Source: Roseovarius mucosus
GTDB taxonomy: Bacteria; Pseudomonadota; Alphaproteobacteria; Rhodobacterales; Rhodobacteraceae
Direction: 5' to 3'
DNA length: 64,000 nt
Assembly: GCF_002080415.1 (NCBI RefSeq)
Contig: NZ_CP020475.1
Coordinates: 62,001-126,000, forward strand
Position 1 is the first letter of the stretch, and the number at the start of each line of letters is the position of its first letter. Under the pieces are notes generated by a model. That model did no database searches, had not been told where the DNA came from, and saw only the letters and a program-made list of their open reading frames with translations. Position numbers and translations under genes: made by a program. Shown in pieces: positions 1 to 64,000 of this stretch.

Positions 1-70
1 AATATTCCGCACATTTCCTCCCGCGTGGCCGAAACAAGTAGATTGTTGTCTGATTGTCGAAAGACTGCAA

Positions 71-931
71 GTGCGCGCAGAGATATCCGTTCCGAGATCG
101 CGCAACCTCGGGAGAATTCCAGTGTACGGCGTCTTGCTTATCTGCGGCGGCTTGGCCGGCGTTACCACGGTCCTGTTCGGCTTCGGCGGCGGCTTTGTCG
201 TGGTCCCCCTGATGTACATCACGCTGATGACCACGCACGGACCAGCCAGCATCGCGGGCGCGGCCGCCATGCATATCGCGGTTGCCACCTCGACCGCGTT
301 GATGATCTTCGCCGCGTCCTTGTCGAGCTGGCGCCACCATCAAAGGCGCACCATTGACTGGGGGCTGGTACGCCCGTTGGTCGGCTACATTGCCCTCGGC
401 GCCGTGCTGGGGGCCGCGATGGCAATGTCGTTGGACGGCGACTGGGTGCGCCTGGCCTTCATCGTCTATCTGGGCCTCACGATCGCGGATGCGATCCTGC
501 GGCCAGGATTCCTGCATCACGCAGGTGGCCACGTGCGCCCCATGGGTCGCGGCGTGACGGCGTTCGCTGGCACCGTTATCGGTAGTATCGCAACACTGCT
601 GGGCGTAGGCGGAAGTGTTATGACTGTGCCGCTCATGCGTCGGAGAGGGGCAAGTATGACCACAGCCACGGCAATGGCCAATCCGCTGTCCCTGCCAATG
701 GCGATCACGGGAACTCTGACATATGTCATCTTGTCGGCTAACCAGGCTGCTCTCGGGCCCTGGTTCGCCGGTTTCGTGGACCTGAAGGCGTTGATTGTAC
801 TCGCGGGTGGATCCTGGCTTGGTATCGGTATTGCGTCCCGTTGGATCGGGCGCATTCCGGATCGCATTCATGCGGGGGTGTACCTGGTACTACTGTCTGG
901 TGTCTTCGTAACGATGCTCGTGATACCTTGA
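71..931 (+). CDS. TauE/SafE (TSUP) family membrane permease
   Basis: Predicted inner-membrane permease of the sulfite exporter TauE/SafE family, whose members move sulfite, sulfonates or related organic anions. The 286-residue product has about eight hydrophobic segments in two similar halves. The first half has the glycine-rich stretch FGFGGGFVVVP (about residues 36-46) and the second has LLGVGGSVMTVP (about 177-188). These are the paired re-entrant motifs expected in this family. The start used is GTG, but the frame stays open to the left edge of the window, so a longer N-terminus starting outside cannot be excluded. It lies upstream of the mobilisation genes on the opposite strand and has no visible operon partner. 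Substrate is unknown. Confidence 0.85.
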   Translation: MRAEISVPRSRNLGRIPVYGVLLICGGLAGVTTVLFGFGGGFVVVPLMYITLMTTHGPASIAGAAAMHIAVATSTALMIFAASLSSWRHHQRRTIDWGLVRPLVGYIALGAVLGAAMAMSLDGDWVRLAFIVYLGLTIADAILRPGFLHHAGGHVRPMGRGVTAFAGTVIGSIATLLGVGGSVMTVPLMRRRGASMTTATAMANPLSLPMAITGTLTYVILSANQAALGPWFAGFVDLKALIVLAGGSWLGIGIASRWIGRIPDRIHAGVYLVLLSGVFVTMLVIP

Positions 932-1303
932 TTTTTAATCTTTCAAGGATTTTGGACCTTCGTTAACGCGAACGCTGAGACAAATGTCGCTATTGAAGCG
1001 AGCATTTTTTGGCGACGGGCGCTCTCTGCATACTTCCGCCATTGGTTCACGTCGCGGCATTCGGTAAAATGGGCTCGGACTTGCCCCTCGCCGCGCTCGG
1101 CCCGAAGGTCGGCTGTCGGAAATCTGTCGGGATTTGCAACGCTCACTTCCTGCGCATTGCTGACCTTGGTGCTTGGTGCAGCATGGTGGGGCGTTGAACC
1201 TGAGCGCTTTATGGCCGCTTTCATGTGTTTGACAGTGTGCCTTCGCATGTGCAGCGAACTCACACTTTCCGTCCTCCCCGACAAACAGGCGATGTCCGCC
1301 ACC
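932..1303. other. intergenic stretch, no supported gene
   Basis: Between the permease and the 3' end of the coupling-protein gene. Several overlapping frames are open on both strands, but none has a ribosome binding site with a sensible product. I see no convincing terminator, repeat or RNA gene. Confidence 0.6.
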
Positions 1304-3304
1304 CTATCGCGCAACCAGCCTTTCACCATCCTCCTCTCGCAGCATCGCTTCCATTTCGTCCAAGCCATCGACTGCAGAGCGCATCTGCGCCTCATCAGCT
1401 ACGCTCGCAGCTTCAGAATCCGCGACGCCGCTGCCAAAATCCATCTCCATCTGGCGCTGTTCCTCGGCGATGACGGCTTGAACGACAGGCGCGGTCTTCT
1501 TTGGAGCGGCGTCGGCTTGGCCTGACGGTTGACCATCGCCAGCCTGGCTCGCCCTCTCCACATCGGCTTCTGTTCCCCCTGGCCCATCCGACGGCGGCGT
1601 CATCGGCATGGCGCGCACACTCAGCGGCAGCGTGCCTTGCGATCCCCCTCCCCCCGGCTCTGGAAACGGCAATTCACCCGTCTGCGCCGCGTGGACCGCC
1701 TTGAACAGCCGGTCGTCAAAATACTGAATCCGCTTTGCACGGACCGGCATCTGCGCATCGATCACCATGACGATCTCATCGAGCGGCAGGCGGCGCGCCT
1801 CGTCTTCAGGGAGCAAGGAGCTTTCTTCGGTCCGGGTCGACTGGCTGCGCCCTTCAAAGGGGTTCTTGCCGATAGACTGGGAGCGCGTGATGACGGTCTT
1901 CGTGGTCTTGCCGACCGCCTTGCTCAGCTCCTCGACGGTTTTTTCATCCGAAGGCGTCAGATAGAGCTTCACGCCGGCATTGCCTTGCAGGGCGCGGCGG
2001 GTGTTCTCGCCGTAGATTTCATCGAGGGCGGGAATGGTTTGCGTGACCACGGCCAGGTGACCGCGATAGGTGCGCAGGGTCTCGATGCTCTCGACCACGA
2101 TGGGCATCTTGCCGAGACGGTTGAACTCGTCGAGCATGATCATCACTGGCCAGGGCTCGTCGGGCCCGGGGTCCTTTTCCTGCATGGCGGAAAGGAGATC
2201 GGAGAAGAAGAGCCGGATCAGCGGCGCGAGGGGTTTGACCATCAGCGGCTGGACCACGAGATAGACCGAAAAAGGCTTCTTGCGGATCGTCCGGAAATCA
2301 AAATCCGAGACCGCAGTCGCCTCATCAATCGCCGGGTTCTGCCACTGGTCCAGCCCCGAGGTCATCAGGAGCGAGACGTAAGAGGTCAGCGTGTCGTTGT
2401 TGGTCGAAGCGAGCCTTGTGAAAATCAGCTTGGCCGCCCTGTTGTCGACCTCATGGCCCCGCGCGAAATACTCCTTCTGCTTGTTCCCGCCCGAGGCGGC
2501 GATGCGGTAGATCTCGCCCAGGGTCGGACGCTTGCGCTGGAACGCCAGCAGGCCTGCTGCCACAAAGAGATCGATCCCGCCCTTGAGCAGCCCCTGCACC
2601 CGGTCATTGTCGCTTTGCAGGAAGAGCGTCGCCAGGAGCTGCAATTCCATCTGCTGGCGCGCGGGATCTTTCAGCTCAAAGATGCGCAGGAGCGGGTTGT
2701 AGCGATGCGTGCGCTTGCCCTCCCAATCGGTGGGGGCAAAGCGATAGACCTTGTCGCCCTGGGCTGCGCGATGCCGGGCCGTCGCCTCGAAACATTCGCC
2801 CTTCACATCGAGCGTCACGGCGGAGCCTTGCCAGGTCAGCAGGTTCGGAATGACAAAGCCCGTGGTCTTGCCGCGGCCCGTGGGGGCCACGATCAGCGCA
2901 TGGGGGAAGACCTTGGAGCAGATGTAGTTGGCGCGGGAGCCCGGCGGCCCCAGCTTGCCGAGGATGAACCCGGTCCCGGGCGCCCCGAAGAAGCCATTGG
3001 CCTTCATCTCGCGCGCGGTCTGCCAATGGGTCTGGCCAAAGCGTGTCAGAGCGGACCCCGAGAGGGCGAGGCTCAGCATCAGGCCGGCGGCGGCGAAGCT
3101 GCCGACGATCAGGTGAATAAGTTGGGCGTCCTCCGGGCGGCGATCGAGGATCGCCAGATAGTTCTGCGCGATATAGGCAAAGTCGATCTCGGCGCCGAAG
3201 CCGAGATCCTGGTAAGTCAGCACCACCGAGGCGATGGTATAGCCCATGGCCCCGGTCACCAGCGTCACAAGCAGGACGCCCGTGGCGATCCGCGCTTTTC
3301 CCAT
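1304..3304 (-). CDS. virD4: VirD4/TraG-like type IV coupling protein
   Basis: Membrane-anchored hexameric ATPase that delivers the relaxase-DNA complex to the type IV secretion channel during conjugation. Two N-terminal membrane segments (about residues 5-30 and 60-85) precede the Walker A motif APTGRGKTTG (about 140-149). The Walker B region is VMIMLDEFNRLGKMP, about residue 385. Length (about 666 residues) suits the family. The C-terminal 130 residues are low-complexity and acidic, which is common in these proteins. ATG at 3304 is preferred; a TTG four codons upstream abuts the relaxase stop. It is the last gene of the mobC-relaxase-virD4 operon. No virB channel genes are in this window, so the plasmid may carry them elsewhere or rely on a helper. 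Confidence 0.92.
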   Translation of the reverse strand: MGKARIATGVLLVTLVTGAMGYTIASVVLTYQDLGFGAEIDFAYIAQNYLAILDRRPEDAQLIHLIVGSFAAAGLMLSLALSGSALTRFGQTHWQTAREMKANGFFGAPGTGFILGKLGPPGSRANYICSKVFPHALIVAPTGRGKTTGFVIPNLLTWQGSAVTLDVKGECFEATARHRAAQGDKVYRFAPTDWEGKRTHRYNPLLRIFELKDPARQQMELQLLATLFLQSDNDRVQGLLKGGIDLFVAAGLLAFQRKRPTLGEIYRIAASGGNKQKEYFARGHEVDNRAAKLIFTRLASTNNDTLTSYVSLLMTSGLDQWQNPAIDEATAVSDFDFRTIRKKPFSVYLVVQPLMVKPLAPLIRLFFSDLLSAMQEKDPGPDEPWPVMIMLDEFNRLGKMPIVVESIETLRTYRGHLAVVTQTIPALDEIYGENTRRALQGNAGVKLYLTPSDEKTVEELSKAVGKTTKTVITRSQSIGKNPFEGRSQSTRTEESSLLPEDEARRLPLDEIVMVIDAQMPVRAKRIQYFDDRLFKAVHAAQTGELPFPEPGGGGSQGTLPLSVRAMPMTPPSDGPGGTEADVERASQAGDGQPSGQADAAPKKTAPVVQAVIAEEQRQMEMDFGSGVADSEAASVADEAQMRSAVDGLDEMEAMLREEDGERLVAR

Positions 3305-3312
3305 GGCGGCGC

Positions 3313-5640
3313 TCAATGGACCTGACCCCGCTCGGTCTCGCCATCCACGTCTGTCGCGCGGTGTTTTTCGTATTCGGTGTCGGCAAGATCATCGACTACC
3401 TGGCGCAAGGCCTCCGTATTGGCCGTCGCGGCATCGGATTGCAGATAGACCTTGGCGACATAGAGCCGGTCGAGGCGGTCCTCGAGAACCTTTTCCAGCG
3501 CATCGGCATCACCGGATGTGAGCCGCTCAAGTTGACGGTCATCCAGCACCCGCGCGATCTCGGTTCGGAAAGCGTCCCGCTCCGCCTCGGTCTCGAAAGG
3601 CGCGGACAACTCCCCCGCCCGCTCATGGTCCAGGACACGCGCAATCTCGTCTGCAAGGCGGTCGGCACGGTCAGACTGCGGCGCTGTTTCACCGCGGGCT
3701 GCGAGGAGTGCGTCGCGCGTGCCAGACCCGAGCCCGTCGCGCATCTCGGTTTCGCGGCGGACCTGATTGATGGCCTCCGTATCCCGGATCTCGACGACGG
3801 CCGCATAGGTCGCGCCGAGCCCGCGGGCGAGGTGGGACGGCATGTCCGGATAGCGCGCTCGTAAGTCATCCGTGACAGCATCTGCAACGGGCGTGCGGAC
3901 GTCGCGTCCCTCCATGATCCGATCGACCTCGCGGGTGATCTCGCTGGCGCGGGCCGCATCGGTAATGGTCTCCCTGTAGGGCTCAGACCGGTCAATCACA
4001 TCGCCAGGGCGTGCGAGCAGATCCGGGTGTGCCTCGAGATATGCGCGCTGCTCCGTCTCGATCCGGCGCTCCGCCCTTGAGACAACCTCCCAGTCCCGAT
4101 CCTCGATCTGCTGCGCGGTCAGGCCGTCTGCGCGCATCTCCTGACGGATTGTCCCTTCCATCGCCCGCACCGCGCCCTCATGATAATGGAACTGCTCGCT
4201 GACCGCTTCCATGACACCATCCCGGCGCAGCACGTTCTCGCGCTCCAACAGCGTGCCAAGTTCGACGTGCACATCGTTGAGAATGTCGCGCGCCTGCTCC
4301 AGATCGGCGCGGCGTTCGAGGTTCAGATCGCGCGCCTCAGCCACTTTGGAGAGATCATTGGCGATCCATTGATGCTCGAGCGCTGCATTTGAGGCGCCCG
4401 TCTCGATCCGGGCCACCACTTCCGATGTGCTGATCCCGGTGCCCCGTAGTGCCGCGTCAATGCGCGATCTCAGATCGGGCTCTGCCAGACGCTCGCGCTG
4501 GCTGGCGTCGATATTGGCTTCGGAATAGATCCCGCCCTTCGAGGGGGTGTCTGACAGCGTGGATGATCGCAAGCCGAGAGGCTGCATGTGCTGGACCTGC
4601 GTCTGGATCTCGATGAGGCGTTTTTCCAGCACGGGACGTTCCGCGTCAGACTTCTCGGCGATCATGCCCTGCACCCGCGCGAGCTTTTCCGCATAGAGGC
4701 TTCTCAGATCCTCGAAGCTTTGATCCTCGGCCATATACACATCTCCTGTTCGGTCCACCTGCCCGCCGCGCGCCAACACCTCGCCCGCGCGGAAGAGTGC
4801 CGCCGCAATATCCTCGCGGGCCTCCCGGGAGGCCTCCGCAGCAAGCGAATGGTAGACGGTTCTGGTGTTGACGATCTCCGCCAGCGTCCGGGTCAGGTCC
4901 TGCCCCACGCGTTCGCGCTCGCGGGGCGCGCGACCCTCTTCTTTCGCGGCGTAGACCTCGCTGGTGCGGGCTGGGTAATGCACAACCCCGCGATCCACCC
5001 GGCGCGTGGCTTCCAAGCGCACACCATACTTTTCTGCCTCCTCGACCATGGCGAGGCGGAAATCGTCATAGTTGAAGCGATGGTTGCGCCCCAGAAAGAA
5101 GAACTCGCCTTCCTGCGAGCGGCGGTTCAGCACCAGATGCGCATGGGGATGATCGCGGTCCTCATGCACTGCGATGATGTAGTCGAAATGCCCCTTATCA
5201 GTCTGGAAGAACCGCTCGGCCACATCCGTCGCGATGTCGCGCACATCCTCGCCCCGCGTACCGATAGGGAAGGACATGAGCATGTGGGTGGTCTGTCCGA
5301 GCTTGGGTTTGAAACCCGCATCCCACCGCTTGGCAAAGCGCTCGGTCAGGTCCTTGATGTCGCCCGCCTCGAGCTTCGCCTTGCCATCCAGGAACCCGCT
5401 CGAGTCGACGATATGGGTCGACTTCGTGGTGAGGTAATCGAGCTGGTTTGAGAGCTGCGATTTGGTATGCGTACCCCCGCCCCGGATCGCCTTGAAGACC
5501 GCTGGCCGATGCCCCGCAGCCGCGCGCGTCAGCTGGGTCTGCTTGGCCACGTGCAGCCCCTGCATCGAGCCCCGGACGCGGCTCCAGCCATCCCGGAAGA
5601 CCTCGCCCGTGACGGCATGGACGGCATCATTCAGCCGCAT
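3313..5640 (-). CDS. virD2: VirD2-like MOBP relaxase
   Basis: Relaxase that nicks oriT and pilots single-stranded DNA into the recipient. The N-terminal domain shows motif I with the likely catalytic tyrosine in QLDYLTTKS (Tyr about 69). The metal-binding motif III is HEDRDHPHAHLVLNRR (about 159-174), with the three-histidine signature of VirD2-type enzymes. The remaining 550 residues are long, charged and helical, as in large alphaproteobacterial VirD2 proteins. ATG at 5640 is chosen over the in-frame TTG two codons upstream. The start overlaps the end of the MobC-like gene, and the stop is just ahead of the virD4 start, so the three genes are translationally linked. Confidence 0.92.
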   Translation of the reverse strand: MRLNDAVHAVTGEVFRDGWSRVRGSMQGLHVAKQTQLTRAAAGHRPAVFKAIRGGGTHTKSQLSNQLDYLTTKSTHIVDSSGFLDGKAKLEAGDIKDLTERFAKRWDAGFKPKLGQTTHMLMSFPIGTRGEDVRDIATDVAERFFQTDKGHFDYIIAVHEDRDHPHAHLVLNRRSQEGEFFFLGRNHRFNYDDFRLAMVEEAEKYGVRLEATRRVDRGVVHYPARTSEVYAAKEEGRAPRERERVGQDLTRTLAEIVNTRTVYHSLAAEASREAREDIAAALFRAGEVLARGGQVDRTGDVYMAEDQSFEDLRSLYAEKLARVQGMIAEKSDAERPVLEKRLIEIQTQVQHMQPLGLRSSTLSDTPSKGGIYSEANIDASQRERLAEPDLRSRIDAALRGTGISTSEVVARIETGASNAALEHQWIANDLSKVAEARDLNLERRADLEQARDILNDVHVELGTLLERENVLRRDGVMEAVSEQFHYHEGAVRAMEGTIRQEMRADGLTAQQIEDRDWEVVSRAERRIETEQRAYLEAHPDLLARPGDVIDRSEPYRETITDAARASEITREVDRIMEGRDVRTPVADAVTDDLRARYPDMPSHLARGLGATYAAVVEIRDTEAINQVRRETEMRDGLGSGTRDALLAARGETAPQSDRADRLADEIARVLDHERAGELSAPFETEAERDAFRTEIARVLDDRQLERLTSGDADALEKVLEDRLDRLYVAKVYLQSDAATANTEALRQVVDDLADTEYEKHRATDVDGETERGQVH

Positions 5641-6220
5641 GGGCAAACTCCCTCAGCGCGGCCGTGGCCTGCAGCTGCATCGCGTCACGACGGCGGCGCA
5701 GGAGCAAATCGATCTCGTCAGCAGAATCCAGGATGAACCGCGCCAGCCCGCGCATCTGCGCAAGGCGCAATTCGGTGAACGCGGCACTCGTGCCCCCCAC
5801 GGCCCCCTGCCCCCGCCGGTTGGCCTGCGTCATCTGCTTGGCGATCTGCGCGACCCCATTGCCGACCTCGTGCAGAGAGGCGCGGTAGCGCGCCATCTCT
5901 GCTGCCATCTGCGCGTCCGGGACAAACACGCCGCCTGCCGCCTGAATGAGCCGCCGCAACCCCTCGGCACGGCTCTCGATTCCGGCTGTCGCAAGGACCT
6001 CGTCTAGCGCCGCCAACTCCGCAGCCGTGACCTTCACACTGACCGCTGCGACCGGGATCGCGGCGTCCGTCTGGCGCTCGGCATCGGCTTTCAAGACGTA
6101 GCGCACGGCGCGCGATGTGACCCCGAAACGCTCGGCCAGCTCAGACGTCGACACACCCTCCGCGGCCTCGCGGACGATCTGCATCTTCTCCGTCTCTGTC
6201 AGGCGTTTTGTTCGGGACAT
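5627..6220 (-). CDS. mobC: MobC-like mobilisation accessory protein with N-terminal HTH
   Basis: Probable oriT-binding relaxosome component. The first 55 residues form a helix-turn-helix (LAERFGVTSRAVRYVLKAD). The middle has a ribbon-helix-helix-like stretch (VSVKVTAAELAALDEVLATAG), and the C-terminal part fits a MobC-type helical region (VGNGVAQIAKQMTQANR). The length is 197 residues. ATG at 6220 is favoured because the upstream in-frame extension lacks a ribosome binding site. It is first in the mobilisation operon, overlaps the relaxase start, and lies next to the gene-free region expected to hold oriT. A promoter with TTGACA lies upstream. Assignment as MobC rests on context plus these motifs. 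Confidence 0.75.
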   Translation of the reverse strand: MSRTKRLTETEKMQIVREAAEGVSTSELAERFGVTSRAVRYVLKADAERQTDAAIPVAAVSVKVTAAELAALDEVLATAGIESRAEGLRRLIQAAGGVFVPDAQMAAEMARYRASLHEVGNGVAQIAKQMTQANRRGQGAVGGTSAAFTELRLAQMRGLARFILDSADEIDLLLRRRRDAMQLQATAALREFAHAAE

Positions 6221-6270
6221 GCGGAAGAAAGACCCCCTATTTCCTGCCACCTTCCACCAAGGCTGCCCCT

Positions 6271-6298
6271 ACCTTACGATAATATACCGATCTGTCAA
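6271..6298 (-). promoter_or_regulatory. candidate sigma-70 promoter of the mobilisation operon
   Basis: On the minus strand TTGACA (6298-6293) is followed after 16 bp by TAAGGT (6276-6271), about 50 bp ahead of the MobC-like start. The hexamer CTTACG occurs twice around it (6273-6278 and 6306-6311), a possible autoregulatory or relaxosome binding repeat. Confidence 0.45.
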
Positions 6299-6444
6299 TT
6301 TTATACTTACGTCGCCTTCAGGCTCAGGCAGCCTTGGTGTCCGCTTCACGCCGCGGCCCGCAGGGACGCGGCTCTGCCGCCCTCACCACCGGGCGACCCA
6401 CCTGTCCTAGGGGTCCCGTCCGCCAGCCCCGCCCGAGGGTCTGG

Positions 6445-6463
6445 CCGAACACCACGTGTTCGG
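6445..6463. repeat. inverted repeat with 8-bp arms
   Basis: CCGAACAC and GTGTTCGG separated by 3 bp, in the gene-free region beside the mobilisation genes. It is a candidate protein binding site of the oriT or of a regulator. Confidence 0.6.
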
Positions 6464-6525
6464 ACGGAACCGCGGGCGGGCGCAAACCCCACCGACAGGG
6501 CGGACAGGCAGGGTCAAGGAGGGCC

Positions 6526-6545
6526 AGATTTGGGCCCCCAAATCT
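6526..6545. repeat. near-perfect palindrome
   Basis: A 20-bp near-palindrome with outer arms AGATTTGGG / CCCAAATCT, in the gene-free region between the MobC-like gene and the 68-residue gene. Function unknown; could be an oriT-associated site or a hairpin. Confidence 0.6.
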
Positions 6546-6784
6546 CTGCCGCAAAAACCGGGAGGCCCTGGCCGATAGGTTTTTTGTGGATGGCCCCCTT
6601 GAGGCTGACAGGCCGGTCTATCGCGGCCTGGTCATTCCGGGCGGAGTGCGTCCGTTGAACGCGCAGGGACCGGCACCAAGGCGAGGTCGCTGCCGGCGAT
6701 CACCCGCGCCGGTGTCGGCATCCCTGGTACAGGGATCGGGCCGGCCCAAGATCGTCCTGGGGCGGCCCATCCTCGTCAGAGGAT

Positions 6785-6991
6785 TTAGTCCTGGGGATCT
6801 TTCGCGCTCGGTGGGAACATCACCAGCTCCGAGACCGCGACCGGGAAGTCGAGCTTGAGGCTGAAGAACTCCGATCCATCCCCGTTGCGGGTGTTGCGGA
6901 ACATAGCACCCACGCGCTGAAAACGGGTGCGCTCCTGGCCATCGGTGTCGGTGAACTTGACGGGGACGGTGGCGACGTAGTGGTTGGTCAT
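6785..6991 (-). CDS. small conserved plasmid protein, unknown function
   Basis: A 68-residue soluble protein without recognisable domain. The start is clear: AAAAAGGAGATATCC precedes the ATG at 6991. The sequence has alternating hydrophobic and polar residues (HYVATVPVKF, FFSLKLDFP), suggesting a small beta-rich fold. A decayed relative lies about 200 bp away on the other strand (7180-7353), sharing the segment MFRN and FSLK. This indicates a small paralogous family in the plasmid backbone. I do not recognise a function. Its position beside the presumed oriT makes a role in transfer or establishment possible. Confidence 0.75.
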   Translation of the reverse strand: MTNHYVATVPVKFTDTDGQERTRFQRVGAMFRNTRNGDGSEFFSLKLDFPVAVSELVMFPPSAKDPQD

Positions 6992-7179
6992 TTGGATATC
7001 TCCTTTTTGCGATGAGGATCACCCGGCACGGGGGCAAGAGGCCCGGTCGCAAGCGCAAATGCGGAGGGTCCGCGGCCAGCCGTGGAAGCCGTATTTGTGC
7101 TTGCCGAAGCGTGAGCTGAGGGAACGAACGGGCCGACCCCGTGCGATCCACATCTATAAGCAAAAAGGAGAGACCCGGA

Positions 7180-7353
7180 TGGCCCTTGCCATCACGCAGC
7201 AGCCACCTTCCGCGTCCACGTCCCGCCGAGCCTGGCCGGTGTGCTGACGGAGCCCGCCCGCGTGGATGCGATGTTCCGAAACAAGCCCCGAGGGACGCGC
7301 AAGTCTTCAGCCTCAAGTGCGACGTCTCGACCCCTCGCGTCTTGCCCCACTGA
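7180..7353 (+). pseudogene. decayed paralogue of the 68-residue protein
   Basis: A good ribosome binding site (AAAAAGGAGAGACCCGG) and ATG at 7180 open a frame that soon fails. Reading with frame changes restores similarity to the intact gene at 6785-6991: ATFRVHVP versus ATVPVKFT, RVDAMFRN versus RVGAMFRN, and VFSLKCDV versus FFSLKLDF. At least two frameshifts are needed, so it looks inactivated. It lies in opposite orientation to its intact relative, consistent with an old inverted duplication. Confidence 0.55.
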
Positions 7354-7502
7354 CGATGTGCGTGAGGTGCGCACCATCCCCAGCCCGCACCAATGCGGAT
7401 GGACCGAACACTGACGGACCGGGTAGAGCGATGACAGTGCCGACCGCCGCAGCCTGTCGATCTTGCGTAACCGACCGCACGCACCATGAGACATGACGAA
7501 AG

Positions 7503-7521
7503 GGCCGCGCCAAGCGCGACC
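7503..7521 (-). terminator. hairpin after the DUF2493 gene
   Basis: GGCCGCGC and GCGCGACC form a GC-rich stem around CAA, directly downstream of the minus-strand stop at 7530. On the minus strand it is followed by CTTTCGTC, so the U-tract is weak. Probable terminator. Confidence 0.45.
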
Positions 7522-7529
7522 CCCTCTCT

Positions 7530-8459
7530 TCAATCCTGCGCAGTCTTCTTCGCCGGGTCCGCAACCCGCATGACCGTCAGACCTTTCGCTTCCGCCTTCT
7601 GCCCGAGGTTCAGCGCGACCCCGTTGCCGCCGAAGAGTACAACCCCCGTCGCCGCGAACTTGTCGTCCAGCATTTCGTCGTTGCACTTGAACGGTGCCGC
7701 CCGCCCGTGCGCGGACCAGCGCGGATCGAAGCGCGCCTGCGCGATCCCGCGTGCCCGGGCCCACCGGGCCGCAATCATCTCCGCACCGTGCTTGCCACCC
7801 TTGTGGCAGAGGAAGATCTCCTGGTTGCGGTTCTGCTTGATCCGTTCGCGAACCTTGTCGAGCGTGTTGAAGATCACATCGACATCGGTCCAGTCGGTGG
7901 CGCCTGAGACGATCAGGGGCACCCCCTCGACTTTCGACTTCTCGGCGGTTTCACGGTCGTGCTGTTCGAGGAGTTGCCGTGCCTCGAAGACCGCCCCGGT
8001 CTCTTGCGCCCTGACGCTTGCGCGCGACCCGGCTGCCGGGATGAAGGCGTGGCCCGTCTCGATCTCGTAGCATTCTGCCGCCGCCTCGCTCATCACCTCG
8101 ATGGCGCTGACAATCTCGCGCAGCTGCACAAAGCGCGCCTGCGCCTCTTCGAGCGCGGTCTCGGCGATCTCCGATCCGTCGTGAGATTTTGCCAGCGCAC
8201 CGATCTTGTCGGCGGTGCGGTCGACTTCCTTGCCGAGTGCCACCTTGCGGCGCTGCAGGATCGTCGCGAGCCCATGGGCCAGCGGTTCGATCTCTGCTTC
8301 AAGCCCGGTCCCCCGCAGCTGCCCGAGCAATACCTCGAAGCTCTCGCGGATGATGCGGTCGGTCAGGATGTGATCCTCGGGGATCGGGAGCTGTGCGTCC
8401 TTCTCGGTCAGCCCGAAAAGCTCGATGGTCTCGTAGGTGTTCGCGGTGTCGTAAGCCAT
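7530..8459 (-). CDS. DUF2493 (YspA/SLOG-type) domain protein
   Basis: A 309-residue protein. The C-terminal third (about residues 185-305) begins with VPLIVSGATDWTDVDVIFNTLDKV and continues with EIFLCHKGGKHGAEMIAARWA. This matches the DUF2493 family, a Rossmann-like SLOG fold thought to bind nucleotide-derived ligands. The N-terminal part (about 60-175) is helical, possibly coiled coil, and rich in Glu/Ala. The ATG at 8459 follows ACTGGAGACCAGAC. Large DUF2493 proteins of this kind are common on alphaproteobacterial plasmids and are found in the early-transferred region of other plasmids. The biochemical role is unknown. Genes on both sides are separated by long spacers, so it appears monocistronic. 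Confidence 0.8.
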   Translation of the reverse strand: MAYDTANTYETIELFGLTEKDAQLPIPEDHILTDRIIRESFEVLLGQLRGTGLEAEIEPLAHGLATILQRRKVALGKEVDRTADKIGALAKSHDGSEIAETALEEAQARFVQLREIVSAIEVMSEAAAECYEIETGHAFIPAAGSRASVRAQETGAVFEARQLLEQHDRETAEKSKVEGVPLIVSGATDWTDVDVIFNTLDKVRERIKQNRNQEIFLCHKGGKHGAEMIAARWARARGIAQARFDPRWSAHGRAAPFKCNDEMLDDKFAATGVVLFGGNGVALNLGQKAEAKGLTVMRVADPAKKTAQD

Positions 8460-9631
8460 GTCTGGTCTCCAGTGTTCAGTTGCAAGGCCACCACGTGAGT
8501 GTGGGGGCATGGCCGAATGTCTGGTTTCCGAATCTGCCCGGGTCAGGGACGGCGCAGCCGCCGGCTTGCCGGGCGCAAAAGTTTTCCGTGCGCAACACCC
8601 GACACACGCGCACCTTCACGCACGGGACCGCGCCGCACCACAAGCGGCGCCCTCGCCGAAAAGTTTTGCGATCCTTGACGCGGGCTGATTTGGGGGCCAT
8701 CCGGAGGATATGCTTCTGCACTCATGTGTGTGTGTTTTGACGGTAGGTTTGCCCGACCCGAGCAGGCAAACGGCCCGACCGGACGCGGAAGACGGATGGA
8801 GCGGCGGGATCGTTTTGGCCTCGGGCCAAAACAGACCAGAGCGCAATCTGGCGGAGCGGCCGGGGAGGGACGTGCTCGCGAGGCGGGCAAACCGGGATGC
8901 CGGGTGCAACGCCGCGGTGAGGCCGCATGGCCGAATGCGCGACGGACCGAAGGGCCGTTCTCCCCTGCGACACGCGAAGCCGAGCTGGGGAGGCCGTTAG
9001 GCTTATGCCAAGGTTGATGTGCGGGCGACTACGCTGGCGACAATGGTGAATTACTTATCGCAGCATTCGACGTGATGGGCGGAGAGCCGACTGTGAGGGT
9101 GCGGCATTGCATGCGTAGAAAAGTGCTGATGCGGCCAGTCGACACACGAACCGTTACCGACGCAAACCATGAAAACAAGCCATGCAAAGTAGCCGGCATC
9201 GGCTTCGTCTGGGTCTGCAGACAAGGGCAAATCCCTGCGAGGTTCATCGGATAAAAAGGCAATAAACCTTGCATCAAGAAAGACTCCAACAGCCGAAGGG
9301 CTCGAATAAGGCCTATTTTGTTGAATCTTCAGCTTGAGGGTTCATCCGAGCTTTCAGCAAAAACCTCGCATAGGTACACTAGGTCCTGTATTTCAGATGG
9401 TACCGGTCAATGTCCCTGATGCGGGACATGCAGACTTCTTCTGCTGCGACAACCAATGTCTGTTCTGGAGTTGGGTGGCTGGCAGTTTTGGCGATCGAGG
9501 CATGAAAGAAAATCTTGTACAGCCGGGGCGCGCGCCCCTAAGGTAGTATATTGCATTGTCAAATATGAGAATGATTTCGATTGTCATATCGGCCAGATCC
9601 GGTGAAAATTACTCAAATTTGGGAGGGGTTC
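8460..9631. other. long gene-free stretch with a composition shift
   Basis: About 1.2 kb without a supported gene. The left part (to about 9000) is GC-rich; the right part is visibly richer in AT and merges into the TIR/SLOG island. Two imperfect inverted copies of a GCAAAAnTTTTCG-like motif occur at 8573-8588 and 8657-8670. No RNA gene or complete ORF with a ribosome binding site was found. Confidence 0.55.
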
Positions 9632-10123
9632 ATGGCGAGAAAGTGCTTCTATAGCTTTTATTACAACGAAGACAATTGGCGAGTTAGCACCGTTAAGAAC
9701 ATCGGCGCGATCGAGGGGCAGCCGCTTGTATCTGCTAATGAGTTTGAGGAAATCAAACGCAAGGGCGATAAGGCTGTAGCTGACTGGATAGCTGGTAACA
9801 TGGCCGGCCGGAGCACTGTCATTGTCCTAATCGGCACCAACACGGCGTCACGGAAGTGGGTAAAGCATGAAATTAAGTATGCCTTTGATAGTGGCAAAGC
9901 GTTGCTAGGCATCCACATTCATCGACTTCTGGACAGAAGCGGTAATACGAGCGCAAAAGGCGCCAATCCATTTGGTACTTTCACCGTCGGTACTGACAAG
10001 AAGCCCTTGACCAATTGGGCCAAGACATACGATCCGGCTGGGGTAGACAGCAAGGGCGTGTACGACACAATCAAAAACAACATTGAATCTTGGGTCGAAG
10101 AAGCTATCCGTCTAAGGGGTTAG
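9632..10123 (+). CDS. ThsB-like TIR-fold protein (MTH538/DUF1863 type)
   Basis: A 163-residue single-domain protein of the TIR-like family that includes ThsB of Thoeris, which senses phage and makes a cyclic ADP-ribose-type signal from NAD+. Visible hallmarks are the first strand KCFYSFYYNEDNWRV (residues 4-18), the IKRKGDKAVADWI helix, VIVLIGTNTASRKWVKHEI (residues 63-81) and LLGIHIH (91-97). Glu80 in WVKHE matches the position of the NAD-cleaving glutamate in TIR enzymes. The ATG at 9632 is preferred over an earlier in-frame codon because GGGAGGGG sits just upstream. Its 3' end overlaps by 20 bp the convergent SLOG-like gene. Lower GC than the backbone suggests separate acquisition. Confidence 0.85.
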   Translation: MARKCFYSFYYNEDNWRVSTVKNIGAIEGQPLVSANEFEEIKRKGDKAVADWIAGNMAGRSTVIVLIGTNTASRKWVKHEIKYAFDSGKALLGIHIHRLLDRSGNTSAKGANPFGTFTVGTDKKPLTNWAKTYDPAGVDSKGVYDTIKNNIESWVEEAIRLRG

Positions 10124-10682
10124 GTAGCAGGCTGCGACGGAAAAGGCTGGCGAACGATATCTCGTTCGCCAGATGCTGTGGGTAGTTGCCCTCATTGTAT
10201 TCGATCGCTGCAGCTGCACCGGTCGCTGGCACGGGCAGCACTAGGGCCTGTGGGTTATGCTCTCGAAAGAGCCGAGCTTCATCAAGGATGCCCTCCATGC
10301 CCCCGATCAGCACGGCTGCATCAAATTTGCGACTAGTCAGCATCTCAATGCGCATCCGCTCAATGCTGCGGCCCAGATCGTCAGGCACGGCCTCGGTGTA
10401 CCGAACATCGGCAAAATCGTCATTTTCGCGCGGGAATTTTCCTAGGAAATAGGCGCTTTGATAGATCGAAATGCGGTCGCTGCCGAGCTTGGCCGTTTTG
10501 GCATAGAGCGACATCAAAGGAGTGATCGCTGGGTGGCCGCCAAAAGTGATGTGCCCTCGGGGCAGCACCACCTCCACCAGTGCGCGGATCGCTTCTCGTA
10601 TTAGAAATACATCCGCAGTTTCAAAGAATTTGCGATCCCGGTTCGGTAGTGGGACGCTCGCGGAAAGGAAGATGTTGATCAT
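10104..10682 (-). CDS. SLOG-like Rossmannoid protein paired with the TIR gene
   Basis: A 192-residue soluble protein. Features are an N-terminal strand NIFLSASVPLP (3-13), FGGHPAITPLM at about 48-58, DAAVLIGGMEG at about 121-131 with a GG-x-x-G loop, and ALVLPVPATGAAA (146-158). This layout fits the SLOG superfamily, which binds nucleotide-derived ligands such as cyclic ADP-ribose isomers. The start is firm: its ATG overlaps the stop of the upstream TIR gene as ATGA (10682-10679), so the two are translationally coupled. Inference: it may be the sensor for a signal produced by a TIR enzyme, a split version of the ThsA SLOG domain. The exact SLOG subfamily could not be fixed by eye. Confidence 0.65.
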   Translation of the reverse strand: MINIFLSASVPLPNRDRKFFETADVFLIREAIRALVEVVLPRGHITFGGHPAITPLMSLYAKTAKLGSDRISIYQSAYFLGKFPRENDDFADVRYTEAVPDDLGRSIERMRIEMLTSRKFDAAVLIGGMEGILDEARLFREHNPQALVLPVPATGAAAAIEYNEGNYPQHLANEISFASLFRRSLLPNPLDG

Positions 10683-11851
10683 GTCAGCAGTCCTCTGAGG
10701 GCGTCGGGTACGTCTGCGACTGAAATCGTCCTGATTGGTAGATGCCCATCGAGCCACCTTAAATGCCTGACCCAATTTTCATGGAGTCCTCGGCTATCAT
10801 AAATAGCCCAGATTGGAGCGTCGGCAGCCTTGTGTTCGGAAATTGCGTCAAAGATGGTGTTGATCCGGTCAGAAGTGGGGCGGCCCACGGCAGGCACCAC
10901 CGCTAAAGAGCTACCGTTCTGGAGGAGAACAGAAATCCAGCGTTCGGGTTGAACAGTCGGTTCGAACGCTAAGTCACGAGCAGCGTCACAGAAGTTGTCC
11001 ACTAAGTGCGCGTGTCGAAGAGCCATCGCCTCGGCGCGCAGTTCTTCGGCAAGATCGCAAATGCTATCGACCACCGCCTGCTTGATTGTAGCGCCGCGCC
11101 CCGGCGAAGGGCCGGAAAAATCGGTAGCGAGAAGCTTCACATAGCGACTGAACGCGAAGTTGCGGTCTTCAACCTGCCCTGGCCAAAGCAGATGCAGGGT
11201 TTGAATTCCTAGCAGATTTGCTTGCGCCAACTCAGCCTTGGTCCAGCGGCCTTCCCTGAACCCCGGCGTGTCTATAAGCAGAATCGTATCGACGTCTGAC
11301 ATTCGATGCCAAAGTTCGGCTTGAAAATCGACGGCTGGCGGCACCGATCTTATGTCGATGAATACGTCAAACCCTCGCTTATCCAATTCCTCATAGAGGC
11401 GGTTGGCCAGAGGCTGCGAACCCTTGCGGCGATAGCTGATGAAGATCCCGCGATCTTTGCGGAGTAGCCTAAAGGTCTCAAATACTAGCGATGCTAGCCT
11501 TGGAATGTTGTCGCCATTCATTCCAACTTCGACCACGTTGATGTGCTGGAGTGCGTCGGGGATTTCGACCCCGACTTGAGTCTTTGCCGTCACAATAGGC
11601 GCGATAACAATGGAGTCCTGTTCCAACCGATCGAGCGGTTCGGGGACTGTTCTGTTCTGATTGCCGAAATAGATGCCGAACGCAGGCTTCTTCCGGTCGT
11701 AGCCGTCAGCAAAGGCACTCTCATCCAGATAGACGATCCCTCTAGGATCGATGCCCAAGTCCGTCGCGCGTGCTGCAACTGCCGTCTTAAGTGCAGCCAG
11801 CCTGGCGTCTTTGCCCCCCATGAGAATGATCTGGTACAGATAGGCTGGCAT
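10679..11851 (-). CDS. TIR-domain protein with extra N- and C-terminal domains
   Basis: A 390-residue protein. A canonical TIR domain spans about residues 134-225: GIFISYRRKGS (136-146), FDVFIDIRSVPP (161-172), DTILLIDTPGF (188-198), then RWTKAELAQA. The E207 in that last motif is at the catalytic position for NAD+ cleavage. The first 130 residues form another alpha/beta region (QIILMGGKD, SIVIAPIVTAK). The last 100 (SLAVVPAVGRP, APIWAIYDSRG, IRTISVADVP) look Rossmann-like; neither matches a family I can name. ATG at 11851 follows GGGAGCCTCAC; a longer upstream frame lacks such a site. It is the first gene of a two-gene operon with the SLOG-like gene. Probably an NADase effector or signal-producing enzyme in antiviral defence. 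Confidence 0.8.
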   Translation of the reverse strand: MPAYLYQIILMGGKDARLAALKTAVAARATDLGIDPRGIVYLDESAFADGYDRKKPAFGIYFGNQNRTVPEPLDRLEQDSIVIAPIVTAKTQVGVEIPDALQHINVVEVGMNGDNIPRLASLVFETFRLLRKDRGIFISYRRKGSQPLANRLYEELDKRGFDVFIDIRSVPPAVDFQAELWHRMSDVDTILLIDTPGFREGRWTKAELAQANLLGIQTLHLLWPGQVEDRNFAFSRYVKLLATDFSGPSPGRGATIKQAVVDSICDLAEELRAEAMALRHAHLVDNFCDAARDLAFEPTVQPERWISVLLQNGSSLAVVPAVGRPTSDRINTIFDAISEHKAADAPIWAIYDSRGLHENWVRHLRWLDGHLPIRTISVADVPDALRGLLT

Positions 11852-12128
11852 GTGAGGCTCCCCTGCACCTATCAGGCGCGTGGGTATCATTTCACAAATT
11901 ATAACGCTTTCAAGTGCTCCAGTAGTCGTAGGCCCACTAGGTAACAAATTCATCGCACAGTTTAGCCTTGGTGGCCGCCATTTGCGAGGATAACACCATG
12001 GGCCCGGCACAAATCGTCGCCCTGTAAACCGGCTCAACATCCAGCCGATGGGGAGTAGCTCATTACACCAGCTTGGGCACTATCGATCATACAATCGCTT
12101 CAGGCCCACCGTCGCCACATCAAGTTGT

Positions 12129-12152
12129 AAGCTTTTAACCAAAAGCTCGCAT
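12129..12152. repeat. copy 1 of a 24-nt near-repeat flanking the 12.2-15.7 kb genes
   Basis: Matches 15865-15888 at 21 of 24 positions, in the same orientation. Each copy contains a small hairpin (GCTTTT-N4-AAAAGC) followed by a CGCAT end. The pair brackets the lower-GC block of exported-protein genes. Confidence 0.55.
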
Positions 12153-12194
12153 TTCAGCTAAAGCTTACATTTAATGGCGAGCTTGCGAATGCCG

Positions 12195-12566
12195 CTAGAA
12201 TTCGGTGGCTGGGACAATCGGTAGCGTCCCGATGCCCAAACCTGTTGCGCAAACCACAAAATTCGATCCTGAATCCCTCTTCCTTATGTGAAGCGCGCCC
12301 ATGCCATAGGCGTTGAATTCGGCGTCTCCTGTGTACTTTTCCCTGTTACCCCATGGTGAGCCTCTGACCGACATTCCAGTGCCAACTTCGTATGTTCGAT
12401 CCTGTGGGCCACGAGTTGAATATGTGACGTATGCGGCCAAGTGATCTTCAAACCAAACCCAATCTTCACCAACTTCCCGGCAACGAAAATGGTCATCTGC
12501 AAGGCTATGGGTAGGGATATATGCGAGCAATAGTGTAGCGATAAAGCCTCGTTGGATATTGTACAT
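12195..12566 (-). CDS. small exported protein, unknown function
   Basis: A 123-residue product with a clear Sec signal peptide: MYNIQRGF, a hydrophobic stretch IATLLLAYIP, and a probable cleavage after HSLA. The mature part has two cysteines (FRCREV and FVVCATG) that could form a disulfide, and several aromatic residues. The ATG at 12566 is supported by AGAGG nine bases upstream; a longer frame to 12683 is not. It is separated from the upstream DUF4403-like gene by a strong hairpin, so it is probably transcribed alone. I do not recognise a family. Lower GC content than the plasmid backbone matches the neighbouring genes. Confidence 0.65.
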   Translation of the reverse strand: MYNIQRGFIATLLLAYIPTHSLADDHFRCREVGEDWVWFEDHLAAYVTYSTRGPQDRTYEVGTGMSVRGSPWGNREKYTGDAEFNAYGMGALHIRKRDSGSNFVVCATGLGIGTLPIVPATEF

Positions 12567-12672
12567 GGTCAGACCTCTTTTTCTGCATATGCGAGCGCCG
12601 GTAAATTCATGTTTTGAATGTAAGTGCGGATCATCACTACTCGTATTACGCGAGCCGCAGGAAGCCGAGAGT

Positions 12673-12703
12673 AGACGCCCCAACCTAACAGATTGGGGCG
12701 TCT
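12673..12703 (-). terminator. strong hairpin downstream of the DUF4403-like gene
   Basis: Perfect 11-bp stem AGACGCCCCAA / TTGGGGCGTCT with a 9-nt loop, 22 bp beyond the minus-strand stop at 12725. No clear U-tract follows, but position and strength fit a terminator between the two minus-strand genes. Confidence 0.6.
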
Positions 12704-12724
12704 GGCGGCATCTAACCGACCATC

Positions 12725-14245
12725 TTAGTTGTTCAAGGCACCAAAGGAAGCGGAGACGGCACCATTGGCTTCAGCCACCACCAACATTAGGCCATCCTTG
12801 ATAACCAGATCGCGCACACCAGCATTCACAAGCGCACCTGAGATGTGTACCACGCCATCAACGCTTTGATTCATGGCTGCGTTGGCTTCTGCGATACCTT
12901 CGGCGAGTTCTTCGCTGAAGTCGTACTTCAACTGATTTGCGAGCGCATCGCGGACGAACGGGAGATCCAAGACATCCATGAGGGTGTCTGCCAAACTGCT
13001 GTTGGTCTCACTGTCGAGACGCAGGCCTTGGGCGTAGATCGTCTGCGTGCTCTCATCGAGCGCAGGGAAGACAGAAAGCTCCACACGACCTTCCACGTCG
13101 AACCAATTAAAGATGTCGATTGCCTTCAGCCAGTCCGAACGGTTGTCAAATTGGACATCCGCCATCAGGCTCAGACCGCCATTGCCGTGCATTTCGATGT
13201 CCAGATCAGTCACCTTCAATGTGCCCTGCAATGCTATGCCTTCGTCAATTTCGAAGGTGAGCATATCAGATGGCACTGCATCCAAAAGTGTCTGAACCTC
13301 ACCTTCCTGAACCGCGATAGGCACGGCAAGAGAGAACTGGCCAGCCTCTGGTGCCGTATTCGCCAGTGGCATAAGCGCGACTTTCTCAACGTGCGGCTTC
13401 TCACCGACGAAGACACGTGTTTCACCCTCGAGAAAGACCTGCGTGTCGAGGCTTTGACCTACGACGTTAAAGCCAGAGACACCGACGGCTGTAGGCACAA
13501 AGACAGCCCAGGTTTGCGGGATTTTTGAGATCAGGATCGGATCTTGTACGTCCGACCAGATTTTTTCGACTTCAACACGCAGGTTCAACTCTTCCAACAT
13601 GGGAGGAACCGATGCTTCGAGCTTGGCCATTTCCGCGCGAAGTTTCGGTTCAACCTTGGACCCGATGGTCACTTTTATCATGTTAAGCAGGCGGACTTCC
13701 GGGCGACGGTCCCAGCGGAAATCGGAGTGTACATCCAAAGTCGGCTGCCACTCTGCATTGATGCCGGGGGTGGCGCTAATGAAAAAGGTAGCGTCAGCCT
13801 TGGCCGTTTCCTGAATACCGATTGTCTTGGCAGTTACGCTGGCGTGGATTGGCAACGAAAAGTTCAATGTGCTGCCGTTACCGCTGATAGCAAGGTCGCC
13901 GCGACGGTCGACATGGCCACGCAAGTCGCAGTACAGGTCTGGGGAGATCTTGGTCTTCACAATCTTGCTGTAAATTTTCAAACCACGGAACTCTGGGACC
14001 TTTGTTTTGAACCATTTGGCCTTCACGCAATGCACGTTGTTTTCGTTGAACGTATGGAGACGCCCGGCCAATGCCGCATTAGCGCGTGACTGGAGATGAG
14101 CCAGGTCGATGCTCAAAGGCACCGAGAGCTGGGATACTGAGACCAGGTCGGGATGCACAACCGGCACCACTTCGTTTGCCATTGAAGCGCCCAGAGGCAT
14201 GGCCAGAGCGCTGATGATCGAGGTCGTTGCAAAAAGCTTACGCAT
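12725..14245 (-). CDS. exported protein resembling DUF4403
   Basis: A 506-residue exported protein. The signal peptide is MRKLFATTSIISALAMPLGASMA, with likely cleavage after SMA. The mature N-terminus VSQLSVPLSIDLAHLQSRANAAL and the repeated beta-rich segments with a conserved LQG-type strand (GIALQGTLKVTDLDIEMHG) resemble DUF4403 proteins, which have a lipid-binding, TULIP-like appearance. That assignment is by eye. The start has AGGAGAAAGA upstream. It is likely periplasmic or envelope-associated. There is no operon partner: the next minus-strand gene is behind a hairpin, and upstream is a divergent gene at 14442. Lower GC than the backbone suggests it arrived with its neighbours. Confidence 0.6.
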   Translation of the reverse strand: MRKLFATTSIISALAMPLGASMANEVVPVVHPDLVSVSQLSVPLSIDLAHLQSRANAALAGRLHTFNENNVHCVKAKWFKTKVPEFRGLKIYSKIVKTKISPDLYCDLRGHVDRRGDLAISGNGSTLNFSLPIHASVTAKTIGIQETAKADATFFISATPGINAEWQPTLDVHSDFRWDRRPEVRLLNMIKVTIGSKVEPKLRAEMAKLEASVPPMLEELNLRVEVEKIWSDVQDPILISKIPQTWAVFVPTAVGVSGFNVVGQSLDTQVFLEGETRVFVGEKPHVEKVALMPLANTAPEAGQFSLAVPIAVQEGEVQTLLDAVPSDMLTFEIDEGIALQGTLKVTDLDIEMHGNGGLSLMADVQFDNRSDWLKAIDIFNWFDVEGRVELSVFPALDESTQTIYAQGLRLDSETNSSLADTLMDVLDLPFVRDALANQLKYDFSEELAEGIAEANAAMNQSVDGVVHISGALVNAGVRDLVIKDGLMLVVAEANGAVSASFGALNN

Positions 14246-14441
14246 ATTCTTTCTCCTGTCAGTGGCGATGCTCGTTTGATGCGGATGACATCGCCTGTTG
14301 ATGGTGATTCTTTTCTGGATCAGGTACTTCAGGAAAGGGGCATCTTGTTCTCGAATGGTTTTGACGCAGCCAAATGCTTGTCAGAATCAACGCGCGTTCT
14401 TAAGATCTAAGACCAGTTTGAAACTTAAAGAATGAGATGCT

Positions 14442-15098
14442 GTGACCACGTCGCTCACGGAGGTATATGACTACGTGACCTCGGTTGGGTCTGCGCGTAG
14501 TGAATTTTACGCGGGCATCGTTGATGCCGCTTGCCAAGACTATGGCAAGAAACAGGGCATGCACGAAATTGATAAGAACAAGGTGCTTGACGCGATTGGG
14601 GCCGCTACCATCAAGCAACTCAACCACAGTAACGTGGAAACGCTCGCTCAGTTTCTGTTTTTGATGAAGCTTTTTCGTCTAAACAACGACTCGGCACGTT
14701 TGCGCCGTTACCTTGAAGGGCACAACGAACGGCTGAAGGCAAAACTTGCGCGTTTGGAAACCCAAAACACGCGCTACACTGCCTCTGGTAAACCCGCGAG
14801 CAGTTTGCGTAAAGGACTTCTCCACCCTGAGCAGATCAACAAAATGGTCGATGAAGCAGACGATATGGGTCTGCGTTACGACCAGACTTCTCTAGGATGT
14901 TTATTGGCAGAGGTCATGTCACCGGCAACAACGCGCAACTTATTGATCCTGCTTAGCGAGTTTGGATTCTTGCGGCGGATCGGGAATAACACAAAGGTTA
15001 TCCGCTCTTTGGGAGTGCTTGAGAGGCTGTATGGGGATCGTGTGGGCAAGCTTATGGGGGAAGACGTAAACAGCGGTCTTGGGGAGATCAGCCAATGA
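14442..15098 (+). CDS. cytosolic protein of unknown function
   Basis: A 218-residue protein starting at GTG. It is mostly helical, with no signal peptide or membrane segment. Charged segments such as RRYLEGHNERLKAKLARLETQN (about 89-110) suggest a coiled coil, and the C-terminal part NLLILLSEFGFLRRIGNNTKVIRSLGVLERLYGD resembles a winged-helix-like region. I do not recognise the family. The stop overlaps the next start as ATGA, so it forms a two-gene operon with the exported protein at 15095. It is divergent from the DUF4403-like gene, leaving about 195 bp of shared upstream sequence. A DNA-binding role is possible but unproven. Confidence 0.65.
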   Translation: MTTSLTEVYDYVTSVGSARSEFYAGIVDAACQDYGKKQGMHEIDKNKVLDAIGAATIKQLNHSNVETLAQFLFLMKLFRLNNDSARLRRYLEGHNERLKAKLARLETQNTRYTASGKPASSLRKGLLHPEQINKMVDEADDMGLRYDQTSLGCLLAEVMSPATTRNLLILLSEFGFLRRIGNNTKVIRSLGVLERLYGDRVGKLMGEDVNSGLGEISQ

Positions 15099-15706
15099 GA
15101 TTGATTTTAGCAGCAATCTTTGCAGGCTTGGCAAGTGCCGCGGTTGCAGAGCCGGATGTTGAACAAGTAGCCGCAGCCTTTGCTAACGAGTTTCGTGCCG
15201 GAAACCTATTTGTTTCAGAGGCAGAGTGCCGAGCCCGGCTATCGCAGCGGCATGCCACCTTCGCACAAGTCGGAGGCGACAAGCTCGCGCCCACGGCCTT
15301 CGTTTTGGAGGCTAATCGTCTGATATGCGAGGCGCTGATGCATCAGGAGGCGATACCATTGCACCGCGCAGAGGCGGCTAGATTAACCGCAGAGGCCCAA
15401 AGACTGGATCAGATATGGCGCAGAGATAGGGCAGCCGACCCTGTAGGGGTTGTCGATTTCCCAGGCCGCGATGCAAGTCAACAACAGTTGCGTAGTGACG
15501 CCCGTTGGCAGCTCGAAACAGCCTATGCCAAAGGCTTCATAATTGCTGATCTACAAGCGGAAGCTGACCGTTTGTTGCGCCTCGCCATTGAAGACTTTGG
15601 CCGCTTTGGTCCTCAAAGCAAACGCACAATGCTGATGGCCGCCGATGCAGATGGCGAAAAGTCGTTGCAAGAAGGATTCCGTGATCTTTTGCCCCGGGCT
15701 TCCTAA
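15095..15706 (+). CDS. exported protein of unknown function
   Basis: A 203-residue product. The signal peptide MRLILAAIFAGLASAAVAEP has a likely cleavage at AVA-EP. The mature part is helical and charged, with two cysteines (AECRARL and LICEALM). The start overlaps the preceding stop (ATGA), giving translational coupling with the cytosolic partner. No family is recognised. A pairing of one cytosolic helical protein with one periplasmic helical protein suggests a shared role, but nothing in the sequence says what. Confidence 0.65.
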   Translation: MRLILAAIFAGLASAAVAEPDVEQVAAAFANEFRAGNLFVSEAECRARLSQRHATFAQVGGDKLAPTAFVLEANRLICEALMHQEAIPLHRAEAARLTAEAQRLDQIWRRDRAADPVGVVDFPGRDASQQQLRSDARWQLETAYAKGFIIADLQAEADRLLRLAIEDFGRFGPQSKRTMLMAADADGEKSLQEGFRDLLPRAS

Positions 15707-16006
15707 GTCGCTTCCTGACATTTGCGCCACAATTCCTTGGTGAAATCAAACATCTAGCCAATCCTGACGAAGCGACCATTCATACGGAACGCAGCATCGG
15801 CTAAAGTCAACTTAAACTGGGGCTTCGCCGAATGGGCTAAGAAGCCTTCCGATCGTCTTCATGCAAGCTTTTATTCAAAAGCCCGCATGAAAATGCTACT
15901 GGCTACAACCCCGCAACGCGGGCGAAAGCTGCGCGGTGCTGGAATGAACGCTTCGACGACGGGCGGCGGACTGACTGAAAGTCCGCTACGGGCCGAGTGT
16001 ACGGCT
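15707..16006. other. intergenic, end of the lower-GC block
   Basis: No supported gene. It contains the second copy of the 24-nt near-repeat (15865-15888), after which GC content rises back to the backbone level. Confidence 0.5.
15865..15888. repeat. copy 2 of the 24-nt near-repeat
   Basis: See 12129-12152. The core is AAGCTTTT-N4-AAAAGCNCGCAT, and the copies differ at three positions. Confidence 0.55.
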
Positions 16007-16606
16007 TCATTCCAGATCGACGTCACCGAGGCGCGGCGCATGGACATGCGTCCGGACAAGGACTGCAGCGACCGCGCCCGCGATAGCGCCGAACAGATGC
16101 GCCTCCCAAGAGACGCCGGGTTGGCCCGGGAGAACGCCCCAGAGAATGGAGCCGTAGAGCAAACCGACCACCAGTGCCGCGCCCAGCGTGATCAGTGAGC
16201 GATCCACGAGGCCGCGCGCGACGAGGAAGCCAAACCAGCCGAAGACGAGCCCTGACGCGCCGATATGGATGGCCGAGCTTCCGAACAGCCAGACAAGACC
16301 GCCGCCAAGGCCGATCACCACGGCGTTCACCGGCAGCAAGGCCCGCGTGGTCGTGGCCACCAGCAGCCCACCCATCACCAGCAGCGGCGGCGTATTGGCC
16401 ATCAGGTGACCGAAGCTTCCATGCAGGAGGGGCATGGCGATGACACCATCCAATCCGCTGACGTGCCGGGGGATCAGGCCGAAGGCCGGGTTCAAGCCGT
16501 AGCCGGTGATCCAATTGACGACTTGGACCGCCCAGAGCAGTGCGACAAAAGCGGCAAGCGCCGCGGCGCGCTGGAAGAAGGCGCGCATGTGATCCCGGTT
16601 CATCAT
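16007..16606 (-). CDS. rhomboid-family intramembrane serine protease
   Basis: Polytopic inner-membrane protein with about six transmembrane segments. The catalytic serine is in [15 protein letters not shown] (GxSG motif) and the catalytic histidine is in [12 protein letters not shown], the classical rhomboid dyad. [18 protein letters not shown] is the conserved first-loop HxxxN segment. Such enzymes cleave membrane-embedded segments of other proteins. The start is uncertain: 16606 and an ATG six codons later are both possible, and neither has a strong ribosome binding site. It stands alone between the lower-GC block and the plasmid backbone block, with no obvious substrate gene nearby. Confidence 0.82.
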
Positions 16607-16736
16607 GTTGGCGACAGTAGACGTCACCACAGCACCTTCAACGGCTTTCGCGCGCTGCACAGGATGCCACCTCCAGGAAAGGGGGTTCGAGGCGGCCAAC
16701 CTCGGTACGGCTCAAGCCAAGAGAATGGCTCCGATC

Positions 16737-17273
16737 TTACACGGTGTTCCCCGGACGAACGGGCTGCGGTTCACGCTCGGGGCGCTTCAGGGCTTCGGCA
16801 TATTTGCGGGCATTGTCGTCAATCGTGCCGTGCCAAAGCTTCGAGACGAAGGCCCGGGCGTCTTGGACTGTCATGTCTTTCAGCGAAGAGGACAGCGCCA
16901 TGAAAAGCTCATCCTCGCTGATCCCAGCGGCGCGGTGCATTGCGTCCGCGTAAAATGACGGGTCGTTAAGGACCTGCTCGCGCAGCAGCATCCGCGCAAG
17001 GTCCTCCTCCGGGATCGCCATGAAGATCGTGTCCTGAAGGTCGGTCAGATAAGCGCGGCGCGATGTGGACACCGGTTTTCCCGCCGCCTTGGCCTCTAGA
17101 TATGCCTGCCGGTTCTTATCAAGCTTCGCCGTCGCATGGGACATGATGACGGCGCGCTGTTGGGCGGGTAGCGCAAATCCGGTGCAGCGCTCGATATGAG
17201 TGAGGAGATCTTCAACCTCTACCTCAACATCAAAGCTCTCGAACCATGGAACCGTCCCTGATCTAACCGCCAC
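16737..17273 (-). CDS. conserved hypothetical cytosolic protein
   Basis: A 178-residue soluble, helical protein starting at GTG. It has no recognisable domain. Segments [31 protein letters not shown] and [41 protein letters not shown] suggest helical repeats. It is real judging from GC-biased codon positions, and a promoter-like pair TTGCGA-N16-TACAAT lies 32-60 bp upstream inside an AT-rich patch. The next gene downstream on the same strand is the rhomboid protease, 130 bp away. No function is proposed. Confidence 0.6.
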
Positions 17274-17304
17274 GCGCCCGCCCTCGATATTACGTTAATA
17301 TATT

Positions 17305-17332
17305 ATTGTATCACATTTGCACCTGATCGCAA
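17305..17332 (-). promoter_or_regulatory. candidate promoter of the 178-residue protein
   Basis: Minus-strand TTGCGA (17332-17327), a 16-bp spacer and TACAAT (17310-17305), within a notably AT-rich stretch between GC-rich genes. Confidence 0.45.
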
Positions 17333-17364
17333 GCGGGTGGCGTCCTTCACGCAAACGGACATGG

Positions 17365-17395
17365 AAAAAGGGGAACCGTGATCCCACGGCTCCCC
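17365..17395 (-). terminator. Rho-independent terminator after the DUF736 gene
   Basis: Stem GGGGAACCGTG / CACGGCTCCCC with one mismatch and a 4-nt loop. On the minus strand it is followed by TTTTT. It lies 34 bp past the stop at 17429. Confidence 0.8.
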
Positions 17396-17428
17396 TTTCG
17401 GTGCGGATCGTCTAATCTCGCGCGTTAG

Positions 17429-18157
17429 TCATGCGACCAACGACAGCCCCGCGCCCGCGTCCTGCGGCTGCTCACCGCTGTCGATGAACGGGATGATCGA
17501 GAAGGTCTGCCCGCCGCGCTGTTCTTCGTTCTGCACGGCGTTCACGCGCAGGTCGCCATCGGGCGTGTTGATCAGCAGCGACAGGTAGTCATTGCCCGTG
17601 CGGCTGCTTTTGGCCATCCACGCCGAGCCGACGCGGATTGGTTTACCCCGGGGCGAGCTGACCTCGATCCGGTAATCCGGGTGGGTCTCCTCGGATTTGT
17701 AGCTGTTCTCGATCAGCATGAACTCCAGATCGAACATCATGTTGGCGATGTAGCCGGTGAACGCGTTGTCGGCGTCCATGGCGGTGAGCTCGCCTGAGAT
17801 CGAGCCGGATTTCATGAGGCCGTTGGAAACCAGCGGGATGATCTCGAACTCGCCGCTTTGGGCCGCGCGCGCCTCTTTCGTCTGCACCGCATTGACCCGG
17901 AACGGGCCCAAGCCGACATCGATCTGCATCGAGATGTAAGGGTTTCCGCTGGTATTGCCGGTCTCGTTCCAGGCCGTGCCGATGCGCACCTTGCGGCCTG
18001 ATTTGTTGACTGCCGTTACGTCAAAATCCGGGCTGCGTTCGGACATCTTCGGGCGGTTTTCAAGCTGGATGGCGATATCGAAACGTGTCGAATGGATCAT
18101 GCCGGTGTACTGAGCGGCTGCGGTCTCGACGTTGCGGGTGAGGGTTCCTGCGAACAT
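17429..18157 (-). CDS. tandem DUF736 protein
   Basis: A 242-residue protein with two DUF736-like units. Unit 1 (about 1-90) runs from MFAGTLTRN to PFRVNAVQ and contains KVRIGTAWNETGNTSGNPYIS. Unit 2 (about 120-225) contains PIRVGSAWMAKSSRTGNDYLS and DLRVNAVQNEE. The usual family member is a single unit of about 100 residues, so this is a duplication. DUF736 proteins are small beta proteins widespread on alphaproteobacterial plasmids; function is not established. ATG at 18157 is supported by AAAGGAAC upstream, while the frame extends further without a site. A terminator follows. A copy of the recurrent hairpin element (18247-18270) lies about 90 bp upstream. Confidence 0.85.
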   Translation of the reverse strand: MFAGTLTRNVETAAAQYTGMIHSTRFDIAIQLENRPKMSERSPDFDVTAVNKSGRKVRIGTAWNETGNTSGNPYISMQIDVGLGPFRVNAVQTKEARAAQSGEFEIIPLVSNGLMKSGSISGELTAMDADNAFTGYIANMMFDLEFMLIENSYKSEETHPDYRIEVSSPRGKPIRVGSAWMAKSSRTGNDYLSLLINTPDGDLRVNAVQNEEQRGGQTFSIIPFIDSGEQPQDAGAGLSLVA

Positions 18158-18246
18158 GGGATAGTTCCTTTTGGATTGGCCGGTGCCTGACGTTCTTGCC
18201 AGCGCATCCGGGATTGCTTTCTCGACCCCTTGAGGGATCACAAACC

Positions 18247-18270
18247 AGAAAGCCTGCTTTCCTTTCAGCC
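18247..18270 (-). repeat. recurrent hairpin element, copy 1
   Basis: Minus strand GAAAGGAAAGCAGGCTTTCT: GAAAG/CTTTC arms around CAGG, preceded by GAAAG. It lies upstream of the tandem DUF736 gene. Confidence 0.6.
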
Positions 18271-18281
18271 TCGCCCACGGG

Positions 18282-18584
18282 TCAAAGCTGCCGTCCGAGC
18301 GGGAATGCCCCCGCGCCTCCGGGTGCTACGCCCCTCCCCTGCCCGTCTGGTCTTGATTGGCTGCCCGGATTTTCCGCGCTGTCCTTCGATCGCCCGATGA
18401 AGAACTCCACCTCTTTTCCGTTCAACCGGTGCCCGCTCCGGTCGGTCAGGCCGATGCAGCTACCGTTCGGCTGATAGGTGATCAGGTACTGACCGAGCCT
18501 GTCCTTGTGGACAATGTAGCCGGTATTGGCCCAATGCACGGTCTGGCCCGCATCGACGGCCGCCTTGATATCATTGAGTGTCAT
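18282..18584 (-). CDS. small conserved plasmid protein
   Basis: A 100-residue protein. The first 65 residues (MTLNDIKAAVDAG, VHWANTGYIVHKDRLGQYLI, NGKEVEFFI) look folded; the last 35 are low-complexity and rich in Gly/Arg/Pro. ATG at 18584 is supported by TGAGGAGGATCGC, a near-consensus ribosome binding site. No known domain is recognised. It sits in the run of minus-strand backbone genes between the DUF6915-like gene and DUF736, with its own hairpin upstream, so it probably has its own transcript. Function unknown. Confidence 0.7.
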   Translation of the reverse strand: MTLNDIKAAVDAGQTVHWANTGYIVHKDRLGQYLITYQPNGSCIGLTDRSGHRLNGKEVEFFIGRSKDSAENPGSQSRPDGQGRGVAPGGAGAFPLGRQL

Positions 18585-18623
18585 GCGATCCTCCTCAAGA
18601 AGAATGGTGGGGAAACGACGCAA

Positions 18624-18649
18624 GAAGCCCGATCTTCCAACCGGGCTTC
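18624..18649 (-). terminator. hairpin after the DUF6915-like gene
   Basis: Perfect 8-bp stem GAAGCCCG / CGGGCTTC with a 10-nt loop. On the minus strand it is followed by TT, and it lies 36 bp past the stop at 18685. Confidence 0.6.
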
Positions 18650-18684
18650 CATACAGTATTCGTTTGGCAAACGGCCGAGAGCTG

Positions 18685-19146
18685 TCAGGCGCTTTGCGTG
18701 GCCCGCGTCGCGCGCGCCGCCTTCCAATCTTTCAGGCCAAGAACCGTTCGTCCGGCGGCAACCTCGGAGGCCCAGGCGACCCTTGGGTCGCCGCAGGGCT
18801 CATCGCCAGAATGCCGGTCGATATGGCCATTGGCCATCCATGGCTCGGGCTGGATCCGTCGCTGCCAGTCCGCCATGCTCGGGATACGGCCCTGGCAATC
18901 TTCGCGGACATGTTGCTCGCCGATCCAGCGCACAGGTATGTCCCGACCAGCGCTATTGGTCAGGGTCAGGCCGAAGACACGTTCGGCCTCGAACAGGCCT
19001 TGGGCGTGATGGCGCAAAGCTCTGTGCGTGAAGAGCGCGAGGTGCTCTTTCGAGGCGTCAAACCAATCGTGCACAGCCTGATAGTCAGACGGCACCCCGC
19101 CGAATTTCCGGGCAGAGCTTTCGGCATGATGAAGCGGATGGGCCAT
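18685..19146 (-). CDS. DUF6915-like plasmid protein
   Basis: A 153-residue soluble protein. The N-terminus MAHPLHHAESSARKFGG, the stretch HDWFDASKEHLALFTHRALRHHAQG and VRWIGEQHVREDCQGRIPS are what I associate with the DUF6915 family of plasmid and phage genomes. It is histidine- and tryptophan-rich, which could mean metal binding, but no known site is evident. ATG at 19146 starts immediately after the stop of the DUF6878-like gene (2-bp gap), with GAGGGGC within that gene's end as ribosome binding site. The two are therefore one operon. Function unknown. Confidence 0.7.
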   Translation of the reverse strand: MAHPLHHAESSARKFGGVPSDYQAVHDWFDASKEHLALFTHRALRHHAQGLFEAERVFGLTLTNSAGRDIPVRWIGEQHVREDCQGRIPSMADWQRRIQPEPWMANGHIDRHSGDEPCGDPRVAWASEVAAGRTVLGLKDWKAARATRATQSA

Positions 19147-19147
19147 C

Positions 19148-19534
19148 TCACAGCCCCTCGTCATAGCTGTGCGAGCATTCGACATAGCGGTCGGCATGAT
19201 CCAAGGTGATACTGTCGTTGCGCAAGTCCCAGGTCAGCGTGCCGTAGCCACCCTCGTTGTTTTCGAACCCCGGGTGATGGTGATAGGCGAGCGACCAGGC
19301 GAAGTCGCCCACTTCGGTGGCAAGCGCCTCCGGCAGTTGGACCTCTGCGGGCTGCACCGTCACATCCTCGACATTGCCGGAGTCGCCATAGCCTTCGTAT
19401 TCGGCAGTGACCTCGCTGATGCCAAGCGCACGTAGTTGCGCGAGCAGCTCCGTTCGGGATGCCTTCAATGTGGTTTCGCGCTCTGCGCGCCACTGAGCCG
19501 CCATTGCGGCATAATCGATCTGGGGATTGGTCAT
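19148..19534 (-). CDS. DUF6878-like plasmid protein
   Basis: A 128-residue soluble protein, first gene of a pair with the DUF6915-like gene. The helical N-terminus (AAQWRAERETTLKASRTELLAQLRALGI) is followed by an acidic beta-rich part (VTAEYEGYGDSGNVEDVTVQP) and a conserved-looking segment FAWSLAYHHHPGFENNEGGYGTLTWDL. This pattern is the one I associate with DUF6878. ATG at 19534 is preceded by AAGAGGACAGACCC. It lies directly downstream of the giant helicase gene on the same strand. The recurrent hairpin element overlaps that gene's stop, about 105 bp upstream of this start. Function unknown. Confidence 0.7.
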   Translation of the reverse strand: MTNPQIDYAAMAAQWRAERETTLKASRTELLAQLRALGISEVTAEYEGYGDSGNVEDVTVQPAEVQLPEALATEVGDFAWSLAYHHHPGFENNEGGYGTLTWDLRNDSITLDHADRYVECSHSYDEGL

Positions 19535-19636
19535 GGGTCTGTCCTCTTATCTGAATTTGGGGGGCGGGCGTGGCATTGGTCTGCGCGCGCCCAGAAAGCG
19601 CAGACCAGTGAAACTCAGATCCGCGACGCCCGACCG

Positions 19637-19660
19637 GAAGCCCGCTTTGACTTTTCAGGC
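19637..19660 (-). repeat. recurrent hairpin element, copy 2
   Basis: Minus strand GAAAAGTCAAAGCGGGCTTC. It overlaps the TGA stop of the helicase gene and lies upstream of the DUF6878-like gene. Confidence 0.55.
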
Positions 19661-22600
19661 GGCTTGTTCTGCCACCTTGGCGACTCGCTGCCCCACGATC
19701 CGGGCCAGAATGCTTCCCGTGTCGATCCCGTCCCCATGCGGCAGGAACACACGCAACTGGAAGGCGATGATCTCGGTGAAGCAGCCGAGCGCCTTGAGGC
19801 CATCGATCATGCCCCGATCCGCACCGCCCAACTCAAGGCGCATCTCGCCTGCGACCCGGCGACGGGTCAGGGTCAGACCCCGGCCCAGATCGACAGGTGC
19901 GGTGGTGCCGAGGGCGGCGGTCAACATCTCCTGTGGCGTTTGCGGATTGGAGACGAGGAAGCGGGCGCGCAGCGAGGCCGCCCCTTCCTCACTCAGCGTC
20001 CGCCCGATCATGGCCGTCGCCCCGTCTGGCGTGACACGGTAGATCCGCTCATTGGTGGTCGGAATGTCCTTCCAGATCGGCAGCAGCAGCCCGGTCAGCA
20101 GGTAGAGCTTGGTCGTGGTGGTTTTTGGCAGGGACGCAGCCTCGGCATCCCAAATCTGCGCAAATTCGGGCCTGTCGATCTCTTCCCAAGCCGAGGACTC
20201 AAACCGTGCCTCTTCGAGATAGCTCGACCCGTTTGGCCGCACCGCCTTGCGCATCAGCGTGACAATGTCCTCGTCATACATCTGCATGGGCCGCGCCGAG
20301 ATGAGCGCCGCGCGACCGGAGGCGCGATTCACCATCGGCAGCTTGTCGGGATTGCGCGACATGGCCTCTTTGGCGCCCAGGACATGCACTGGGTCGGTCA
20401 CCTCAAGCCCGATGATCCGCGTCACCGCGCCAGATTTCGGGCAGGTCCAGAGATCTTCCGTGGAGACCTGTTCGATCTTTTCGCCACGCAGCGTTTCCAC
20501 GCCGAGATCGAGCGTGCCTGCCGCGCGCGCCCGTTCAGTCTGATCGGCAATCCGGCGCATGAACTCGGCAAAGAGCGCGTTCTGCATGTGGATGGGCAGG
20601 GCCAGAACCCGGTTCAGAAACCGTTGGATCGGCGGAAGCTCTTCGAGCAGCACCCCGTCCATGTCGATCAGCCGCAGTGCCGTCCAGTCGGTGAAGCTCT
20701 CGTAGCTCATCGCCTCGGCCCGCCCGGCGGCAAGATCGGCGAAATACCCACGCAGCGCCGCCCGTGCGATCGGGCTTTCGAGATTGTCCTCCTCGCGGAA
20801 CATGCCTTGCGAGCCGGTCTCGCGCTGACCCTTGGTCAAGGCCCCCAGCTGGTCGAGGCGCTTGGCTATCGTCGAGGTGAAACGTTTTTCGCCATGCACA
20901 TCCGAGGTGCAGACCCGGAAGAAGGGCGCGCTGACCTGCGCCGAGCGATGCGTGCGGCCCAGCCCCTGGATGGCCGCATCGGCGCGCCAGCCGGGCTCCA
21001 ACAGGTAGTGCCGGCGCCGTTTCTGGTTCTTCGCCGTTTGCGCCGCATGGTAGGATCGACCGGTGCCACCCGCATCGGAGAAGATCAGGACATCCTTTTC
21101 GCCGTCCATGAAGGCCTGGGTCTCGGAGGAATTGCTGCTGGCGGCGCGCTTTTCGATGAAGAGATGGCCGTCCTCGGCCTTGAGGGGCCGGATCGATCGG
21201 CCCGTGACTTCTGCGACGGCCTCGTCGCTAAAGGCCCAGAGGATCTGGTCGAGCGCTGCGGGGATCGGGGCCAGCGTCATTAGCTCCATCATGGCCGCGT
21301 CACGCAGGGCGAGCGCCTCGCGCGAGACAACCAGCGCCCCGGTCTCATCCCGCAAAGGTTCCGCCACCATACTGCCGTCGATTTCCACGAGCTTTTGCGC
21401 GTGGATCGGGAAGGCCTGTTCGAGGTAGCCCAGAACATAGTCGCGCGGCGTCAGGGCGCCCTCGACGAGCTCGTCGTCGGAATCCATCGTCTCAAGCCGG
21501 CGTTTCAACAGGCTCTCGCCCGTCGAGACCACCTGGATGACGCAGGCGTGGCCCGCCGCGAGGTCATGCTCGATGGCGCGGATGATGGTCGGGGCTTTCA
21601 TGCCCATCAGGAGATGGTTGAAGAAGCGCTGCTTCGTGCTCTCGAAGCGGGACTTGGCCGAGGCGCGTGCGGCCGAGGCATTGGTCTCGCCCGAGGCGTC
21701 GTTGACGCCGGTCGCCGTCAGCGCGGCTTCGAGATTGTGGTGGATCGTCCGAAACGCACCCGCGTATGCATCGTAGATCTTGATCTGGGCCGGGGTGAGC
21801 GCGTGTTCGAGCACGTCATACTCCACGCCGTCGAAGCTGAGGGCGCGCGCCGTGTAGAGCCCGAGCGTCTTGAGATCGCGGGCCACCACCTCCATGGCGG
21901 CGACACCGCCGGCTTCCATCGCCGACACAAAGCTCTCGCGGCTTGGGAAGGGGTATTCGGGGCCCTGCCCCCAGAGCCCCAGCCGCGCGGCATAGGCCAG
22001 GTTGTGCACGCTCGTGGCACCCGTGGCCGAGATGTAGAAGACGCGGGCGCGGGGTGCTGCCAGTTGCAGCCGCAGGCCAGCAAGGCCCTGCTGGGAGGGT
22101 TTGACCCCCCTGCCCTGCTCGGACCCGGCCGCGTTCTGCATGGCATGGGCCTCATCAAAAGCGAGGACGCCTTCGAACTCCGCGCCCATCCAGTCGAGGA
22201 TCTGGCTCAGTCGCGTGGTGCCGCATTTGCCCGCGGACCGCAGCGTGGCGTAGGTGACGAAGAGAATACCGTCACCCATAGGGACGGGCTGGTCCGGTTT
22301 CCATTTTGAGAGCGGCTGGATGTCGGCGGGCGAGCCGCCGAGATCGGTCCAGTCGCGGATGGCGTCCTCGATGAGCGTGGCGGATTTGGAGACCCAGATC
22401 GCCTTTCTGCGACCGGCCAGCCAGTTCACGAGAATGAGCCCCGCGCATTCGCGCCCCTTGCCGCAACCGGTGCCGTCGCCGAGGAAATAGCCAAGGCGAT
22501 AGGCACGTGCATTAGGGTCATCATCGGCGCGCGTCAGCTTGGTCTGGTCGTCATCGATCGCGAACCGACCCGGCAGGTCGCGCCGATGGGCGTCATGCGC

Positions 22601-23917
22601 CATGATGATGGTTTCCAGCTGCGCCTCGGAGAGATGTCCCTCCTCGATCAACCGTGCGGGCAGGCGCAAGTCATCACGGCCCGTATTTGAGGGCATGGGC
22701 GGGGCAACCGAGGCCATGGCGATGCTTTCAACGAGCGGCGTGGGATGTTCCTGCGCATCCGCAATCTCGATCCGTTGCGGACGGTAGCGCGCATAGATGT
22801 CCGAGATGGGCATGTTGTTGCGCGGGGTCTGAAGGCTCGTGAAGCTGAGCGGACGGACGGCATTGGCCCTGGCTGTGGGGGCGGTGATAACACCGGCAGC
22901 GGTCTTGCGCGGGACAAATGATCGAACGGTCGGCCGAGCATGAGGGATCGCTTCAACCCGTTGGGCCGGGCTCATCTCGGTCCGTGTTGCGGCCACGGCA
23001 TCGACAAATGGAAGGGCTTCATCCAGATCGCACAAAGTGGCGCGGATCATCTCGCCGCCCTCCTGCACCTTGTCGAAGACCATGAGCTGGGTTTCGACAG
23101 AGGTGCCGAGCTTGCGGTAGACCTGCCCCGGCATCGTCAGCGCCAATCGTGGCGTCAGGAGACCGCAGGCGCGGGACCAATGCGCGGCATCGCGTTCGGG
23201 CGTGAACCCCGGCGGCATGATCGCCACCAGGCGCCCACCTGGTGCCAGGCGCTTTGCAGCCGCAATGAGATGTTTGGCAGCGATGTGCTTGTCGCGGGAT
23301 CGGTCGACCGAGGAGGCGAAGGGCGGATTCATCACCACGACGTCGGGTAGAACCGGCGCCTGAAGCAGATCGTCGATATGCTCGCCGTCATGGCCCGTCA
23401 CATCGCCACCAAAGGCCGCGCGCAAAAGGCTCTGGCGAAAGGGGTCGATCTCGTTGAGCACAAGGGTGGCACCGGCCCGGGCGGCGAAAGCAGCCAGTGC
23501 ACCGGTGCCAGCCGAGGGCTCCAGCACGGTGTCGCCCTTGCGGATCGCCGCGGCCCGCAAGACCAGCGCCGCGAAAGGCAACGGCGTGGAAAACTGCTGC
23601 AGCCGGATCTGCTGCTCGGAGCGGCGGGTTTCCGTCAGCAGCCGCGAGGCAAGCAGCTTTGCAGCGGCGATGTCATCTGCCACGCCGTTCCCACGCAGCA
23701 CCACTTGGACAGCCGCAGCCTGCATCATGTCATAGGCTATGCGCCAGTCCCAGGCGCCCCCGGCATCGCTGCCATGAAACGTCTCGCGCATGATACGCGC
23801 GAGCGCTGAACTGCGCAGGGGCTGGTCATCGACCTCCGTGCCGATTTGCGCGAGGGCAGAGGCGAGATCGGCTTCGGAGATTGCGAGAGCCGGGTTGGCC
23901 GTTCTGGGTTTGGACAT
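19655..23917 (-). CDS. Strawberry-notch-type helicase with N-terminal methylase-like domain
   Basis: A 1420-residue protein. Residues about 115-260 form a Rossmann methylase-like domain with EPSAGTGALAAFAARAG (about 133-149) and the N6-adenine/amino-methylase motif NPPF (about 197-200). The central part is a superfamily 2 helicase of the Strawberry-notch type. It has GDGTGCGKGRECAG (Walker A region, about 480), DEAHAMQNAAG (Walker B, about 590), SATGATS, and the C-terminal half with FSDAGGTGRSYHA and LGRTHRSAQ. Such giant proteins are frequent on alphaproteobacterial plasmids and phages; suspected roles are DNA modification or defence evasion, unproven. ATG at 23917 has AAGGAAAATCCCC upstream. 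That site lies within a predicted hairpin, suggesting translational control. Confidence 0.88.
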   Translation of the reverse strand: MSKPRTANPALAISEADLASALAQIGTEVDDQPLRSSALARIMRETFHGSDAGGAWDWRIAYDMMQAAAVQVVLRGNGVADDIAAAKLLASRLLTETRRSEQQIRLQQFSTPLPFAALVLRAAAIRKGDTVLEPSAGTGALAAFAARAGATLVLNEIDPFRQSLLRAAFGGDVTGHDGEHIDDLLQAPVLPDVVVMNPPFASSVDRSRDKHIAAKHLIAAAKRLAPGGRLVAIMPPGFTPERDAAHWSRACGLLTPRLALTMPGQVYRKLGTSVETQLMVFDKVQEGGEMIRATLCDLDEALPFVDAVAATRTEMSPAQRVEAIPHARPTVRSFVPRKTAAGVITAPTARANAVRPLSFTSLQTPRNNMPISDIYARYRPQRIEIADAQEHPTPLVESIAMASVAPPMPSNTGRDDLRLPARLIEEGHLSEAQLETIIMAHDAHRRDLPGRFAIDDDQTKLTRADDDPNARAYRLGYFLGDGTGCGKGRECAGLILVNWLAGRRKAIWVSKSATLIEDAIRDWTDLGGSPADIQPLSKWKPDQPVPMGDGILFVTYATLRSAGKCGTTRLSQILDWMGAEFEGVLAFDEAHAMQNAAGSEQGRGVKPSQQGLAGLRLQLAAPRARVFYISATGATSVHNLAYAARLGLWGQGPEYPFPSRESFVSAMEAGGVAAMEVVARDLKTLGLYTARALSFDGVEYDVLEHALTPAQIKIYDAYAGAFRTIHHNLEAALTATGVNDASGETNASAARASAKSRFESTKQRFFNHLLMGMKAPTIIRAIEHDLAAGHACVIQVVSTGESLLKRRLETMDSDDELVEGALTPRDYVLGYLEQAFPIHAQKLVEIDGSMVAEPLRDETGALVVSREALALRDAAMMELMTLAPIPAALDQILWAFSDEAVAEVTGRSIRPLKAEDGHLFIEKRAASSNSSETQAFMDGEKDVLIFSDAGGTGRSYHAAQTAKNQKRRRHYLLEPGWRADAAIQGLGRTHRSAQVSAPFFRVCTSDVHGEKRFTSTIAKRLDQLGALTKGQRETGSQGMFREEDNLESPIARAALRGYFADLAAGRAEAMSYESFTDWTALRLIDMDGVLLEELPPIQRFLNRVLALPIHMQNALFAEFMRRIADQTERARAAGTLDLGVETLRGEKIEQVSTEDLWTCPKSGAVTRIIGLEVTDPVHVLGAKEAMSRNPDKLPMVNRASGRAALISARPMQMYDEDIVTLMRKAVRPNGSSYLEEARFESSAWEEIDRPEFAQIWDAEAASLPKTTTTKLYLLTGLLLPIWKDIPTTNERIYRVTPDGATAMIGRTLSEEGAASLRARFLVSNPQTPQEMLTAALGTTAPVDLGRGLTLTRRRVAGEMRLELGGADRGMIDGLKALGCFTEIIAFQLRVFLPHGDGIDTGSILARIVGQRVAKVAEQAA

Positions 23918-23925
23918 GGGGATTT

Positions 23926-23956
23926 TCCTTTGGATCAGGGTCTGAGTTCCAAAGGA
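23926..23956 (-). promoter_or_regulatory. inverted repeat covering the helicase ribosome binding site
   Basis: Perfect 8-bp arms TCCTTTGG (23926-23933) and CCAAAGGA (23949-23956) with a 15-nt loop. On the minus strand the downstream arm contains the AAAGGA ribosome binding site, so folding would hide it. Confidence 0.55.
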
Positions 23957-23983
23957 CAAAAAGCCCGCTTTCGCTTTTCAGGG
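23957..23983 (-). repeat. recurrent hairpin element, copy 3
   Basis: Minus strand GAAAAGCGAAAGCGGGCTTT followed by TTTGTCC. It lies directly upstream of the ribosome-binding-site hairpin of the helicase gene. The U-tract means it could also end transcripts from the antitoxin-like gene behind it. Confidence 0.6.
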
Positions 23984-24019
23984 TGACGGGGTCAGACCGC
24001 GCTGACCTCCAAGGCTTGG

Positions 24020-24172
24020 TCAGGACTTGGGTTCGACCTCCCGTTTCGCATCAATCAATGCCTGTGCGGCCTGCATCACCTGAACCTGAGATGTTCCCGA
24101 GCGTGCATCCTCCAGCGCGGCCTGTACCTGCGCGCAAAACCAGGCGTCATACGAATTGACATCAGCCGCCAC
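24020..24172 (-). CDS. small ParD/StbD-like antitoxin, apparently orphan
   Basis: A 50-residue protein, GTG start at 24172 supported by GAGGAGCATTTCC. The sequence SYDAWFCAQVQAALEDARSG...VMQAAQALIDAKRE resembles the short antitoxin-like proteins (YDxWFRxxVQxALxDPR... VMxxxxxxI) paired with RelE/ParE toxins. No RelE/ParE-type toxin follows it: downstream is the helicase gene. The upstream partner is a 54-residue ORF whose stop overlaps this start. It may be a remnant of a toxin-antitoxin pair or a free anti-toxin. Confidence is limited by its size. Confidence 0.5.
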   Translation of the reverse strand: MAADVNSYDAWFCAQVQAALEDARSGTSQVQVMQAAQALIDAKREVEPKS

Positions 24173-24326
24173 GGAAATGCTCCTCGAGCCCGATATCCAG
24201 CAGCTTGCCGAGGTCATCGGGCATGTCTGCAACGTGCACAGCAATTGGGAAACGGTGCCCCGTCAGGTCAGGCGCGCATTGCTCCTCTAGCCCGAGGTGC
24301 TGCCTATCGTTTTCCGCCTCAATCAT
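24162..24326 (-). CDS. 54-residue acidic micro-protein
   Basis: ATG at 24326 follows CGGAGAAAGCACA, and the stop overlaps the start of the 50-residue antitoxin-like gene by 11 bp. The product is acidic, with a possible helix DMPDDLGKLLDIGLEEHFRGG at the C-terminus. It is too short for family recognition. The overlap and ribosome binding site are the only support, so it is tentative. Confidence 0.35.
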   Translation of the reverse strand: MIEAENDRQHLGLEEQCAPDLTGHRFPIAVHVADMPDDLGKLLDIGLEEHFRGG

Positions 24327-24420
24327 TGTGCTTTCTCCGACCGTATTATCAGCCGATGCTACATCTTCCAGCGGGGCGTCGTAAACGATAATGCCAAAGG
24401 GTCACAGCAAGCTGGCCCAC

Positions 24421-24939
24421 TTACCGATCGGGCACCGCTTCAAGGGAAGTTTCGAACCGCTTGCCCGCCGCTGCAGCTTCTTTCAAGAGCGCGTCGAAAT
24501 TGTCAGGTGGATTTCCATCTTCCAGCATCCCTTTGAACGTCGCATAGGCATCCGTCTTGCTGCCATAGGCGCGCAGGGTCTTGTCGTCGTTCACCCAGGC
24601 TACCACGATGACCTTCGCATCGCTGTTGAACCGGTAGAACAACCGATACTGCTGGAAGAATTTCGCCCGGAACCAGTGCTTGCGGTGATCGCCGAGTGTG
24701 CCGCCTTGCCGGAAGGCGGCGGCACCCGGATCTGCCGGTATGGCCTCGGTGACCAGCTTGAAGATGGCGGCCAGCCGTTTCGTCGGGTTTTTCTTGCGCC
24801 AGGTCTTAGGATCGCGTGCCTTACGCGCCTCGACCTCTTCAATCAGCCCTTCGAGCTGATCCAGAAAGAGCGGATGCGCATAAATCGACCATCCGTTTAC
24901 GACAAGGGGCGCTTGGGCGGGCACGCTATCGCCGCTCAT
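24421..24939 (-). CDS. yhaV: YhaV-type toxin
   Basis: A 172-residue toxin of the YhaV family, a RelE-superfamily ribonuclease counteracted by PrlF. Recognisable parts are VVNGWSIYAHPLFLDQLEGLIEEVEA (13-38), KKNPTKRLAAIFKLV (49-63), and HKWFRAKFFQQYRLFYRF-like ending in the conserved FRFNSDAKVIVVAWVNDDKTLRAYGSK-type core (about 100-127). Length matches the family. The start ATGA overlaps the end of the upstream antitoxin gene by 4 bp, the standard antitoxin-first arrangement. Together they probably stabilise the plasmid. No downstream gene is linked. Confidence 0.9.
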   Translation of the reverse strand: MSGDSVPAQAPLVVNGWSIYAHPLFLDQLEGLIEEVEARKARDPKTWRKKNPTKRLAAIFKLVTEAIPADPGAAAFRQGGTLGDHRKHWFRAKFFQQYRLFYRFNSDAKVIVVAWVNDDKTLRAYGSKTDAYATFKGMLEDGNPPDNFDALLKEAAAAGKRFETSLEAVPDR

Positions 24940-25262
24940 TCATCCTCGAGCGATAGCGGCGCATCGAGATCGACGTCAACGTCTCCGACCAGTGCTGCAA
25001 GACGGTCATGCAAAGCCCCATCGAACGCCCGAATGCGGTCCGGATGCGCCTTGATATCGGCCTCGACAAAATCGAGAAAGGCTCCGAGCACGGGATCTTC
25101 CTCGTCGCTGCGCACGGGCTCGATATAGACCCTGCCACTCGGCTCGGTGCAGTAACGAATCTGGTCGCCCTTGCCCAGCTTGAGCTGTTTGCGCACACCC
25201 GCCGGCACGGTCGTCTGATACCGATCCGTGAGTTTCGAGACATCTTGTGCGAGGGCTGTCAT
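24936..25262 (-). CDS. prlF: PrlF-type antitoxin (AbrB/MazE fold)
   Basis: A 108-residue antitoxin. The N-terminal swapped-hairpin DNA-binding domain reads LTDRYQTTVPAGVRKQLKLGKGDQIRYC (11-38), the typical AbrB/SpoVT signature. The acidic C-terminal half (FLDFVEADIKAHPDRIRAFD, DVDVDLDAPLSLEDE) would wrap the toxin. ATG at 25262 has TTCAGGAGACTGCC upstream. It is first in the two-gene operon with yhaV. Its promoter carries a perfect AATGCA/TGCATT dyad between the -35 and -10 hexamers, a natural site for autorepression. Confidence 0.9.
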   Translation of the reverse strand: MTALAQDVSKLTDRYQTTVPAGVRKQLKLGKGDQIRYCTEPSGRVYIEPVRSDEEDPVLGAFLDFVEADIKAHPDRIRAFDGALHDRLAALVGDVDVDLDAPLSLEDE

Positions 25263-25300
25263 GGCAGTCTCCTGAAGAAAAGGTTCTTTGCTGCCCGCGA

Positions 25301-25329
25301 TAGGTAATGCATTTGCATTGCCTTGTCAA
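25301..25329 (-). promoter_or_regulatory. promoter of prlF-yhaV with internal operator
   Basis: Minus-strand TTGACA (25329-25324), 17-bp spacer, TACCTA (25306-25301). The dyad AATGCA-AA-TGCATT (25306-25319) fills the spacer, consistent with PrlF autoregulation. Confidence 0.7.
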
Positions 25330-25386
25330 GACAAGCCGCAGCATCTGCTGTCGCCGGGCAGGTCAATGAACCGTCCGGCGAAGGAC

Positions 25387-26040
25387 CTAATTTCGCCCCG
25401 CCAGGAACTCCGCCAGCACCGGGCTAGCCGCACCTTTCGCGGAGCTGAGCAGCTCCGAGCCCGCAAGCGAGGCCTTCGACAGGCGTACGAGCCCACCAGT
25501 TTCCTCGATGCGGTAGCAGCGGCGCTTTTGCCGCCCGCGCCTGTAGTGGGTCGCGGTGACAATCTGGCAGGTACTGCCATCGGTGAGCGTCACAGGTGCT
25601 GCGAGCTTGATCTTGTCGCCTTCCTCGTAGTCCGGGATCGACGCCCAGTCCCGGCAGCGCTGACGCCAGTCCTGCGCGTAGCTGTCCGGGTCTTTCAGGT
25701 CGGAGAGGAGCGCGATCAACGCAAGGGGAGCACGAGACTCGTTCGGGCCAGTACTTTCCTCCATGTCCTTGTAGCCCCAGCAGCCGTCATCGTATCGGGT
25801 GAGGAAGACAGCCCCGAACGTGATGGAGCCATCCACATCGGTCACATAGGTCGCGTCTTCGACTGGCGATCCGTCGATGCTTGTGACCCTCGCCGCTGCA
25901 TACCAGGTCGAACCCACCTTGCAGGATTTGATGAGTTCGGTCTTGCGCGTGTCGCTCTCAAAGGTGCAGAGCCGTGCGATTTCCGCTTTCTCATCCGCGT
26001 AGGTCTGGACGCGGCGGTCGGTGTAGAAGAGCCAACCCAT
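25387..26040 (-). CDS. conserved plasmid protein, DUF6927-like
   Basis: A 217-residue soluble protein with no signal peptide. The N-terminus MGWLFYTDRRVQTYADEKAEI and the following segments (KSCKVGSTWYAAARV, ITFGAVFLTRYDDGCWGYKDMEES, DYEEGDKIKLAAPVTLTDG) are those I associate with DUF6927. It is rich in aromatic residues and has several cysteines. The start lacks a strong ribosome binding site; AGAAAGGACTCTGAA lies nearby. It is one of the minus-strand backbone block genes between the toxin-antitoxin pair and the ParB-domain gene. Function unknown. Confidence 0.7.
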   Translation of the reverse strand: MGWLFYTDRRVQTYADEKAEIARLCTFESDTRKTELIKSCKVGSTWYAAARVTSIDGSPVEDATYVTDVDGSITFGAVFLTRYDDGCWGYKDMEESTGPNESRAPLALIALLSDLKDPDSYAQDWRQRCRDWASIPDYEEGDKIKLAAPVTLTDGSTCQIVTATHYRRGRQKRRCYRIEETGGLVRLSKASLAGSELLSSAKGAASPVLAEFLAGRN

Positions 26041-26142
26041 TTCAGAGTCCTTTCTCTCAGAAGGAAAAATGTCGTCGCCAATGGTCCGAGGGGGCCGCAG
26101 GTCCGGCAGGGTATTGGCGATGCTGGTTTGAGGAAGGGCGCG

Positions 26143-26736
26143 TTAAGCCGCCCTCCGACCGTCGATCTCCATCAGCGCATCGAGCGGCACGCGGTAGGGC
26201 TGCATGGCGTCGAAATCCTCGCAATTGCCGCAGTTCTGCACGATCGCGAAGGTGTCGCAGGCATCCTTGAGGATGACCCGGAAGGTGCCGCCAAGGCCCG
26301 ACGGCACCTCATAGGTCCCGCCGATCAGATAGTCCGAGGCCCGGCGCACGAAGACGCGGATGCTGTGGCCATCGGTGGCGAGCCGAATGGCCCCCTGCCC
26401 CCGGTCGATGAGCACCTGCACATCGTCGAGGATGTCGGTGTAGAACTGGCCGGTCAGATCGCGAAACGCCATGCGGCGCTGCGCCATCCAGTCGGTGTCC
26501 CGAAACGGGTTCATGCCATCGGCGAAAGCAAAGGACGGATCGGCCTGCTCGGTGGTAACGATGCGGGTGGTCGTGCCGTCGATGCCGTTGGAGCGCAAAT
26601 GCACGCCATTGCCGACGATCAGGATCAGGGCAGGCCTGTCCACAGGCCCGTTCCAGTTGGGCAGGAAGGTCGTGCAGGCACGCGCATGTGCGATTTGCGC
26701 CGCAACAGCGGAGGCAGAGAACTTGAGAATAGCCAT
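26143..26736 (-). CDS. conserved plasmid protein, DUF3085-like N-terminus
   Basis: A 197-residue soluble protein. The N-terminal part LKFSASAVAAQIAHARAC and the strand pair ALILIVGNGVHLRSNGIDG recall the DUF3085 family (typical VYLMSNG-like strand), but the remainder is unfamiliar. ATG at 26736 is chosen because the same spacer pattern (ATCCCC before ATG) precedes other genes of this block; the longer frame overlaps the ParB-domain gene end. It lies 76 bp downstream of that gene on the same strand, so the two could be co-transcribed. Function unknown. Confidence 0.6.
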   Translation of the reverse strand: MAILKFSASAVAAQIAHARACTTFLPNWNGPVDRPALILIVGNGVHLRSNGIDGTTTRIVTTEQADPSFAFADGMNPFRDTDWMAQRRMAFRDLTGQFYTDILDDVQVLIDRGQGAIRLATDGHSIRVFVRRASDYLIGGTYEVPSGLGGTFRVILKDACDTFAIVQNCGNCEDFDAMQPYRVPLDALMEIDGRRAA

Positions 26737-26812
26737 GGGGATGTCTTTCTGTTCGGTTTGGAAGGGTCGACCCGCGCGGGCGGCATGGTCCACGCGCGGG
26801 TCGCGTGAGGAC

Positions 26813-28795
26813 TCAGGCCGCTTGCGCGATGTCGCCGTCAGGCTCCGGGGTTTCCGCAGCGGGCTCCGCCTCATCAAAGGCGACACCGGCGGTCTGCATC
26901 ATGGGCGGACACCAGGCGGCCACGGCAGCGCGCTGCGCGTCCGTGAGCGTCGCGAAGGGATCGGCGAAGAGCTTGTCGCAGAAGGCGACGATCTCCTTCT
27001 TGCTCGACGAGGCCAGCGTCACCGCCTCCTGGGCGAGACCCAGATCCTCGCCGAGGATCTTCAGGAGCCAGGCCTTCTTGAAGCGGTTGAAGAGGGCCGC
27101 ATTCGGCGTCCAATGCGCCCGGATGTCGGGCATGATCTCGATCTCGAAGTCATGCATCAGGCTGTCGCGCTGGCGGTCCCGCGCGAAGCAGGACTGCGTG
27201 GTGCTGGCGGTTGCAAAGGCGACGAGATTGGCCTTCTCCCCTGCCTCCAGCGCGCGAAACGCCGCGAACTGATCGGCGGGCGCGCGGGTGTCATCGAGCC
27301 AGGACAGATCAAGCGCATCATGTGCCTCCGCCACCTGCTCGAGCGAGGTCTCGTCGATCTCGTCCATCTTGGCATGGCTGCGGTATTCCTTGCGGGCCTC
27401 GACCTTGATCGCCTGCGTGACACTCATGCCGCTGGCCAGAACGTCACTGACCAGCTTGAAGAGCGTCAGATCGAGCGTGGCCTCCGGATGCAGCGCCATC
27501 GCGGCCCCAAGCGCCATGGCTCGCTCGGTCTTGAGGTCCTCAGCCAGTGAGGCTGGATAAGTGATTTCGCCGGCGTCCGGGGCCTCCTCCCCGGTCGGGC
27601 TAGCCGAGGAGCCGCGCGCGCCCTCCTCTTTGATGGTGTCTTCCGGGCGGACGAGACCAACATGGAGCGTGATCTGCCCACCCTGCCACGAGGCGATCAC
27701 CCCAGACCGTGCGAGGTCCTCGGCGCTGTAGGCCTCCTGCAGATCGCGCGCTTCCTCTTCCAGAGCGTCGACGCGGTCGTAAAGGGCATTGTAGGCACCG
27801 TCCTCGAGCCCCTCATCCTCCATCTCGAGCTGCAATTTCTCAAGCTCGGCGGTGATCTCATTGATGCGCTTCTGGGCAGCCTCATCCGGCTCGATCGGGC
27901 CGGGATAGACGCGACCATAGTCGGCCATGGTCGCGTAGTCATAGCGCACCATCGCATCGGCCCAGGCAAACCCCAGCCTCATACGGGCCTCTTCGGCGGC
28001 GGCACCGAGCTTCTCGAGCAGGATGGTCTCGACCAGTGCCGCATCCTCCAGCACGGAATGCTCTTCCAGAAGGTCAGCCGCGACGGCACCGCCACGCGCC
28101 TCGTAGTCTTCGCGCACGAAAGCCCCGATATCATCGCTGACCTGCACGCCGCGGGATTTGAGGGCCTGACGGACGGTATAGGCCTGCAGATAGCCGCCGT
28201 CCTTCGTGAGCGCCTCGAAGACCTCGCGCTGCGCCTCCTGGCTCGGGTGCTCGGCGAAGGCTTTCATCGTGTCGAGCGTGATCACCTTGCCCCGGGCCGC
28301 GGCGCGGATGTCGGGGTGGATCAGGCCATAGCGCAACCGGCCTTTCACGGCCGCCACCGTGGTGCCGAAGGTCTTTGCGATCGTCTCGGGCGTCTGGCCG
28401 TCGACCTCCATCATCCGGGCGAAGGCCTCGAACTCGTCGATGGCATTCATCGGTGCCTGGGTGATGTTCTCGGCGAGCGACAGTGCCGTGGTGACGTCGC
28501 AGTCTTCCGGCACGAGGCGGCAGTCCACCTTGGTCTTCGCCGTGAACCCCTTGCTGGCCTTGTCGGCGATCAGCTCCTTCAGCGCGGCATGGCGTCGGCC
28601 ACCGGCGAGGACAGCATATTTGCCGTCAAGCTTCTGGACGAGAAGCGGCTGGAGCAGGCCCAGCACAGCGATGCTGGCCTTCAGATGCGCGATGTTCTCG
28701 GGGTCATAAGTTTCCGGCGAGTTGCTGCGCACATTGGCGGGATGCGGGACAAGATCGCCGATAGCGATGGTGAGAGGGGCAAAGTTCGTGGTCAT
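26813..28795 (-). CDS. large ParB/Spo0J-domain protein
   Basis: A 660-residue protein. Residues about 1-110 hold the ParB N-terminal domain: LVPHPANVRSNS (14-25), IAVLGLLQPLLVQ, and AVLAGGRRHAAL (about 62-73), with ENITQAPMNAIDEFEAF at about 110. A helix-turn-helix follows (IAKTFGTTVAAVKGRLRYGLIH). The remaining 450 residues are helical and acidic, including a coiled-coil-like stretch at about 300-350. This is far longer than partition ParB, and no parA neighbours it, so it is not the plasmid partition protein. In this family the ParB domain binds or hydrolyses CTP; here a regulatory role for the backbone block is plausible. ATG at 28795 follows TGGAAGGATATCCC. Confidence 0.85.
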   Translation of the reverse strand: MTTNFAPLTIAIGDLVPHPANVRSNSPETYDPENIAHLKASIAVLGLLQPLLVQKLDGKYAVLAGGRRHAALKELIADKASKGFTAKTKVDCRLVPEDCDVTTALSLAENITQAPMNAIDEFEAFARMMEVDGQTPETIAKTFGTTVAAVKGRLRYGLIHPDIRAAARGKVITLDTMKAFAEHPSQEAQREVFEALTKDGGYLQAYTVRQALKSRGVQVSDDIGAFVREDYEARGGAVAADLLEEHSVLEDAALVETILLEKLGAAAEEARMRLGFAWADAMVRYDYATMADYGRVYPGPIEPDEAAQKRINEITAELEKLQLEMEDEGLEDGAYNALYDRVDALEEEARDLQEAYSAEDLARSGVIASWQGGQITLHVGLVRPEDTIKEEGARGSSASPTGEEAPDAGEITYPASLAEDLKTERAMALGAAMALHPEATLDLTLFKLVSDVLASGMSVTQAIKVEARKEYRSHAKMDEIDETSLEQVAEAHDALDLSWLDDTRAPADQFAAFRALEAGEKANLVAFATASTTQSCFARDRQRDSLMHDFEIEIMPDIRAHWTPNAALFNRFKKAWLLKILGEDLGLAQEAVTLASSSKKEIVAFCDKLFADPFATLTDAQRAAVAAWCPPMMQTAGVAFDEAEPAAETPEPDGDIAQAA

Positions 28796-28875
28796 GGGAT
28801 ATCCTTCCAGGTGGGTGAAGTGTGGCCCCCGCGCGCGCGGGCGTAACCAATCCCCGGCTTCAGGGATCACTACGA

Positions 28876-28900
28876 CAAAAGGCCCACTTTCCCTTTGAGG
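28876..28900 (-). repeat. recurrent hairpin element, copy 4
   Basis: Minus strand CAAAGGGAAAGTGGGCCTTTT. It lies about 80 bp upstream of the ParB-domain gene and forms the downstream arm of the terminator listed next. Confidence 0.55.
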
Positions 28901-28914
28901 GGTCAGTGGGCCTT
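28879..28914 (-). terminator. Rho-independent terminator between the DUF3768 and ParB-domain genes
   Basis: Perfect 10-bp stem AAGGCCCACT / AGTGGGCCTT with a 16-nt loop. On the minus strand it is followed by TTGTCG after the TT of the stem. It lies 38 bp past the DUF3768 stop. Confidence 0.75.
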
Positions 28915-28951
28915 CATCGTCTGAGATGTCAGGGGGGAGGAGTCCCCTGCC

Positions 28952-29341
28952 CTACCAGTCGCGCGCCAGCATGATGGTCAGCACGCGCATGGTGGTGGCG
29001 GGATTATCCGGGGTCTCAGCCCCGTAGCGGAAATCCGAGTCTGCTTCATAGAGATCGATTTTCCAGAACACGGTCTCGCCCCGGATCTCGACCGCCCCGA
29101 AATCGTGCCATCCCTCGGGATCATTCTCAGGCTCGAATGTGGCAAACTCACCGGTCGCCTTCACCGCCTCGGCCATGAAGCCGTCACCAGCCTCCATAAG
29201 CGCGCGGGTGACATGCATTCGGCCCTGGATGGGCTGCGCGGGCGGCACTCCAAGGCACGCGAGCTTGCGAAACGCGTCGTTCTGCGCCGCGATCACGGTC
29301 GAGTCGGGACGATCTGGCTGGGGTTGAACGGTCATGGCCAT
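28952..29341 (-). CDS. DUF3768 protein
   Basis: A 129-residue soluble protein. IAAQNDAFRKLACLGVPPAQPIQGRMHVTRAL and the C-terminal part FWKIDLYEADSDFRYGAETPDNPATTMRVLTIMLARDW, with its paired Asp/Glu-rich strand, are the hallmarks I know for DUF3768. That family is common on alphaproteobacterial plasmids and of unknown function. ATG at 29341 follows CAAAGGAGATCCCC. A terminator follows the gene. The recurrent hairpin element (29376-29400) lies about 35 bp upstream, so the element is within its presumed leader. Confidence 0.85.
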   Translation of the reverse strand: MAMTVQPQPDRPDSTVIAAQNDAFRKLACLGVPPAQPIQGRMHVTRALMEAGDGFMAEAVKATGEFATFEPENDPEGWHDFGAVEIRGETVFWKIDLYEADSDFRYGAETPDNPATTMRVLTIMLARDW

Positions 29342-29375
29342 GGGGATCTCCTTTGAGAAGTTGAAACACCCTTCC

Positions 29376-29400
29376 CAAAGCCTGCTTTCACTTTTCCGCC
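29376..29400 (-). repeat. recurrent hairpin element, copy 5
   Basis: Minus strand GAAAAGTGAAAGCAGGCTTT, in the leader of the DUF3768 gene. It is the closest match to copy 3 of the helicase gene (18 of 20 positions). Confidence 0.6.
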
Positions 29401-29428
29401 TGGCGGATGAATTGAGGCCGAAGGCGCC

Positions 29429-29638
29429 TTATCCGAACAGCCCTCTGACTCTGTAGTTCGGGTTAGGGATGGTTTCGATCCAGCCGCCTTGTTCTTTGAT
29501 GCTCTCGAGCGCTGCCGAGAACGGATAAGCGCCATCAGACTGGCTCCACCAATAGGCACCGCGCTTGAAGGTGATGATCTTGCGGCGGCCGTCTTCGAAG
29601 CAGGCCACCCGCAGCGTCTTGGGTTCCTTGCGTGACAT
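29429..29638 (-). CDS. 69-residue conserved plasmid protein
   Basis: A small basic N-terminus (MSRKEPKTLRVACFEDGRRKIITFKRG) is followed by AYWWSQSDGAYPFSAALESIKEQGGW and a short tail. It has no recognised domain. It sits between ArdC and DUF3768 on the same strand, starting 23 bp after the ArdC stop, so it is likely the second gene of an ArdC transcript. The start is supported by GAGAACGAAGACTCGC. A nucleic-acid-binding accessory role would fit its basic N-terminus, but this is a guess. Confidence 0.6.
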   Translation of the reverse strand: MSRKEPKTLRVACFEDGRRKIITFKRGAYWWSQSDGAYPFSAALESIKEQGGWIETIPNPNYRVRGLFG

Positions 29639-29661
29639 GCGAGTCTTCGTTCTCTGTGTGG

Positions 29662-30600
29662 TCAGGCGGCCTCGGCGCTGTCCCCTGCCCTGCCCGCCTC
29701 CGATCTGGCGATCAGGTAGTCGCAGGCGCGCTGCGCATCAGCCGCGTGCCGGAAGATCGCGCCCTTGTCCGACCGAAGGACCCGCAACCAGTTATGGAGG
29801 TAGGCGGCATTCATCTCGAGCGTATGCGCCGTGAAGCCGAGCGTTTGTCCCAGGAACACCGAGGTCAACTCCGCGACGATCTCCTCGCGCGCGTAAGAGG
29901 TGTTGCCAAACTTCGAGAGACCGAAATCACGGTTCAGTCGATGGGGGGCTTTTGTCGCATGGGCCAGCTCATGCGCCCAGACCCCGTAGAAATTGCGCGG
30001 GTCCTGGAACCGCGTGATGGATGGCATGTAAACCTTGTCCACGGGGGGCAAATAGTACGCTTCCGTCCCCGTGAAGACGGTCGTGATGTCGATGGCGTCG
30101 AAAAACGCCTGCATGTGCGCGATGGGCTCGGACGGCGGATGTTCAGGCGCTGGCTCCGGGTCGGGGTAGAAACTGTCGGGCAAGCCCTCGATCTGGCAGG
30201 CATTGAACACGCGGTAGGATTTCTGGAAGCGGAAGATACGGGCTTCCTCGGAGTGATCATCCCCGTCGCTGTGATCATGCTCATCGCCGGCGTCTCTCCG
30301 GCTTTGACCGTAGTAAACAACGACAGAGGACTTTTCGCCCTTGCGGACCTTTGCGTCCAACGCATTGGCCTGCGGCAACGTCATCCAGAAGGGAGAGCTG
30401 TGGCCCGCCATCACGGTCCGCATGGTCAGCAGGAAGTTGTTCACTCCCTGGTAGGGTTCCCCGCCCACGCGCAGGGGGCGACAGCTGCCACCTGCGGTCC
30501 ATGGCTTGCGCCACGGCAGGACGCCGCGCTCGATGATGCGGATGATTTCGTTTGTGATGACCTCGGAGGCATCGAATTTGGGCGTGCGGGATCGGGCCAT
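29662..30600 (-). CDS. ardC: ArdC-type antirestriction protein
   Basis: A 312-residue protein that in related plasmids protects incoming single-stranded DNA from restriction. The N-terminal ssDNA-binding domain (DUF1738 type) has ITNEIIRIIERGVLPWRKPWTAGG (15-38) and YQGVNNFLL (50-58). The C-terminal zincin-like metallopeptidase domain has HELAHATK (210-217), with a third ligand likely in YAREEIVAELTS. An inserted His/Asp-rich loop (DEHDHSDGDDHSEE, about 106-119) is unusual. ATG at 30600 follows AAAGGAGGCCAGCC, a strong site. Upstream is the 156-residue protein gene with a slight spacing, so they may share a transcript. It belongs to the presumed establishment block. Confidence 0.9.
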   Translation of the reverse strand: MARSRTPKFDASEVITNEIIRIIERGVLPWRKPWTAGGSCRPLRVGGEPYQGVNNFLLTMRTVMAGHSSPFWMTLPQANALDAKVRKGEKSSVVVYYGQSRRDAGDEHDHSDGDDHSEEARIFRFQKSYRVFNACQIEGLPDSFYPDPEPAPEHPPSEPIAHMQAFFDAIDITTVFTGTEAYYLPPVDKVYMPSITRFQDPRNFYGVWAHELAHATKAPHRLNRDFGLSKFGNTSYAREEIVAELTSVFLGQTLGFTAHTLEMNAAYLHNWLRVLRSDKGAIFRHAADAQRACDYLIARSEAGRAGDSAEAA

Positions 30601-30640
30601 GGCTGGCCTCCTTTCGAGTGTTGATGAGAGGGAGTGGTGA

Positions 30641-31111
30641 TCAGGTTGACTGACGGGGGCGTGGATCGTTGGCGATCCTGCCACCGAGGGCTTCGACCAT
30701 GTCGATGTAGGTGGTCAGCGACGCGGACCTGCCGGGACCCCAAGGTTCAGGGTCGACCGACTCGTCCTGCGCCACCCGCGGCAGGTTCGCGAAGGTGATG
30801 ACGTCACTGATGGGTCGGATATCGATGAACGGGGTTCCTCGTGCGACCGCGAGGGCGGCCAGGGGAAAGCGCTCGATCGGCGCGAAGGTCGACACGGTAG
30901 TCCAACCGAGATGGAGGAATGTCCCACCCTCCCCGCAGATCACATTCGCGTTTGGCAATGACGCCGCCTGCTTCAGATAGCCGAGATCACGCTGGACGGT
31001 CTCGCGCTCGAGCCGTTGTGCCTGCCCCGTCTGGCCGGTTCGGCGTAGTTCCTTGTGTCGCCACCACGAGGCAGCGGTCGCGCGCAACACGCGCAAGACA
31101 CCTGTTTGCAT
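30641..31111 (-). CDS. conserved plasmid protein of unknown function
   Basis: A 156-residue protein, first of the minus-strand backbone block that continues into ardC 40 bp downstream. The basic N-terminus is LRVLRATAASWWRHKELRRTGQTGQAQRLERE. The middle part has IERFPLAALAVARGTPFIDIRPISD, and the C-terminal half is acidic. No domain is recognised. The second ATG (31111) is preferred because AAGGACATTCCC precedes it, the same spacing as in neighbouring backbone genes. The recurrent hairpin element (31197-31227) is about 90 bp upstream. Confidence 0.55.
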   Translation of the reverse strand: MQTGVLRVLRATAASWWRHKELRRTGQTGQAQRLERETVQRDLGYLKQAASLPNANVICGEGGTFLHLGWTTVSTFAPIERFPLAALAVARGTPFIDIRPISDVITFANLPRVAQDESVDPEPWGPGRSASLTTYIDMVEALGGRIANDPRPRQST

Positions 31112-31196
31112 GGGAATGTCCTTCATCAGGAACGGCAGACCGGAACCCGGCCCGGACCCATCTGAGGGACCCCAAAGGCCCTCATCCGTCAGTCAC

Positions 31197-31227
31197 AAAA
31201 CCCGAAGGACACTTTCACTTTCTACGG
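31197..31227 (-). repeat. recurrent hairpin element, copy 6 (most diverged)
   Basis: Minus strand GAAAGTGAAAGTGTCCTTCG, upstream of the 156-residue protein gene. It keeps the GAAAGTGAAAG part but not a perfect right arm. Confidence 0.45.
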
Positions 31228-31381
31228 GTCCGGACCCGTTCTTGGCAAAACCATTGAGTCCTCACCACAGGACTCAATGCCGGCACGTCTACCGAAGCTC
31301 TTGATTTGGATCAGCAGAGCCAGTTGGGGATGAAAGATCGGCAACGAGCATCGGCAGTATCTCGCATGAGATTCGATATTA

Positions 31382-31395
31382 TTGATATAGATCAA
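31382..31395. promoter_or_regulatory. FNR/FnrL-type dyad
   Basis: TTGAT-ATAG-ATCAA, a perfect match to the FNR-family consensus, in an AT-rich gene-free spacer. It is 270 bp upstream of the nearest minus-strand gene and beyond the end of repC, so its target is unclear. Confidence 0.4.
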
Positions 31396-31484
31396 ATAGT
31401 TAGATGGTCCTCCAGATCGGCAGAGAATATCTCTACAGGCCTGCTTAAAGCTGCGAACGCGTGGTATTTCTCAATCTTGCCCGA

Positions 31485-32765
31485 TCATGCGGCCTGCCCG
31501 TTGAGCCTGCCATAAAAGCTGCGCTCCAGATGCAGCTCCCCTGCCCCGGCCTTCTCCACCATGCCCCGAAGATATCCACCCGGAGAGGCAACCTCACCGG
31601 TACTGTGCTTCTCGAAGACGAGCGCAAATGCGGCCGTGGCCACTTGGGTCCCCATTCGGTCCTGCGCGACGTTCCAGGCATGCTCCGAGATCCCGATCAT
31701 CGGCCTGAGTTGCCCGGCAACGCGGTGCAGGTCGCCCCAATCCTTCAGGAATCCACCCATATTGCGCGCCCAGGACGCGAATTCCGGACAGGCCTGCATG
31801 ATTGTCGGCAGGTCGAGCGCTGTCCGCTTCTTGCGTACCTCAGCAACCCAGTCTTCCAACTCCCTATCAACCCGCTCTTCGGGTTCGGCATTGGGCACCA
31901 CACCTGCCGTTTCCTCTTTTTCAGAGGAATTACTAGTTACAGGATTAAGTTGATTTGTAATTAGTATATGAGGTTCGGAAATGACCTCCCTGGGGTTCAT
32001 TTCTTGAGTCTTCCCAGAAACTTGTTCCTTGGTTTCGGGCGTGTTTTCCACAGTTTGAACGACCTCAGTTGCCTTGAGATAGGCCGCCTCGACCCGCTCC
32101 TGGAGATCCTTGAACCACGTCAGGAGCCGAGCAAGCTGCTCGGACGCTTCATGGCGACGCGGAAGCCGGTCCAGAAGCTCCTCAAAAAGCCCCGTGAATT
32201 GGCTCCAGGGCCCGCGCAGCGCGCTGCTGATAGCCGCTTCAATCCGGGCTCGGATCATCCGGCGCGCAACCGTGATCTGGCGCTTCAGGCGCTGGCAGAG
32301 CTCGCGTTCAGCCTGCAGCTCGGCATGAAGCTCTTCGAACTCCTCGACACGGGCTGAAAGCGGCGACAGATCAAAGCCGTAAGCCTCAATGATGCGCCCA
32401 TCGGCGTCCCTGCGGCCCCACCGCTTGCCATTGGGGCTATCCTGGAAGGAAATCACGCCGATCTCAGCAAGACGCCGCGCGTGGCGCTTGAGGGCCGACA
32501 GGGAAAAGCCCGTCTGCTCCATCAGATAGGCGTTCGACGCCCAGACGATCGGGCGCTGCCCCTCCTCCCAGTCCTGAGCCTGAGTGAAGGCCCCCAGGGT
32601 ATCGAGGAGCATCATGTCGCCAGCCTTCAGGCCGATATGGGCCCCAACGCGTTTGAGCGCGACAAATGCTCGTGTTTTAGGTACTGCTACCTGTTCACCG
32701 GCTTGGGCAAGCTGCTCAGCAACCCCAAGACACGGTGTCGGCTTGCGCCAACCTGTATGTTTCAT
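31485..32765 (-). CDS. repC: RepC replication initiator of the repABC system
   Basis: A 426-residue replication initiator that is limiting for plasmid copy number. The N-terminal two thirds (LKRVGAHIGLKAGDMMLLDTLGAF, YLMEQTGFSLSALKRHARRLAEIGVISFQDSPNGKRWG) are a typical RepC winged-helix DNA-binding region. The C-terminal domain has FASWARNMGGFLKDWGDLHRVAGQLRPMIGISEHAW and PGGYLRGMVEKA. In repABC plasmids RepC binds an origin lying in its own coding sequence; an AT-rich stretch at 31912-31975 fits. ATG at 32765 follows GGAGGTGAGATACAGGC. It is the last gene of repA-repB-repC and is controlled by the ctRNA in the repB-repC gap. Confidence 0.95.
   Translation of the reverse strand: MKHTGWRKPTPCLGVAEQLAQAGEQVAVPKTRAFVALKRVGAHIGLKAGDMMLLDTLGAFTQAQDWEEGQRPIVWASNAYLMEQTGFSLSALKRHARRLAEIGVISFQDSPNGKRWGRRDADGRIIEAYGFDLSPLSARVEEFEELHAELQAERELCQRLKRQITVARRMIRARIEAAISSALRGPWSQFTGLFEELLDRLPRRHEASEQLARLLTWFKDLQERVEAAYLKATEVVQTVENTPETKEQVSGKTQEMNPREVISEPHILITNQLNPVTSNSSEKEETAGVVPNAEPEERVDRELEDWVAEVRKKRTALDLPTIMQACPEFASWARNMGGFLKDWGDLHRVAGQLRPMIGISEHAWNVAQDRMGTQVATAAFALVFEKHSTGEVASPGGYLRGMVEKAGAGELHLERSFYGRLNGQAA
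31912..31975. other. AT-rich segment inside repC, candidate oriV
   Basis: About 64 bp of conspicuously AT-rich sequence (including TTACTAGTTACAGG and TTAGTATATG) within an otherwise GC-rich gene, at about two thirds of repC. In repABC replicons the origin maps to such a segment in repC. Confidence 0.6.
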
Positions 32766-32829
32766 GCCTGTATCTCACCTCCGGTCATGTGGAGGCAAAA
32801 GAAAGCCGTTCGCTCAGAAGCGTTCGTCG

Positions 32830-32858
32830 TTGACAGTGAATCCTGTGAGACCTATCTT
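32830..32858 (+). promoter_or_regulatory. promoter of the counter-transcribed RNA
   Basis: TTGACA (32830-32835), 17-bp spacer, TATCTT (32853-32858) on the plus strand, opposite to repABC, inside the repB-repC gap. Confidence 0.8.
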
Positions 32859-32864
32859 GAAGGC

Positions 32865-32918
32865 GACCAAACCATTAAGATCAGCTCTCAGGCCACACCG
32901 CTTGGGGGCTTTTCTTTT
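32865..32918 (+). ncRNA. counter-transcribed RNA of the repABC operon
   Basis: Antisense RNA that represses repC expression and determines incompatibility in repABC plasmids. Here a consensus plus-strand promoter is followed by about 54 nt ending in a terminator. The hairpin has arms AGCTCTCA (32883-32890) and TGGGGGCT (32903-32910), which pair over 8 bp with two G-U wobbles, then TTTCTTTT. Size, position and orientation match known ctRNAs of this family. Start and end are estimates from promoter and terminator. Confidence 0.8.
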
Positions 32919-32992
32919 GCCGTTAATTCACTTGTCGTTCCTTTTATGCTCCTTGCCTCATCGTTCCGAAGAACATCTCACCAACGCTGTCT

Positions 32993-34021
32993 TCAGTCGG
33001 TATCTTTCTCCGTGTCTTCGACGTTCAAATAGTTTGCGACTAAGTCTCCAAGCTTTTCGAGACGCTCTTGGTCAATCGGCACTCCTGCAACCTTGATTGA
33101 TAGGTTTCCATCGACGGAAGTGACCGAAAGATTTCGGTTGCCCACCTTGCGCTTTACGGTGAGTTTTTGGGGCTTTGTCTTTGTCTTTGGTTTTGGCTTG
33201 GCTTTGTTCGTTCTCTCCAAGCTCGCTAAGGCACCCTGTAAATCGCGAAAGCTCATGTCGTAGACGTTCTTGAACGTGTTCAAGATTTGATCCTGCGCAG
33301 CGAAAACGGACCGTGCTCGCGAGACTAGGCTCTCATGCACACCAATTTTCTTGGCGAAGGCCACAGCTGTCAGTTTCTCTTCGCCAGAAGCCAGCGTCTC
33401 ATACATTTCACCAATCGAAACCAATCGCTCAAAAGGGCTGAGATTCTCGCGCTCCTCATTCTCGCGAAACCGCAGAAACAACATCTCAAACTTGCTGTTC
33501 TCAGCGTTTCGCGCGTCAGGCGGGGCAAGGATTGCACGAAGGGGTACACCGAGCTCTGACGCGGCAGCCAGTCGGCGGCGTCCTGTCAGCATCACGAATG
33601 GAACCCCCGCGATATTCGACGGGTCCAACGGATCCGGCTGCCAATCCGGATCCTCCGGCCACACTAGAATGGGCGTGTCCTGCCCGTTCGAAGCGATGCT
33701 GTTTACCAAAGACCTGAAGGCTTCCTGGGACATCCAGTCTTGTCGGCGGTCGGTTCCCATCGGATCGGAGATTTGATCTGGCGACAGGCTTAACTCGTGG
33801 CGACCGTTGAGGATATCCAAACAAAGCTCGGCTCTGCTTCGCTCTACTGCAGCTTGCGACTGCGCAAGCGCTCCTGATTTCCAGGCACTGCCGGCCCCCT
33901 TAAAAGGAGTCGAAACAGCATCACTCGATTCTGTACTGCCTTCGGAACCGCTCGCACGTTCCTTGTTTGTATCGAGATTGGTAGCCTTGCTGACCAGCGA
34001 CCTTGGAATACTGCGTTTCAT
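32993..34021 (-). CDS. repB: RepB, ParB-type partition protein
   Basis: A 342-residue centromere-binding protein. The ParB core includes SIASNGQDTPILVWPED (about 108-124), FVMLTGRRRLAAASELGVPLRAI (about 144-166) and FRENEERENLSPFERL (about 188-203). A helix-turn-helix follows (VAFAKKIGVHESLVSRARS). The C-terminal region has a Lys-rich linker (KAKPKPKTKTKPQK) and a dimerisation-like tail. The gene overlaps the end of repA by 4 bp (ATGA). One parS-like palindrome is in its own coding sequence and another is upstream of repA. The partner is RepA; it acts at the nucleoid in segregation and in autorepression of repABC. Confidence 0.95.
   Translation of the reverse strand: MKRSIPRSLVSKATNLDTNKERASGSEGSTESSDAVSTPFKGAGSAWKSGALAQSQAAVERSRAELCLDILNGRHELSLSPDQISDPMGTDRRQDWMSQEAFRSLVNSIASNGQDTPILVWPEDPDWQPDPLDPSNIAGVPFVMLTGRRRLAAASELGVPLRAILAPPDARNAENSKFEMLFLRFRENEERENLSPFERLVSIGEMYETLASGEEKLTAVAFAKKIGVHESLVSRARSVFAAQDQILNTFKNVYDMSFRDLQGALASLERTNKAKPKPKTKTKPQKLTVKRKVGNRNLSVTSVDGNLSIKVAGVPIDQERLEKLGDLVANYLNVEDTEKDTD
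33268..33285. repeat. parS-like palindrome inside repB
   Basis: TCTTGAACGTGTTCAAGA, identical to the core of the 36-bp palindrome upstream of repA except at the two central bases. It is likely a second RepB binding site. Confidence 0.7.
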
Positions 34022-35373
34022 GCTTCACCCTCGCCGTCATCTTCATAGAATTCGTCCATCCAAGTATTGGCGTAGCCACGTTCGAGACCTGGCCAGAGTC
34101 GCGATATTATGGCGTCGTTCACGGCATCGGCATTCGTGATGAACCGGTTGATCCCCTTGCGCTTTCCGGGCGTGTCCGGCTCGTATTCGTATACGGACTG
34201 ATAGACGTCCGACGCGTTCGAGATCGCGTCGGAACGCAGATAAAACACGGGCAGAATCTCCGTGGGGCAATGTTCTAGCAGGTTTCCGATGTGGTTAAGA
34301 TCCTGCGCATTGGACCGTTGAACGATCGTTGGCAACAGCATGTTCGCACCGGTTCCGATCTCGATCCTTTCATGGGCCAGGATGTGCTGAAGCATCCCAA
34401 GCAGACCAGTCACAAAGGTCGACAACGTCGCGATGTCGAACCCCTTCATGGTTTGCGGTATGACCAGCGAAGTCGACGCAATCACGTTATTCAACTGGAA
34501 TAGTGTGAGCGCGGGTTGATAGTCGATGATGATGACATCCAGCGTCTCCGTTAGTGCGGTGTCGAGTCGCTCCTGGTCGACCTTGCCGTCGACTACCAAT
34601 TCGTTGGGTAGCGTTTTCGGTGGGTGGCCCGCTTTCCAGCGGTCGATGGCATCGCGTAGGTAGCGGTAAAAGCTCTTTCCTGCGGGGGCTTCGCGGACAA
34701 GCCGCGCAATCTGGATCTCACCCTCGGATGTTTCGCCGTGAGCTGGAAGCAGGCGCAGGCCTGGCCAGGAGGTCTTGAGAAAGAAGCTGTCGAGCGTTTG
34801 CGCATCATGGTCGGTATATGGCGCGTCTTCCGACTGAAAGAGTCCAGCAAAGTCCACCATGGAGGCGGTGTTTTCGTCGGGCATTTGGGGAAGGCCCTCT
34901 CCCCCGACGAAGTAGAGCGTTATTGTACTTTGGGGGTCAGCATCCATGACACCGACACGCATGCCGTAGTGCAAGCTGAGATACTGGGCAAAATGCGCGG
35001 CGCTCAGACTTTTGGCGGTGCCGCCTTTCTGGCTTGCAAACGAGATGACGGGCAAAGGTGCGTCAGGCTTCCGCCAGGCCAGGTAGTCGTACGGCCGCTT
35101 TGCCGAGGCTGCCAGAAGGGCCCGCATGTGCATCAATTCTGAAAGCGTGAAAACACGCTCTCTTCCAACATATTCTCCTGCGGGAAAGTCATCGCTCGAA
35201 TTGGCGAACTTGGTCAGATACTGAATACTCACATTGAGAAACCTAGCGCACTGGCGCATGGACCAGGTTCGCTTGATGCGCTGACGCAAGGTGAGTTCCT
35301 TGTTCACTGCCACCATCGTGCGCTCAAGCCCACGTGACAGATCCGTCAAAAACTGTTCTAAACTACCGCTCAT
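34018..35373 (-). CDS. repA: RepA, ParA-type partition ATPase
   Basis: A 451-residue partition ATPase that, together with RepB, segregates the plasmid and represses its own operon. An N-terminal helix-turn-helix (WSMRQCARFLNVSIQYLTKFANSS, about 37-60) is followed by the ParA domain. The deviant Walker A is FASQKGGTAKS (about 112-122), then VGVMDADPQST (Walker A' region) and VIIIDYQPAL (Walker B). It is the first gene of repABC; the start at 35373 has only a weak ribosome binding site. Upstream about 130 bp is the 36-bp parS palindrome. Confidence 0.95.
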   Translation of the reverse strand: MSGSLEQFLTDLSRGLERTMVAVNKELTLRQRIKRTWSMRQCARFLNVSIQYLTKFANSSDDFPAGEYVGRERVFTLSELMHMRALLAASAKRPYDYLAWRKPDAPLPVISFASQKGGTAKSLSAAHFAQYLSLHYGMRVGVMDADPQSTITLYFVGGEGLPQMPDENTASMVDFAGLFQSEDAPYTDHDAQTLDSFFLKTSWPGLRLLPAHGETSEGEIQIARLVREAPAGKSFYRYLRDAIDRWKAGHPPKTLPNELVVDGKVDQERLDTALTETLDVIIIDYQPALTLFQLNNVIASTSLVIPQTMKGFDIATLSTFVTGLLGMLQHILAHERIEIGTGANMLLPTIVQRSNAQDLNHIGNLLEHCPTEILPVFYLRSDAISNASDVYQSVYEYEPDTPGKRKGINRFITNADAVNDAIISRLWPGLERGYANTWMDEFYEDDGEGEA

Positions 35374-35461
35374 TTATAAGCCCTGACTTCGGTTGGGTCC
35401 GAGTTCGACTCGATTCTGTCCCAATGGTAGCACGGTTCTGAGCTAAAGATAAAGATACCAC

Positions 35462-35489
35462 GCGCCTATAGCTTTCAGGCGCTTATTTT
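35462..35489 (+). terminator. hairpin with U-tract upstream of repA
   Basis: GCGCCT / AGGCGC stem with 9-nt loop, followed on the plus strand by TTATTTT. It lies between repA and parS and may stop plus-strand transcription or shape the repA leader. Confidence 0.5.
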
Positions 35490-35507
35490 GAGGCTCAGTG
35501 GCTCCAG

Positions 35508-35543
35508 AAACTCCAATCTTGAACGCGTTCAAGATTGGAGTTT
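35508..35543. repeat. 36-bp perfect palindrome, parS centromere
   Basis: A perfect palindrome with the half-site AAACTCCAATCTTGAACG. Rhodobacterales repABC plasmids carry such compatibility-group-specific palindromes as RepB binding sites. Its inner 18 bp recur in repB (33268-33285). Confidence 0.85.
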
Positions 35544-35579
35544 AAGTCGGCTGACCAGAGCGAAGCCGATCAACCTTGC

Positions 35580-35846
35580 ATGTTACACGCCGCGTCTTTC
35601 GGACCCGAGGAGATGACCGACCTAGTTCGTGGCTTTGCCCAGGTTTGCGTTGAAGCCGTGATCACAGATGCTCACCGTGAAGTAGCCAGCGCCGGTCTCC
35701 CCTTTCCGAATCTTCTAGATGCCGCCGCACTCGGCCAGCTTGCCTTACGGGGAGCGTCCGGCGACGCGTTGCGCGAAGGCCGTCCTGTTCGACCTCGCGA
35801 CGGGTTCGATGCTAATTTCCAGGTCGGAGATCAAGATGCAGATTGA
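35580..35846 (+). CDS. hypothetical small protein next to parS
   Basis: An 88-residue soluble protein from the ATG at 35580 (MLHAASFGPEEMTDLVRGFAQVCVEAV). It has an acidic C-terminus (DGFDANFQVGDQDAD) and no recognised domain. Codon positions are GC-biased as in real genes, but no strong ribosome binding site precedes it. The longer frame would begin inside the palindrome. It might be a truncated gene at a junction next to the replication unit. Tentative. Confidence 0.4.
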   Translation: MLHAASFGPEEMTDLVRGFAQVCVEAVITDAHREVASAGLPFPNLLDAAALGQLALRGASGDALREGRPVRPRDGFDANFQVGDQDAD

Positions 35847-36161
35847 GCCGAAGCCTTTGACGGGTTCGTTGTCGGCTCCTGTGAAACTGATGCAGCCCGA
35901 AGGGTAGCTGGGCGGTTGACCAAGGCCTGACCACGCTGGATGCGAAGCGCCGCATAGAAGGGTAGGGGAGGAAGATGGGCCACAGCCGTTGTAGACGGGG
36001 CAGCCGCTGCGATGTGCATTCCATGCAACAGGGCCGCATCGGGAGACGTCCGGCGGTCGAGAAAGATACCAAGGAAAATTGGAAACTCTGTTGAAACTGA
36101 CCCAAACAAGAAAATACCTTGGAACTCGCGCAGGCGCGCAGCGGGAAAAGCCAGCACTGCG
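35847..36161. other. gene-free stretch, no feature recognised
   Basis: Short open frames on both strands but none with a ribosome binding site and sensible product. Confidence 0.5.
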
Positions 36162-37334
36162 CTAAAGCGCTCTCAACAGCCCAATTCCCTGTTCGAGAGG
36201 TATTGCCCGGATATCTTCTGCTAAGGGGACATCACGCTCTCCGGCGTAGATCAGCAGCTTCCGATTGGCTTTGACGTCTTCTGCGCCGGTGTGGAAACCA
36301 CGAGAAACCTTCGGCGCAGTCGTGCGCTTGATCTCGACGGCCCAGATGTCGCCACCCGGCAAACGCAGAACCAGATCAAGTTCGGCTCCGGCAGAGGTGC
36401 GATAGAAGAAGGGTTCGGTGCCGGCGGGCGTCGCGGCAAGAAGGGTCTCGATGCAGAACCCCTCCCAACTGCCGCCGACGACAGGATGCCCGAGCAAGCC
36501 TTCGGTTGTACCAATACTCAACAGCGCATGAACGATCCCGCTGTCCCGCACATAGATTTTTGGCGATTTCACCAGGCGTTTGCCGACATTCTCGTGCCAG
36601 GGCTGCAGCCGCCGCACCAGCATGAGATCGACGAGCAGATCGAGATAACGACCGATGGTTTGGCCCGACACACCGAGCCCCTCTGCGAGGGCAGCAGCAT
36701 TCAGCAGGCCGCCTTGCACATGCGCCAACATGGTCCAGAAGCGCCGCAAGGTTGCGGCCGGAATACGCGGTCCAAGGGCAGGGATGTCACGCTCCAGATA
36801 GGTGCGCAGGAAATCTAGACGCCAGTCCATGCTGGCCTGATCGCTGGCAGCCAAGAAACTGTCAGGAAAGCCACCACGTAACCAGAGCGCATTCAACTGA
36901 TCAGTCCCAACTTCGGTAAGTTGCAGAGGGGGCATTTCGATATACCGGACCCTTCCAGCGAGGGACTCTGCCGATTGTTGCAGGAGAACATTGGAGGCTG
37001 ACCCTAAGAGCAGAAACTGCCCCGTACGAAACCCGGCCCGCCTGCGCTGGTCGATCTGACCACGCAGGCTCTTGAAGAGGCCGGGCATCTGCTGCACTTC
37101 GTCGAGGATGACGAGTTTTCCCGTTTGTTCATCCAGATAGAGATCTGGTTCGGTCAGGATCTGCCGGTCCGCGTCACGTTCAAGATCAAGGTATACCGAT
37201 GGTTGCTCCGAAGCGATGTCGAGAGCAAGCGTGGTCTTCCCAACCTGCCGGGGACCGAGGAGCACAACAGCGGCTTGGTTCGCAAGCGCGGATTGCACAA
37301 GTTGATGAGTTTGGCGCATATACATACCTTGCAA
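36162..37334 (-). CDS. AAA-family ATPase with DUF4143 domain
   Basis: A 390-residue protein of the AAA_14/DUF4143 type. Near the N-terminus is the Walker A motif LLGPRQVGKTTLAL (about 25-38). Walker B LVILDEVQQMPGL is at about 73-85 and a sensor-like QFLLLGSASNVL at about 107-118. The C-terminal DUF4143 domain has SGQTIGRYLDLLVDLMLVRRLQPW, KIYVRDSGIVHALLSI and ELDLVLRLPGGDIWAVEIKR, a nuclease-like fold segment. These are broadly distributed and poorly understood, sometimes linked to mobile elements. Several in-frame ATGs cluster at the start (37334, 37325, 37319). It seems monocistronic, and its role on the plasmid is unclear. Confidence 0.85.
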   Translation of the reverse strand: MQGMYMRQTHQLVQSALANQAAVVLLGPRQVGKTTLALDIASEQPSVYLDLERDADRQILTEPDLYLDEQTGKLVILDEVQQMPGLFKSLRGQIDQRRRAGFRTGQFLLLGSASNVLLQQSAESLAGRVRYIEMPPLQLTEVGTDQLNALWLRGGFPDSFLAASDQASMDWRLDFLRTYLERDIPALGPRIPAATLRRFWTMLAHVQGGLLNAAALAEGLGVSGQTIGRYLDLLVDLMLVRRLQPWHENVGKRLVKSPKIYVRDSGIVHALLSIGTTEGLLGHPVVGGSWEGFCIETLLAATPAGTEPFFYRTSAGAELDLVLRLPGGDIWAVEIKRTTAPKVSRGFHTGAEDVKANRKLLIYAGERDVPLAEDIRAIPLEQGIGLLRAL

Positions 37335-37440
37335 TTACTCCATCATGTGGAAGATTTGCAAGGTTAAATTATTGTGCCGCTAACGTTCCAGCCCAATTTG
37401 TGAACTAGCCTGAAGTGATGAACACGCTTTGCGCCAAAAC

Positions 37441-38325
37441 TCACTCCAACAACCCAATTCGCTCCGCCCGTTCCAGCAGCATCCTCACGGACGACGGCTG
37501 CCATCTTGTTCGGCCACGAGGCGTGCGTTCGCGCATAGATTCCAGCCGTTCACAGATCGCTTGAAGCGTGATGTCGGGATCTGCGCCCTTGATGCCAGCA
37601 ATAATGGCGGGCAGGCGATCGTCCGTTTCGCGGCGCCCGGCGCGGGCCAGCACCTCGGTAGGCAGGAAGCCGTCGCGGACATAGGCCTTCACAGCGCGCA
37701 AGAGACGGCTTTGGGTCCAGCGACGCGCCTCGGGCAGGGGGCCGTTGATGATGCGCACAACGTCTTCCCAGGCCAAGTCGGGGCGCAACCGGCGCACTTG
37801 GGGCACCCAGTCTTGAGCCGTCTCGTTCAGCCGCTCCATGTAGCCGTCTTGCCGCGCGAGCCGCACCTTTCGTAGCGCCGCTGGATCGCGGGCGCGTAGG
37901 CCCGGGTTCCCGCCGACCCGGCCCTTAGTACGGGCACTCGCCAGCCCCGCCTTGGTACGTTCGCGGATCAGCGCCCGCTCAAACTCGGCCGCGGCGCCCA
38001 GAACCTGAAGCGTGAACTTGCCTTGGGGGGAGGCTGTGTCGATCGGATCCTGCAGGGACTTGAAAAACGCGCCCTTGGCCTCGAGTCGCTCGATCACCTC
38101 GAGAAGGTGCGACAAGGACCGCGCCAGCCGGTCGATCCGAACGACCACCAGCGTGTCGCCCTTGCCGATGCGCTCCAACACCCGCCCAAGCACCGGCCGC
38201 GCACGATTGCCGCCAGAGGCCTGTTCTTCATGGATCTCGGCGCAGCCTGCGGATTTCAGGGCCTGCGACTGGGGCAGGGGGGTTTGATCCTCGGTTGAAA
38301 CGCGCGCGTAGCCTATCAATGGCAT
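37441..38325 (-). CDS. serine recombinase (resolvase/invertase family)
   Basis: A 294-residue site-specific recombinase. The catalytic domain begins with MPLIGYARVSTEDQTPLPQ, with the nucleophile Ser10, and contains RIDRLARSLSHLLEVIERLEAKGA with the active-site arginines. It continues with QGKFTLQVLGAAAEFERALIRERTKAGLASARTKGRVGG, the long E helix of resolvases. The C-terminal 150 residues are longer than the usual small HTH of resolvases and look like a partly divergent DNA-binding domain. It probably resolves plasmid multimers or belongs to an integrated element. It is divergent from the DUF1612-type gene, with about 225 bp between. Confidence 0.88.
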   Translation of the reverse strand: MPLIGYARVSTEDQTPLPQSQALKSAGCAEIHEEQASGGNRARPVLGRVLERIGKGDTLVVVRIDRLARSLSHLLEVIERLEAKGAFFKSLQDPIDTASPQGKFTLQVLGAAAEFERALIRERTKAGLASARTKGRVGGNPGLRARDPAALRKVRLARQDGYMERLNETAQDWVPQVRRLRPDLAWEDVVRIINGPLPEARRWTQSRLLRAVKAYVRDGFLPTEVLARAGRRETDDRLPAIIAGIKGADPDITLQAICERLESMRERTPRGRTRWQPSSVRMLLERAERIGLLE

Positions 38326-38525
38326 CGAACCAGTCTTTTTGCAGTTTCATACATCGCTAATAAACGACCGTTTGAAAACGAATGCAAGGGCGTGCACTGT
38401 GGCGCTGCTCAGCAGAGAACCCTTGGTTTCCATACGCTGAGCGCGATCAGCGAGCTCTCGCAGACCATCGCGCGCCCGTGCTATATAAGGTGTGCAGGCG
38501 CACTCTGACAAAACACTTTGGTAAA

Positions 38526-38549
38526 ATGCAAAAGTGCGGTATTTTGCAT
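38526..38549. promoter_or_regulatory. inverted repeat overlapping the start region of the DUF1612-type gene
   Basis: ATGCAAAA-N8-TTTTGCAT, perfect arms, just ahead of the presumed ATG at 38552. It is a candidate operator, perhaps autoregulatory for the HTH protein. Confidence 0.55.
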
Positions 38550-38551
38550 AC

Positions 38552-39619
38552 ATGAAGACTCAAGTATCTATGCAGTATGATATTTTTTACGATCCTCTTG
38601 TGAATGCGGAGGGGCTTGAAGAGACGTCTGAGGACGACCTGTGGTTCCTGCCCGGTCCGATGGACGAGGAGCCAGATTATCTGCCGCCCGGACCTAGGGC
38701 AGAGCTTCGTGAAACCGCAGTCCTCGACGATTGGCGGAAGGCAGAGGCGGGCAATGCCGCGCGTCTCGCCCGTGTGGCTGGCCGGATCGGCGCGCTGGAC
38801 GACCGGCTGCGCCGTGGCCCGAAAGGTTGGCGGCACAGGCTCGCGCTGATGGAGGCGGCAGACCTCAGCTGGTTTGTAGGCGACCGAATTGGCCCGGATC
38901 GGCTGGCGCTCTGGAAATCCATGCGCTTGTCCGGCGTGCAGGACGACACCGCGGCGCTCGCGCGTGTCGGATGGGCAGTGCGGCGTCTTACAGGCGGCCT
39001 TGGACCGGAAGTGGACCTGTCCGCCTTCCTCGACCGCCGCGACCCCGAGAACCTCGGCGTTGAAGCCGAACCGTTCGCGGAACGCGCGGGCGGTTGGCTC
39101 GATCTTATGGCGCAAGCCGCCGATCTTCACCCAGTCACGCGCGCTTGCATGGGCTTCCATCTCTGGAGTCTCGCGGGCCTCGGGCAGCACGGCGACCGGA
39201 TGGAAGCGGCGGTCACAGCCGCACGGATCGTGGCCAGTGAGGGCAAGGGGGCGCTCTTCGCGCCTTTGGCCATGGGCGGGGCAGGAGGATTGCGCTCCGG
39301 TGGCCCACCCGCTGACCGTCTGTCTCGTTGGCTTGACGGGATGGAGACCGCATGCCTGACCGCAATGCGTCACCTCGATGATATCGAGGCATGGTCGGCG
39401 AGGGCGGAAGCCGAGATGAGCCCGCTTTCCGGCCGCACGCCCCCGGCCTTGTGCGCGGTACTTACCGAATGGCCGCTCGTGTCCGCTCCGATGGCCGAGG
39501 CCCTGATCGGCGCCAGCCGGGCTGCCATCCAGCGCAACCTTGCTTGGATGGAAGCGCGTGGTCTGATCCACGAGATGACGGGGCAGGGGCGGTATCGGAT
39601 GTGGAGGGTCGCAACTTAA
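38552..39619 (+). CDS. DUF1612-type helix-turn-helix protein
   Basis: A 355-residue protein of the RHE_PE00001/DUF1612 type, found on many alphaproteobacterial plasmids. Recognisable parts are WRHRLALMEAADLSWF, LALWKSMRLSGVQDDTAALARVGWAVRRLTGG (about 120-150), ACMGFHLWSLAGLGQHGDRMEAAVTAARI (about 204-232) and the C-terminal winged HTH MAEALIGASRAAIQRNLAWMEARGLIHEMTGQGRYRMW. The start is one of the ATGs at 38552 or 38570; the earlier GTG at 38534 lies within an inverted repeat and is unlikely. It is probably a DNA-binding regulator, target unknown. It stands divergent to the serine recombinase. Confidence 0.8.
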   Translation: MKTQVSMQYDIFYDPLVNAEGLEETSEDDLWFLPGPMDEEPDYLPPGPRAELRETAVLDDWRKAEAGNAARLARVAGRIGALDDRLRRGPKGWRHRLALMEAADLSWFVGDRIGPDRLALWKSMRLSGVQDDTAALARVGWAVRRLTGGLGPEVDLSAFLDRRDPENLGVEAEPFAERAGGWLDLMAQAADLHPVTRACMGFHLWSLAGLGQHGDRMEAAVTAARIVASEGKGALFAPLAMGGAGGLRSGGPPADRLSRWLDGMETACLTAMRHLDDIEAWSARAEAEMSPLSGRTPPALCAVLTEWPLVSAPMAEALIGASRAAIQRNLAWMEARGLIHEMTGQGRYRMWRVAT

Positions 39620-39792
39620 GCCGTGCTCTTTGTCGGGGGGCCGACAGTTTATGTTAGAGTCAACGCTTCTGTCCGCCAAACTTGCAGACAATTCGCGCAT
39701 CGAGCCCACTTTGATGAATTTTGCTCGAAGCACGAATGTCCGCATGGATGAAAACGAACCGCCCGTGTCCAGTCTTCGTCTCTTGCTGCGGC

Positions 39793-41112
39793 TTATAAAT
39801 GCGTGGCCCAGCGAGGATGGCTCTCGTCAATGATCAAGGCATGGCTGTGCCTGCGATGTCCCCTTAGGTGGGGATGGTCGAGTGGCAAATTATCGTGGGT
39901 GTGCTCAAGCTCAACGGGATCGCCGGACGGCCAGAGTTTCAGCGCTGCGAGCATTCCGAAGGCGGCGATGAGGGCCAGTCCGATCAGTGCGGGAACGACA
40001 CCATAGACTGTCAGCAGCCATCCCGACAGCGGATAGGTCACAAGCCAGCAGGCGTGGGACAGCGCGAATTGCGCCGCGAAGAGTGCCGGGCGGTCCCCGG
40101 CGTGGGCGGAACGGCGCAGCAGTCGGCCGGAAGGGGTGAGGACAGCGGAATATCCGAGCCCCACCAGCAACCAGGCTGTCAGAAGGATGGACCAGCCAAG
40201 GCCCGCTCCAAGGACCGTCAACGCCAGACCGACCAGAGTAGCCACCATCAGCGTGGCTCCGCCGAACATCACGGGCCGGTCCGGCAACACATCGAGAACA
40301 CGCGGCAGGACCAGCGCGGCGATCATCGACCCTGCGCCGAAGGCGAACATCGTCCAGGCCAGAGCACTTTCCGAAAGGCCGAGCGAGCCGCGCACAAGAA
40401 CGACGGTATTGACCAGCACCATCGCACCTGCCGCCGCCGCCGCGAGGTTCAATGCCAAGAGCCCGCGCAAGCGGGGCGTGGCCAGATAGATGCGGATGCC
40501 GCGCGTAGTGCGGTCATAGACACCGCGCGGCTCGGATGGGCGGGGACTGGGCAGCACGACCGAAACAACCAGAAGGGCCGATGCGGCGAAACCGAGGACC
40601 GTGCCGAGGAAAAGCGAATTGTAGGACATCACCGCGAGCAGAAGGGCCGCCAGCGTCGGGCTGACGATGTTTTCCAGATCGTAGGCCAGCCGCGACAGCG
40701 ACAGCGCGCGGGTATAGCGCGCCTCTTCGGGCAGAACGTCCGGGATCGTCGCCTGAAAGGTCGGCGTGAAGGCGGCGGAAGCCGATTGAAGAAGGAAGAT
40801 CAGGACGTAGATCTGCCAGACCTCGGTCACGAAGGGCAGTGCGAGCGCGACACCGGCACGCACCAGATCGAGCGTCACCAGAAGCGCGCGGCGCGGCACG
40901 CGGTCTGCGAAAGCCCCTGCAATGGGCGCGATGCCCACATAAGCAACCATCTTGATGGTGAAGACTGTGCCGAGGACCAGCGCCGCCCCGTCGCCCGAAA
41001 GATCAAAGGCGAGCAGGCCGAGTGCGACTGTGGCGAGTCCGGTACCCAGAAGGGCTACGACCTGTGCCAGAAACAGGTGCCGATAAGTGCGGTCGGAGAG
41101 AATATCGAGCAT
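39793..41112 (-). CDS. nreB: NreB-like MFS metal exporter with His-rich tail
   Basis: A 439-residue major facilitator protein with about twelve transmembrane segments. The MFS signature-like loop is GAFADRVPRRALLVTLDLVRAGVAL (about 65-90). The last 35 residues are rich in histidine (HTHDN, DHPHLRGHRRHSHAL, DESHPRW), like the tails of NreB nickel exporters. It is co-transcribed with the repressor gene just upstream (8 bp gap) and is under the operator at 41388-41414. Role inferred: export of Ni(II) or Co(II) from the cytoplasm. Assignment to NreB rather than another MFS metal exporter rests on the His-rich tail and the regulator. Confidence 0.75.
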   Translation of the reverse strand: MLDILSDRTYRHLFLAQVVALLGTGLATVALGLLAFDLSGDGAALVLGTVFTIKMVAYVGIAPIAGAFADRVPRRALLVTLDLVRAGVALALPFVTEVWQIYVLIFLLQSASAAFTPTFQATIPDVLPEEARYTRALSLSRLAYDLENIVSPTLAALLLAVMSYNSLFLGTVLGFAASALLVVSVVLPSPRPSEPRGVYDRTTRGIRIYLATPRLRGLLALNLAAAAAGAMVLVNTVVLVRGSLGLSESALAWTMFAFGAGSMIAALVLPRVLDVLPDRPVMFGGATLMVATLVGLALTVLGAGLGWSILLTAWLLVGLGYSAVLTPSGRLLRRSAHAGDRPALFAAQFALSHACWLVTYPLSGWLLTVYGVVPALIGLALIAAFGMLAALKLWPSGDPVELEHTHDNLPLDHPHLRGHRRHSHALIIDESHPRWATHL

Positions 41113-41120
41113 GGTCAGCC

Positions 41121-41381
41121 TCAGAGATATCGGGCGATCGCCCGCAACTCGGCGCGATCAGTTTCAGAACTTTCAACGTCGATACAATGGTCCATGTGAT
41201 CATGGATCAGCGCACGCTTGGCGTTCGTCACGGCCTTTTCGACCGCTTGCATCTGCTGAGCAATCTCCAGACAGGGTTTGCCCGCCTCGATCATTTCGAT
41301 CACGGCGCGCAAATGGCCGTCAGCGCGTTTCAGCCGGGCGACAAGGGCGGGATGGGTTGCATGGACTGGATGTTTTGTCAT
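41121..41381 (-). CDS. RcnR/CsoR-family metal-sensing repressor
   Basis: An 86-residue all-helical repressor (DUF156 family). Landmarks are HPALVARLKRADGHLRAVIEMIEAGKPCLEIAQQMQAVEKAV with the key cysteine Cys37, and LIHDHMDHCID with His60, His62, His65 and Cys66. These Cys/His ligands are as in nickel/cobalt-sensing members rather than the Cu(I) sensor CsoR. It would bind the GC-rich dyad at 41388-41414 next to its own start and release on metal. The first gene of the operon, it is followed 8 bp later by the exporter. Confidence 0.88.
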   Translation of the reverse strand: MTKHPVHATHPALVARLKRADGHLRAVIEMIEAGKPCLEIAQQMQAVEKAVTNAKRALIHDHMDHCIDVESSETDRAELRAIARYL

Positions 41382-41387
41382 AAAGTA

Positions 41388-41414
41388 GTTCTATCCCCCC
41401 CGGGAGGATAGAAC
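41388..41414. promoter_or_regulatory. CsoR/RcnR-family operator
   Basis: Arms GTTCTATCC and GGATAGAAC flank a C/G-rich centre CCCCCGGGA, the typical G-tract operator of this family. It lies between the divergent repressor gene (minus) and the His-rich protein gene (plus), so it can control both sides. Confidence 0.75.
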
Positions 41415-41465
41415 AAGATGGTGCCACGACGCACCACGCTAGAGACGGGCAGACGGGCAGATCCT

Positions 41466-41822
41466 ATGGATACCTTGAGGACAGTTGTAAACGCCGCGTT
41501 TGCGACACTCTTATGTTTGGCCGTACTCCTCTGGTCTGTGGTGCCCGCAACCTCGCACGCACCCTCAGTCATCGGCGTCCTTCAAGAGCACGCAGAAATG
41601 GTTGCTGAGCACGGTCATTCGCATGGACTGGAAGAAGACCTCGCCTGGGCCATGCATGGACATAGCCATGACAGCATCGATCACGATCACAGTCAGGCGG
41701 TCGTGCCTGGCCCCGACCGATCGCCGCACCCGCTCGATATTTATAGAGCCGCATGGCCGTTGAGTTCGGCCACGTCGAACACCTTGCAGACATACCAAAT
41801 CGAAAGACCTCCGCGCGTCTGA
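41466..41822 (+). CDS. His-rich exported/membrane protein of the metal locus
   Basis: A 118-residue product with one hydrophobic segment near the N-terminus (NAAFATLLCLAVLLWSVVPATSHA), signal peptide or anchor. A histidine cluster follows: EHGHSHGLEEDLAWAMHGHSHDSIDHDHSQ. The repeated HGHSH motif suggests metal buffering in the periplasm. ATG at 41466 is chosen because the upstream ATG at 41418 would lie almost on top of the operator, but 41418 is possible. It is the first gene of a plus-strand operon with HupE/UreJ and the anchor protein. No family name is known to me. Confidence 0.65.
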   Translation: MDTLRTVVNAAFATLLCLAVLLWSVVPATSHAPSVIGVLQEHAEMVAEHGHSHGLEEDLAWAMHGHSHDSIDHDHSQAVVPGPDRSPHPLDIYRAAWPLSSATSNTLQTYQIERPPRV

Positions 41823-41882
41823 TCGACTGCGTGCCAACAGCGCGCTGCATTCGATCATCAACACATATGCGGAGTTCAATCC

Positions 41883-42611
41883 ATGAATACAGTCCACCAG
41901 GGCTGGACCGATCCCGGCATACGCCGGATCGTGATCCTGTCCTTCATTGCCCTTTCGGCGCTCGTCCTGGGTGCGGAAAACGCTCTTGCCCATGCCGTCA
42001 CAGAAGGTGACGCAGGCTATATCCAGGAAATCTGGGGGGTGAACATCATCCCCTTCATGTATCTCGGCGCCAAACACATGGTCACGGGATACGATCACAT
42101 CCTGTTCCTGCTCGGCGTCGTCTTCTTCCTCTACAAGATGAAGGATGTAGGCATCTATGTCAGCCTCTTCGCCCTCGGGCACTCGACCACGATGCTGGCC
42201 GGTGTCTGGTTCGGCTGGGGCATCAACGCCTACATCATCGACGCGATCATCGGCCTTTCGGTCGTCTACAAGGCGCTCGACAATCTCGGGGCTTATCAGC
42301 GCTGGTTTGGGTTCCAGCCGAACACCAAGGCCGCAACGCTGATCTTCGGCTTCTTCCACGGCACGGGCCTGGCCACGAAGATCCTAGACTACGAGATCGC
42401 GTCAGAGGGCCTACTGGCCAATCTTCTGGCGTTCAACGTGGGCGTCGAGCTTGGCCAGATCATGGCGCTTGCCGTGATCCTCATCGTCATGGGCTTCTGG
42501 CGGAAATCCCCAAGCTTCTTCCGCCAAGCCTACACCGCCAACGTCGTCATGATGTCCATGGGATTCATCCTCATGGGCCTGCAAATCACCGGCTACTTCG
42601 TAGCCACCTGA
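41883..42611 (+). CDS. HupE/UreJ family protein
   Basis: A 242-residue membrane protein of the HupE/UreJ_2 family. An apparent signal sequence (IVILSFIALSALVLGAENALAHA) precedes about six membrane segments. Key motifs are GYDHILFLLGVVFFLY (about 70-85), ALGHSTTMLAG (about 98-108) and FGFFHGTGLATKIL (about 157-170). The histidines in these motifs are typical of nickel/cobalt-handling HupE proteins. Start supported by GGAG upstream. It probably moves or exchanges Ni/Co at the membrane together with the His-rich neighbours. Direction of transport is not evident from sequence. Confidence 0.85.
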   Translation: MNTVHQGWTDPGIRRIVILSFIALSALVLGAENALAHAVTEGDAGYIQEIWGVNIIPFMYLGAKHMVTGYDHILFLLGVVFFLYKMKDVGIYVSLFALGHSTTMLAGVWFGWGINAYIIDAIIGLSVVYKALDNLGAYQRWFGFQPNTKAATLIFGFFHGTGLATKILDYEIASEGLLANLLAFNVGVELGQIMALAVILIVMGFWRKSPSFFRQAYTANVVMMSMGFILMGLQITGYFVAT

Positions 42612-42628
42612 GAATTTAGGAGACCAAA

Positions 42629-43252
42629 ATGTTTAACGCAAAAAAACCGAGCCTTGATGAGCTTCCCAGCTCCGCGCAGCTTATCCGTTCCACTGCCATT
42701 GCGGCGGCCAGCGCCGTTGCGATCCTTGTGACCGTCGTGCTGCCTGCCGAATACAACATCGACCCGACCGGGATCGGCGGGGTTCTCGGGCTGAGCGAGA
42801 TGGGTGAGATCAAAGCCCAGCTTGCGGAGGAGGCCGAAGCCGACAGGCTGTTGGAGATCGAAGCCGAAGAGCAGTCGAGCCTTATGAACGATATCTTTGG
42901 ACTTTTTGTCGGCACGGCATATGCACAGGACGCCGAAATCTGGCGTGACGAAACCACCTTTACGCTTGCACCCGGCGACAGTGCCGAGTGGAAGCTGGTC
43001 ATGGAAGAGGGCCAGACGGTGGAATACCGAATGCTGGTCGATGGCGGTCGGGTGAATTTTGACATGCACGGCCACGGCGGCGGCAATTCGGTGACCTATG
43101 AAAAGGGCCGCGGTTCGACGGGCGACGAGGGCGAGATCATCGCGGCATTCGACGGCGAACACGGATGGTTCTGGCGGAATCGGGACAGCCAGCCCGCAAC
43201 CGTGACTGTCCAGGTGCGCGGCGAATACACCGAATTCAAAGACGCAAGTTGA
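42629..43252 (+). CDS. membrane-anchored periplasmic protein of the metal locus
   Basis: A 207-residue protein. One transmembrane helix (LIRSTAIAAASAVAILVTVVLPAEYNI, about 18-44) is followed by a Glu-rich helical linker (EIKAQLAEEAEADRLLEIEAEEQ). The C-terminal beta-rich domain (EIWRDETTFTLAPGDSAEWKLVMEEGQTVEYRML) ends with FDMHGHGGGNSVTYEKG and HGWFWRNRD. It is commonly annotated as transmembrane anchor protein next to HupE-type genes. AGGAGACCAAA precedes the ATG. It starts 17 bp after the HupE stop, and a strong hairpin follows. It likely presents a periplasmic sensor or ligand domain; function unproven. Confidence 0.75.
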   Translation: MFNAKKPSLDELPSSAQLIRSTAIAAASAVAILVTVVLPAEYNIDPTGIGGVLGLSEMGEIKAQLAEEAEADRLLEIEAEEQSSLMNDIFGLFVGTAYAQDAEIWRDETTFTLAPGDSAEWKLVMEEGQTVEYRMLVDGGRVNFDMHGHGGGNSVTYEKGRGSTGDEGEIIAAFDGEHGWFWRNRDSQPATVTVQVRGEYTEFKDAS

Positions 43253-43258
43253 CACAAG

Positions 43259-43294
43259 GGCAGCCACCCGCATGAAAAGATGCGGGTGGTTGCC
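43259..43294 (+). terminator. strong hairpin ending the HupE operon
   Basis: 15-bp stem GGCAGCCACCCGCAT / ATGCGGGTGGTTGCC (one G-T pair) with a 6-nt loop, 6 bp past the stop. No U-tract, but position and stability fit termination or transcript stabilisation. Confidence 0.6.
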
Positions 43295-43426
43295 TGGCTC
43301 CGAAACAGACCTTGGATGAGTCCGCAGTCTCGCCTCAGATTTTCCCCCGAAACCAACCTCGGGCATCTTTTGGCCAATCAGTGAGTACCCGCGTGGCAAT
43401 GTCACGCCTATGTTACGGGATACTTC

Positions 43427-43457
43427 TTGACCTCCCCCTACTGGAAGCTTGCATAAG
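43427..43457 (+). promoter_or_regulatory. CueR-type promoter of the first copper operon
   Basis: TTGACC, 19-bp spacer containing CCCC-TACTGGAAGC dyad sequence, CATAAG as -10. The over-long spacer is the hallmark of MerR/CueR activation. The -10 ends only 7 bp ahead of the presumed ATG at 43464. Confidence 0.7.
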
Positions 43458-43463
43458 GATCGC

Positions 43464-43817
43464 ATGATCTGCGTTTTCCGCCTCATTTTGATTCTTGCAT
43501 TGAGCTTCGGTGCCGTGGTTGCGCCGGATGTATCGGCAGCGAATGCGGCTGAGGCAGCAATGGCTCAGATGGTGGGCGCTGAAAGCGGGGACGACCATTG
43601 CGGCGGATGCGATCCGATCGGATTTGCTGACGGGATAACCTGCGAGGGTGGGTGTACAGTCCCTTGTGGCGCGGGAACTACGGCCGGTATCGTAGCTCGT
43701 ACGTCAGCGATGACGCTTGAGATGGCCTTCGGTGTTGTCATCCCGGTCGCGGGACCTGTGATCCCGATTGGCGCGGTTCCCTCCCTTGATCCATTTCCTC
43801 CCAAGCTGCCTGTCTGA
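43464..43817 (+). CDS. small Cys-rich exported protein at the head of the copper operon
   Basis: A 117-residue exported protein. Signal peptide MICVFRLILILALSFGAVVAPDVSAANA, then a cysteine-rich loop DDHCGGCDPIGFADGITCEGGCTVPCGAGTT (about 46-76) with six cysteines. The hydrophobic C-terminal part is FGVVIPVAGPVIPIG. The cysteines suggest copper binding in the periplasm. ATG at 43464 follows AAGGATCGC. Because the CueR-type -10 element is so close, the mRNA would be nearly leaderless from this start. It heads the operon with multicopper oxidase and DUF411 protein. No family name is known. Confidence 0.65.
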   Translation: MICVFRLILILALSFGAVVAPDVSAANAAEAAMAQMVGAESGDDHCGGCDPIGFADGITCEGGCTVPCGAGTTAGIVARTSAMTLEMAFGVVIPVAGPVIPIGAVPSLDPFPPKLPV

Positions 43818-43907
43818 ACCTGATAGCGGCCTCGCTTGTTGCGGGGCCTGACCGTTGCCTTGGCCGAAGCTGGCTGAGTGCGACCCTTTCAGATCAAGGC
43901 AGAAGTA

Positions 43908-45347
43908 ATGACCCTCAACAGACTGATTTCACGACGGCACGTGCTGCGCACCGGTGCCGCTTTCACGGCCATATCCACTCTGTCACCGGCACGAGTAGCG
44001 ATGGCAGGTCCGACAGAGGACCCATTCTTGCTACGCGCTGCGGCCGGACAAGCCGCCCTGCGACCGGCACCCTACGGCCCTACCGACGTCTGGAGCTACA
44101 ACGGATCCCTCCCCGGCCCCGAGATCCGGGTGCGGCAGGGAGACCGAATTCGGGTTCTGGCCCGGAACGGGCTAAATGAAGGGACGACGGTCCACTGGCA
44201 TGGCATTCGCACACCCAATGCGATGGACGGTGTGCCGTTCCTGACACAGGACCCGATCCCGGTCGGTGGCGAGTTTCTCTACGAATTCGATGCGCTGGAC
44301 GCAGGTACATTCTGGTATCACCCGCACCAGCGCAGTTCGGAACAGGTCGGGCGCGGGCTTTACGGGCCGCTGATCGTCGAGGAAGCAAACCCGATCCGCG
44401 TGGATCGCGATTTGACCTGGATGCTCGATGACTGGCGGATGACCGGCGACGGACAGATTGCGACAGATTTCGGAAGCCGGCACGACGCGATGCACGGCGG
44501 TCGTATCGGCAATTCCGTGACGATCAACGGCCAGATCCCTGACCGTATCGCGGTGCGATCCGGGGAACGCATCCGCCTTCGGCTGGTCAATGCAGCGAAC
44601 GCGCGGATATTCGGGCTGGATTTCGGGGGGCTTGCGCCGGTCGTGGTCGCTCTGGACGGTCAACCCGTGTCACCTCATGTACCAGACGATGACATCGTGG
44701 TGGTCGGTCCGGCCATGCGTGTCGATCTGGTGATTGATATGACCGGCAAGCCCGGAGAGAGCCTGACCATCACCGATGTCTTCTACAGGGATCTGGAATA
44801 CCGTCTGGTCGATCTCGCCTACGGGCCGGATCGGTTACGGGACGCGGTCCCGGACTGGTCGATGGAACTGCCACCCAACCCGCTGGCCGAACCCGATATG
44901 CAAGCTGCCACGCGGCATCAGATCATCTTTAATGGCGGCATGATGGGGCAGATGATGATGGGCGGCGGCATGGGGTCCATGATGGAGCAGATGCGCGAAG
45001 GCAACATGTGGTTCATCAACGGCAAAGCAGCAACGGGGCACATGATGGATCCATTGCTGGTCCTGCCGCAGGGCACGTCGCATGTGCTGCAGATGGACAA
45101 TCGCACCGCGTGGCATCACCCGATGCATCTTCATGGACATTCGTTCCGTGTGATCACACGGAACGGGCAACCGACACGGCATCGCGAATGGCAGGACACC
45201 GTCCTGATGGCACCGGAGGAACGGGTCGAGATCGCCTTCGTGGCGGACAATCCGGGAGACTGGATGTTCCATTGTCACATCTTGGAACACCAGGCGGCCG
45301 GCATGATGGGCATCATACGTGTCGATCCTGGCACGACCAAAACCTGA
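43908..45347 (+). CDS. multicopper oxidase (CopA/CueO type), Tat-exported
   Basis: A 479-residue periplasmic oxidase, likely oxidising Cu(I) to the less harmful Cu(II). A Tat signal (ISRRHVLRTGAAFTAISTLSPARVAMA) leads the protein. The four copper motifs are HWHG (about 96-99), HPHQRSSEQ (about 139), HPMHLHGH (about 406) and HCHILEHQAAGMM (about 456). A Met-rich insertion, GGMMGQMMMGGGMGSMMEQM, just before the third domain resembles the CueO methionine segment that binds Cu(I). ATG at 43908 is preferred over an earlier ATG because AAGGCAGAAG precedes it. It follows the Cys-rich gene and precedes the DUF411 gene. Confidence 0.93.
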   Translation: MTLNRLISRRHVLRTGAAFTAISTLSPARVAMAGPTEDPFLLRAAAGQAALRPAPYGPTDVWSYNGSLPGPEIRVRQGDRIRVLARNGLNEGTTVHWHGIRTPNAMDGVPFLTQDPIPVGGEFLYEFDALDAGTFWYHPHQRSSEQVGRGLYGPLIVEEANPIRVDRDLTWMLDDWRMTGDGQIATDFGSRHDAMHGGRIGNSVTINGQIPDRIAVRSGERIRLRLVNAANARIFGLDFGGLAPVVVALDGQPVSPHVPDDDIVVVGPAMRVDLVIDMTGKPGESLTITDVFYRDLEYRLVDLAYGPDRLRDAVPDWSMELPPNPLAEPDMQAATRHQIIFNGGMMGQMMMGGGMGSMMEQMREGNMWFINGKAATGHMMDPLLVLPQGTSHVLQMDNRTAWHHPMHLHGHSFRVITRNGQPTRHREWQDTVLMAPEERVEIAFVADNPGDWMFHCHILEHQAAGMMGIIRVDPGTTKT

Positions 45348-45387
45348 AACAATCTCACGTAACGATCACCACGAAAGGAAAGAACCG

Positions 45388-45843
45388 ATGAAGAAACTAA
45401 TTGGACTTGCCAGTCTTGGCACCGCAGGTGCTGCCGCTGTCCTTGCAATGAGCCTGAATGCCGCGCCTGCAGCAGCGCAAGAGGCCACGCTCTACAAGAA
45501 CCCGCAATGCGGATGCTGCGAGAGCTATGCGGACTACCTGCGCGAGAATGGCTTCACGGTCGAGGTAAAGCCGACCCATGATCTGGCTCAGATCAGCCGT
45601 GATGCAGGTATCCCGGACGATTTCCAGGGCTGCCATACGACCTTTCTGGGTGACTACGTCGTCAGCGGTCATGTGCCAATTGATGTCGTCAACAAGTTGC
45701 TTGATGAGCGCCCGGACATTGCCGGTCTGACACTTCCCGGCATGCCGTTGGGATCGCCGGGTATGGGGGGCGCGAAGCAGGAACCGTTCAAGATTTACAC
45801 CGTCGAAGAAGGTGTGAACCCGACCGTCTATGCGGTCGAATGA
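45388..45843 (+). CDS. DUF411 periplasmic copper-binding protein
   Basis: A 151-residue exported protein. Signal peptide MKKLIGLASLGTAGAAAVLAMSLNAAPAAA. The mature part begins with TLYKNPQCGCCESYADYLRENGF (about 34-56), the thioredoxin-like metal-binding motif of DUF411, and continues with GCHTTFLGDYVVSGHVPIDVV with a second Cys-His site. The conserved C-terminus is LPGMPLGSPGMGG. This family is found next to copper genes; it is assumed to bind or deliver Cu(I). ATG at 45388 has AAAGGAAAGAACCG upstream. It is third in the operon started at 43464. Confidence 0.9.
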   Translation: MKKLIGLASLGTAGAAAVLAMSLNAAPAAAQEATLYKNPQCGCCESYADYLRENGFTVEVKPTHDLAQISRDAGIPDDFQGCHTTFLGDYVVSGHVPIDVVNKLLDERPDIAGLTLPGMPLGSPGMGGAKQEPFKIYTVEEGVNPTVYAVE

Positions 45844-45900
45844 TTAATTGCGCGGACTGGTGCGATCCCGTGCCTGACCGGTTTCAAGGGAAAACAAAGG

Positions 45901-46044
45901 ATGAAGTGCATGATGATGGATGGTGGAATGATGGGTGGCGGCATGATGATCGCGATGGGACTGGTTTGGTTACTCATCGTGGCGGTGCTGGTGCTCGCGG
46001 CAATCGCCTTGGTCAAATACATCCGCTCGGACAGCGGAAAATAG
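45901..46044 (+). CDS. 47-residue Met-rich single-span membrane protein
   Basis: Product with Met/Gly-rich N-terminus (MKCMMMDGGMMGGGMMIAMG) and one transmembrane helix (LVWLLIVAVLVLAAIALVKYI). AAGGGAAAACAAAGG precedes the ATG. Met-rich segments like this bind Cu(I); similar tiny proteins accompany copper operons. It is followed closely by another single-span protein. Too short for family recognition, but the sequence composition is not random. Confidence 0.65.
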   Translation: MKCMMMDGGMMGGGMMIAMGLVWLLIVAVLVLAAIALVKYIRSDSGK

Positions 46045-46056
46045 AAATGCGCCAAG

Positions 46057-46197
46057 ATGCGGAATGAGGGCGACAGCAACGGCGACGGCCTGTTGTCGAT
46101 GGGGATTGGTCTGGGGGCGTGCGTCCTGCTTGTCGTGGCATCGATAGTAGCACTCTCGTTGTATTTGGATAGCCAGAAGAAGGCACAAGCGACATGA
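46057..46197 (+). CDS. 46-residue single-span membrane protein
   Basis: Hydrophilic N-terminus (MRNEGDSNGDGLLSM), one hydrophobic helix (GIGLGACVLLVVASIVALSLYL) and a basic tail (DSQKKAQAT). The stop overlaps the start of the cytochrome c gene (ATGA), which strongly supports translation. It may anchor or assist the cytochrome. No family is known. Confidence 0.6.
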   Translation: MRNEGDSNGDGLLSMGIGLGACVLLVVASIVALSLYLDSQKKAQAT

Positions 46198-46619
46198 AAA
46201 ACACCATTAGGCTCGCCGCGGTCTTGCTCGCCACAACGGTCTCTCCCGTTTCGGCGGAGAGCGACTTGCGCATGGGCGAGCGTCTCTATCAGGAGAATTG
46301 TGCCAGTTGCCATGGCGCAAACCTGGAGGGGCAGCCTGATTGGCGCACCCGATTGCCGAACGGCAGATTGCCTGCCCCGCCGCATGATGCGTCGGGTCAT
46401 ACCTGGCATCATACGGACCGCGTATTGTTCGACATCGTGAAACGCGGACCGGCGGCGATTGTCGGGGCCGGTTATGAAAGCGACATGCCCGGATATGAGG
46501 GCGTACTGACAGATGACGAAATCACGTCGATCGTCGACTACATCAAGAGCACCTGGCCCGACAAAGAACGTGCCTTTCAGAGTGAGCGGACCCGCGAGGA
46601 CCAGCAAGCAAAGCCATGA
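46194..46619 (+). CDS. periplasmic cytochrome c
   Basis: A 141-residue c-type cytochrome. Signal peptide MKNTIRLAAVLLATTVSPVSAE, heme motif CASCH (about 37-41), and a likely axial Met in YESDMPGYEG (about 102). A characteristic insert PDWRTRLPNGRLPAPPHDASGHTWHHTD lies after the heme motif. It is closely related in sequence to the second cytochrome at 56890-57366. It is coupled to the small membrane protein upstream and to the thioredoxin downstream (ATGA overlaps). A role as electron acceptor of the multicopper oxidase or of thiol oxidation is inferred from position. Confidence 0.88.
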   Translation: MKNTIRLAAVLLATTVSPVSAESDLRMGERLYQENCASCHGANLEGQPDWRTRLPNGRLPAPPHDASGHTWHHTDRVLFDIVKRGPAAIVGAGYESDMPGYEGVLTDDEITSIVDYIKSTWPDKERAFQSERTREDQQAKP

Positions 46620-47212
46620 CCAGCTATCGTGACAATATGACTGTTCCCACGCCCCGCCGGAGAAATCTCGGCTTTGTGCTGGTGCCCGTCGTGGCTTTGG
46701 CCCTTATGGTCCTGTTTGGCTGGGGGCTTTTCAGCGAGGGCGATGATCTGCCGTCCGCGCTTATCGACAAGCCCGTACCGGAGTTTGCACTCGCTCCGGT
46801 GCTCGGCCGCGAGGAAGGTCTTTCGACGCAGGACCTGATCGGCCATGTTTCGCTGGTGAACGTCTTCGCCTCGTGGTGCGTGCCCTGCCGCGCCGAACAT
46901 CCGCTATTCATGGAATTGAGCGCCACGGGCGAAGTGCCGCTCTACGGGATCAACTACAAGGATCCGCCCGAACAGGCGCGCGCCTGGCTAGACGAACTGG
47001 GTGATCCCTACACCCGCATCGGGGCCGACATAAACGGACGTGCGGGCATCGAGTGGGGTGTTTACGGCGTGCCTGAAACCTATGTCATCACGTCCGACGG
47101 CACCATTGCCTACCGCCATGTCGGCCCCATCACGCGAGCGATTCTGGAGGAAACCCTTTTGCCGATCGTCCGTGATCTGAAAACCCAAGCCGGCAAGGAG
47201 CCAACGCCATGA
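46616..47212 (+). CDS. DsbE/CcmG-like thioredoxin, membrane-anchored
   Basis: A 198-residue protein with a single N-terminal transmembrane anchor (LGFVLVPVVALALMVLFGWGLF). The thioredoxin domain carries FASWCVPCRAEHP (active site WCVPC at about 84-88) and the cis-proline region GVYGVPETYVI. It resembles CcmG/DsbE, which supplies reductant for heme attachment to cytochrome c. The first ATG overlaps the cytochrome stop; a second ATG seven codons in is also possible. The next gene is another thioredoxin, overlapping by 4 bp, so both are in one operon with SCO1 and CcdA. Confidence 0.88.
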   Translation: MTSYRDNMTVPTPRRRNLGFVLVPVVALALMVLFGWGLFSEGDDLPSALIDKPVPEFALAPVLGREEGLSTQDLIGHVSLVNVFASWCVPCRAEHPLFMELSATGEVPLYGINYKDPPEQARAWLDELGDPYTRIGADINGRAGIEWGVYGVPETYVITSDGTIAYRHVGPITRAILEETLLPIVRDLKTQAGKEPTP

Positions 47213-47721
47213 AATATCTAAAAACGGCGCTGCTCGTCTGGGCATTGTCCGTCGGCGCTGCGTTTGCCGGGCCGCAAGGCTTCGCACTGCACGACACGCC
47301 GCAGCCGGTGATCAATGTGCGCTACGAGACCGAGGACGGCAGCCGTGGGGACATGGAGGATTTTCGCGGCAAGGTGATCCTCGTGAATGTTTGGGCAACC
47401 TGGTGCGTGCCATGCCGGGAAGAGATGCCGACGCTGGATGCGCTTCAGGCGGAACTTGGCGGCGACCGGTTCGAAGTGGTCGCCCTGTCCATCGACCGGG
47501 CCGGATCGCCCGTCGTGCGGCGTTTCTACGACGAGATCGGTGTCACCAATCTCAAGATATATGTCGACAAGACCATGCTGTCGATGACCGCGCTGCGCAC
47601 CGTCGGTCTGCCGACAACGATCCTGATCGACGCGCAGGGGCGGGAGCTTGGGAGACTGGTCGGCCCGGCCGAATGGGATGATCCCGAGATGGTCTCCTTC
47701 TTGCGAGGCTTTATCGAATAA
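47209..47721 (+). CDS. TlpA-family periplasmic thioredoxin
   Basis: A 170-residue exported thioredoxin. Signal peptide MKYLKTALLVWALSVGAAFAGP. Active site VWATWCVPCREEMPTL (WCVPC about 61-65) and cis-Pro region VGLPTTILIDAQG. TlpA proteins reduce periplasmic proteins such as SCO and copper chaperones. It follows the DsbE-like gene with a 4-bp overlap and precedes, after 82 bp, the small membrane protein and SCO1. Together they form a reductive pathway to periplasmic copper proteins. Confidence 0.88.
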   Translation: MKYLKTALLVWALSVGAAFAGPQGFALHDTPQPVINVRYETEDGSRGDMEDFRGKVILVNVWATWCVPCREEMPTLDALQAELGGDRFEVVALSIDRAGSPVVRRFYDEIGVTNLKIYVDKTMLSMTALRTVGLPTTILIDAQGRELGRLVGPAEWDDPEMVSFLRGFIE

Positions 47722-47803
47722 GCGCCCCTGAAAGAGCGCCGCCCGCCCTTGACCGCCCAGTTATCAGAATGACCAGTACTCAAACTTCAGAAGGATTTTC
47801 CGG

Positions 47804-48094
47804 ATGACCGACATATCATCTTCCAACGATGCGGGTGCCGCCGACATCGAAAGCGCAGGCAACTGGCCCCGGTGGTTGACACGCAGACGATTGCTGTTCG
47901 TCGGTGCGGCAACCGTGATGGGCGGCGGCATGGCTCTGAACTGGGGATGGCTCACCGCGATCGGGCTCGCGCCTGTCCTGGTCTCACTGGCACCCTGTGC
48001 CGCGATGTGCGGGCTTGGTCTGTGCATGAAGGGCGGGTCCGGCGGGAAATGCAACGATGCGGGTAGTGGCACGCCCGATCAATCCGAAAGGTGA
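47804..48094 (+). CDS. small Cys-rich membrane protein upstream of SCO1
   Basis: A 96-residue protein. It has an N-terminal soluble part, then a helix LLFVGAATVMGGGMALNWGWL and a second hydrophobic stretch TAIGLAPVLVSLAPCAAMCGLGLCM (about 52-76). The cysteines in PCAAMCGLGLC lie within or next to the membrane, followed by KGGSGGKCND. AGAAGGATTTTCCGG precedes the ATG. The stop overlaps the SCO1 start. Presumably a copper-related membrane protein; no family recognised. Confidence 0.65.
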   Translation: MTDISSSNDAGAADIESAGNWPRWLTRRRLLFVGAATVMGGGMALNWGWLTAIGLAPVLVSLAPCAAMCGLGLCMKGGSGGKCNDAGSGTPDQSER

Positions 48095-48798
48095 TGCAGT
48101 TGATTATCTATCTGACCCGGCGCGCCGCCTTGGTCACACTTGCGGCCACGATCTCCTTTCCGGCCTCCGCCAATCATCCGGGTGAAAATCTGGATGCGCG
48201 GATGTTCGAGATGGAGCCATACTTCCAGGCCATCGACGCAGCACAGGCCCCGGATTTCGAGTTGCGGAATGCGGAGGGCAATCCTGTGCGCTTGGCGGAT
48301 TTCAGCGAAAGGGTCGTCATCCTGCATTTCATCTACGCCAACTGCCCGGATCTCTGCCCGCTCCATGCGGAAAAGATCGCGGCGGTCCAGGCTTCGATCA
48401 ACGACGGGCCGATGAGCGATCTGGTGCAATTCATCTCGATCACGACCGATCCCGTGAATGACACGCCGGACGTTCTGCGCGACTACGCGGACCGGCATGG
48501 GCTCGATCCGAGCAACTGGGTCATTCTGACCAAACGGCCCGATCAGAGCGACGACGCGACGCGCCTTGTGGCGCGGGACTATGGGCTCGAGTTCACCACG
48601 ACCGCCGACAGCGACATGATGATGCACGGTGCGGTCACCCATGTCGTGGATATCGGCGGGCGGTTTGCCGCAAAGTTCCATGGCATGGATTTCAAGAATG
48701 TGAACCTGATCCTCTATGTCAGCGAGTTGATCAACAATGCCCAGCATCGACGCCGGGAACGCAGTTGGTGGGACCGGGTGACAGGGGTGTTTCAATGA
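48091..48798 (+). CDS. SCO1/SenC-family copper chaperone
   Basis: A 235-residue thioredoxin-fold protein that inserts copper into cytochrome oxidase or serves as a thiol reductase. N-terminal signal or anchor (RRAALVTLAATISFPASA). The copper motif CPDLCP (about 91-96) follows VVILHFIYAN, and a downstream histidine in MMMHGAVTHVVDIGG (about 175-188) is the likely third ligand. GTG at 48091 overlaps the stop of the preceding gene; ATG at 48094 is an equal alternative. The stop overlaps the next gene (ATGA). Confidence 0.88.
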   Translation: MMQLIIYLTRRAALVTLAATISFPASANHPGENLDARMFEMEPYFQAIDAAQAPDFELRNAEGNPVRLADFSERVVILHFIYANCPDLCPLHAEKIAAVQASINDGPMSDLVQFISITTDPVNDTPDVLRDYADRHGLDPSNWVILTKRPDQSDDATRLVARDYGLEFTTTADSDMMMHGAVTHVVDIGGRFAAKFHGMDFKNVNLILYVSELINNAQHRRRERSWWDRVTGVFQ

Positions 48799-49286
48799 GT
48801 GTCACCGCGACTGGCGTCAGGCTGTCCTCGACAGACGGAATTTCACTGACAGCCCTGCGTCGGTATTTTTCGGTAATCATCCCGGCCAATCTGGTCTGGG
48901 AGTTCGCGCACATGCCGCTCTACACGATCTGGAACGAGGGCACCTGGGGTGAGATCGTCTTCGCTGCGGTTCATTGCACGGGTGGCGACATCCTGATTGC
49001 CATGAGCGCGCTGGTGCTCGCCTTGATGATGTCGGGCCGAGGCTGGCCCATTGTCGCTTCGACGCGACGCTCGGTAACCGTCCTGACGGTGGTGTTCGGG
49101 TTGGGATATACGCTGTTCAGCGAATGGCTCAACATCGTGATCCGCGCGGCTTGGGCCTATTCGGACCTGATGCCGATCATTCCGGTCCTCGATGCAGGGC
49201 TGTCGCCCGTGCTGCAATGGATCGTAATCCCGCTGATTGCCTTCTGGTGGGCATCACGGCCCTTTAGCGGACATGGAAACGCATGA
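48795..49286 (+). CDS. four-span membrane protein, unknown function
   Basis: A 163-residue protein with about four transmembrane helices (ISLTALRRYFSVIIPANLVWEFAHM, AVHCTGGDILIAMSALVLALMM, VTVLTVVFGLGYTLFSEWLNI, PVLQWIVIPLIAFWW). Polar residues within the helices (EFAH, HCTGGD, SEWLN) hint at metal or heme binding. Start coupled to SCO1 (ATGA) and stop coupled to CcdA, so its expression is tied to thiol/copper functions. No family name is known. Confidence 0.7.
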   Translation: MSVTATGVRLSSTDGISLTALRRYFSVIIPANLVWEFAHMPLYTIWNEGTWGEIVFAAVHCTGGDILIAMSALVLALMMSGRGWPIVASTRRSVTVLTVVFGLGYTLFSEWLNIVIRAAWAYSDLMPIIPVLDAGLSPVLQWIVIPLIAFWWASRPFSGHGNA

Positions 49287-50023
49287 TGGATATTTCCGGC
49301 ATCGGCATCTTCGCGGCCTTTCTGGCGGGGGCCATTTCGTTCCTGTCGCCCTGCGTCCTGCCACTGGTTCCGGGCTATGTTTCCTACATCGCTGGCCAGC
49401 CGGATTTGCGCACGACACGGTCGGTCGGTCTGCGGGCGCGCGCCGGGGCACTGGGCCTAAGCACCTGCTTCGTTCTGGGGTTTTCGACGGTTTTCGTCGC
49501 CCTCGGGGCCGGGGCCAGCGCGATCGGATCATTGCTGCTGACATGGCGCATCGAGCTGAACTATCTGGGCGGCGCGATCATCATCCTGTTCGGACTGGTC
49601 ATGTTGGGCGTCTTTCGTCTGGATGCCTTCTCGCGCGACACCCGCTTCACACTCGACATTCCGGGGGGTCGCCCGCTTGGAGCCTACGTCCTGGGCTTGG
49701 CCTTCGCCTTTGGTTGGACCCCCTGCATCGGACCGATCCTTGGCGCGATCCTGACACTCAGTTCGACTTCCGGCGGTATGTCGGACGGAATCTGGCTGCT
49801 GTCGATCTATTCCGCGGGGCTGGGCGTGCCGTTCCTGTTGGCCGCGCTGTTCACCGACGCCATCGCCGCGCGGGTCAGACAGATCGGCAAGGCCGGTCGC
49901 TGGCTCTATAAGGGCGCAGGCGTCGCCATGATCATCATGGGCGTTGCCATCATGACCGGCCAATTGTCCCGGTTTGCCTACTGGCTTCTGGGAACCTTCC
50001 CATTCTTGGCCTCAATCGGTTAG
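49283..50023 (+). CDS. ccdA: CcdA-family thiol electron transporter
   Basis: A 246-residue, six-span membrane protein. FLSPCVLPLVPGYVSYIAG (about 20-38) holds the first conserved cysteine and FGWTPCIGPILGAIL (about 143-157) the second. These two Cys shuttle electrons from cytosolic thioredoxin to the periplasm. It would reduce the TlpA/DsbE-like proteins encoded upstream, completing a reductive path for cytochrome c maturation and copper protein handling. The start overlaps the previous gene's stop, and the gene is the last of the plus-strand operon. Its end overlaps the convergent permease gene by 4 bp. Confidence 0.92.
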   Translation: MMDISGIGIFAAFLAGAISFLSPCVLPLVPGYVSYIAGQPDLRTTRSVGLRARAGALGLSTCFVLGFSTVFVALGAGASAIGSLLLTWRIELNYLGGAIIILFGLVMLGVFRLDAFSRDTRFTLDIPGGRPLGAYVLGLAFAFGWTPCIGPILGAILTLSSTSGGMSDGIWLLSIYSAGLGVPFLLAALFTDAIAARVRQIGKAGRWLYKGAGVAMIIMGVAIMTGQLSRFAYWLLGTFPFLASIG

Positions 50024-51129
50024 TCTTCCTCGGCATTCCTGATGTGAAGCCAGATCAGTGCTGACCCGATGACGAGAAAGATCAGGTTGAGGAAGAACGT
50101 GTAATCGATGCTGAACCGGACCATTTCCTGAAGCGACGGCCGCTCGGTCGGGATCATCCCTACGAGAGCGAACAGGTAATGCACCGTAATTCCCGCAGCG
50201 ACCATGCACAGGTACAGCAAGCCTGAAAGATAGAGCGCATACTGCCAGCCGTAATACTTTGCGCGCACCCAGATCACCGTGGCAGCAACAAGATCGGCTC
50301 CGAGAAAGGCGATCACGCCTCCGAACGACGCGTCGCGCGACCAGAGCATCGCGGCCAGGGGGACATTGCCCATCGACCCGATGAAGGTGAAGAAGGCCAC
50401 GACCGGTGCCACCAGCGCGTTTTCAAGAACGATCAGGAAGCCCGGCGCGTCCTGCGCACCGCCATCTCCGACCAGAAAGATCGCGTTCCAGAAGCTCTGC
50501 GGCACAAAGACGGAAATGAAACCCGCGACCGTGAAGCCGAAGAGGATCTCCTTCCAGACCATCTTCCATTCCATGAAGAAAGCGCGGGCGATCCGGTCCC
50601 ATCCTTCGCGGGACAGCAGTTTGTCGCGGAACGAACCCTTCATGGTCTGGTCCCTCTCCATACCTTCGTCGGACTGGGCCTTCTCCGCATGCTCTTTTGC
50701 GCTTTCGACAAACGACCTTGGAAGCCATATCAGGGTGAGGGCATAGGCGTAGATCGTCATCAGGATGCCAAGCATGAAATTTGCCACCATGAATTTCCAG
50801 CCCAGCAGGACCAGAAGGACGATTCCAAGCTCGATCACCAGATTTGTCGATGAAATCAGGAAGGCGATCGAATTGACCGGATGCGCACCCTTCACGAGGA
50901 TCGAACGCGACGCGGCAAGAGCCGCGAAGGAACAGGACGATGACACAAACCCAAAGAAGCCGGCAATGCCTGCCTTCCTGGCACCACGGTCGCCAAGAAC
51001 ACGCGCCATCTGATCCCGTGTCACGAAAATCTGGATGCCTGCGGAGATGATATACCCGAAGATGAGCGCCCAGAGCGCCTTCCAGAGCATGCCCGCCCCG
51101 GTCGTGAATGCTTCGATTATCTGGTCCAT
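50020..51129 (-). CDS. permease of the ArsP/YraQ (DUF318) family
   Basis: A 369-residue membrane protein with about eight to ten spans. The repeated half-motifs GFFGFVSSSCSFAALAASRSILVKGAHPVNSIAFLISSTNLVIELG (about 58-103) and FFTFIGSMGNVPLAAMLWSRDASFGGVIAFLGADLVAAT are typical of the ArsP_1 permease family. The conserved SSSC cysteine suggests binding of a thiophilic metal(loid), as in organoarsenical ArsP, but substrate is unknown. It is the third gene of the operon starting at the CueR-type box near 52901, after DUF305 and glutaredoxin-MauE genes, with 87 bp before it. Copper-linked expression suggests a metal or thiol substrate. Confidence 0.85.
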   Translation of the reverse strand: MDQIIEAFTTGAGMLWKALWALIFGYIISAGIQIFVTRDQMARVLGDRGARKAGIAGFFGFVSSSCSFAALAASRSILVKGAHPVNSIAFLISSTNLVIELGIVLLVLLGWKFMVANFMLGILMTIYAYALTLIWLPRSFVESAKEHAEKAQSDEGMERDQTMKGSFRDKLLSREGWDRIARAFFMEWKMVWKEILFGFTVAGFISVFVPQSFWNAIFLVGDGGAQDAPGFLIVLENALVAPVVAFFTFIGSMGNVPLAAMLWSRDASFGGVIAFLGADLVAATVIWVRAKYYGWQYALYLSGLLYLCMVAAGITVHYLFALVGMIPTERPSLQEMVRFSIDYTFFLNLIFLVIGSALIWLHIRNAEED

Positions 51130-51216
51130 TCAGCTTGACCCTTTTTCGCAGTGCTGTCCGACTTGCGCATCTATCGGGAGAACGAGTCCGAGGGATATGA
51201 AAACGGCACCCGCCTT

Positions 51217-51990
51217 TCAGCCGATCAGATAGACCCTAATCGGCATCCAGATCCCCATGACCATCATCATCAGGTTCTCTGTGAGCGAGACAAAGCCGAG
51301 CGGTACGTTGCTGTCGCCGCCGACGCAGGCGCACTTCAATTCACGCTTGTCGATATAGACCGCCTTGAAAACCGATACTGCGCCAACAGTGCCGATGAAC
51401 AAGGCCACCGGTGCCGAAAGCCAGGTCAGCGCCCCAGCGACCATGAGGATACCTGCGAAAGCCTCTCCGAACGGATAGATTTTGCCATATCGTACCCACC
51501 GACGCGCCAGCAGGTCGTAGTTCAGGAACATGGTCGAAAAGCTTTCGACATCCTGAAGTTTTTGTACGGCCAGAAAGCACATCGAGATCGAGATGAACCA
51601 TTCCAGGGCGCGCAGGGTGAAAATGTTCTCGAAGCTGTACCACGACAAACCGAGCGCCATCAGGAACGCGACGGCAAAGATCGTGATCACGGGCTGGTAG
51701 GACGTGTCCGAGCGTTCGTCTTCCGGCGCATCGATGCCGAAATGGACCCGAAGGTCGTCATATCCGCCGATCCGCTCTTCCCCGATCCAAGTTTGCGGGG
51801 TGGTTTCGACGCCGTGCTCTTCCATGAACGCGTCGGTTTCCTCACGCGTGGTCAGATGGTGGTCCTCAACCTCATACCCTTGCCTCTCCAGCAAGTCTTT
51901 GGACTTCAGACCGTAGGGGCAGAGGTGGCCCGGCATGACCATGCGGTACAGCGTCGCCGACTGCGCTTGTGTGCTTGAATGGTGCTTCAT
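51217..51990 (-). CDS. glutaredoxin fused to a MauE-like membrane domain
   Basis: A 257-residue fusion. Residues about 1-85 are a glutaredoxin (MVMPGHLCPYGLKSKDLLERQGYEVEDHHL with active-site CPYG, then VETTPQTWIGEERIGGYDDL). Residues about 95-257 have four hydrophobic helices (FAVAFLMALGLSWYSFE, ALEWFISISMCFLAVQKLQD, FGEAFAGILMVAGALTWL, NLMMMVMGIWMPIRVYL) as in MauE/DoxX-type methylamine utilisation proteins. An extra pair of cysteines is in KCACVGGDSNVPLGFVSL. It could pass electrons across the membrane to a periplasmic thiol. It starts 1 bp after the DUF305 gene's stop, so they are one operon. Confidence 0.82.
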   Translation of the reverse strand: MKHHSSTQAQSATLYRMVMPGHLCPYGLKSKDLLERQGYEVEDHHLTTREETDAFMEEHGVETTPQTWIGEERIGGYDDLRVHFGIDAPEDERSDTSYQPVITIFAVAFLMALGLSWYSFENIFTLRALEWFISISMCFLAVQKLQDVESFSTMFLNYDLLARRWVRYGKIYPFGEAFAGILMVAGALTWLSAPVALFIGTVGAVSVFKAVYIDKRELKCACVGGDSNVPLGFVSLTENLMMMVMGIWMPIRVYLIG

Positions 51991-51991
51991 G

Positions 51992-52861
51992 TCATGCCCC
52001 GCAACTGTAGAATCCCCGGAATCCGGCGGTCAGACCGGCATCGAGCTCGATCGTCAGAGTCGCATCGACCGGTTCGGTACCTGCGGTTTCGAGCGCAGCA
52101 CCGTCTTGGGGAACGCCAAGGCGGATCGACAGGCCTTCTGTGCCCAATTCGCCGGCTGCATTCTGTTCGACCCGGACGAGATCGCCGCTCAGCTTGACGA
52201 GCCCGACGGCTGCGCCATCGATCTCACCCAATGCCAGTGAGGCCGGACTGCCGGTTGTATAGTTGAATGTGCACGCCGCGCCATTCGGCAGAAGCTGCGC
52301 GATATCCTCCTTCGTCAGGAAGCCGGGGTCGAGCACTGCGACGTTTGCTGTTGACAGGGCTTGATCCAAGCTCACAATACGGGGGCTCTCGACACTTGCA
52401 GTCTCGGATGTGTCGCCGGATGCATCGATATCGTTGATCAGATAGCGCATCTCCGCGATTTCCTTATCTTGCGCATAGATGATCTCGTCCGCGAGCTTGC
52501 GCACGCGCGGATCCGAGATATCGGCGCGGCTCGATGTCATGATCGCGATCGAATGGTGTGGGATCATCGCGCGCATGTAGCTGGTATCGCCCACCGTGAC
52601 CTGGCTTCGTACGAGCCAGAGCGAGGCGGCGAACACGACGACGGCACCGCTGAAAATAGCGGCATTTACGGTCTTGCTCGAATACATTGAAAGCATGAAC
52701 GCCAACATGATGATCGCCATCGTCGCACCCATCAACAGCGCCATATAGGCTCGGGTTTCGGACCAGAAAACATGGGTCAGAAGATAGGTGTTGAGATACA
52801 TCAGCCCGAACATCACGACCGTCGAGGTCGCGATCATGGCGGTAAATCTCCAATATGACAT
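51992..52861 (-). CDS. DUF305 membrane protein
   Basis: A 289-residue membrane protein. Three or four N-terminal transmembrane helices (AMIATSTVVMFGLMYLNTYLL, YMALLMGATMAIIMLAFMLSMY, AAIFSGAVVVFAASLWLV) precede a periplasmic DUF305 domain with SYMRAMIPHHSIAIMTSSRADI (about 94-115). This is the conserved HH-type motif of DUF305 proteins near copper genes. The C-terminal third is beta-rich with the strand CTFNYTTGSPASLALGE. It is the first gene of a CueR-box operon (DUF305, glutaredoxin-MauE, permease). A role in periplasmic copper handling is inferred. Confidence 0.88.
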   Translation of the reverse strand: MSYWRFTAMIATSTVVMFGLMYLNTYLLTHVFWSETRAYMALLMGATMAIIMLAFMLSMYSSKTVNAAIFSGAVVVFAASLWLVRSQVTVGDTSYMRAMIPHHSIAIMTSSRADISDPRVRKLADEIIYAQDKEIAEMRYLINDIDASGDTSETASVESPRIVSLDQALSTANVAVLDPGFLTKEDIAQLLPNGAACTFNYTTGSPASLALGEIDGAAVGLVKLSGDLVRVEQNAAGELGTEGLSIRLGVPQDGAALETAGTEPVDATLTIELDAGLTAGFRGFYSCGA

Positions 52862-52900
52862 GACGTGCTCCTTTCGCTTGTTCCATCCCCGTTCAGAACA

Positions 52901-52931
52901 TCAACAACCTTCCAGCGATGGAGGGTTCCAA
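52901..52931 (-). promoter_or_regulatory. CueR-type promoter of the DUF305 operon
   Basis: Minus-strand TTGGAA, 19-bp spacer with the dyad CCCTCCATCGCTGGAAGG, then TGTTGA as a weak -10. Confidence 0.6.
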
Positions 52932-52960
52932 CTCTTTTGGGATGAGGTTTTGTGGCGCTC

Positions 52961-53377
52961 CTAATCCATCTTTCTCGTGACCACGAGGAAGATTGTAGAG
53001 GCCGAGCAGCTGATGAGGAGAAAGCCATTCAGGGCCTCGATGCCGGCAAGAAAGCGCAAATGACCCGTGGGATAAATATCGCCAAGCCCCAGAGAGGAGT
53101 AATTGACGATGGAAAAGTAGAAAACATCCATGAATGAATCGACGTTGTCTTGAGCGAAACCGCCAATACCTAAGAACTCGCCGAAACTGAAACCCAGTGC
53201 GTAAAGCCCGGCTTCACCTATGTGGGCGGTCGCGAGTGTATAGAGGGCAAATAAGAGGCGGCTTAATTGTGTGAATGGAGTGCGTTTGGTGGCCGTCATG
53301 ACGAAACTCATCGCACGGACATGCACAAGTCCGCTCAAACCGAAGAGCACAATCGCAAAGAGGATCGCCCAAGCCAA
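52961..53377 (-). CDS. two-pore-channel-like membrane protein in the copA-cueR operon
   Basis: About 138 residues. Helices LAWAILFAIVLFGLSGLVHV and FALYTLATAHIGEAGLYALGF precede a pore-loop-like segment FYFSIVNYSSLGLGDIYPTGHLRFLAGIEALNGFLLISCSASTIFLVV. That arrangement resembles ion-channel (Ion_trans_2) proteins. The selectivity filter TxGYG is replaced by SSLGLGD, so ion specificity is unclear. The start is uncertain; TTG at 53377 with AGGGTGCGAGCG upstream would place it 11 bp after the cueR stop, while the frame itself reaches further into cueR. Its position in the operon is the main hint that it functions in copper stress. Confidence 0.7.
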   Translation of the reverse strand: MAWAILFAIVLFGLSGLVHVRAMSFVMTATKRTPFTQLSRLLFALYTLATAHIGEAGLYALGFSFGEFLGIGGFAQDNVDSFMDVFYFSIVNYSSLGLGDIYPTGHLRFLAGIEALNGFLLISCSASTIFLVVTRKMD

Positions 53378-53388
53378 ACGCTCGCACC

Positions 53389-53811
53389 CTACAACGCAGT
53401 ATTCTTGAGTTGCTCTTCGCCGCGGTGTTTCGTTGCCAAATCGGCGAGGATTGGGCAATCCGGGCGGTGATCCCCGGCACAGGCGTCCACTAGATGTGCT
53501 AGCGTCGCGCGCATTTCCTTCAGCTCCGCAATCTTGTCGTCGATCCGTTCAAGATGCTGCTCGGCGATATCCTTGACTTCGGCGCTGGCGCGTTTTTCGT
53601 CCTCGTACAGAGCAATAAGGTTGCGGCAGTCTTCAATGCTGAAGCCGAGCGCCCGGGAACGGCCGAGAAACGCGAGCTTGTGCGCATCGCTTTCACGGAA
53701 TGTGCGATAGCCGTTCGTGCTGCGAAGAGGCTTCACAAGCCCGACATCCTCGTAGTATCGGATCGTCTTGGCTGGGAGGCCAGAAAGGGCGGCGACATCT
53801 CCAATATTCAT
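53389..53811 (-). CDS. cueR: CueR, MerR-family copper-responsive activator
   Basis: A 140-residue transcription factor that senses Cu(I) and activates promoters with 19-bp spacers. The N-terminal MerR winged helix is MNIGDVAALSGLPAKTIRYYEDVGLVKPLRSTNGYRTFRESD (1-42). A dimerisation helix is IAEQHLERIDDKIAELKEMRATL. The metal-binding loop VDACAGDHRPDCPILADLA with two cysteines (about 109 and 117) is the CueR signature. ATG at 53811 follows AAGGAGAACCTGATC. It is in an operon with copA (13-bp gap) and with the channel-like gene after it. Five 19-bp-spaced boxes nearby are its likely targets. Confidence 0.93.
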   Translation of the reverse strand: MNIGDVAALSGLPAKTIRYYEDVGLVKPLRSTNGYRTFRESDAHKLAFLGRSRALGFSIEDCRNLIALYEDEKRASAEVKDIAEQHLERIDDKIAELKEMRATLAHLVDACAGDHRPDCPILADLATKHRGEEQLKNTAL

Positions 53812-53824
53812 GATCAGGTTCTCC

Positions 53825-56344
53825 TTATTCAGCGGCGACAGGGTTAGGGGATAGTAAAGTGGCCTCTTCACCACCGCGCGCTCTGGCTTCTTCCATGATG
53901 GGACGGACCCTGCGTAGCCGAAGGGCGTTGGTCAGCACGAAGACCGAACTCAGTGCCATGGCTCCGGCAGCCAGGACTGGCGAGAGCAACAAGCCGAACG
54001 TGGGGTAGAGCACACCCGCAGCCACCGGGATCAGCGCGACGTTGTAGCCGAACGCCCAGAACAGGTTCTGACGGATGTTGCGCATCGTGCGGCCTGATAC
54101 TTCAAAGGCGTTGACCACGCCGCGTAGATCGCCCGACATCAGCACCACATCGGCGGATTCGATGGCCACATCGGTTCCCGTGCCGATGGCGATACCGACA
54201 TCCGCATGTGCCAGCGCGGGGGCGTCGTTAATGCCGTCGCCGACGAAGGCGATCCGTCGGCCCCCTTGGCGAAGCTCGTTTAGTGCGGCCACCTTGCCAT
54301 CGGGCAGAACGCCGGCGATCACGTGGTCGATGCCGGTTTCGCGTGCGATGGCATCGGCTGTCTCGCGCTTGTCGCCGGTGATCATAGCGACCTCCAGCCC
54401 AAGGCGGTGCAGCGCGCCAATGGCGGCCGCGCTGGCGGGTTTGACCGGATCGGACACGCCGAGGACCGCTGCAACCCTGCCATCCACCGCGGCAAACAAT
54501 GCCGTGCGGCCCAGCACGGCCAAGCGGCCCTCCGCCTCGACCAGCGACCCGATGCTCAGTCCTTCGCGGACCATCAGGCGATCTGCACCGACAAGCACCT
54601 CGTGGCCGGCAACCTTGGCCCGAACGCCGTAGCCCGTGATGGATTCGAAGCTCTCGACGTCGTGACGTGCCGCGTTCTCGGCCTGGGCCGCGCGCACGAT
54701 GGCTTCGGCGATGGGATGCTCGGACTGCGTCTCGACCGCCGCCACCAGTGCCAGGATGTCGGCCCGGTCGACCCCGTCGGCCAGGACCATATCGGTCAGT
54801 TCGGGGCGCCCTTGGGTGACGGTGCCGGTTTTGTCGAGCGCGATAACATTCACCGACGTCAGTCGTTGCAGCGCGTCGCCCTTGCGGAAAAGCACACCCA
54901 TCTCGGCTGCGCGCCCAGTACCGACCATGATCGAGGTCGGCGTGGCCAGTCCCATGGCGCAGGGGCAGGCTATGATGAGAACCGAGACCCCGGCCACAAG
55001 CGCGTAGGACAGGGAGGGCGAGGGGCCGACCAGCAGCCAGACCAGAACGGTCAACGCGGCCAGTGCCATGACCGCCGGCACGAACCACAGCGTGATCCGG
55101 TCCACCAGGCCCTGGATCGGCAACTTGGCGCCTTGCGCCTGCTCCACCATGCGAATGATTTGCGCGAGCGTCGTGTCGGCGCCGACACGTGTGGCGCGGA
55201 ACTGGAAGCTGCCGGTGCCGTTGACGGTGCCGCCGGTGACCGGATCGCCCTCGGACTTGGAGACGGGAACCGGCTCTCCGGTGATCATGCTCTCGTCGAC
55301 ATGGGCGCTGCCTTGCGTGACGTCCCCATCCACCGCAATGCGTTCGCCGGGACGCACAACGAGGATGTCGCCGGTGCCGATCCGTTCGATGGCGACGTCC
55401 TGCGGCTCCCCGTCCACTAGAACTCGCGCAGTGCGGGCCTGAAGGCCAAGAAGCTTCTGGATCGCGGCACCGGTGCGGCCCTTGGCGCGCGCCTCCATCC
55501 AGCGGCCCAGAAGGATCAGCACGACGATGACTGCCGCTGCCTCGAAGTAAACGGCACGGGACGCCACGGGCAGCAGCGCAGGCGCAAAGAGCGCGGTAAG
55601 AGAATAGAGATAGGCTGCGCCGGTGCCAACGGCGACGAGGCTGTTCATGTCGGGCGCGCCCTTCAGAAGCGCGGGGAAGCCCTTGGCGTAAAAGTGGCGT
55701 CCGGGCCAGAACAGCACAACTGTCGTCAGTGCGAACTGGATCATCCAACTTGTCTGGTGACCGATGGTGCGGCCGATCATCTCGTGCATCCCCGGCACTA
55801 GGTGTGCACCCATCTCGAGCAGGAAAACCGGCAGCGCCAATGTCGCAGCGAAGGCGGTCTTACGGGCCAGATCGCGCGCTTCGCCTGCCTTGCGGGCGCT
55901 GTGCTCCTCGGGCAAGACACTGTCCGCCGGTTCAGCAGGGTAGCCGGCGTCTGTGGCAGCTTTCATTAGATCGGAGATCTTCATCGCGCCCTCGACATAA
56001 GTCACGGTTGCGGTCTCGGAGGCGAGATTGACGTTGACCTCCAGAACGCCAGGCACTGCCGCCAGCGCCTTATCGACACGGCCGACGCAGGACGCGCAGG
56101 ACATGGACGAGACGTTCAGGCGAATAGTCTGCGTCCGGACGGGATAGCCGGCCCGATCCAGCGCGTCGATCAGCTCCGGTATCCGGGTTTCCGAGTCGAT
56201 TCGGACCTGCGCAGTTTCGGCCGCAAGGTTCACATTGACTTCTTCGACCCCGGGCAGCGCCGAGAGCGCGCGCTCGACCCGACCGACACATGATGCGCAG
56301 GACATGTTCTGGACAGAGACCCGCAGGTCTTGTGTGACTGGCAT
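53825..56344 (-). CDS. copA: CopA, Cu(I)-exporting P-type ATPase
   Basis: An 839-residue P1B-1 ATPase exporting Cu(I) to the periplasm. Two N-terminal heavy-metal-binding domains carry MSCASC (Cys16/Cys19 and Cys83/Cys86). The transmembrane CPC motif is C460-P-C462 in [15 protein letters not shown]. The phosphorylation site is DKTGT (504-508), the actuator TGE is at 355-357, and the hinge [20 protein letters not shown] lies in the C-terminal part. Start supported by GAAGGAGACGCTC. A CueR-type promoter is 30-60 bp upstream, and cueR follows in the same operon. A divergent CopZ-like chaperone gene shares the intergenic region. Confidence 0.97.
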
Positions 56345-56371
56345 GAGCGTCTCCTTCGTCTCTGGGTAAGA

Positions 56372-56402
56372 TATCTAGGGCTTCCACCAACTGGAAGGTC
56401 AA
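56372..56402 (-). promoter_or_regulatory. CueR-type promoter of copA
   Basis: Minus-strand TTGACC, 19-bp spacer with CTTCCAGTTGGTGGAAG dyad, TAGATA as -10. It is the best of the five CueR-type boxes. Confidence 0.85.
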
Positions 56403-56426
56403 GCTTTTCAGAATATATTTTTGCCC

Positions 56427-56457
56427 TTGACCTTCCTCCGCTGGAAGCGCCCACCTG
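56427..56457 (+). promoter_or_regulatory. CueR-type promoter of the copper chaperone gene
   Basis: TTGACC then the dyad CTTCC-TCCGCT-GGAAG within a 19-bp spacer. The -10 (CACCTG) is weak, though activation can compensate. Confidence 0.65.
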
Positions 56458-56481
56458 AAGATAAGAGAGAAGGAGACGTAT

Positions 56482-56688
56482 ATGAGCAGCTTCACAGTTC
56501 CGGGAATGAGTTGCGGGCATTGCACCGCAACAATTGACAAGGCGATTAGGTCTATTGACCCAACTGCGACCGTTTCGTGCGACTTGAGCACGCATACCGT
56601 TTCGGTCGAGAGTTTTCTCAGCGTCAGGGCGGTGTCGGAAGCGATCAAAAACGCAGGATACGATGTGTCGGCGCCAGCCGCGACCTGA
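56482..56688 (+). CDS. copZ: CopZ-like heavy-metal-associated chaperone
   Basis: A 68-residue single-domain copper chaperone. MSSFTVPGMSCGHCTATIDKAI holds the metal motif GMSCGHC (Cys11 and Cys14). The fold continues with TATVSCDLSTHTVSVES and VSEAIKNAGYDVSA, the standard HMA length. It would pass Cu(I) to CopA. GAAGGAGACGTAT precedes the ATG. It is divergent from copA with its own CueR-type box. Confidence 0.93.
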   Translation: MSSFTVPGMSCGHCTATIDKAIRSIDPTATVSCDLSTHTVSVESFLSVRAVSEAIKNAGYDVSAPAAT

Positions 56689-56889
56689 ATAACCCTTGGG
56701 ACTGCAATTACTGGTGCAAAACTTGCCGGATCACGTACCCAGCGTCCTGTCGTGCCAAGTCGATTAAGCGCACTCGACCAAATGATTGTCCTTGGATGGG
56801 CGGTAACTCGATTGCGTCATACCTTCGCTCGACAACCAGTCCAACTTTTCCTCGACCTCAAGATATTCAGCGCCTTTCTCGGACGCGGT

Positions 56890-57366
56890 TCAGTTGCCTT
56901 CCTGCTGTCGCTGGTCAGCACTTCGTTCGGCTTGAATAGCGCGCTGACGCTCCGGCCACGTTGATTGGATGTAAGCGATGATGTTCCAGATTTCGGCGTC
57001 CGACAGCTGGTCGCCGAACCCGGGCATGCCGCTTTCGAACTCGACCCCTTGGAGGGCAAGAGCGGCCTTGCCGCCCAGCTTGGTGTAGTCAAACAGCACG
57101 CCATCGGGATGATGCCAGGTATGACCGGTTTCGTCATGCGGCGGTGCAGGCAGGACGCCATCTGGTCCGGCCGACCGCCAATCCGGCTGTCCTTCCAAAT
57201 CGGCACCATGGCAGGCCGCGCAATATTCTCTGTAAAGATCTTCACCCTGTGCAATGTCGGCGGCTTCCGGCGTGGATTCGGTCAGCACACCGGCCGTGCT
57301 CATGAGCCAGGCTGCGGCTCCGCCACCGCCCAGAAAAATCACCGACAGCATCAGGTATCTTCGCAT
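56890..57366 (-). CDS. second cytochrome c of the copper island
   Basis: A 158-residue c-type cytochrome. An N-terminal signal or anchor (RRYLMLSVIFLGGGGAAAWLMSTAG) is followed by CAACH. The insert PDWRSAGPDGVLPAPPHDETGHTWHHPDGVLFDYTKLGG closely parallels that of the cytochrome at 46194. A likely axial Met is in ESGMPGFGDQ. ATG at 57366 overlaps the upstream oxidase stop (TGATG), so it is co-translated with the second multicopper oxidase. Like its paralogue it probably serves as electron partner for a multicopper oxidase. Confidence 0.88.
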   Translation of the reverse strand: MRRYLMLSVIFLGGGGAAAWLMSTAGVLTESTPEAADIAQGEDLYREYCAACHGADLEGQPDWRSAGPDGVLPAPPHDETGHTWHHPDGVLFDYTKLGGKAALALQGVEFESGMPGFGDQLSDAEIWNIIAYIQSTWPERQRAIQAERSADQRQQEGN

Positions 57367-58754
57367 CACGTCACTCGCATCCATGTCATCATGCCGGCGG
57401 CCGCGTGGCTGAGCATGTGGCAGTGAAACAGCCAGTCGCCTGGATTATCGGCGACAAAGACAACGGTCCGCGTTTCGCCCCGGAACATCGTTATCGTATC
57501 CCGGAGCGGCCCCAATGTGGCATCCTCGCCGATTTCGCGGAAATGCATCCCGTGCAAGTGCATCGCGTGCGGGAAGGACGTGTCGTTGCTAATCTCAAGC
57601 TTGACGGTCTGCCCGAGAGCGAGACCGGCAAGCGGTGCATCGGGCATTCCGACGGTGCCGTTTAAGGCCCAGTATTCGTTTTCGTCGACCAGATCGCGGA
57701 AGGATTTCCGTTCACCGTTCAAGACCGCCGATTGCATCCGGCCCATCGCACCGCCCTCGATGTTAAGGCGAACGGGAACCGCATTGTCTAGGCCCGGAAC
57801 ATCCATATTCGCATTGCTCGGCAGGGCAGGGGGGTCATCCCGGCGTACGGCGGACGCCCGACCGGTCACGGTAAGGGCAACTTGTGACATACCTTCCCCA
57901 TTGTCGAGGCGCACCAGATGGGCCGTTTCACCGGAGTCGGCAGTCACGTCGACGATCAGATCGGCGCGCTGGCCGGGGCCGAGAATGAGGGGTTCGCCGA
58001 GCCTCTGGGGTTGCGCCAGTGGCATCCCGTCCAACGCGATGGTCCAGCCTTCCATTCCGGCGATATCAACGACGAAGATCCGCGCGTTGGCCGCATTGAT
58101 CAGACGCAGTCGAAGCCGTTCATTCTGACGCACATCGATCGCAAGACCGTACTGTCCGTTCGTCGCAACGAAATTTCCCATGCGGCCTGCGTGGCTGCGG
58201 GAATGCGCAGAGGTGAAGTCGGGATTGATCTGTGCGGTTTCGGGATCGAGAAGCCAATCGTCCAGGATCAGAACCTCCTCGCGATCCACTTCCGGAGCTT
58301 CCGCTTCCTCAACAATCAGCGCGCCGTAAAGCCCTCGGGCGACCTGTTCGAAGGACCTCGCATGGGCGTGATACCAATAGGTTCCGGCATCAGGTACAAC
58401 GAAGTCGTAATCGAAACTCTCGCCCGGTTCGACGGCGGCTTGGGTCAGCCCGGCGACGCCGTCCATCGCGTTGTCGATCCGGATTCCGTGCCAGTGGACC
58501 GAGCTTGCCTGTGGCAGCGCGTTCAGTAACTTTCGCTGAACGCGGGCACCCTGCGCGATCCGCAACTCCGGGCCGGGCATCATGCCGTCATAGCCCCATA
58601 TTTCCGTCTTTGGATAAGGCGGCGGCGCGAGCTGGACCGCGCTCACTTGAGCTTTGAATTCGTCAAATTGAGGCGTCAATGCGCGCCCCGCTCTGGGCAA
58701 TGGAAGGACAGCGGCCGCCGAAGCGCTACGCAAAAGGAAATCCCGACGTATCAT
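57366..58754 (-). CDS. second multicopper oxidase, Tat-exported
   Basis: A 462-residue periplasmic multicopper oxidase. Tat signal MIRRDFLLRSASAAAVLPLPRAGRA. Copper motifs are HWHGIR (about 85), HAHARSFEQ (about 127), HAMHLHGMHF (about 396) and HCHMLSHAAAGMM (about 445). It lacks the Met-rich insertion of the first oxidase. Start supported by GGCTAGGAGAGAAC. The cytochrome c gene is coupled downstream. Upstream, across a 348-bp gap, is another cytochrome and the L,D-transpeptidase. Probably oxidises Cu(I), or another small substrate; sequence cannot distinguish. Confidence 0.92.
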   Translation of the reverse strand: MIRRDFLLRSASAAAVLPLPRAGRALTPQFDEFKAQVSAVQLAPPPYPKTEIWGYDGMMPGPELRIAQGARVQRKLLNALPQASSVHWHGIRIDNAMDGVAGLTQAAVEPGESFDYDFVVPDAGTYWYHAHARSFEQVARGLYGALIVEEAEAPEVDREEVLILDDWLLDPETAQINPDFTSAHSRSHAGRMGNFVATNGQYGLAIDVRQNERLRLRLINAANARIFVVDIAGMEGWTIALDGMPLAQPQRLGEPLILGPGQRADLIVDVTADSGETAHLVRLDNGEGMSQVALTVTGRASAVRRDDPPALPSNANMDVPGLDNAVPVRLNIEGGAMGRMQSAVLNGERKSFRDLVDENEYWALNGTVGMPDAPLAGLALGQTVKLEISNDTSFPHAMHLHGMHFREIGEDATLGPLRDTITMFRGETRTVVFVADNPGDWLFHCHMLSHAAAGMMTWMRVT

Positions 58755-59102
58755 GTTCTCTCCTAGCCTTAAATAGTATGGAGCTCTGGCGCGCCCCGTC
58801 GCTTTGATCGTAGTTCGGCTGCGACACCCGTAAGGTGATTTTCTCTTCTGCTTTCAGCAACCTGATAGCCAGAAGATTGACCGACATCGCAGGCAAGTCG
58901 AAAATAGGGAGGAACCGAGTTTCGGTTTACACGACCGCGCCGAATTCCACCGAACACGTTGCCCTGCCGAGTCAAACTGCCGAGCAAATCATAGTTCAGG
59001 TCCGCGACGGTCCAGCCGCGCACGGCAAGAAGCTCTGGAAGAGTCGCGGTCGGTGGCGATTGGCCAACTTCCCGGTAAAAAAAAATTTTACCCTTTAATC
59101 TG
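58755..59102. other. gap between cytochrome c and second oxidase genes
   Basis: A minus-strand frame of about 115 residues (from an ATG near 59119, overlapping the cytochrome's end) is open through most of this gap. It has no recognisable family and only an indistinct ribosome binding site, so it is not called. A run of A/T (about 59080-59092) lies at the right end. Confidence 0.4.
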
Positions 59103-59561
59103 TTAGAAAATGCCATTCGCTTCTTGGAGTTCCCGGACGAATTGCGTGACCATCTTGACATCAGCGTCTGTCAGTCCCTTGACCGGAGGCATATTCCCGA
59201 AATTCCAGTGATGCGACCGGACACCGTTTTTCGCCGCCAAGACGAAAGCCATGTCCGAATGATGTGAAGGCTCATAGATCTTGTGCACAAGTGGCGGCGC
59301 AACACCATTCTGACCTGCTGCGTTGGCGCCATGGCATTCGGCACATTTCGCCTCGAATGCGCCTTTTCCGATCTGTGCATTCGCTGACAGGTCCGTCGGC
59401 ACCGAAACCTCCACGATGGGTGCCCCTCGGGCCACGCCGCTTGTGTCCGGTGGCACCATCGAGTGACCGGCCGACTGTTGCCTGGATGGGGCCGCGTTCC
59501 AATAAACGGCGAGGCCCCCGATCAAAAAAAGGGCCAGAATGGCCAGAAGCATCTTGTTCAT
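59103..59561 (-). CDS. third cytochrome c, membrane-anchored
   Basis: A 152-residue c-type cytochrome with an uncleaved-looking N-terminal helix (KMLLAILALFLIGGLAVYW), a Pro/Ser-rich linker, heme motif CAECH (about 73-77) and likely axial Met in FGNMPPVKGLTDAD. It differs from the other two cytochromes and lacks their insert. It starts 31 bp after the transpeptidase stop on the same strand, so it should respond to the CueR-type box at 60209. It may connect the periplasmic oxidases to the respiratory chain. Confidence 0.85.
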   Translation of the reverse strand: MNKMLLAILALFLIGGLAVYWNAAPSRQQSAGHSMVPPDTSGVARGAPIVEVSVPTDLSANAQIGKGAFEAKCAECHGANAAGQNGVAPPLVHKIYEPSHHSDMAFVLAAKNGVRSHHWNFGNMPPVKGLTDADVKMVTQFVRELQEANGIF

Positions 59562-59592
59562 TCTTTACTGTCCCTCGCGAGAACCACTCTGC

Positions 59593-60171
59593 TCAAATCA
59601 GCTTCACCTGCGTTCCCAGAGCCGTTCGTTCAAAGACTTCCTCGATATGTTCGTTGTAGAGGCCAATACATCCGTTCGACGACTTGCGCCCGATCTTCCG
59701 AGTATCCTGCGTTCCGTGGATCCGGTAATACTGCCAAGACAGATAGAGCGCACGGGTGCCCAGCGGATTGGCGGGGTCTCCGCCTGGAATAAGTGCTGGC
59801 CATTCGGGGTTGCGCTCACGCATCGACGGCGTTGGCGCCCAGCTCGGGTTCTCCCTTTTTTCGACAACCTCGGTATAGCCCCGCTTTGTCAACTCATCGG
59901 TCAGGGGAACCGATGTCGGATAGATTCGCATTTCGCCATCGGTGGTCCAATGCTGCAACACTTTCGTGATCGTATCCGAAATGATGATACCTTTGTCCAG
60001 GGACTCGAAATGGTCCCGCCACTCGTGCGTGCGGAAAGACGATAAGTTCCGACGCGTCGTTTCCACTCCCTGCGCCCGGAGTAACGACGGCGCAGCCAAC
60101 GCGATTACGCCGCTCGCCGCAGCCAGTACGAAACGACGTCTATGGATTACAAAGGGTGCCTGCTCTACCAT
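59593..60171 (-). CDS. L,D-transpeptidase (YkuD family), Tat-exported
   Basis: A 192-residue enzyme that makes 3-3 peptidoglycan crosslinks or attaches proteins to the wall. Tat signal HRRRFVLAAASGVIALAAPSLLRA. The YkuD catalytic motif is RIHGTQDTRKIGRKSSNGCIGLYN (His and Cys visible, C about 173). Conserved upstream residues EYPTSVPLTDEL-like and PGGDPANPLGTRALYL. ATG at 60171 is preceded by AGCAGG at close spacing. The CueR-type box about 40 bp upstream ties it to copper stress, where L,D-transpeptidases with copper-sensitive Cys active sites are known to be affected. Downstream is cytochrome c. Confidence 0.88.
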   Translation of the reverse strand: MVEQAPFVIHRRRFVLAAASGVIALAAPSLLRAQGVETTRRNLSSFRTHEWRDHFESLDKGIIISDTITKVLQHWTTDGEMRIYPTSVPLTDELTKRGYTEVVEKRENPSWAPTPSMRERNPEWPALIPGGDPANPLGTRALYLSWQYYRIHGTQDTRKIGRKSSNGCIGLYNEHIEEVFERTALGTQVKLI

Positions 60172-60208
60172 GGCATTCCTGCTACTGATTTCTTGCCTAT
60201 CAGGTGTG

Positions 60209-60239
60209 CATAAACCACCTTCCAGCACTGGAGGGTCAA
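60209..60239 (-). promoter_or_regulatory. CueR-type promoter of the L,D-transpeptidase operon
   Basis: Minus-strand TTGACC, 19-bp spacer with CTCCAGTGCTGGAAGG dyad, TTTATG as -10. Confidence 0.75.
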
Positions 60240-60622
60240 GCGAGCTCGTCTGACATAACAGTGAATTTTGTATCAGTTCGTAGCATCGCAAAAAAGTGCG
60301 CGCGAACCCGGCTGTCACCAGATCGTGATCCTCAAATATCTACCTTCGGCTTACTGACATCACGCGATTTGTTGCCGTGCCAAAATGACCTGAATGCGAG
60401 GCCTGTAAACACGAACGGCGCGCAATATGCATCCATGGAACATTGCAACCCTCATGGGCAGCACGGTTTGGAACACTGCGGTGTCGAAGCCGAAGGCGAA
60501 AACAACCTGTCCGATTTCCCAATCATTCGGCCGTTCCCTTAGTGGACACAGCGTTCCATGGCGGGAAGGTCGATAGTTAATGATTCATAGTTCGGTGGGC
60601 ATCAAAAGCATCAGCCTTGGCG
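60240..60622. other. gene-free stretch upstream of the transpeptidase
   Basis: No supported gene. A plus-strand frame of about 112 residues across it lacks a ribosome binding site and begins inside the CueR box, so it was rejected. Confidence 0.5.
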
Positions 60623-60943
60623 TCACAATTCGAGTTTCGCCTTGCGGCGCTCGTACTCCTCTTCGTCAATCTCACCTTTGGCATAGCGTTCGCGAAGAAT
60701 CTCGGCCGCGTCGGATTTGCCGCCTGAGCGGGACCCGGCCGAGAACCCGCGGACGGCCAACACGATCAATGCGATGATCGCCCCCCAGAACAACAGCATC
60801 ATCAAACCGCCAGCCATGCCGAATCCACCTCCCCACATCATGTGACCGAAACCGTTGCCCCAACTGTCCGCAGGATCGGCGAGCGCGGCTCCGGCGGACA
60901 ATACTAGGGCTGACGGGGTTACAGCGGATACCATTTTTATCAT
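60623..60943 (-). CDS. small SHOCT-domain membrane protein
   Basis: A 106-residue protein. Signal-like N-terminus (KMVSAVTPSALVLSAGAALA), a Gly/Met/Trp-rich region (GNGFGHMMWGGGFGMAGGLMM), one transmembrane helix (LLFWGAIIALIVLAVRGF) and the C-terminal SHOCT motif AEILRERYAKGEIDEEEYERRKAKL (about 79-103). SHOCT proteins often accompany membrane oligomers in metal operons. It is coupled by a 4-bp overlap to the sensor kinase gene, in the order response regulator, kinase, SHOCT protein. Confidence 0.85.
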   Translation of the reverse strand: MIKMVSAVTPSALVLSAGAALADPADSWGNGFGHMMWGGGFGMAGGLMMLLFWGAIIALIVLAVRGFSAGSRSGGKSDAAEILRERYAKGEIDEEEYERRKAKLEL

Positions 60944-62349
60944 GAGGTGTTCCTTTCTTGCTGATCAGGTTCTGTTTCGAGTGGTAAAGTGACGGTCACG
61001 AGAAGACCGCCTTCGGTGCGGTTCGTCAGCGCTACGTCGCCGCCATGGGCCCGCACAATCGTTCGCGCGATCGACAGGCCAAGACCGGTCCCACCGGTTT
61101 CGCGCGAGCGGGATTTTTCGAGCCGGAAAAACGGCTCGAACACTTGCTCGAGTTCGGCTTCGGGAACCCCAGGTCCGTTGTCGGAGACCCGTATCTGGAC
61201 GTATTCGGCGTCATGTACGAAGGTGACCTCCGCCCCCCCGCCATAGCGCTGCGCGTTCTCGATGATGTTGCGCAGGGCGCGGCGCACCGATTGGGGACGC
61301 AAGCGAACGCTTATGCTGTTGGCTGTATCAAGGGTGAAGCCGTCGATCATGTCGGCCTGCAACTGCTTCAGGTAGGTTTTCAGATCCACCGTCTCGTAGA
61401 CTTCGGAGCTGGCCATGCCCCGTGCAAAGGCAAGCGTTGCATCGACCATCTCCTGCATTTCCTCGATTGAGGCGACAAGACTTTCACGCGTTTCGTCCTC
61501 GTCCACCATCTCCGCCCGCACCCGCATGGCGGTCAGCGGAGAGCGCAGATCATGGCCCAATGCCGCAAGAAGTCTTGTCCTGTCCGCGACGAAACGCGTC
61601 AGTCTCGCCTGCATCCGATTGAAGGCCTGCGTGAGGCCGCGCACCTCGCTCGGACCGATCAGTGGCAACGGATCGACGGCTTCCCCCTTTCCAAGCCTGT
61701 CGGCTGCGCGCGAAACGCGCAGAAGCGGTCCGGTTAGCCGGGTCAGAAGAAACCAGCAGGCCGAGACTAGAATGATCGCCGCCGTGATTCCGAAACTGAC
61801 GATTGAAGCCCATGGCCACTGCAACGGCGGCCGCTCGAACCTTGTTCCGACATTCAGCCACTGCCCGTCCGCCAGGGCGATCGACAGTTGCATTTCGATC
61901 GCGGAAAGCTCGCCCCGCATCATCGCGAGATGCATTTCGGCCATCTCCGGCGCGAGATGTGGCATCGGCGGAATGCCTTGCTCGACCTCGTGCAATTCCA
62001 CGCGGATTTCTCGATCGTTCGCGCCACCTAGTAGTCCGCGAACGCGCGCCTCTACGGCTCCACCGTCTGCATGGCTTTCATGATCGACAGCGGGAATGTC
62101 CGAAAGATCGAAACGTACCAAAGGGGAATTCGCCGCTCTCAGGATCGCCTGCTGCAAGGACTCCGGCGCCTCTTCGAGCAAGAGCGCGACGTTCGCGGCC
62201 CGGCCTGCCGCTTCGAAACCCAAGGCGGCGCGCACGGCGAGACCACGCTCGTCGACGAACAGCCACAGGCTGATCGTCTGTGCGACAGCAAGCGCCGCGA
62301 CGATCAGCAGGACCAACTGCCCACGAAGATTATCGAAGGGGCGCGGCAT
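60940..62349 (-). CDS. sensor histidine kinase of a copper-island two-component system
   Basis: A 469-residue membrane kinase. Two transmembrane helices (GQLVLLIVAALAVAQTISLWLF, about 10-31, and ASIVSFGITAAIILVSACWFLL, about 182-203) flank a periplasmic sensor with His/Met-rich PPMPHLAPEMAEMHLAMMRG, a plausible metal site. A HAMP linker follows, then the phospho-acceptor LLAALGHDLRSPLTAMRVRAE (His about 260), N-box NIIENAQRYGGG and G-boxes SDNGPGVP and ETGGTGLGLSIA. ATG at 62349 overlaps the regulator's stop. The His/Met-rich sensor suggests copper or silver detection. Confidence 0.9.
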   Translation of the reverse strand: MPRPFDNLRGQLVLLIVAALAVAQTISLWLFVDERGLAVRAALGFEAAGRAANVALLLEEAPESLQQAILRAANSPLVRFDLSDIPAVDHESHADGGAVEARVRGLLGGANDREIRVELHEVEQGIPPMPHLAPEMAEMHLAMMRGELSAIEMQLSIALADGQWLNVGTRFERPPLQWPWASIVSFGITAAIILVSACWFLLTRLTGPLLRVSRAADRLGKGEAVDPLPLIGPSEVRGLTQAFNRMQARLTRFVADRTRLLAALGHDLRSPLTAMRVRAEMVDEDETRESLVASIEEMQEMVDATLAFARGMASSEVYETVDLKTYLKQLQADMIDGFTLDTANSISVRLRPQSVRRALRNIIENAQRYGGGAEVTFVHDAEYVQIRVSDNGPGVPEAELEQVFEPFFRLEKSRSRETGGTGLGLSIARTIVRAHGGDVALTNRTEGGLLVTVTLPLETEPDQQERNTS

Positions 62350-63071
62350 CAGCTCAACTCGTGGACATCGGCAGCCAGGCAATAGCCGCCGCCGCGCACA
62401 GTCGTGACGATGCGCGGCCGCGACGGATCAAGCTCGATCTTCCGGCGCAGTCGGCTGATCTGATTGTCTATGGTCCGGTCAAATACTGACGCTGCGCGGC
62501 CTGCCGTCAGATCGAGCAACTGATCGCGGCTGAGGACAAAACGAGGACGTTCCAGCAGGACGGTCAAAAGCTTGAATTCCGCGCTGGTCAGATCGATTTG
62601 CTCACCGTCCTCGTTCGAAAGTACCCGACTGTCCGTGTCCAGAATCCAATGGGCAAATGCGATACGTCGGCCCGAAAGTGTACCTGCATAGGGTTCGGCT
62701 TTCGTCGAACGGCGCAGGATGGCCTTGATCCGGGCGACCAGTTCACGCGGGTTGAAGGGTTTCGCTAGGTAGTCATCCGCGCCGATTTCAAGGCCAACAA
62801 TCCGGTCGGTTTCCTCCCCGAGCGCGGTCAACATCAGGATCGGAACGGATCCACTTGCCGAAAGTCGGCGGCACACGGAAAGACCATCTTCCCCCGGCAT
62901 CATGACATCGAGGACGATGAGGTCGTACTTGCCGTTCGCAAGCTTCGCATCCATGTCGACCGCGTCGCGCGCGGACGTTGCGCGCATCCCGTTCTTTTCC
63001 AGGTAGCGCGTCACGGCATCGCGGATTTCGCGGTGGTCATCGACGACAAGAATGTGCGGCGGTTCGCTCAT
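62349..63071 (-). CDS. OmpR-family response regulator
   Basis: A 240-residue DNA-binding response regulator. The receiver domain has HILVVDDHREIRDAV with the acidic pair, the phospho-Asp in LIVLDVMMPGEDGL (about 56), and Lys in DDYLAKPFNPREL (about 106). The C-terminal winged helix has LTSAEFKLLTVLLERPRFVLSRDQLLDL and VFDRTIDNQISRLRRKIE. ATG at 63071 follows AAAGGAAGGCTT. It starts the operon with the kinase (1-bp overlap) and the SHOCT protein. It is divergent from the EF-hand gene, which may be a target. Similar in order to CopR/CusR systems. Confidence 0.92.
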   Translation of the reverse strand: MSEPPHILVVDDHREIRDAVTRYLEKNGMRATSARDAVDMDAKLANGKYDLIVLDVMMPGEDGLSVCRRLSASGSVPILMLTALGEETDRIVGLEIGADDYLAKPFNPRELVARIKAILRRSTKAEPYAGTLSGRRIAFAHWILDTDSRVLSNEDGEQIDLTSAEFKLLTVLLERPRFVLSRDQLLDLTAGRAASVFDRTIDNQISRLRRKIELDPSRPRIVTTVRGGGYCLAADVHELS

Positions 63072-63242
63072 AAGCCTTCCTTTAGATGAATGCCGGGTGC
63101 TTTCCCGAAGAGATTTGTCACGAAGTGTAACAGGCCCCGCGTTTGCGACCTGCCGATACAAAACGCCTGCGCTCCCTGCATTCCTTCGCGACAGGCATCT
63201 GCCATATGTTCTGTATCGCAACACTGACACGAGGTAACCTAA

Positions 63243-63827
63243 ATGAAACGCAATACTCTACTCGCTGCAATGACCCTCACTGCAACCGTCCTTGGCGGTG
63301 CCGCGTTCGCGGAGTCCCACCACGGACACGGCGGAAAATCCGGACCCGGTGCCGCGCAAGGAGGTGCCCCCGGCATGATGGGCATGATGGAGGGCATGGA
63401 TGGAATGATGGATATGATGCAGCGCATGCATGGCAACATGATGGGCGGCGGCATGATGGGCGTTATGGGCCCGATGGGCGGAGGCATGACGAAGATGCTG
63501 GACGCTGATGGCGACGGCAAGGTCACTCCTGAAGAGATGCGCACGCAGCTGCAGGCCAAGCTTGCCGAATATGACGGCGATGGCGACGGCTCCCTCTCGA
63601 TTGCAGAGTTCGAAACGCTTCACAGCGCGATGATCCGCGAGATGATGGTGGACCGATTCCAGCACCTCGATGCCGACGGTGACGGCGCGGTGACGGCGGA
63701 AGAGATGGTGGCGCCTGCCGAAATGATGGAACGGATGCAGATGATGCGGTCGAACATGGCGCAGTCGCAGGGTCAGCCCGGCAATGGCCAGGGCATGGGC
63801 GACGGCACCATGATGAACGACAATTGA
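63243..63827 (+). CDS. exported EF-hand protein with Met/His-rich region
   Basis: A 194-residue periplasmic protein. Signal peptide MKRNTLLAAMTLTATVLGGAAFAE. A His/Gly part (SHHGHGGKSG), then a Met-rich stretch (GMMGMMEGMDGMMDMM and HGNMMGGGMMGVMGPMGG), then three EF-hand loops: DADGDGKVTPEE, DGDGDGSLSIAE and DADGDGAVTAEE. The Met region suits Cu(I)/Ag(I), the EF-hands calcium. GAGGTAACCTAA precedes the ATG. It is divergent from the two-component operon and ends before a strong hairpin. The combination resembles periplasmic copper-buffering proteins. Confidence 0.88.
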   Translation: MKRNTLLAAMTLTATVLGGAAFAESHHGHGGKSGPGAAQGGAPGMMGMMEGMDGMMDMMQRMHGNMMGGGMMGVMGPMGGGMTKMLDADGDGKVTPEEMRTQLQAKLAEYDGDGDGSLSIAEFETLHSAMIREMMVDRFQHLDADGDGAVTAEEMVAPAEMMERMQMMRSNMAQSQGQPGNGQGMGDGTMMNDN

Positions 63828-63833
63828 GAGGTT

Positions 63834-63857
63834 CGGCGCCAGCTCTGACTGGCGCCG
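63834..63857 (+). terminator. hairpin after the EF-hand gene
   Basis: Perfect 9-bp stem CGGCGCCAG / CTGGCGCCG with a 6-nt loop, 6 bp past the stop, then CTTCCCC. Confidence 0.6.
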
Positions 63858-63972
63858 CTTCCCCAAACGTCTGATCCGAAAACATCCGGACGCAACACCA
63901 GACCGCGTCCGGACTTGCCAAGTCCAGGCAATGAGCAGCAACCACAGAAAATCCGAAAGGGAGAAAATCGAA

Positions 63973-64000
63973 TTGGCCTATACCTATGATCGTGTCTTGA
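63973..64000 (+). CDS. possible start of the next gene, cut by the window end
   Basis: A TTG codon follows AAAGGGAGAAAATCGAA; the nine visible codons read MAYTYDRVL. A good ribosome binding site is the only support. Nothing can be said about function. Confidence 0.3.

Follow-up and report, generated by a model that had tools for sequence, protein, structure and literature searches.

A three-gene TIR and SLOG locus of Roseovarius mucosus as a candidate minimal form of type III Thoeris

The closest described systems to the locus considered here are the Thoeris systems. In type I, the TIR protein ThsB is paired with ThsA, which joins a SIR2 domain to a SLOG domain. Type II has a TM-macro ThsA and His-ADPR, and type IV a caspase-like protein and N7-cADPR; in PMC12847820, TIR-made ADPR-type messengers are described as driving a separate effector in both of these types. 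Type III is presented in PMC12390725 (2025, citing doi 10.1016/j.chom.2025.06.010 and a preprint) as the target of the phage inhibitor TadIII, with a phage gene that protects from it; this system bears the same name as the type III of NCBIfam and may be identical with it. Type III is represented by curated models and this mention in print, and among the matches listed in the literature searched there was no paper describing ThcA, ThcB4 or a type III Thoeris mechanism.

The locus lies in a stretch of 64,000 nucleotides of Roseovarius mucosus (contig NZ_CP020475.1, positions 62,001 to 126,000 of the forward strand; hereafter the window), and its features are as follows.

9632..10123, + strand: ThsB-like single-domain TIR gene, 163 aa; Glu80 codon at 9869-9871
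10104..10682, - strand: thcA, stand-alone SLOG cluster-3 protein, 192 aa; Arg111 codon at 10352-10350, Glu135 codon at 10280-10278
10679..11851, - strand: thcB4, TIR protein, 390 aa; catalytic Glu207 codon at 11233-11231
10679..10682, - strand: ATGA in which the stop of thcB4 overlaps the start of thcA and couples the two, read from the sequence
10104..10123: tail-to-tail overlap, 20 bases long, between the ThsB-like gene and thcA, both of which stop with TAG
10147..10172: 11-pair palindrome, a possible two-way terminator by pattern match only
9000..15500: patch richer in A+T, with a G+C content of 52.8% (remainder of the window: 60.9%)

The three open reading frames that an earlier note on this DNA had placed between 9632 and 11851 are all present, together with the ATGA coupling and the convergent overlap it described, and the residues it singled out are found as given: Glu80 in the motif WVKHE of the single-domain TIR protein, Glu207 in WTKAE of the larger TIR protein, and the loop GGMEG in the SLOG protein. 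A start of thcB4 at 11851, not at that of the longer open reading frame reaching 12040, agrees with the GGGGAG lying upstream of the former and with homologues of ~390 aa that align from near residue 1. The palindrome is perfect and is situated within the coding 3' end of thcA, past the convergent stop of the ThsB-like gene. Between 9000 and 12400, 6 terminator-like sites were found where 3.1 were expected, and Rfam gave no match at gathering score.

The ThsB-like protein matches PF08937 (ThsB_TIR) in Pfam at 5.4e-26 and the PADLOC ThsB model PDLC00433 at 4e-64, so that the ThsB-type TIR with a catalytic Glu that is a feature of type I Thoeris is present here. Among solved structures the best match is PDB 8wcf (122.7 bits), followed by BcThsB, 9b7d (66.7 bits); going by the neighbouring PDB codes, we would guess that 8wcf and the ThsA entry 8wc0 are partners. 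Glu80 aligns onto Glu85 of BcThsB, in a column that holds Glu in 11/11 proteins of the alignment (counting that of the window and omitting four that are more distant). The E85Q variant of ThsB is given as inactive in PMC10022894.

ThcA matches PF18180 (LD_cluster3, SLOG cluster 3) at 6e-61 in Pfam and passes the NCBIfam model NF058525 with 213.7 bits at a curated cut-off of 110; PADLOC 2023 returned no match for it up to E 1. Its predicted structure has a model pLDDT of 89.1, and the best VIA rows for this model are the SLOG domain of ThsA. Arg111 and Glu135 are invariant in 41/41 sequences. The counterpart of ThsA E403 is Glu135 rather than E130, the Glu within GGMEG, and ThsA K388 is without a clear counterpart in ThcA.

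ThcB4 is composed of an N-terminal alpha/beta domain (residues ~1-130), the TIR domain (~133-269) and a C-terminal domain (~278-390). It matches PF13676 (TIR_2) at 4.1e-10 in Pfam and passes NF058526 with 381.1 bits (curated cut-off 220), while PADLOC 2023 knows it only as a ThsB. Since both operon proteins score above the equivalog cut-offs of the type III models, the proposal in the earlier note that the system is unclassified had to be given up; NCBIfam release 20.0 (June 2026) already lists the pair under Thoeris type III, as ThcA and ThcB4. The order ThcB4-ThcA is the same as in 13 plasmid loci. Here a single additional TIR gene, encoded on the other strand, accompanies the pair, whereas many relatives combine it with two to four, some also with SLOG-patatin proteins. 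From its sequence, we regard the locus as a likely minimal form of this already named class.

Compared with type I, the locus shares a ThsB-like TIR and a SLOG of the ThsA fold, and the Arg and Glu with which ThsA holds 3'cADPR have counterparts in ThcA; it differs in that the SLOG is a separate protein and that a TIR stands where ThsA has SIR2. No SIR2 match was obtained in the three proteins with Pfam or NCBIfam, hence no ThsA with SIR2 and SLOG is seen among them, and a search of the genome for PF18185, run without a positive control, gave no match. The likeness to types II and IV consists in a TIR with a separate effector; the three proteins gave no match to a macro domain, as in type II ThsA, nor to a protease, that of type IV being caspase-like. 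The fold, ligand-residue, catalytic-residue and neighbourhood evidence concur in supporting a Thoeris-type module whose SLOG sensor is a protein of its own and in which a TIR replaces SIR2.

We suggest, with a probability of roughly 55%, that the locus is a minimal type III Thoeris in which the ThsB-like protein makes the messenger, ThcA is its receptor and ThcB4 is the NADase. What is observed is the gene arrangement, the family membership, the conserved catalytic and ligand residues, and the genomic linkage. The ThsB-like TIR would sense infection and convert NAD+ into an ADP-ribose-type messenger, most likely a cyclic ADPR isomer, which the stand-alone SLOG protein ThcA would bind. ThcA and the co-translated ThcB4 would associate, and the messenger held by this complex would activate the TIR of ThcB4, which would then destroy NAD+ and thereby stop phage growth. 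The logic would be that of type I Thoeris, but with ThsA divided between a receptor, ThcA, and an NADase, ThcB4, that uses a TIR instead of SIR2. The proposal is our own and may already be known elsewhere. More broadly, and with slightly less than even confidence, we speculate that type III is a TIR-to-TIR relay: a TIR-made, NAD+-derived messenger would activate, through a stand-alone SLOG, a second TIR that destroys NAD+, with the receptor-executioner pair fixed (a split ThsA with a different NADase) and joined to many phage-sensing TIR genes, the window holding the smallest form.

In the genome (4.38 Mb, rated 100% complete), PF18180, PF13676 and PF08937, the last two being the TIR models used, each match a single time at E 0.001 or better, and all three matches fall within the same 2.2 kb; as these are the sole genome matches of three families, their clustering exceeds chance. 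Of 194 relatives, a number that includes the genome itself, 38 have PF08937 and 3 have ThcA. In 3/3 ThcA genomes the single PF08937 match adjoins ThcA, and because two of these genomes share identical DNA (6,509 bases, 100%) the independent cases number two. The other 35 of the 38 PF08937 relatives are without ThcA, which counts against specificity. ThcA is rare and patchy, being found in 6/390 genomes of the order and 2/385 of the class (own genome included in each count) and in 28 of 72,556 plasmid records; viral contigs held 2 loci with ThcA relatives, and ThcB4 had no match in 50,697 phage records.

Neighbourhoods were compared in 28 loci, not all of them independent (L010 and L011 are close): 21 that were scanned (the window, L005-L018, L022, L023, L029, L030, L032 and L033) and 7 counted out of 8 from a phylum-wide PF18180 search. 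L050 was not counted, its PF18180 match being below the cut-off and no ThcA or ThcB4 having been found there; L002, L003, L004, L019, L020 and others were excluded as copies or shorter cuts of counted loci. ThcB4 and ThcA are side by side in 28/28 loci. At least one further TIR gene is present in 21/21 scanned and 2/7 phylum-wide loci, in total 23/28, where the TIR profiles of the scan were built partly from the TIR genes of the same loci, picked by RefSeq names, so that detection is not independent. The 5 loci in which none was found have a distant ThcA, one being a short contig and one having a marginal match. A ThsB-type match occurs in 19/21 loci, three of them weak (L016, L017 and L030; E 1e-6 to 6e-6), and in L016 it is the sole further TIR match. 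A Pararhodobacter locus (L005) repeats this convergent arrangement of the three genes, with ~3 bases between the two that overlap here; identities to the window are 46% for ThcB4, 55% for ThcA and 65% for the ThsB-like protein. Because the pair is adjacent in all of these loci and its ThsB-like and other TIR partners vary, it looks like a fixed core with exchangeable TIR sensors. The earlier note had considered the case of homologues that mostly occur apart; this does not describe ThcA and ThcB4, and it holds in one direction for the ThsB-like protein, PF08937 being mostly found without ThcA.

ThcA might be the effector rather than the receptor, performing a LOG-like N-glycosidic cleavage of NAD+, AMP or a TIR product, with both TIRs making or pre-processing its substrate. 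The SLOG fold is indeed common to LOG phosphoribohydrolases and ThcA, and the Arg/Glu pair of ThcA is presumably at positions comparable to the LOG motif; the identity, however, is ~11%, ThcA has one inserted residue in the GG motif relative to the LOG motif, and its neighbours are immune genes. The best VIA rows are taken by ThsA, a receptor that holds its ligand with these Arg and Glu residues, and we therefore consider an enzymatic ThcA unlikely; the conserved pair itself offers a direct way to tell a receptor from an enzyme.

It could also be argued that the two genes thcB4 and thcA make up a complete system by themselves, and that the ThsB-like gene either lies beside them independently or serves as an optional additional sensor. 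The constant adjacency of the pair would fit this, as would further TIR genes whose subfamily, strand and number (1 to 4) vary between loci and which are at times not found, the opposite strand of the ThsB-like gene here, and the many PF08937 relatives without ThcA; in Loktanella and a related contig the DNA of the pair is ~76% identical, yet the nearby ThsB-like protein just 31%. We nevertheless believe this to be improbable, as the genome's sole PF08937 match abuts the pair, the tight convergent block is kept in the diverged L005, and most loci do have a further TIR gene. Alternatively, several TIRs might join in one mixed filament or complex as a joint NADase, with ThcA as a regulatory subunit binding an NAD+-derived metabolite. 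Multi-TIR loci are common (four TIR genes besides ThcB4 in L006 of S. meliloti), TIR enzymes require self-association according to PMC10022894, and the name ThcB4 implies other ThcB subunits. By PF13676 and PF08937, however, there are just two TIR genes in this genome, and the extra TIR genes elsewhere span several subfamilies and change from locus to locus, which makes a mixed assembly, to our mind, the least probable of these readings. The NCBIfam matches listed for the ThsB-like protein, and for another 7 TIR proteins from L006 and L011, include no model of a subunit ThcB1-B3; one of the 7 has a weak match to the ThcB4 model (15.8 bits, cut-off 220). Under the reading that we prefer, with the ThsB-like protein as maker, ThcA as receiver and ThcB4 as executioner, the interest of the locus is that of a minimal version of type III Thoeris: with three genes in 2.2 kb, and these the genome's only PF08937 and PF13676 matches, few mutants can assign the three roles.

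The A+T-richer patch, and a conjugation region with relaxase and coupling-protein genes ~4 kb from the three-gene block, indicate that the block is probably mobile, acquired cargo; the carrier contig (180 kb, in a genome of three contigs) is a probable plasmid. Positions 5107-11615 of the window are 100% identical over 6,509 bases to positions 99-6607 of L002, from the metagenome-assembled HGW-Alphaproteobacteria-1, which reflects either a very recent transfer or the same element. A search of plasmids for near DNA gave an 80-base match in 2 records and nothing more. A second, different SLOG protein, of the YspA/cpYpsA type (PF10686, 2.7e-20), is encoded at 7530-8456 on the - strand, close to the relaxase and at a distance of ~2 kb from the three genes.

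Some multi-TIR ThcB4-ThcA loci also contain genes for proteins of ~540 aa that combine SLOG cluster 2 with a patatin phospholipase (6/6 by Pfam), at these positions:

L008, 376-1992
L010, 1300-2916
L011, 1294-2910
L023, 4273-5898
L043, 5096-6712
L044, 9749-11365, - strand

The records of L008, L010 and L011 label these proteins as CBASS cGAMP-activated phospholipase, and in the stretches of the three loci that were examined no CD-NTase is listed; the proteins appear to be phospholipases controlled by a signal that a TIR makes. In L049 (4647-9735), a protein of 1081 aa (matches: NACHT, ParA-like and FGE-sulfatase) lies directly next to a distant SLOG/TIR pair whose SLOG, in the alignment, no longer has either ligand residue (the equivalents of R111 and E135); this is perhaps a STAND-driven variant. 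At 8775-10549, L008 also has a ThsA of type I (SIR2-SLOG, scoring 430 bits against 8wc0) with a TIR gene after it, ~3 kb from the type III pair, so that two Thoeris types are found side by side.
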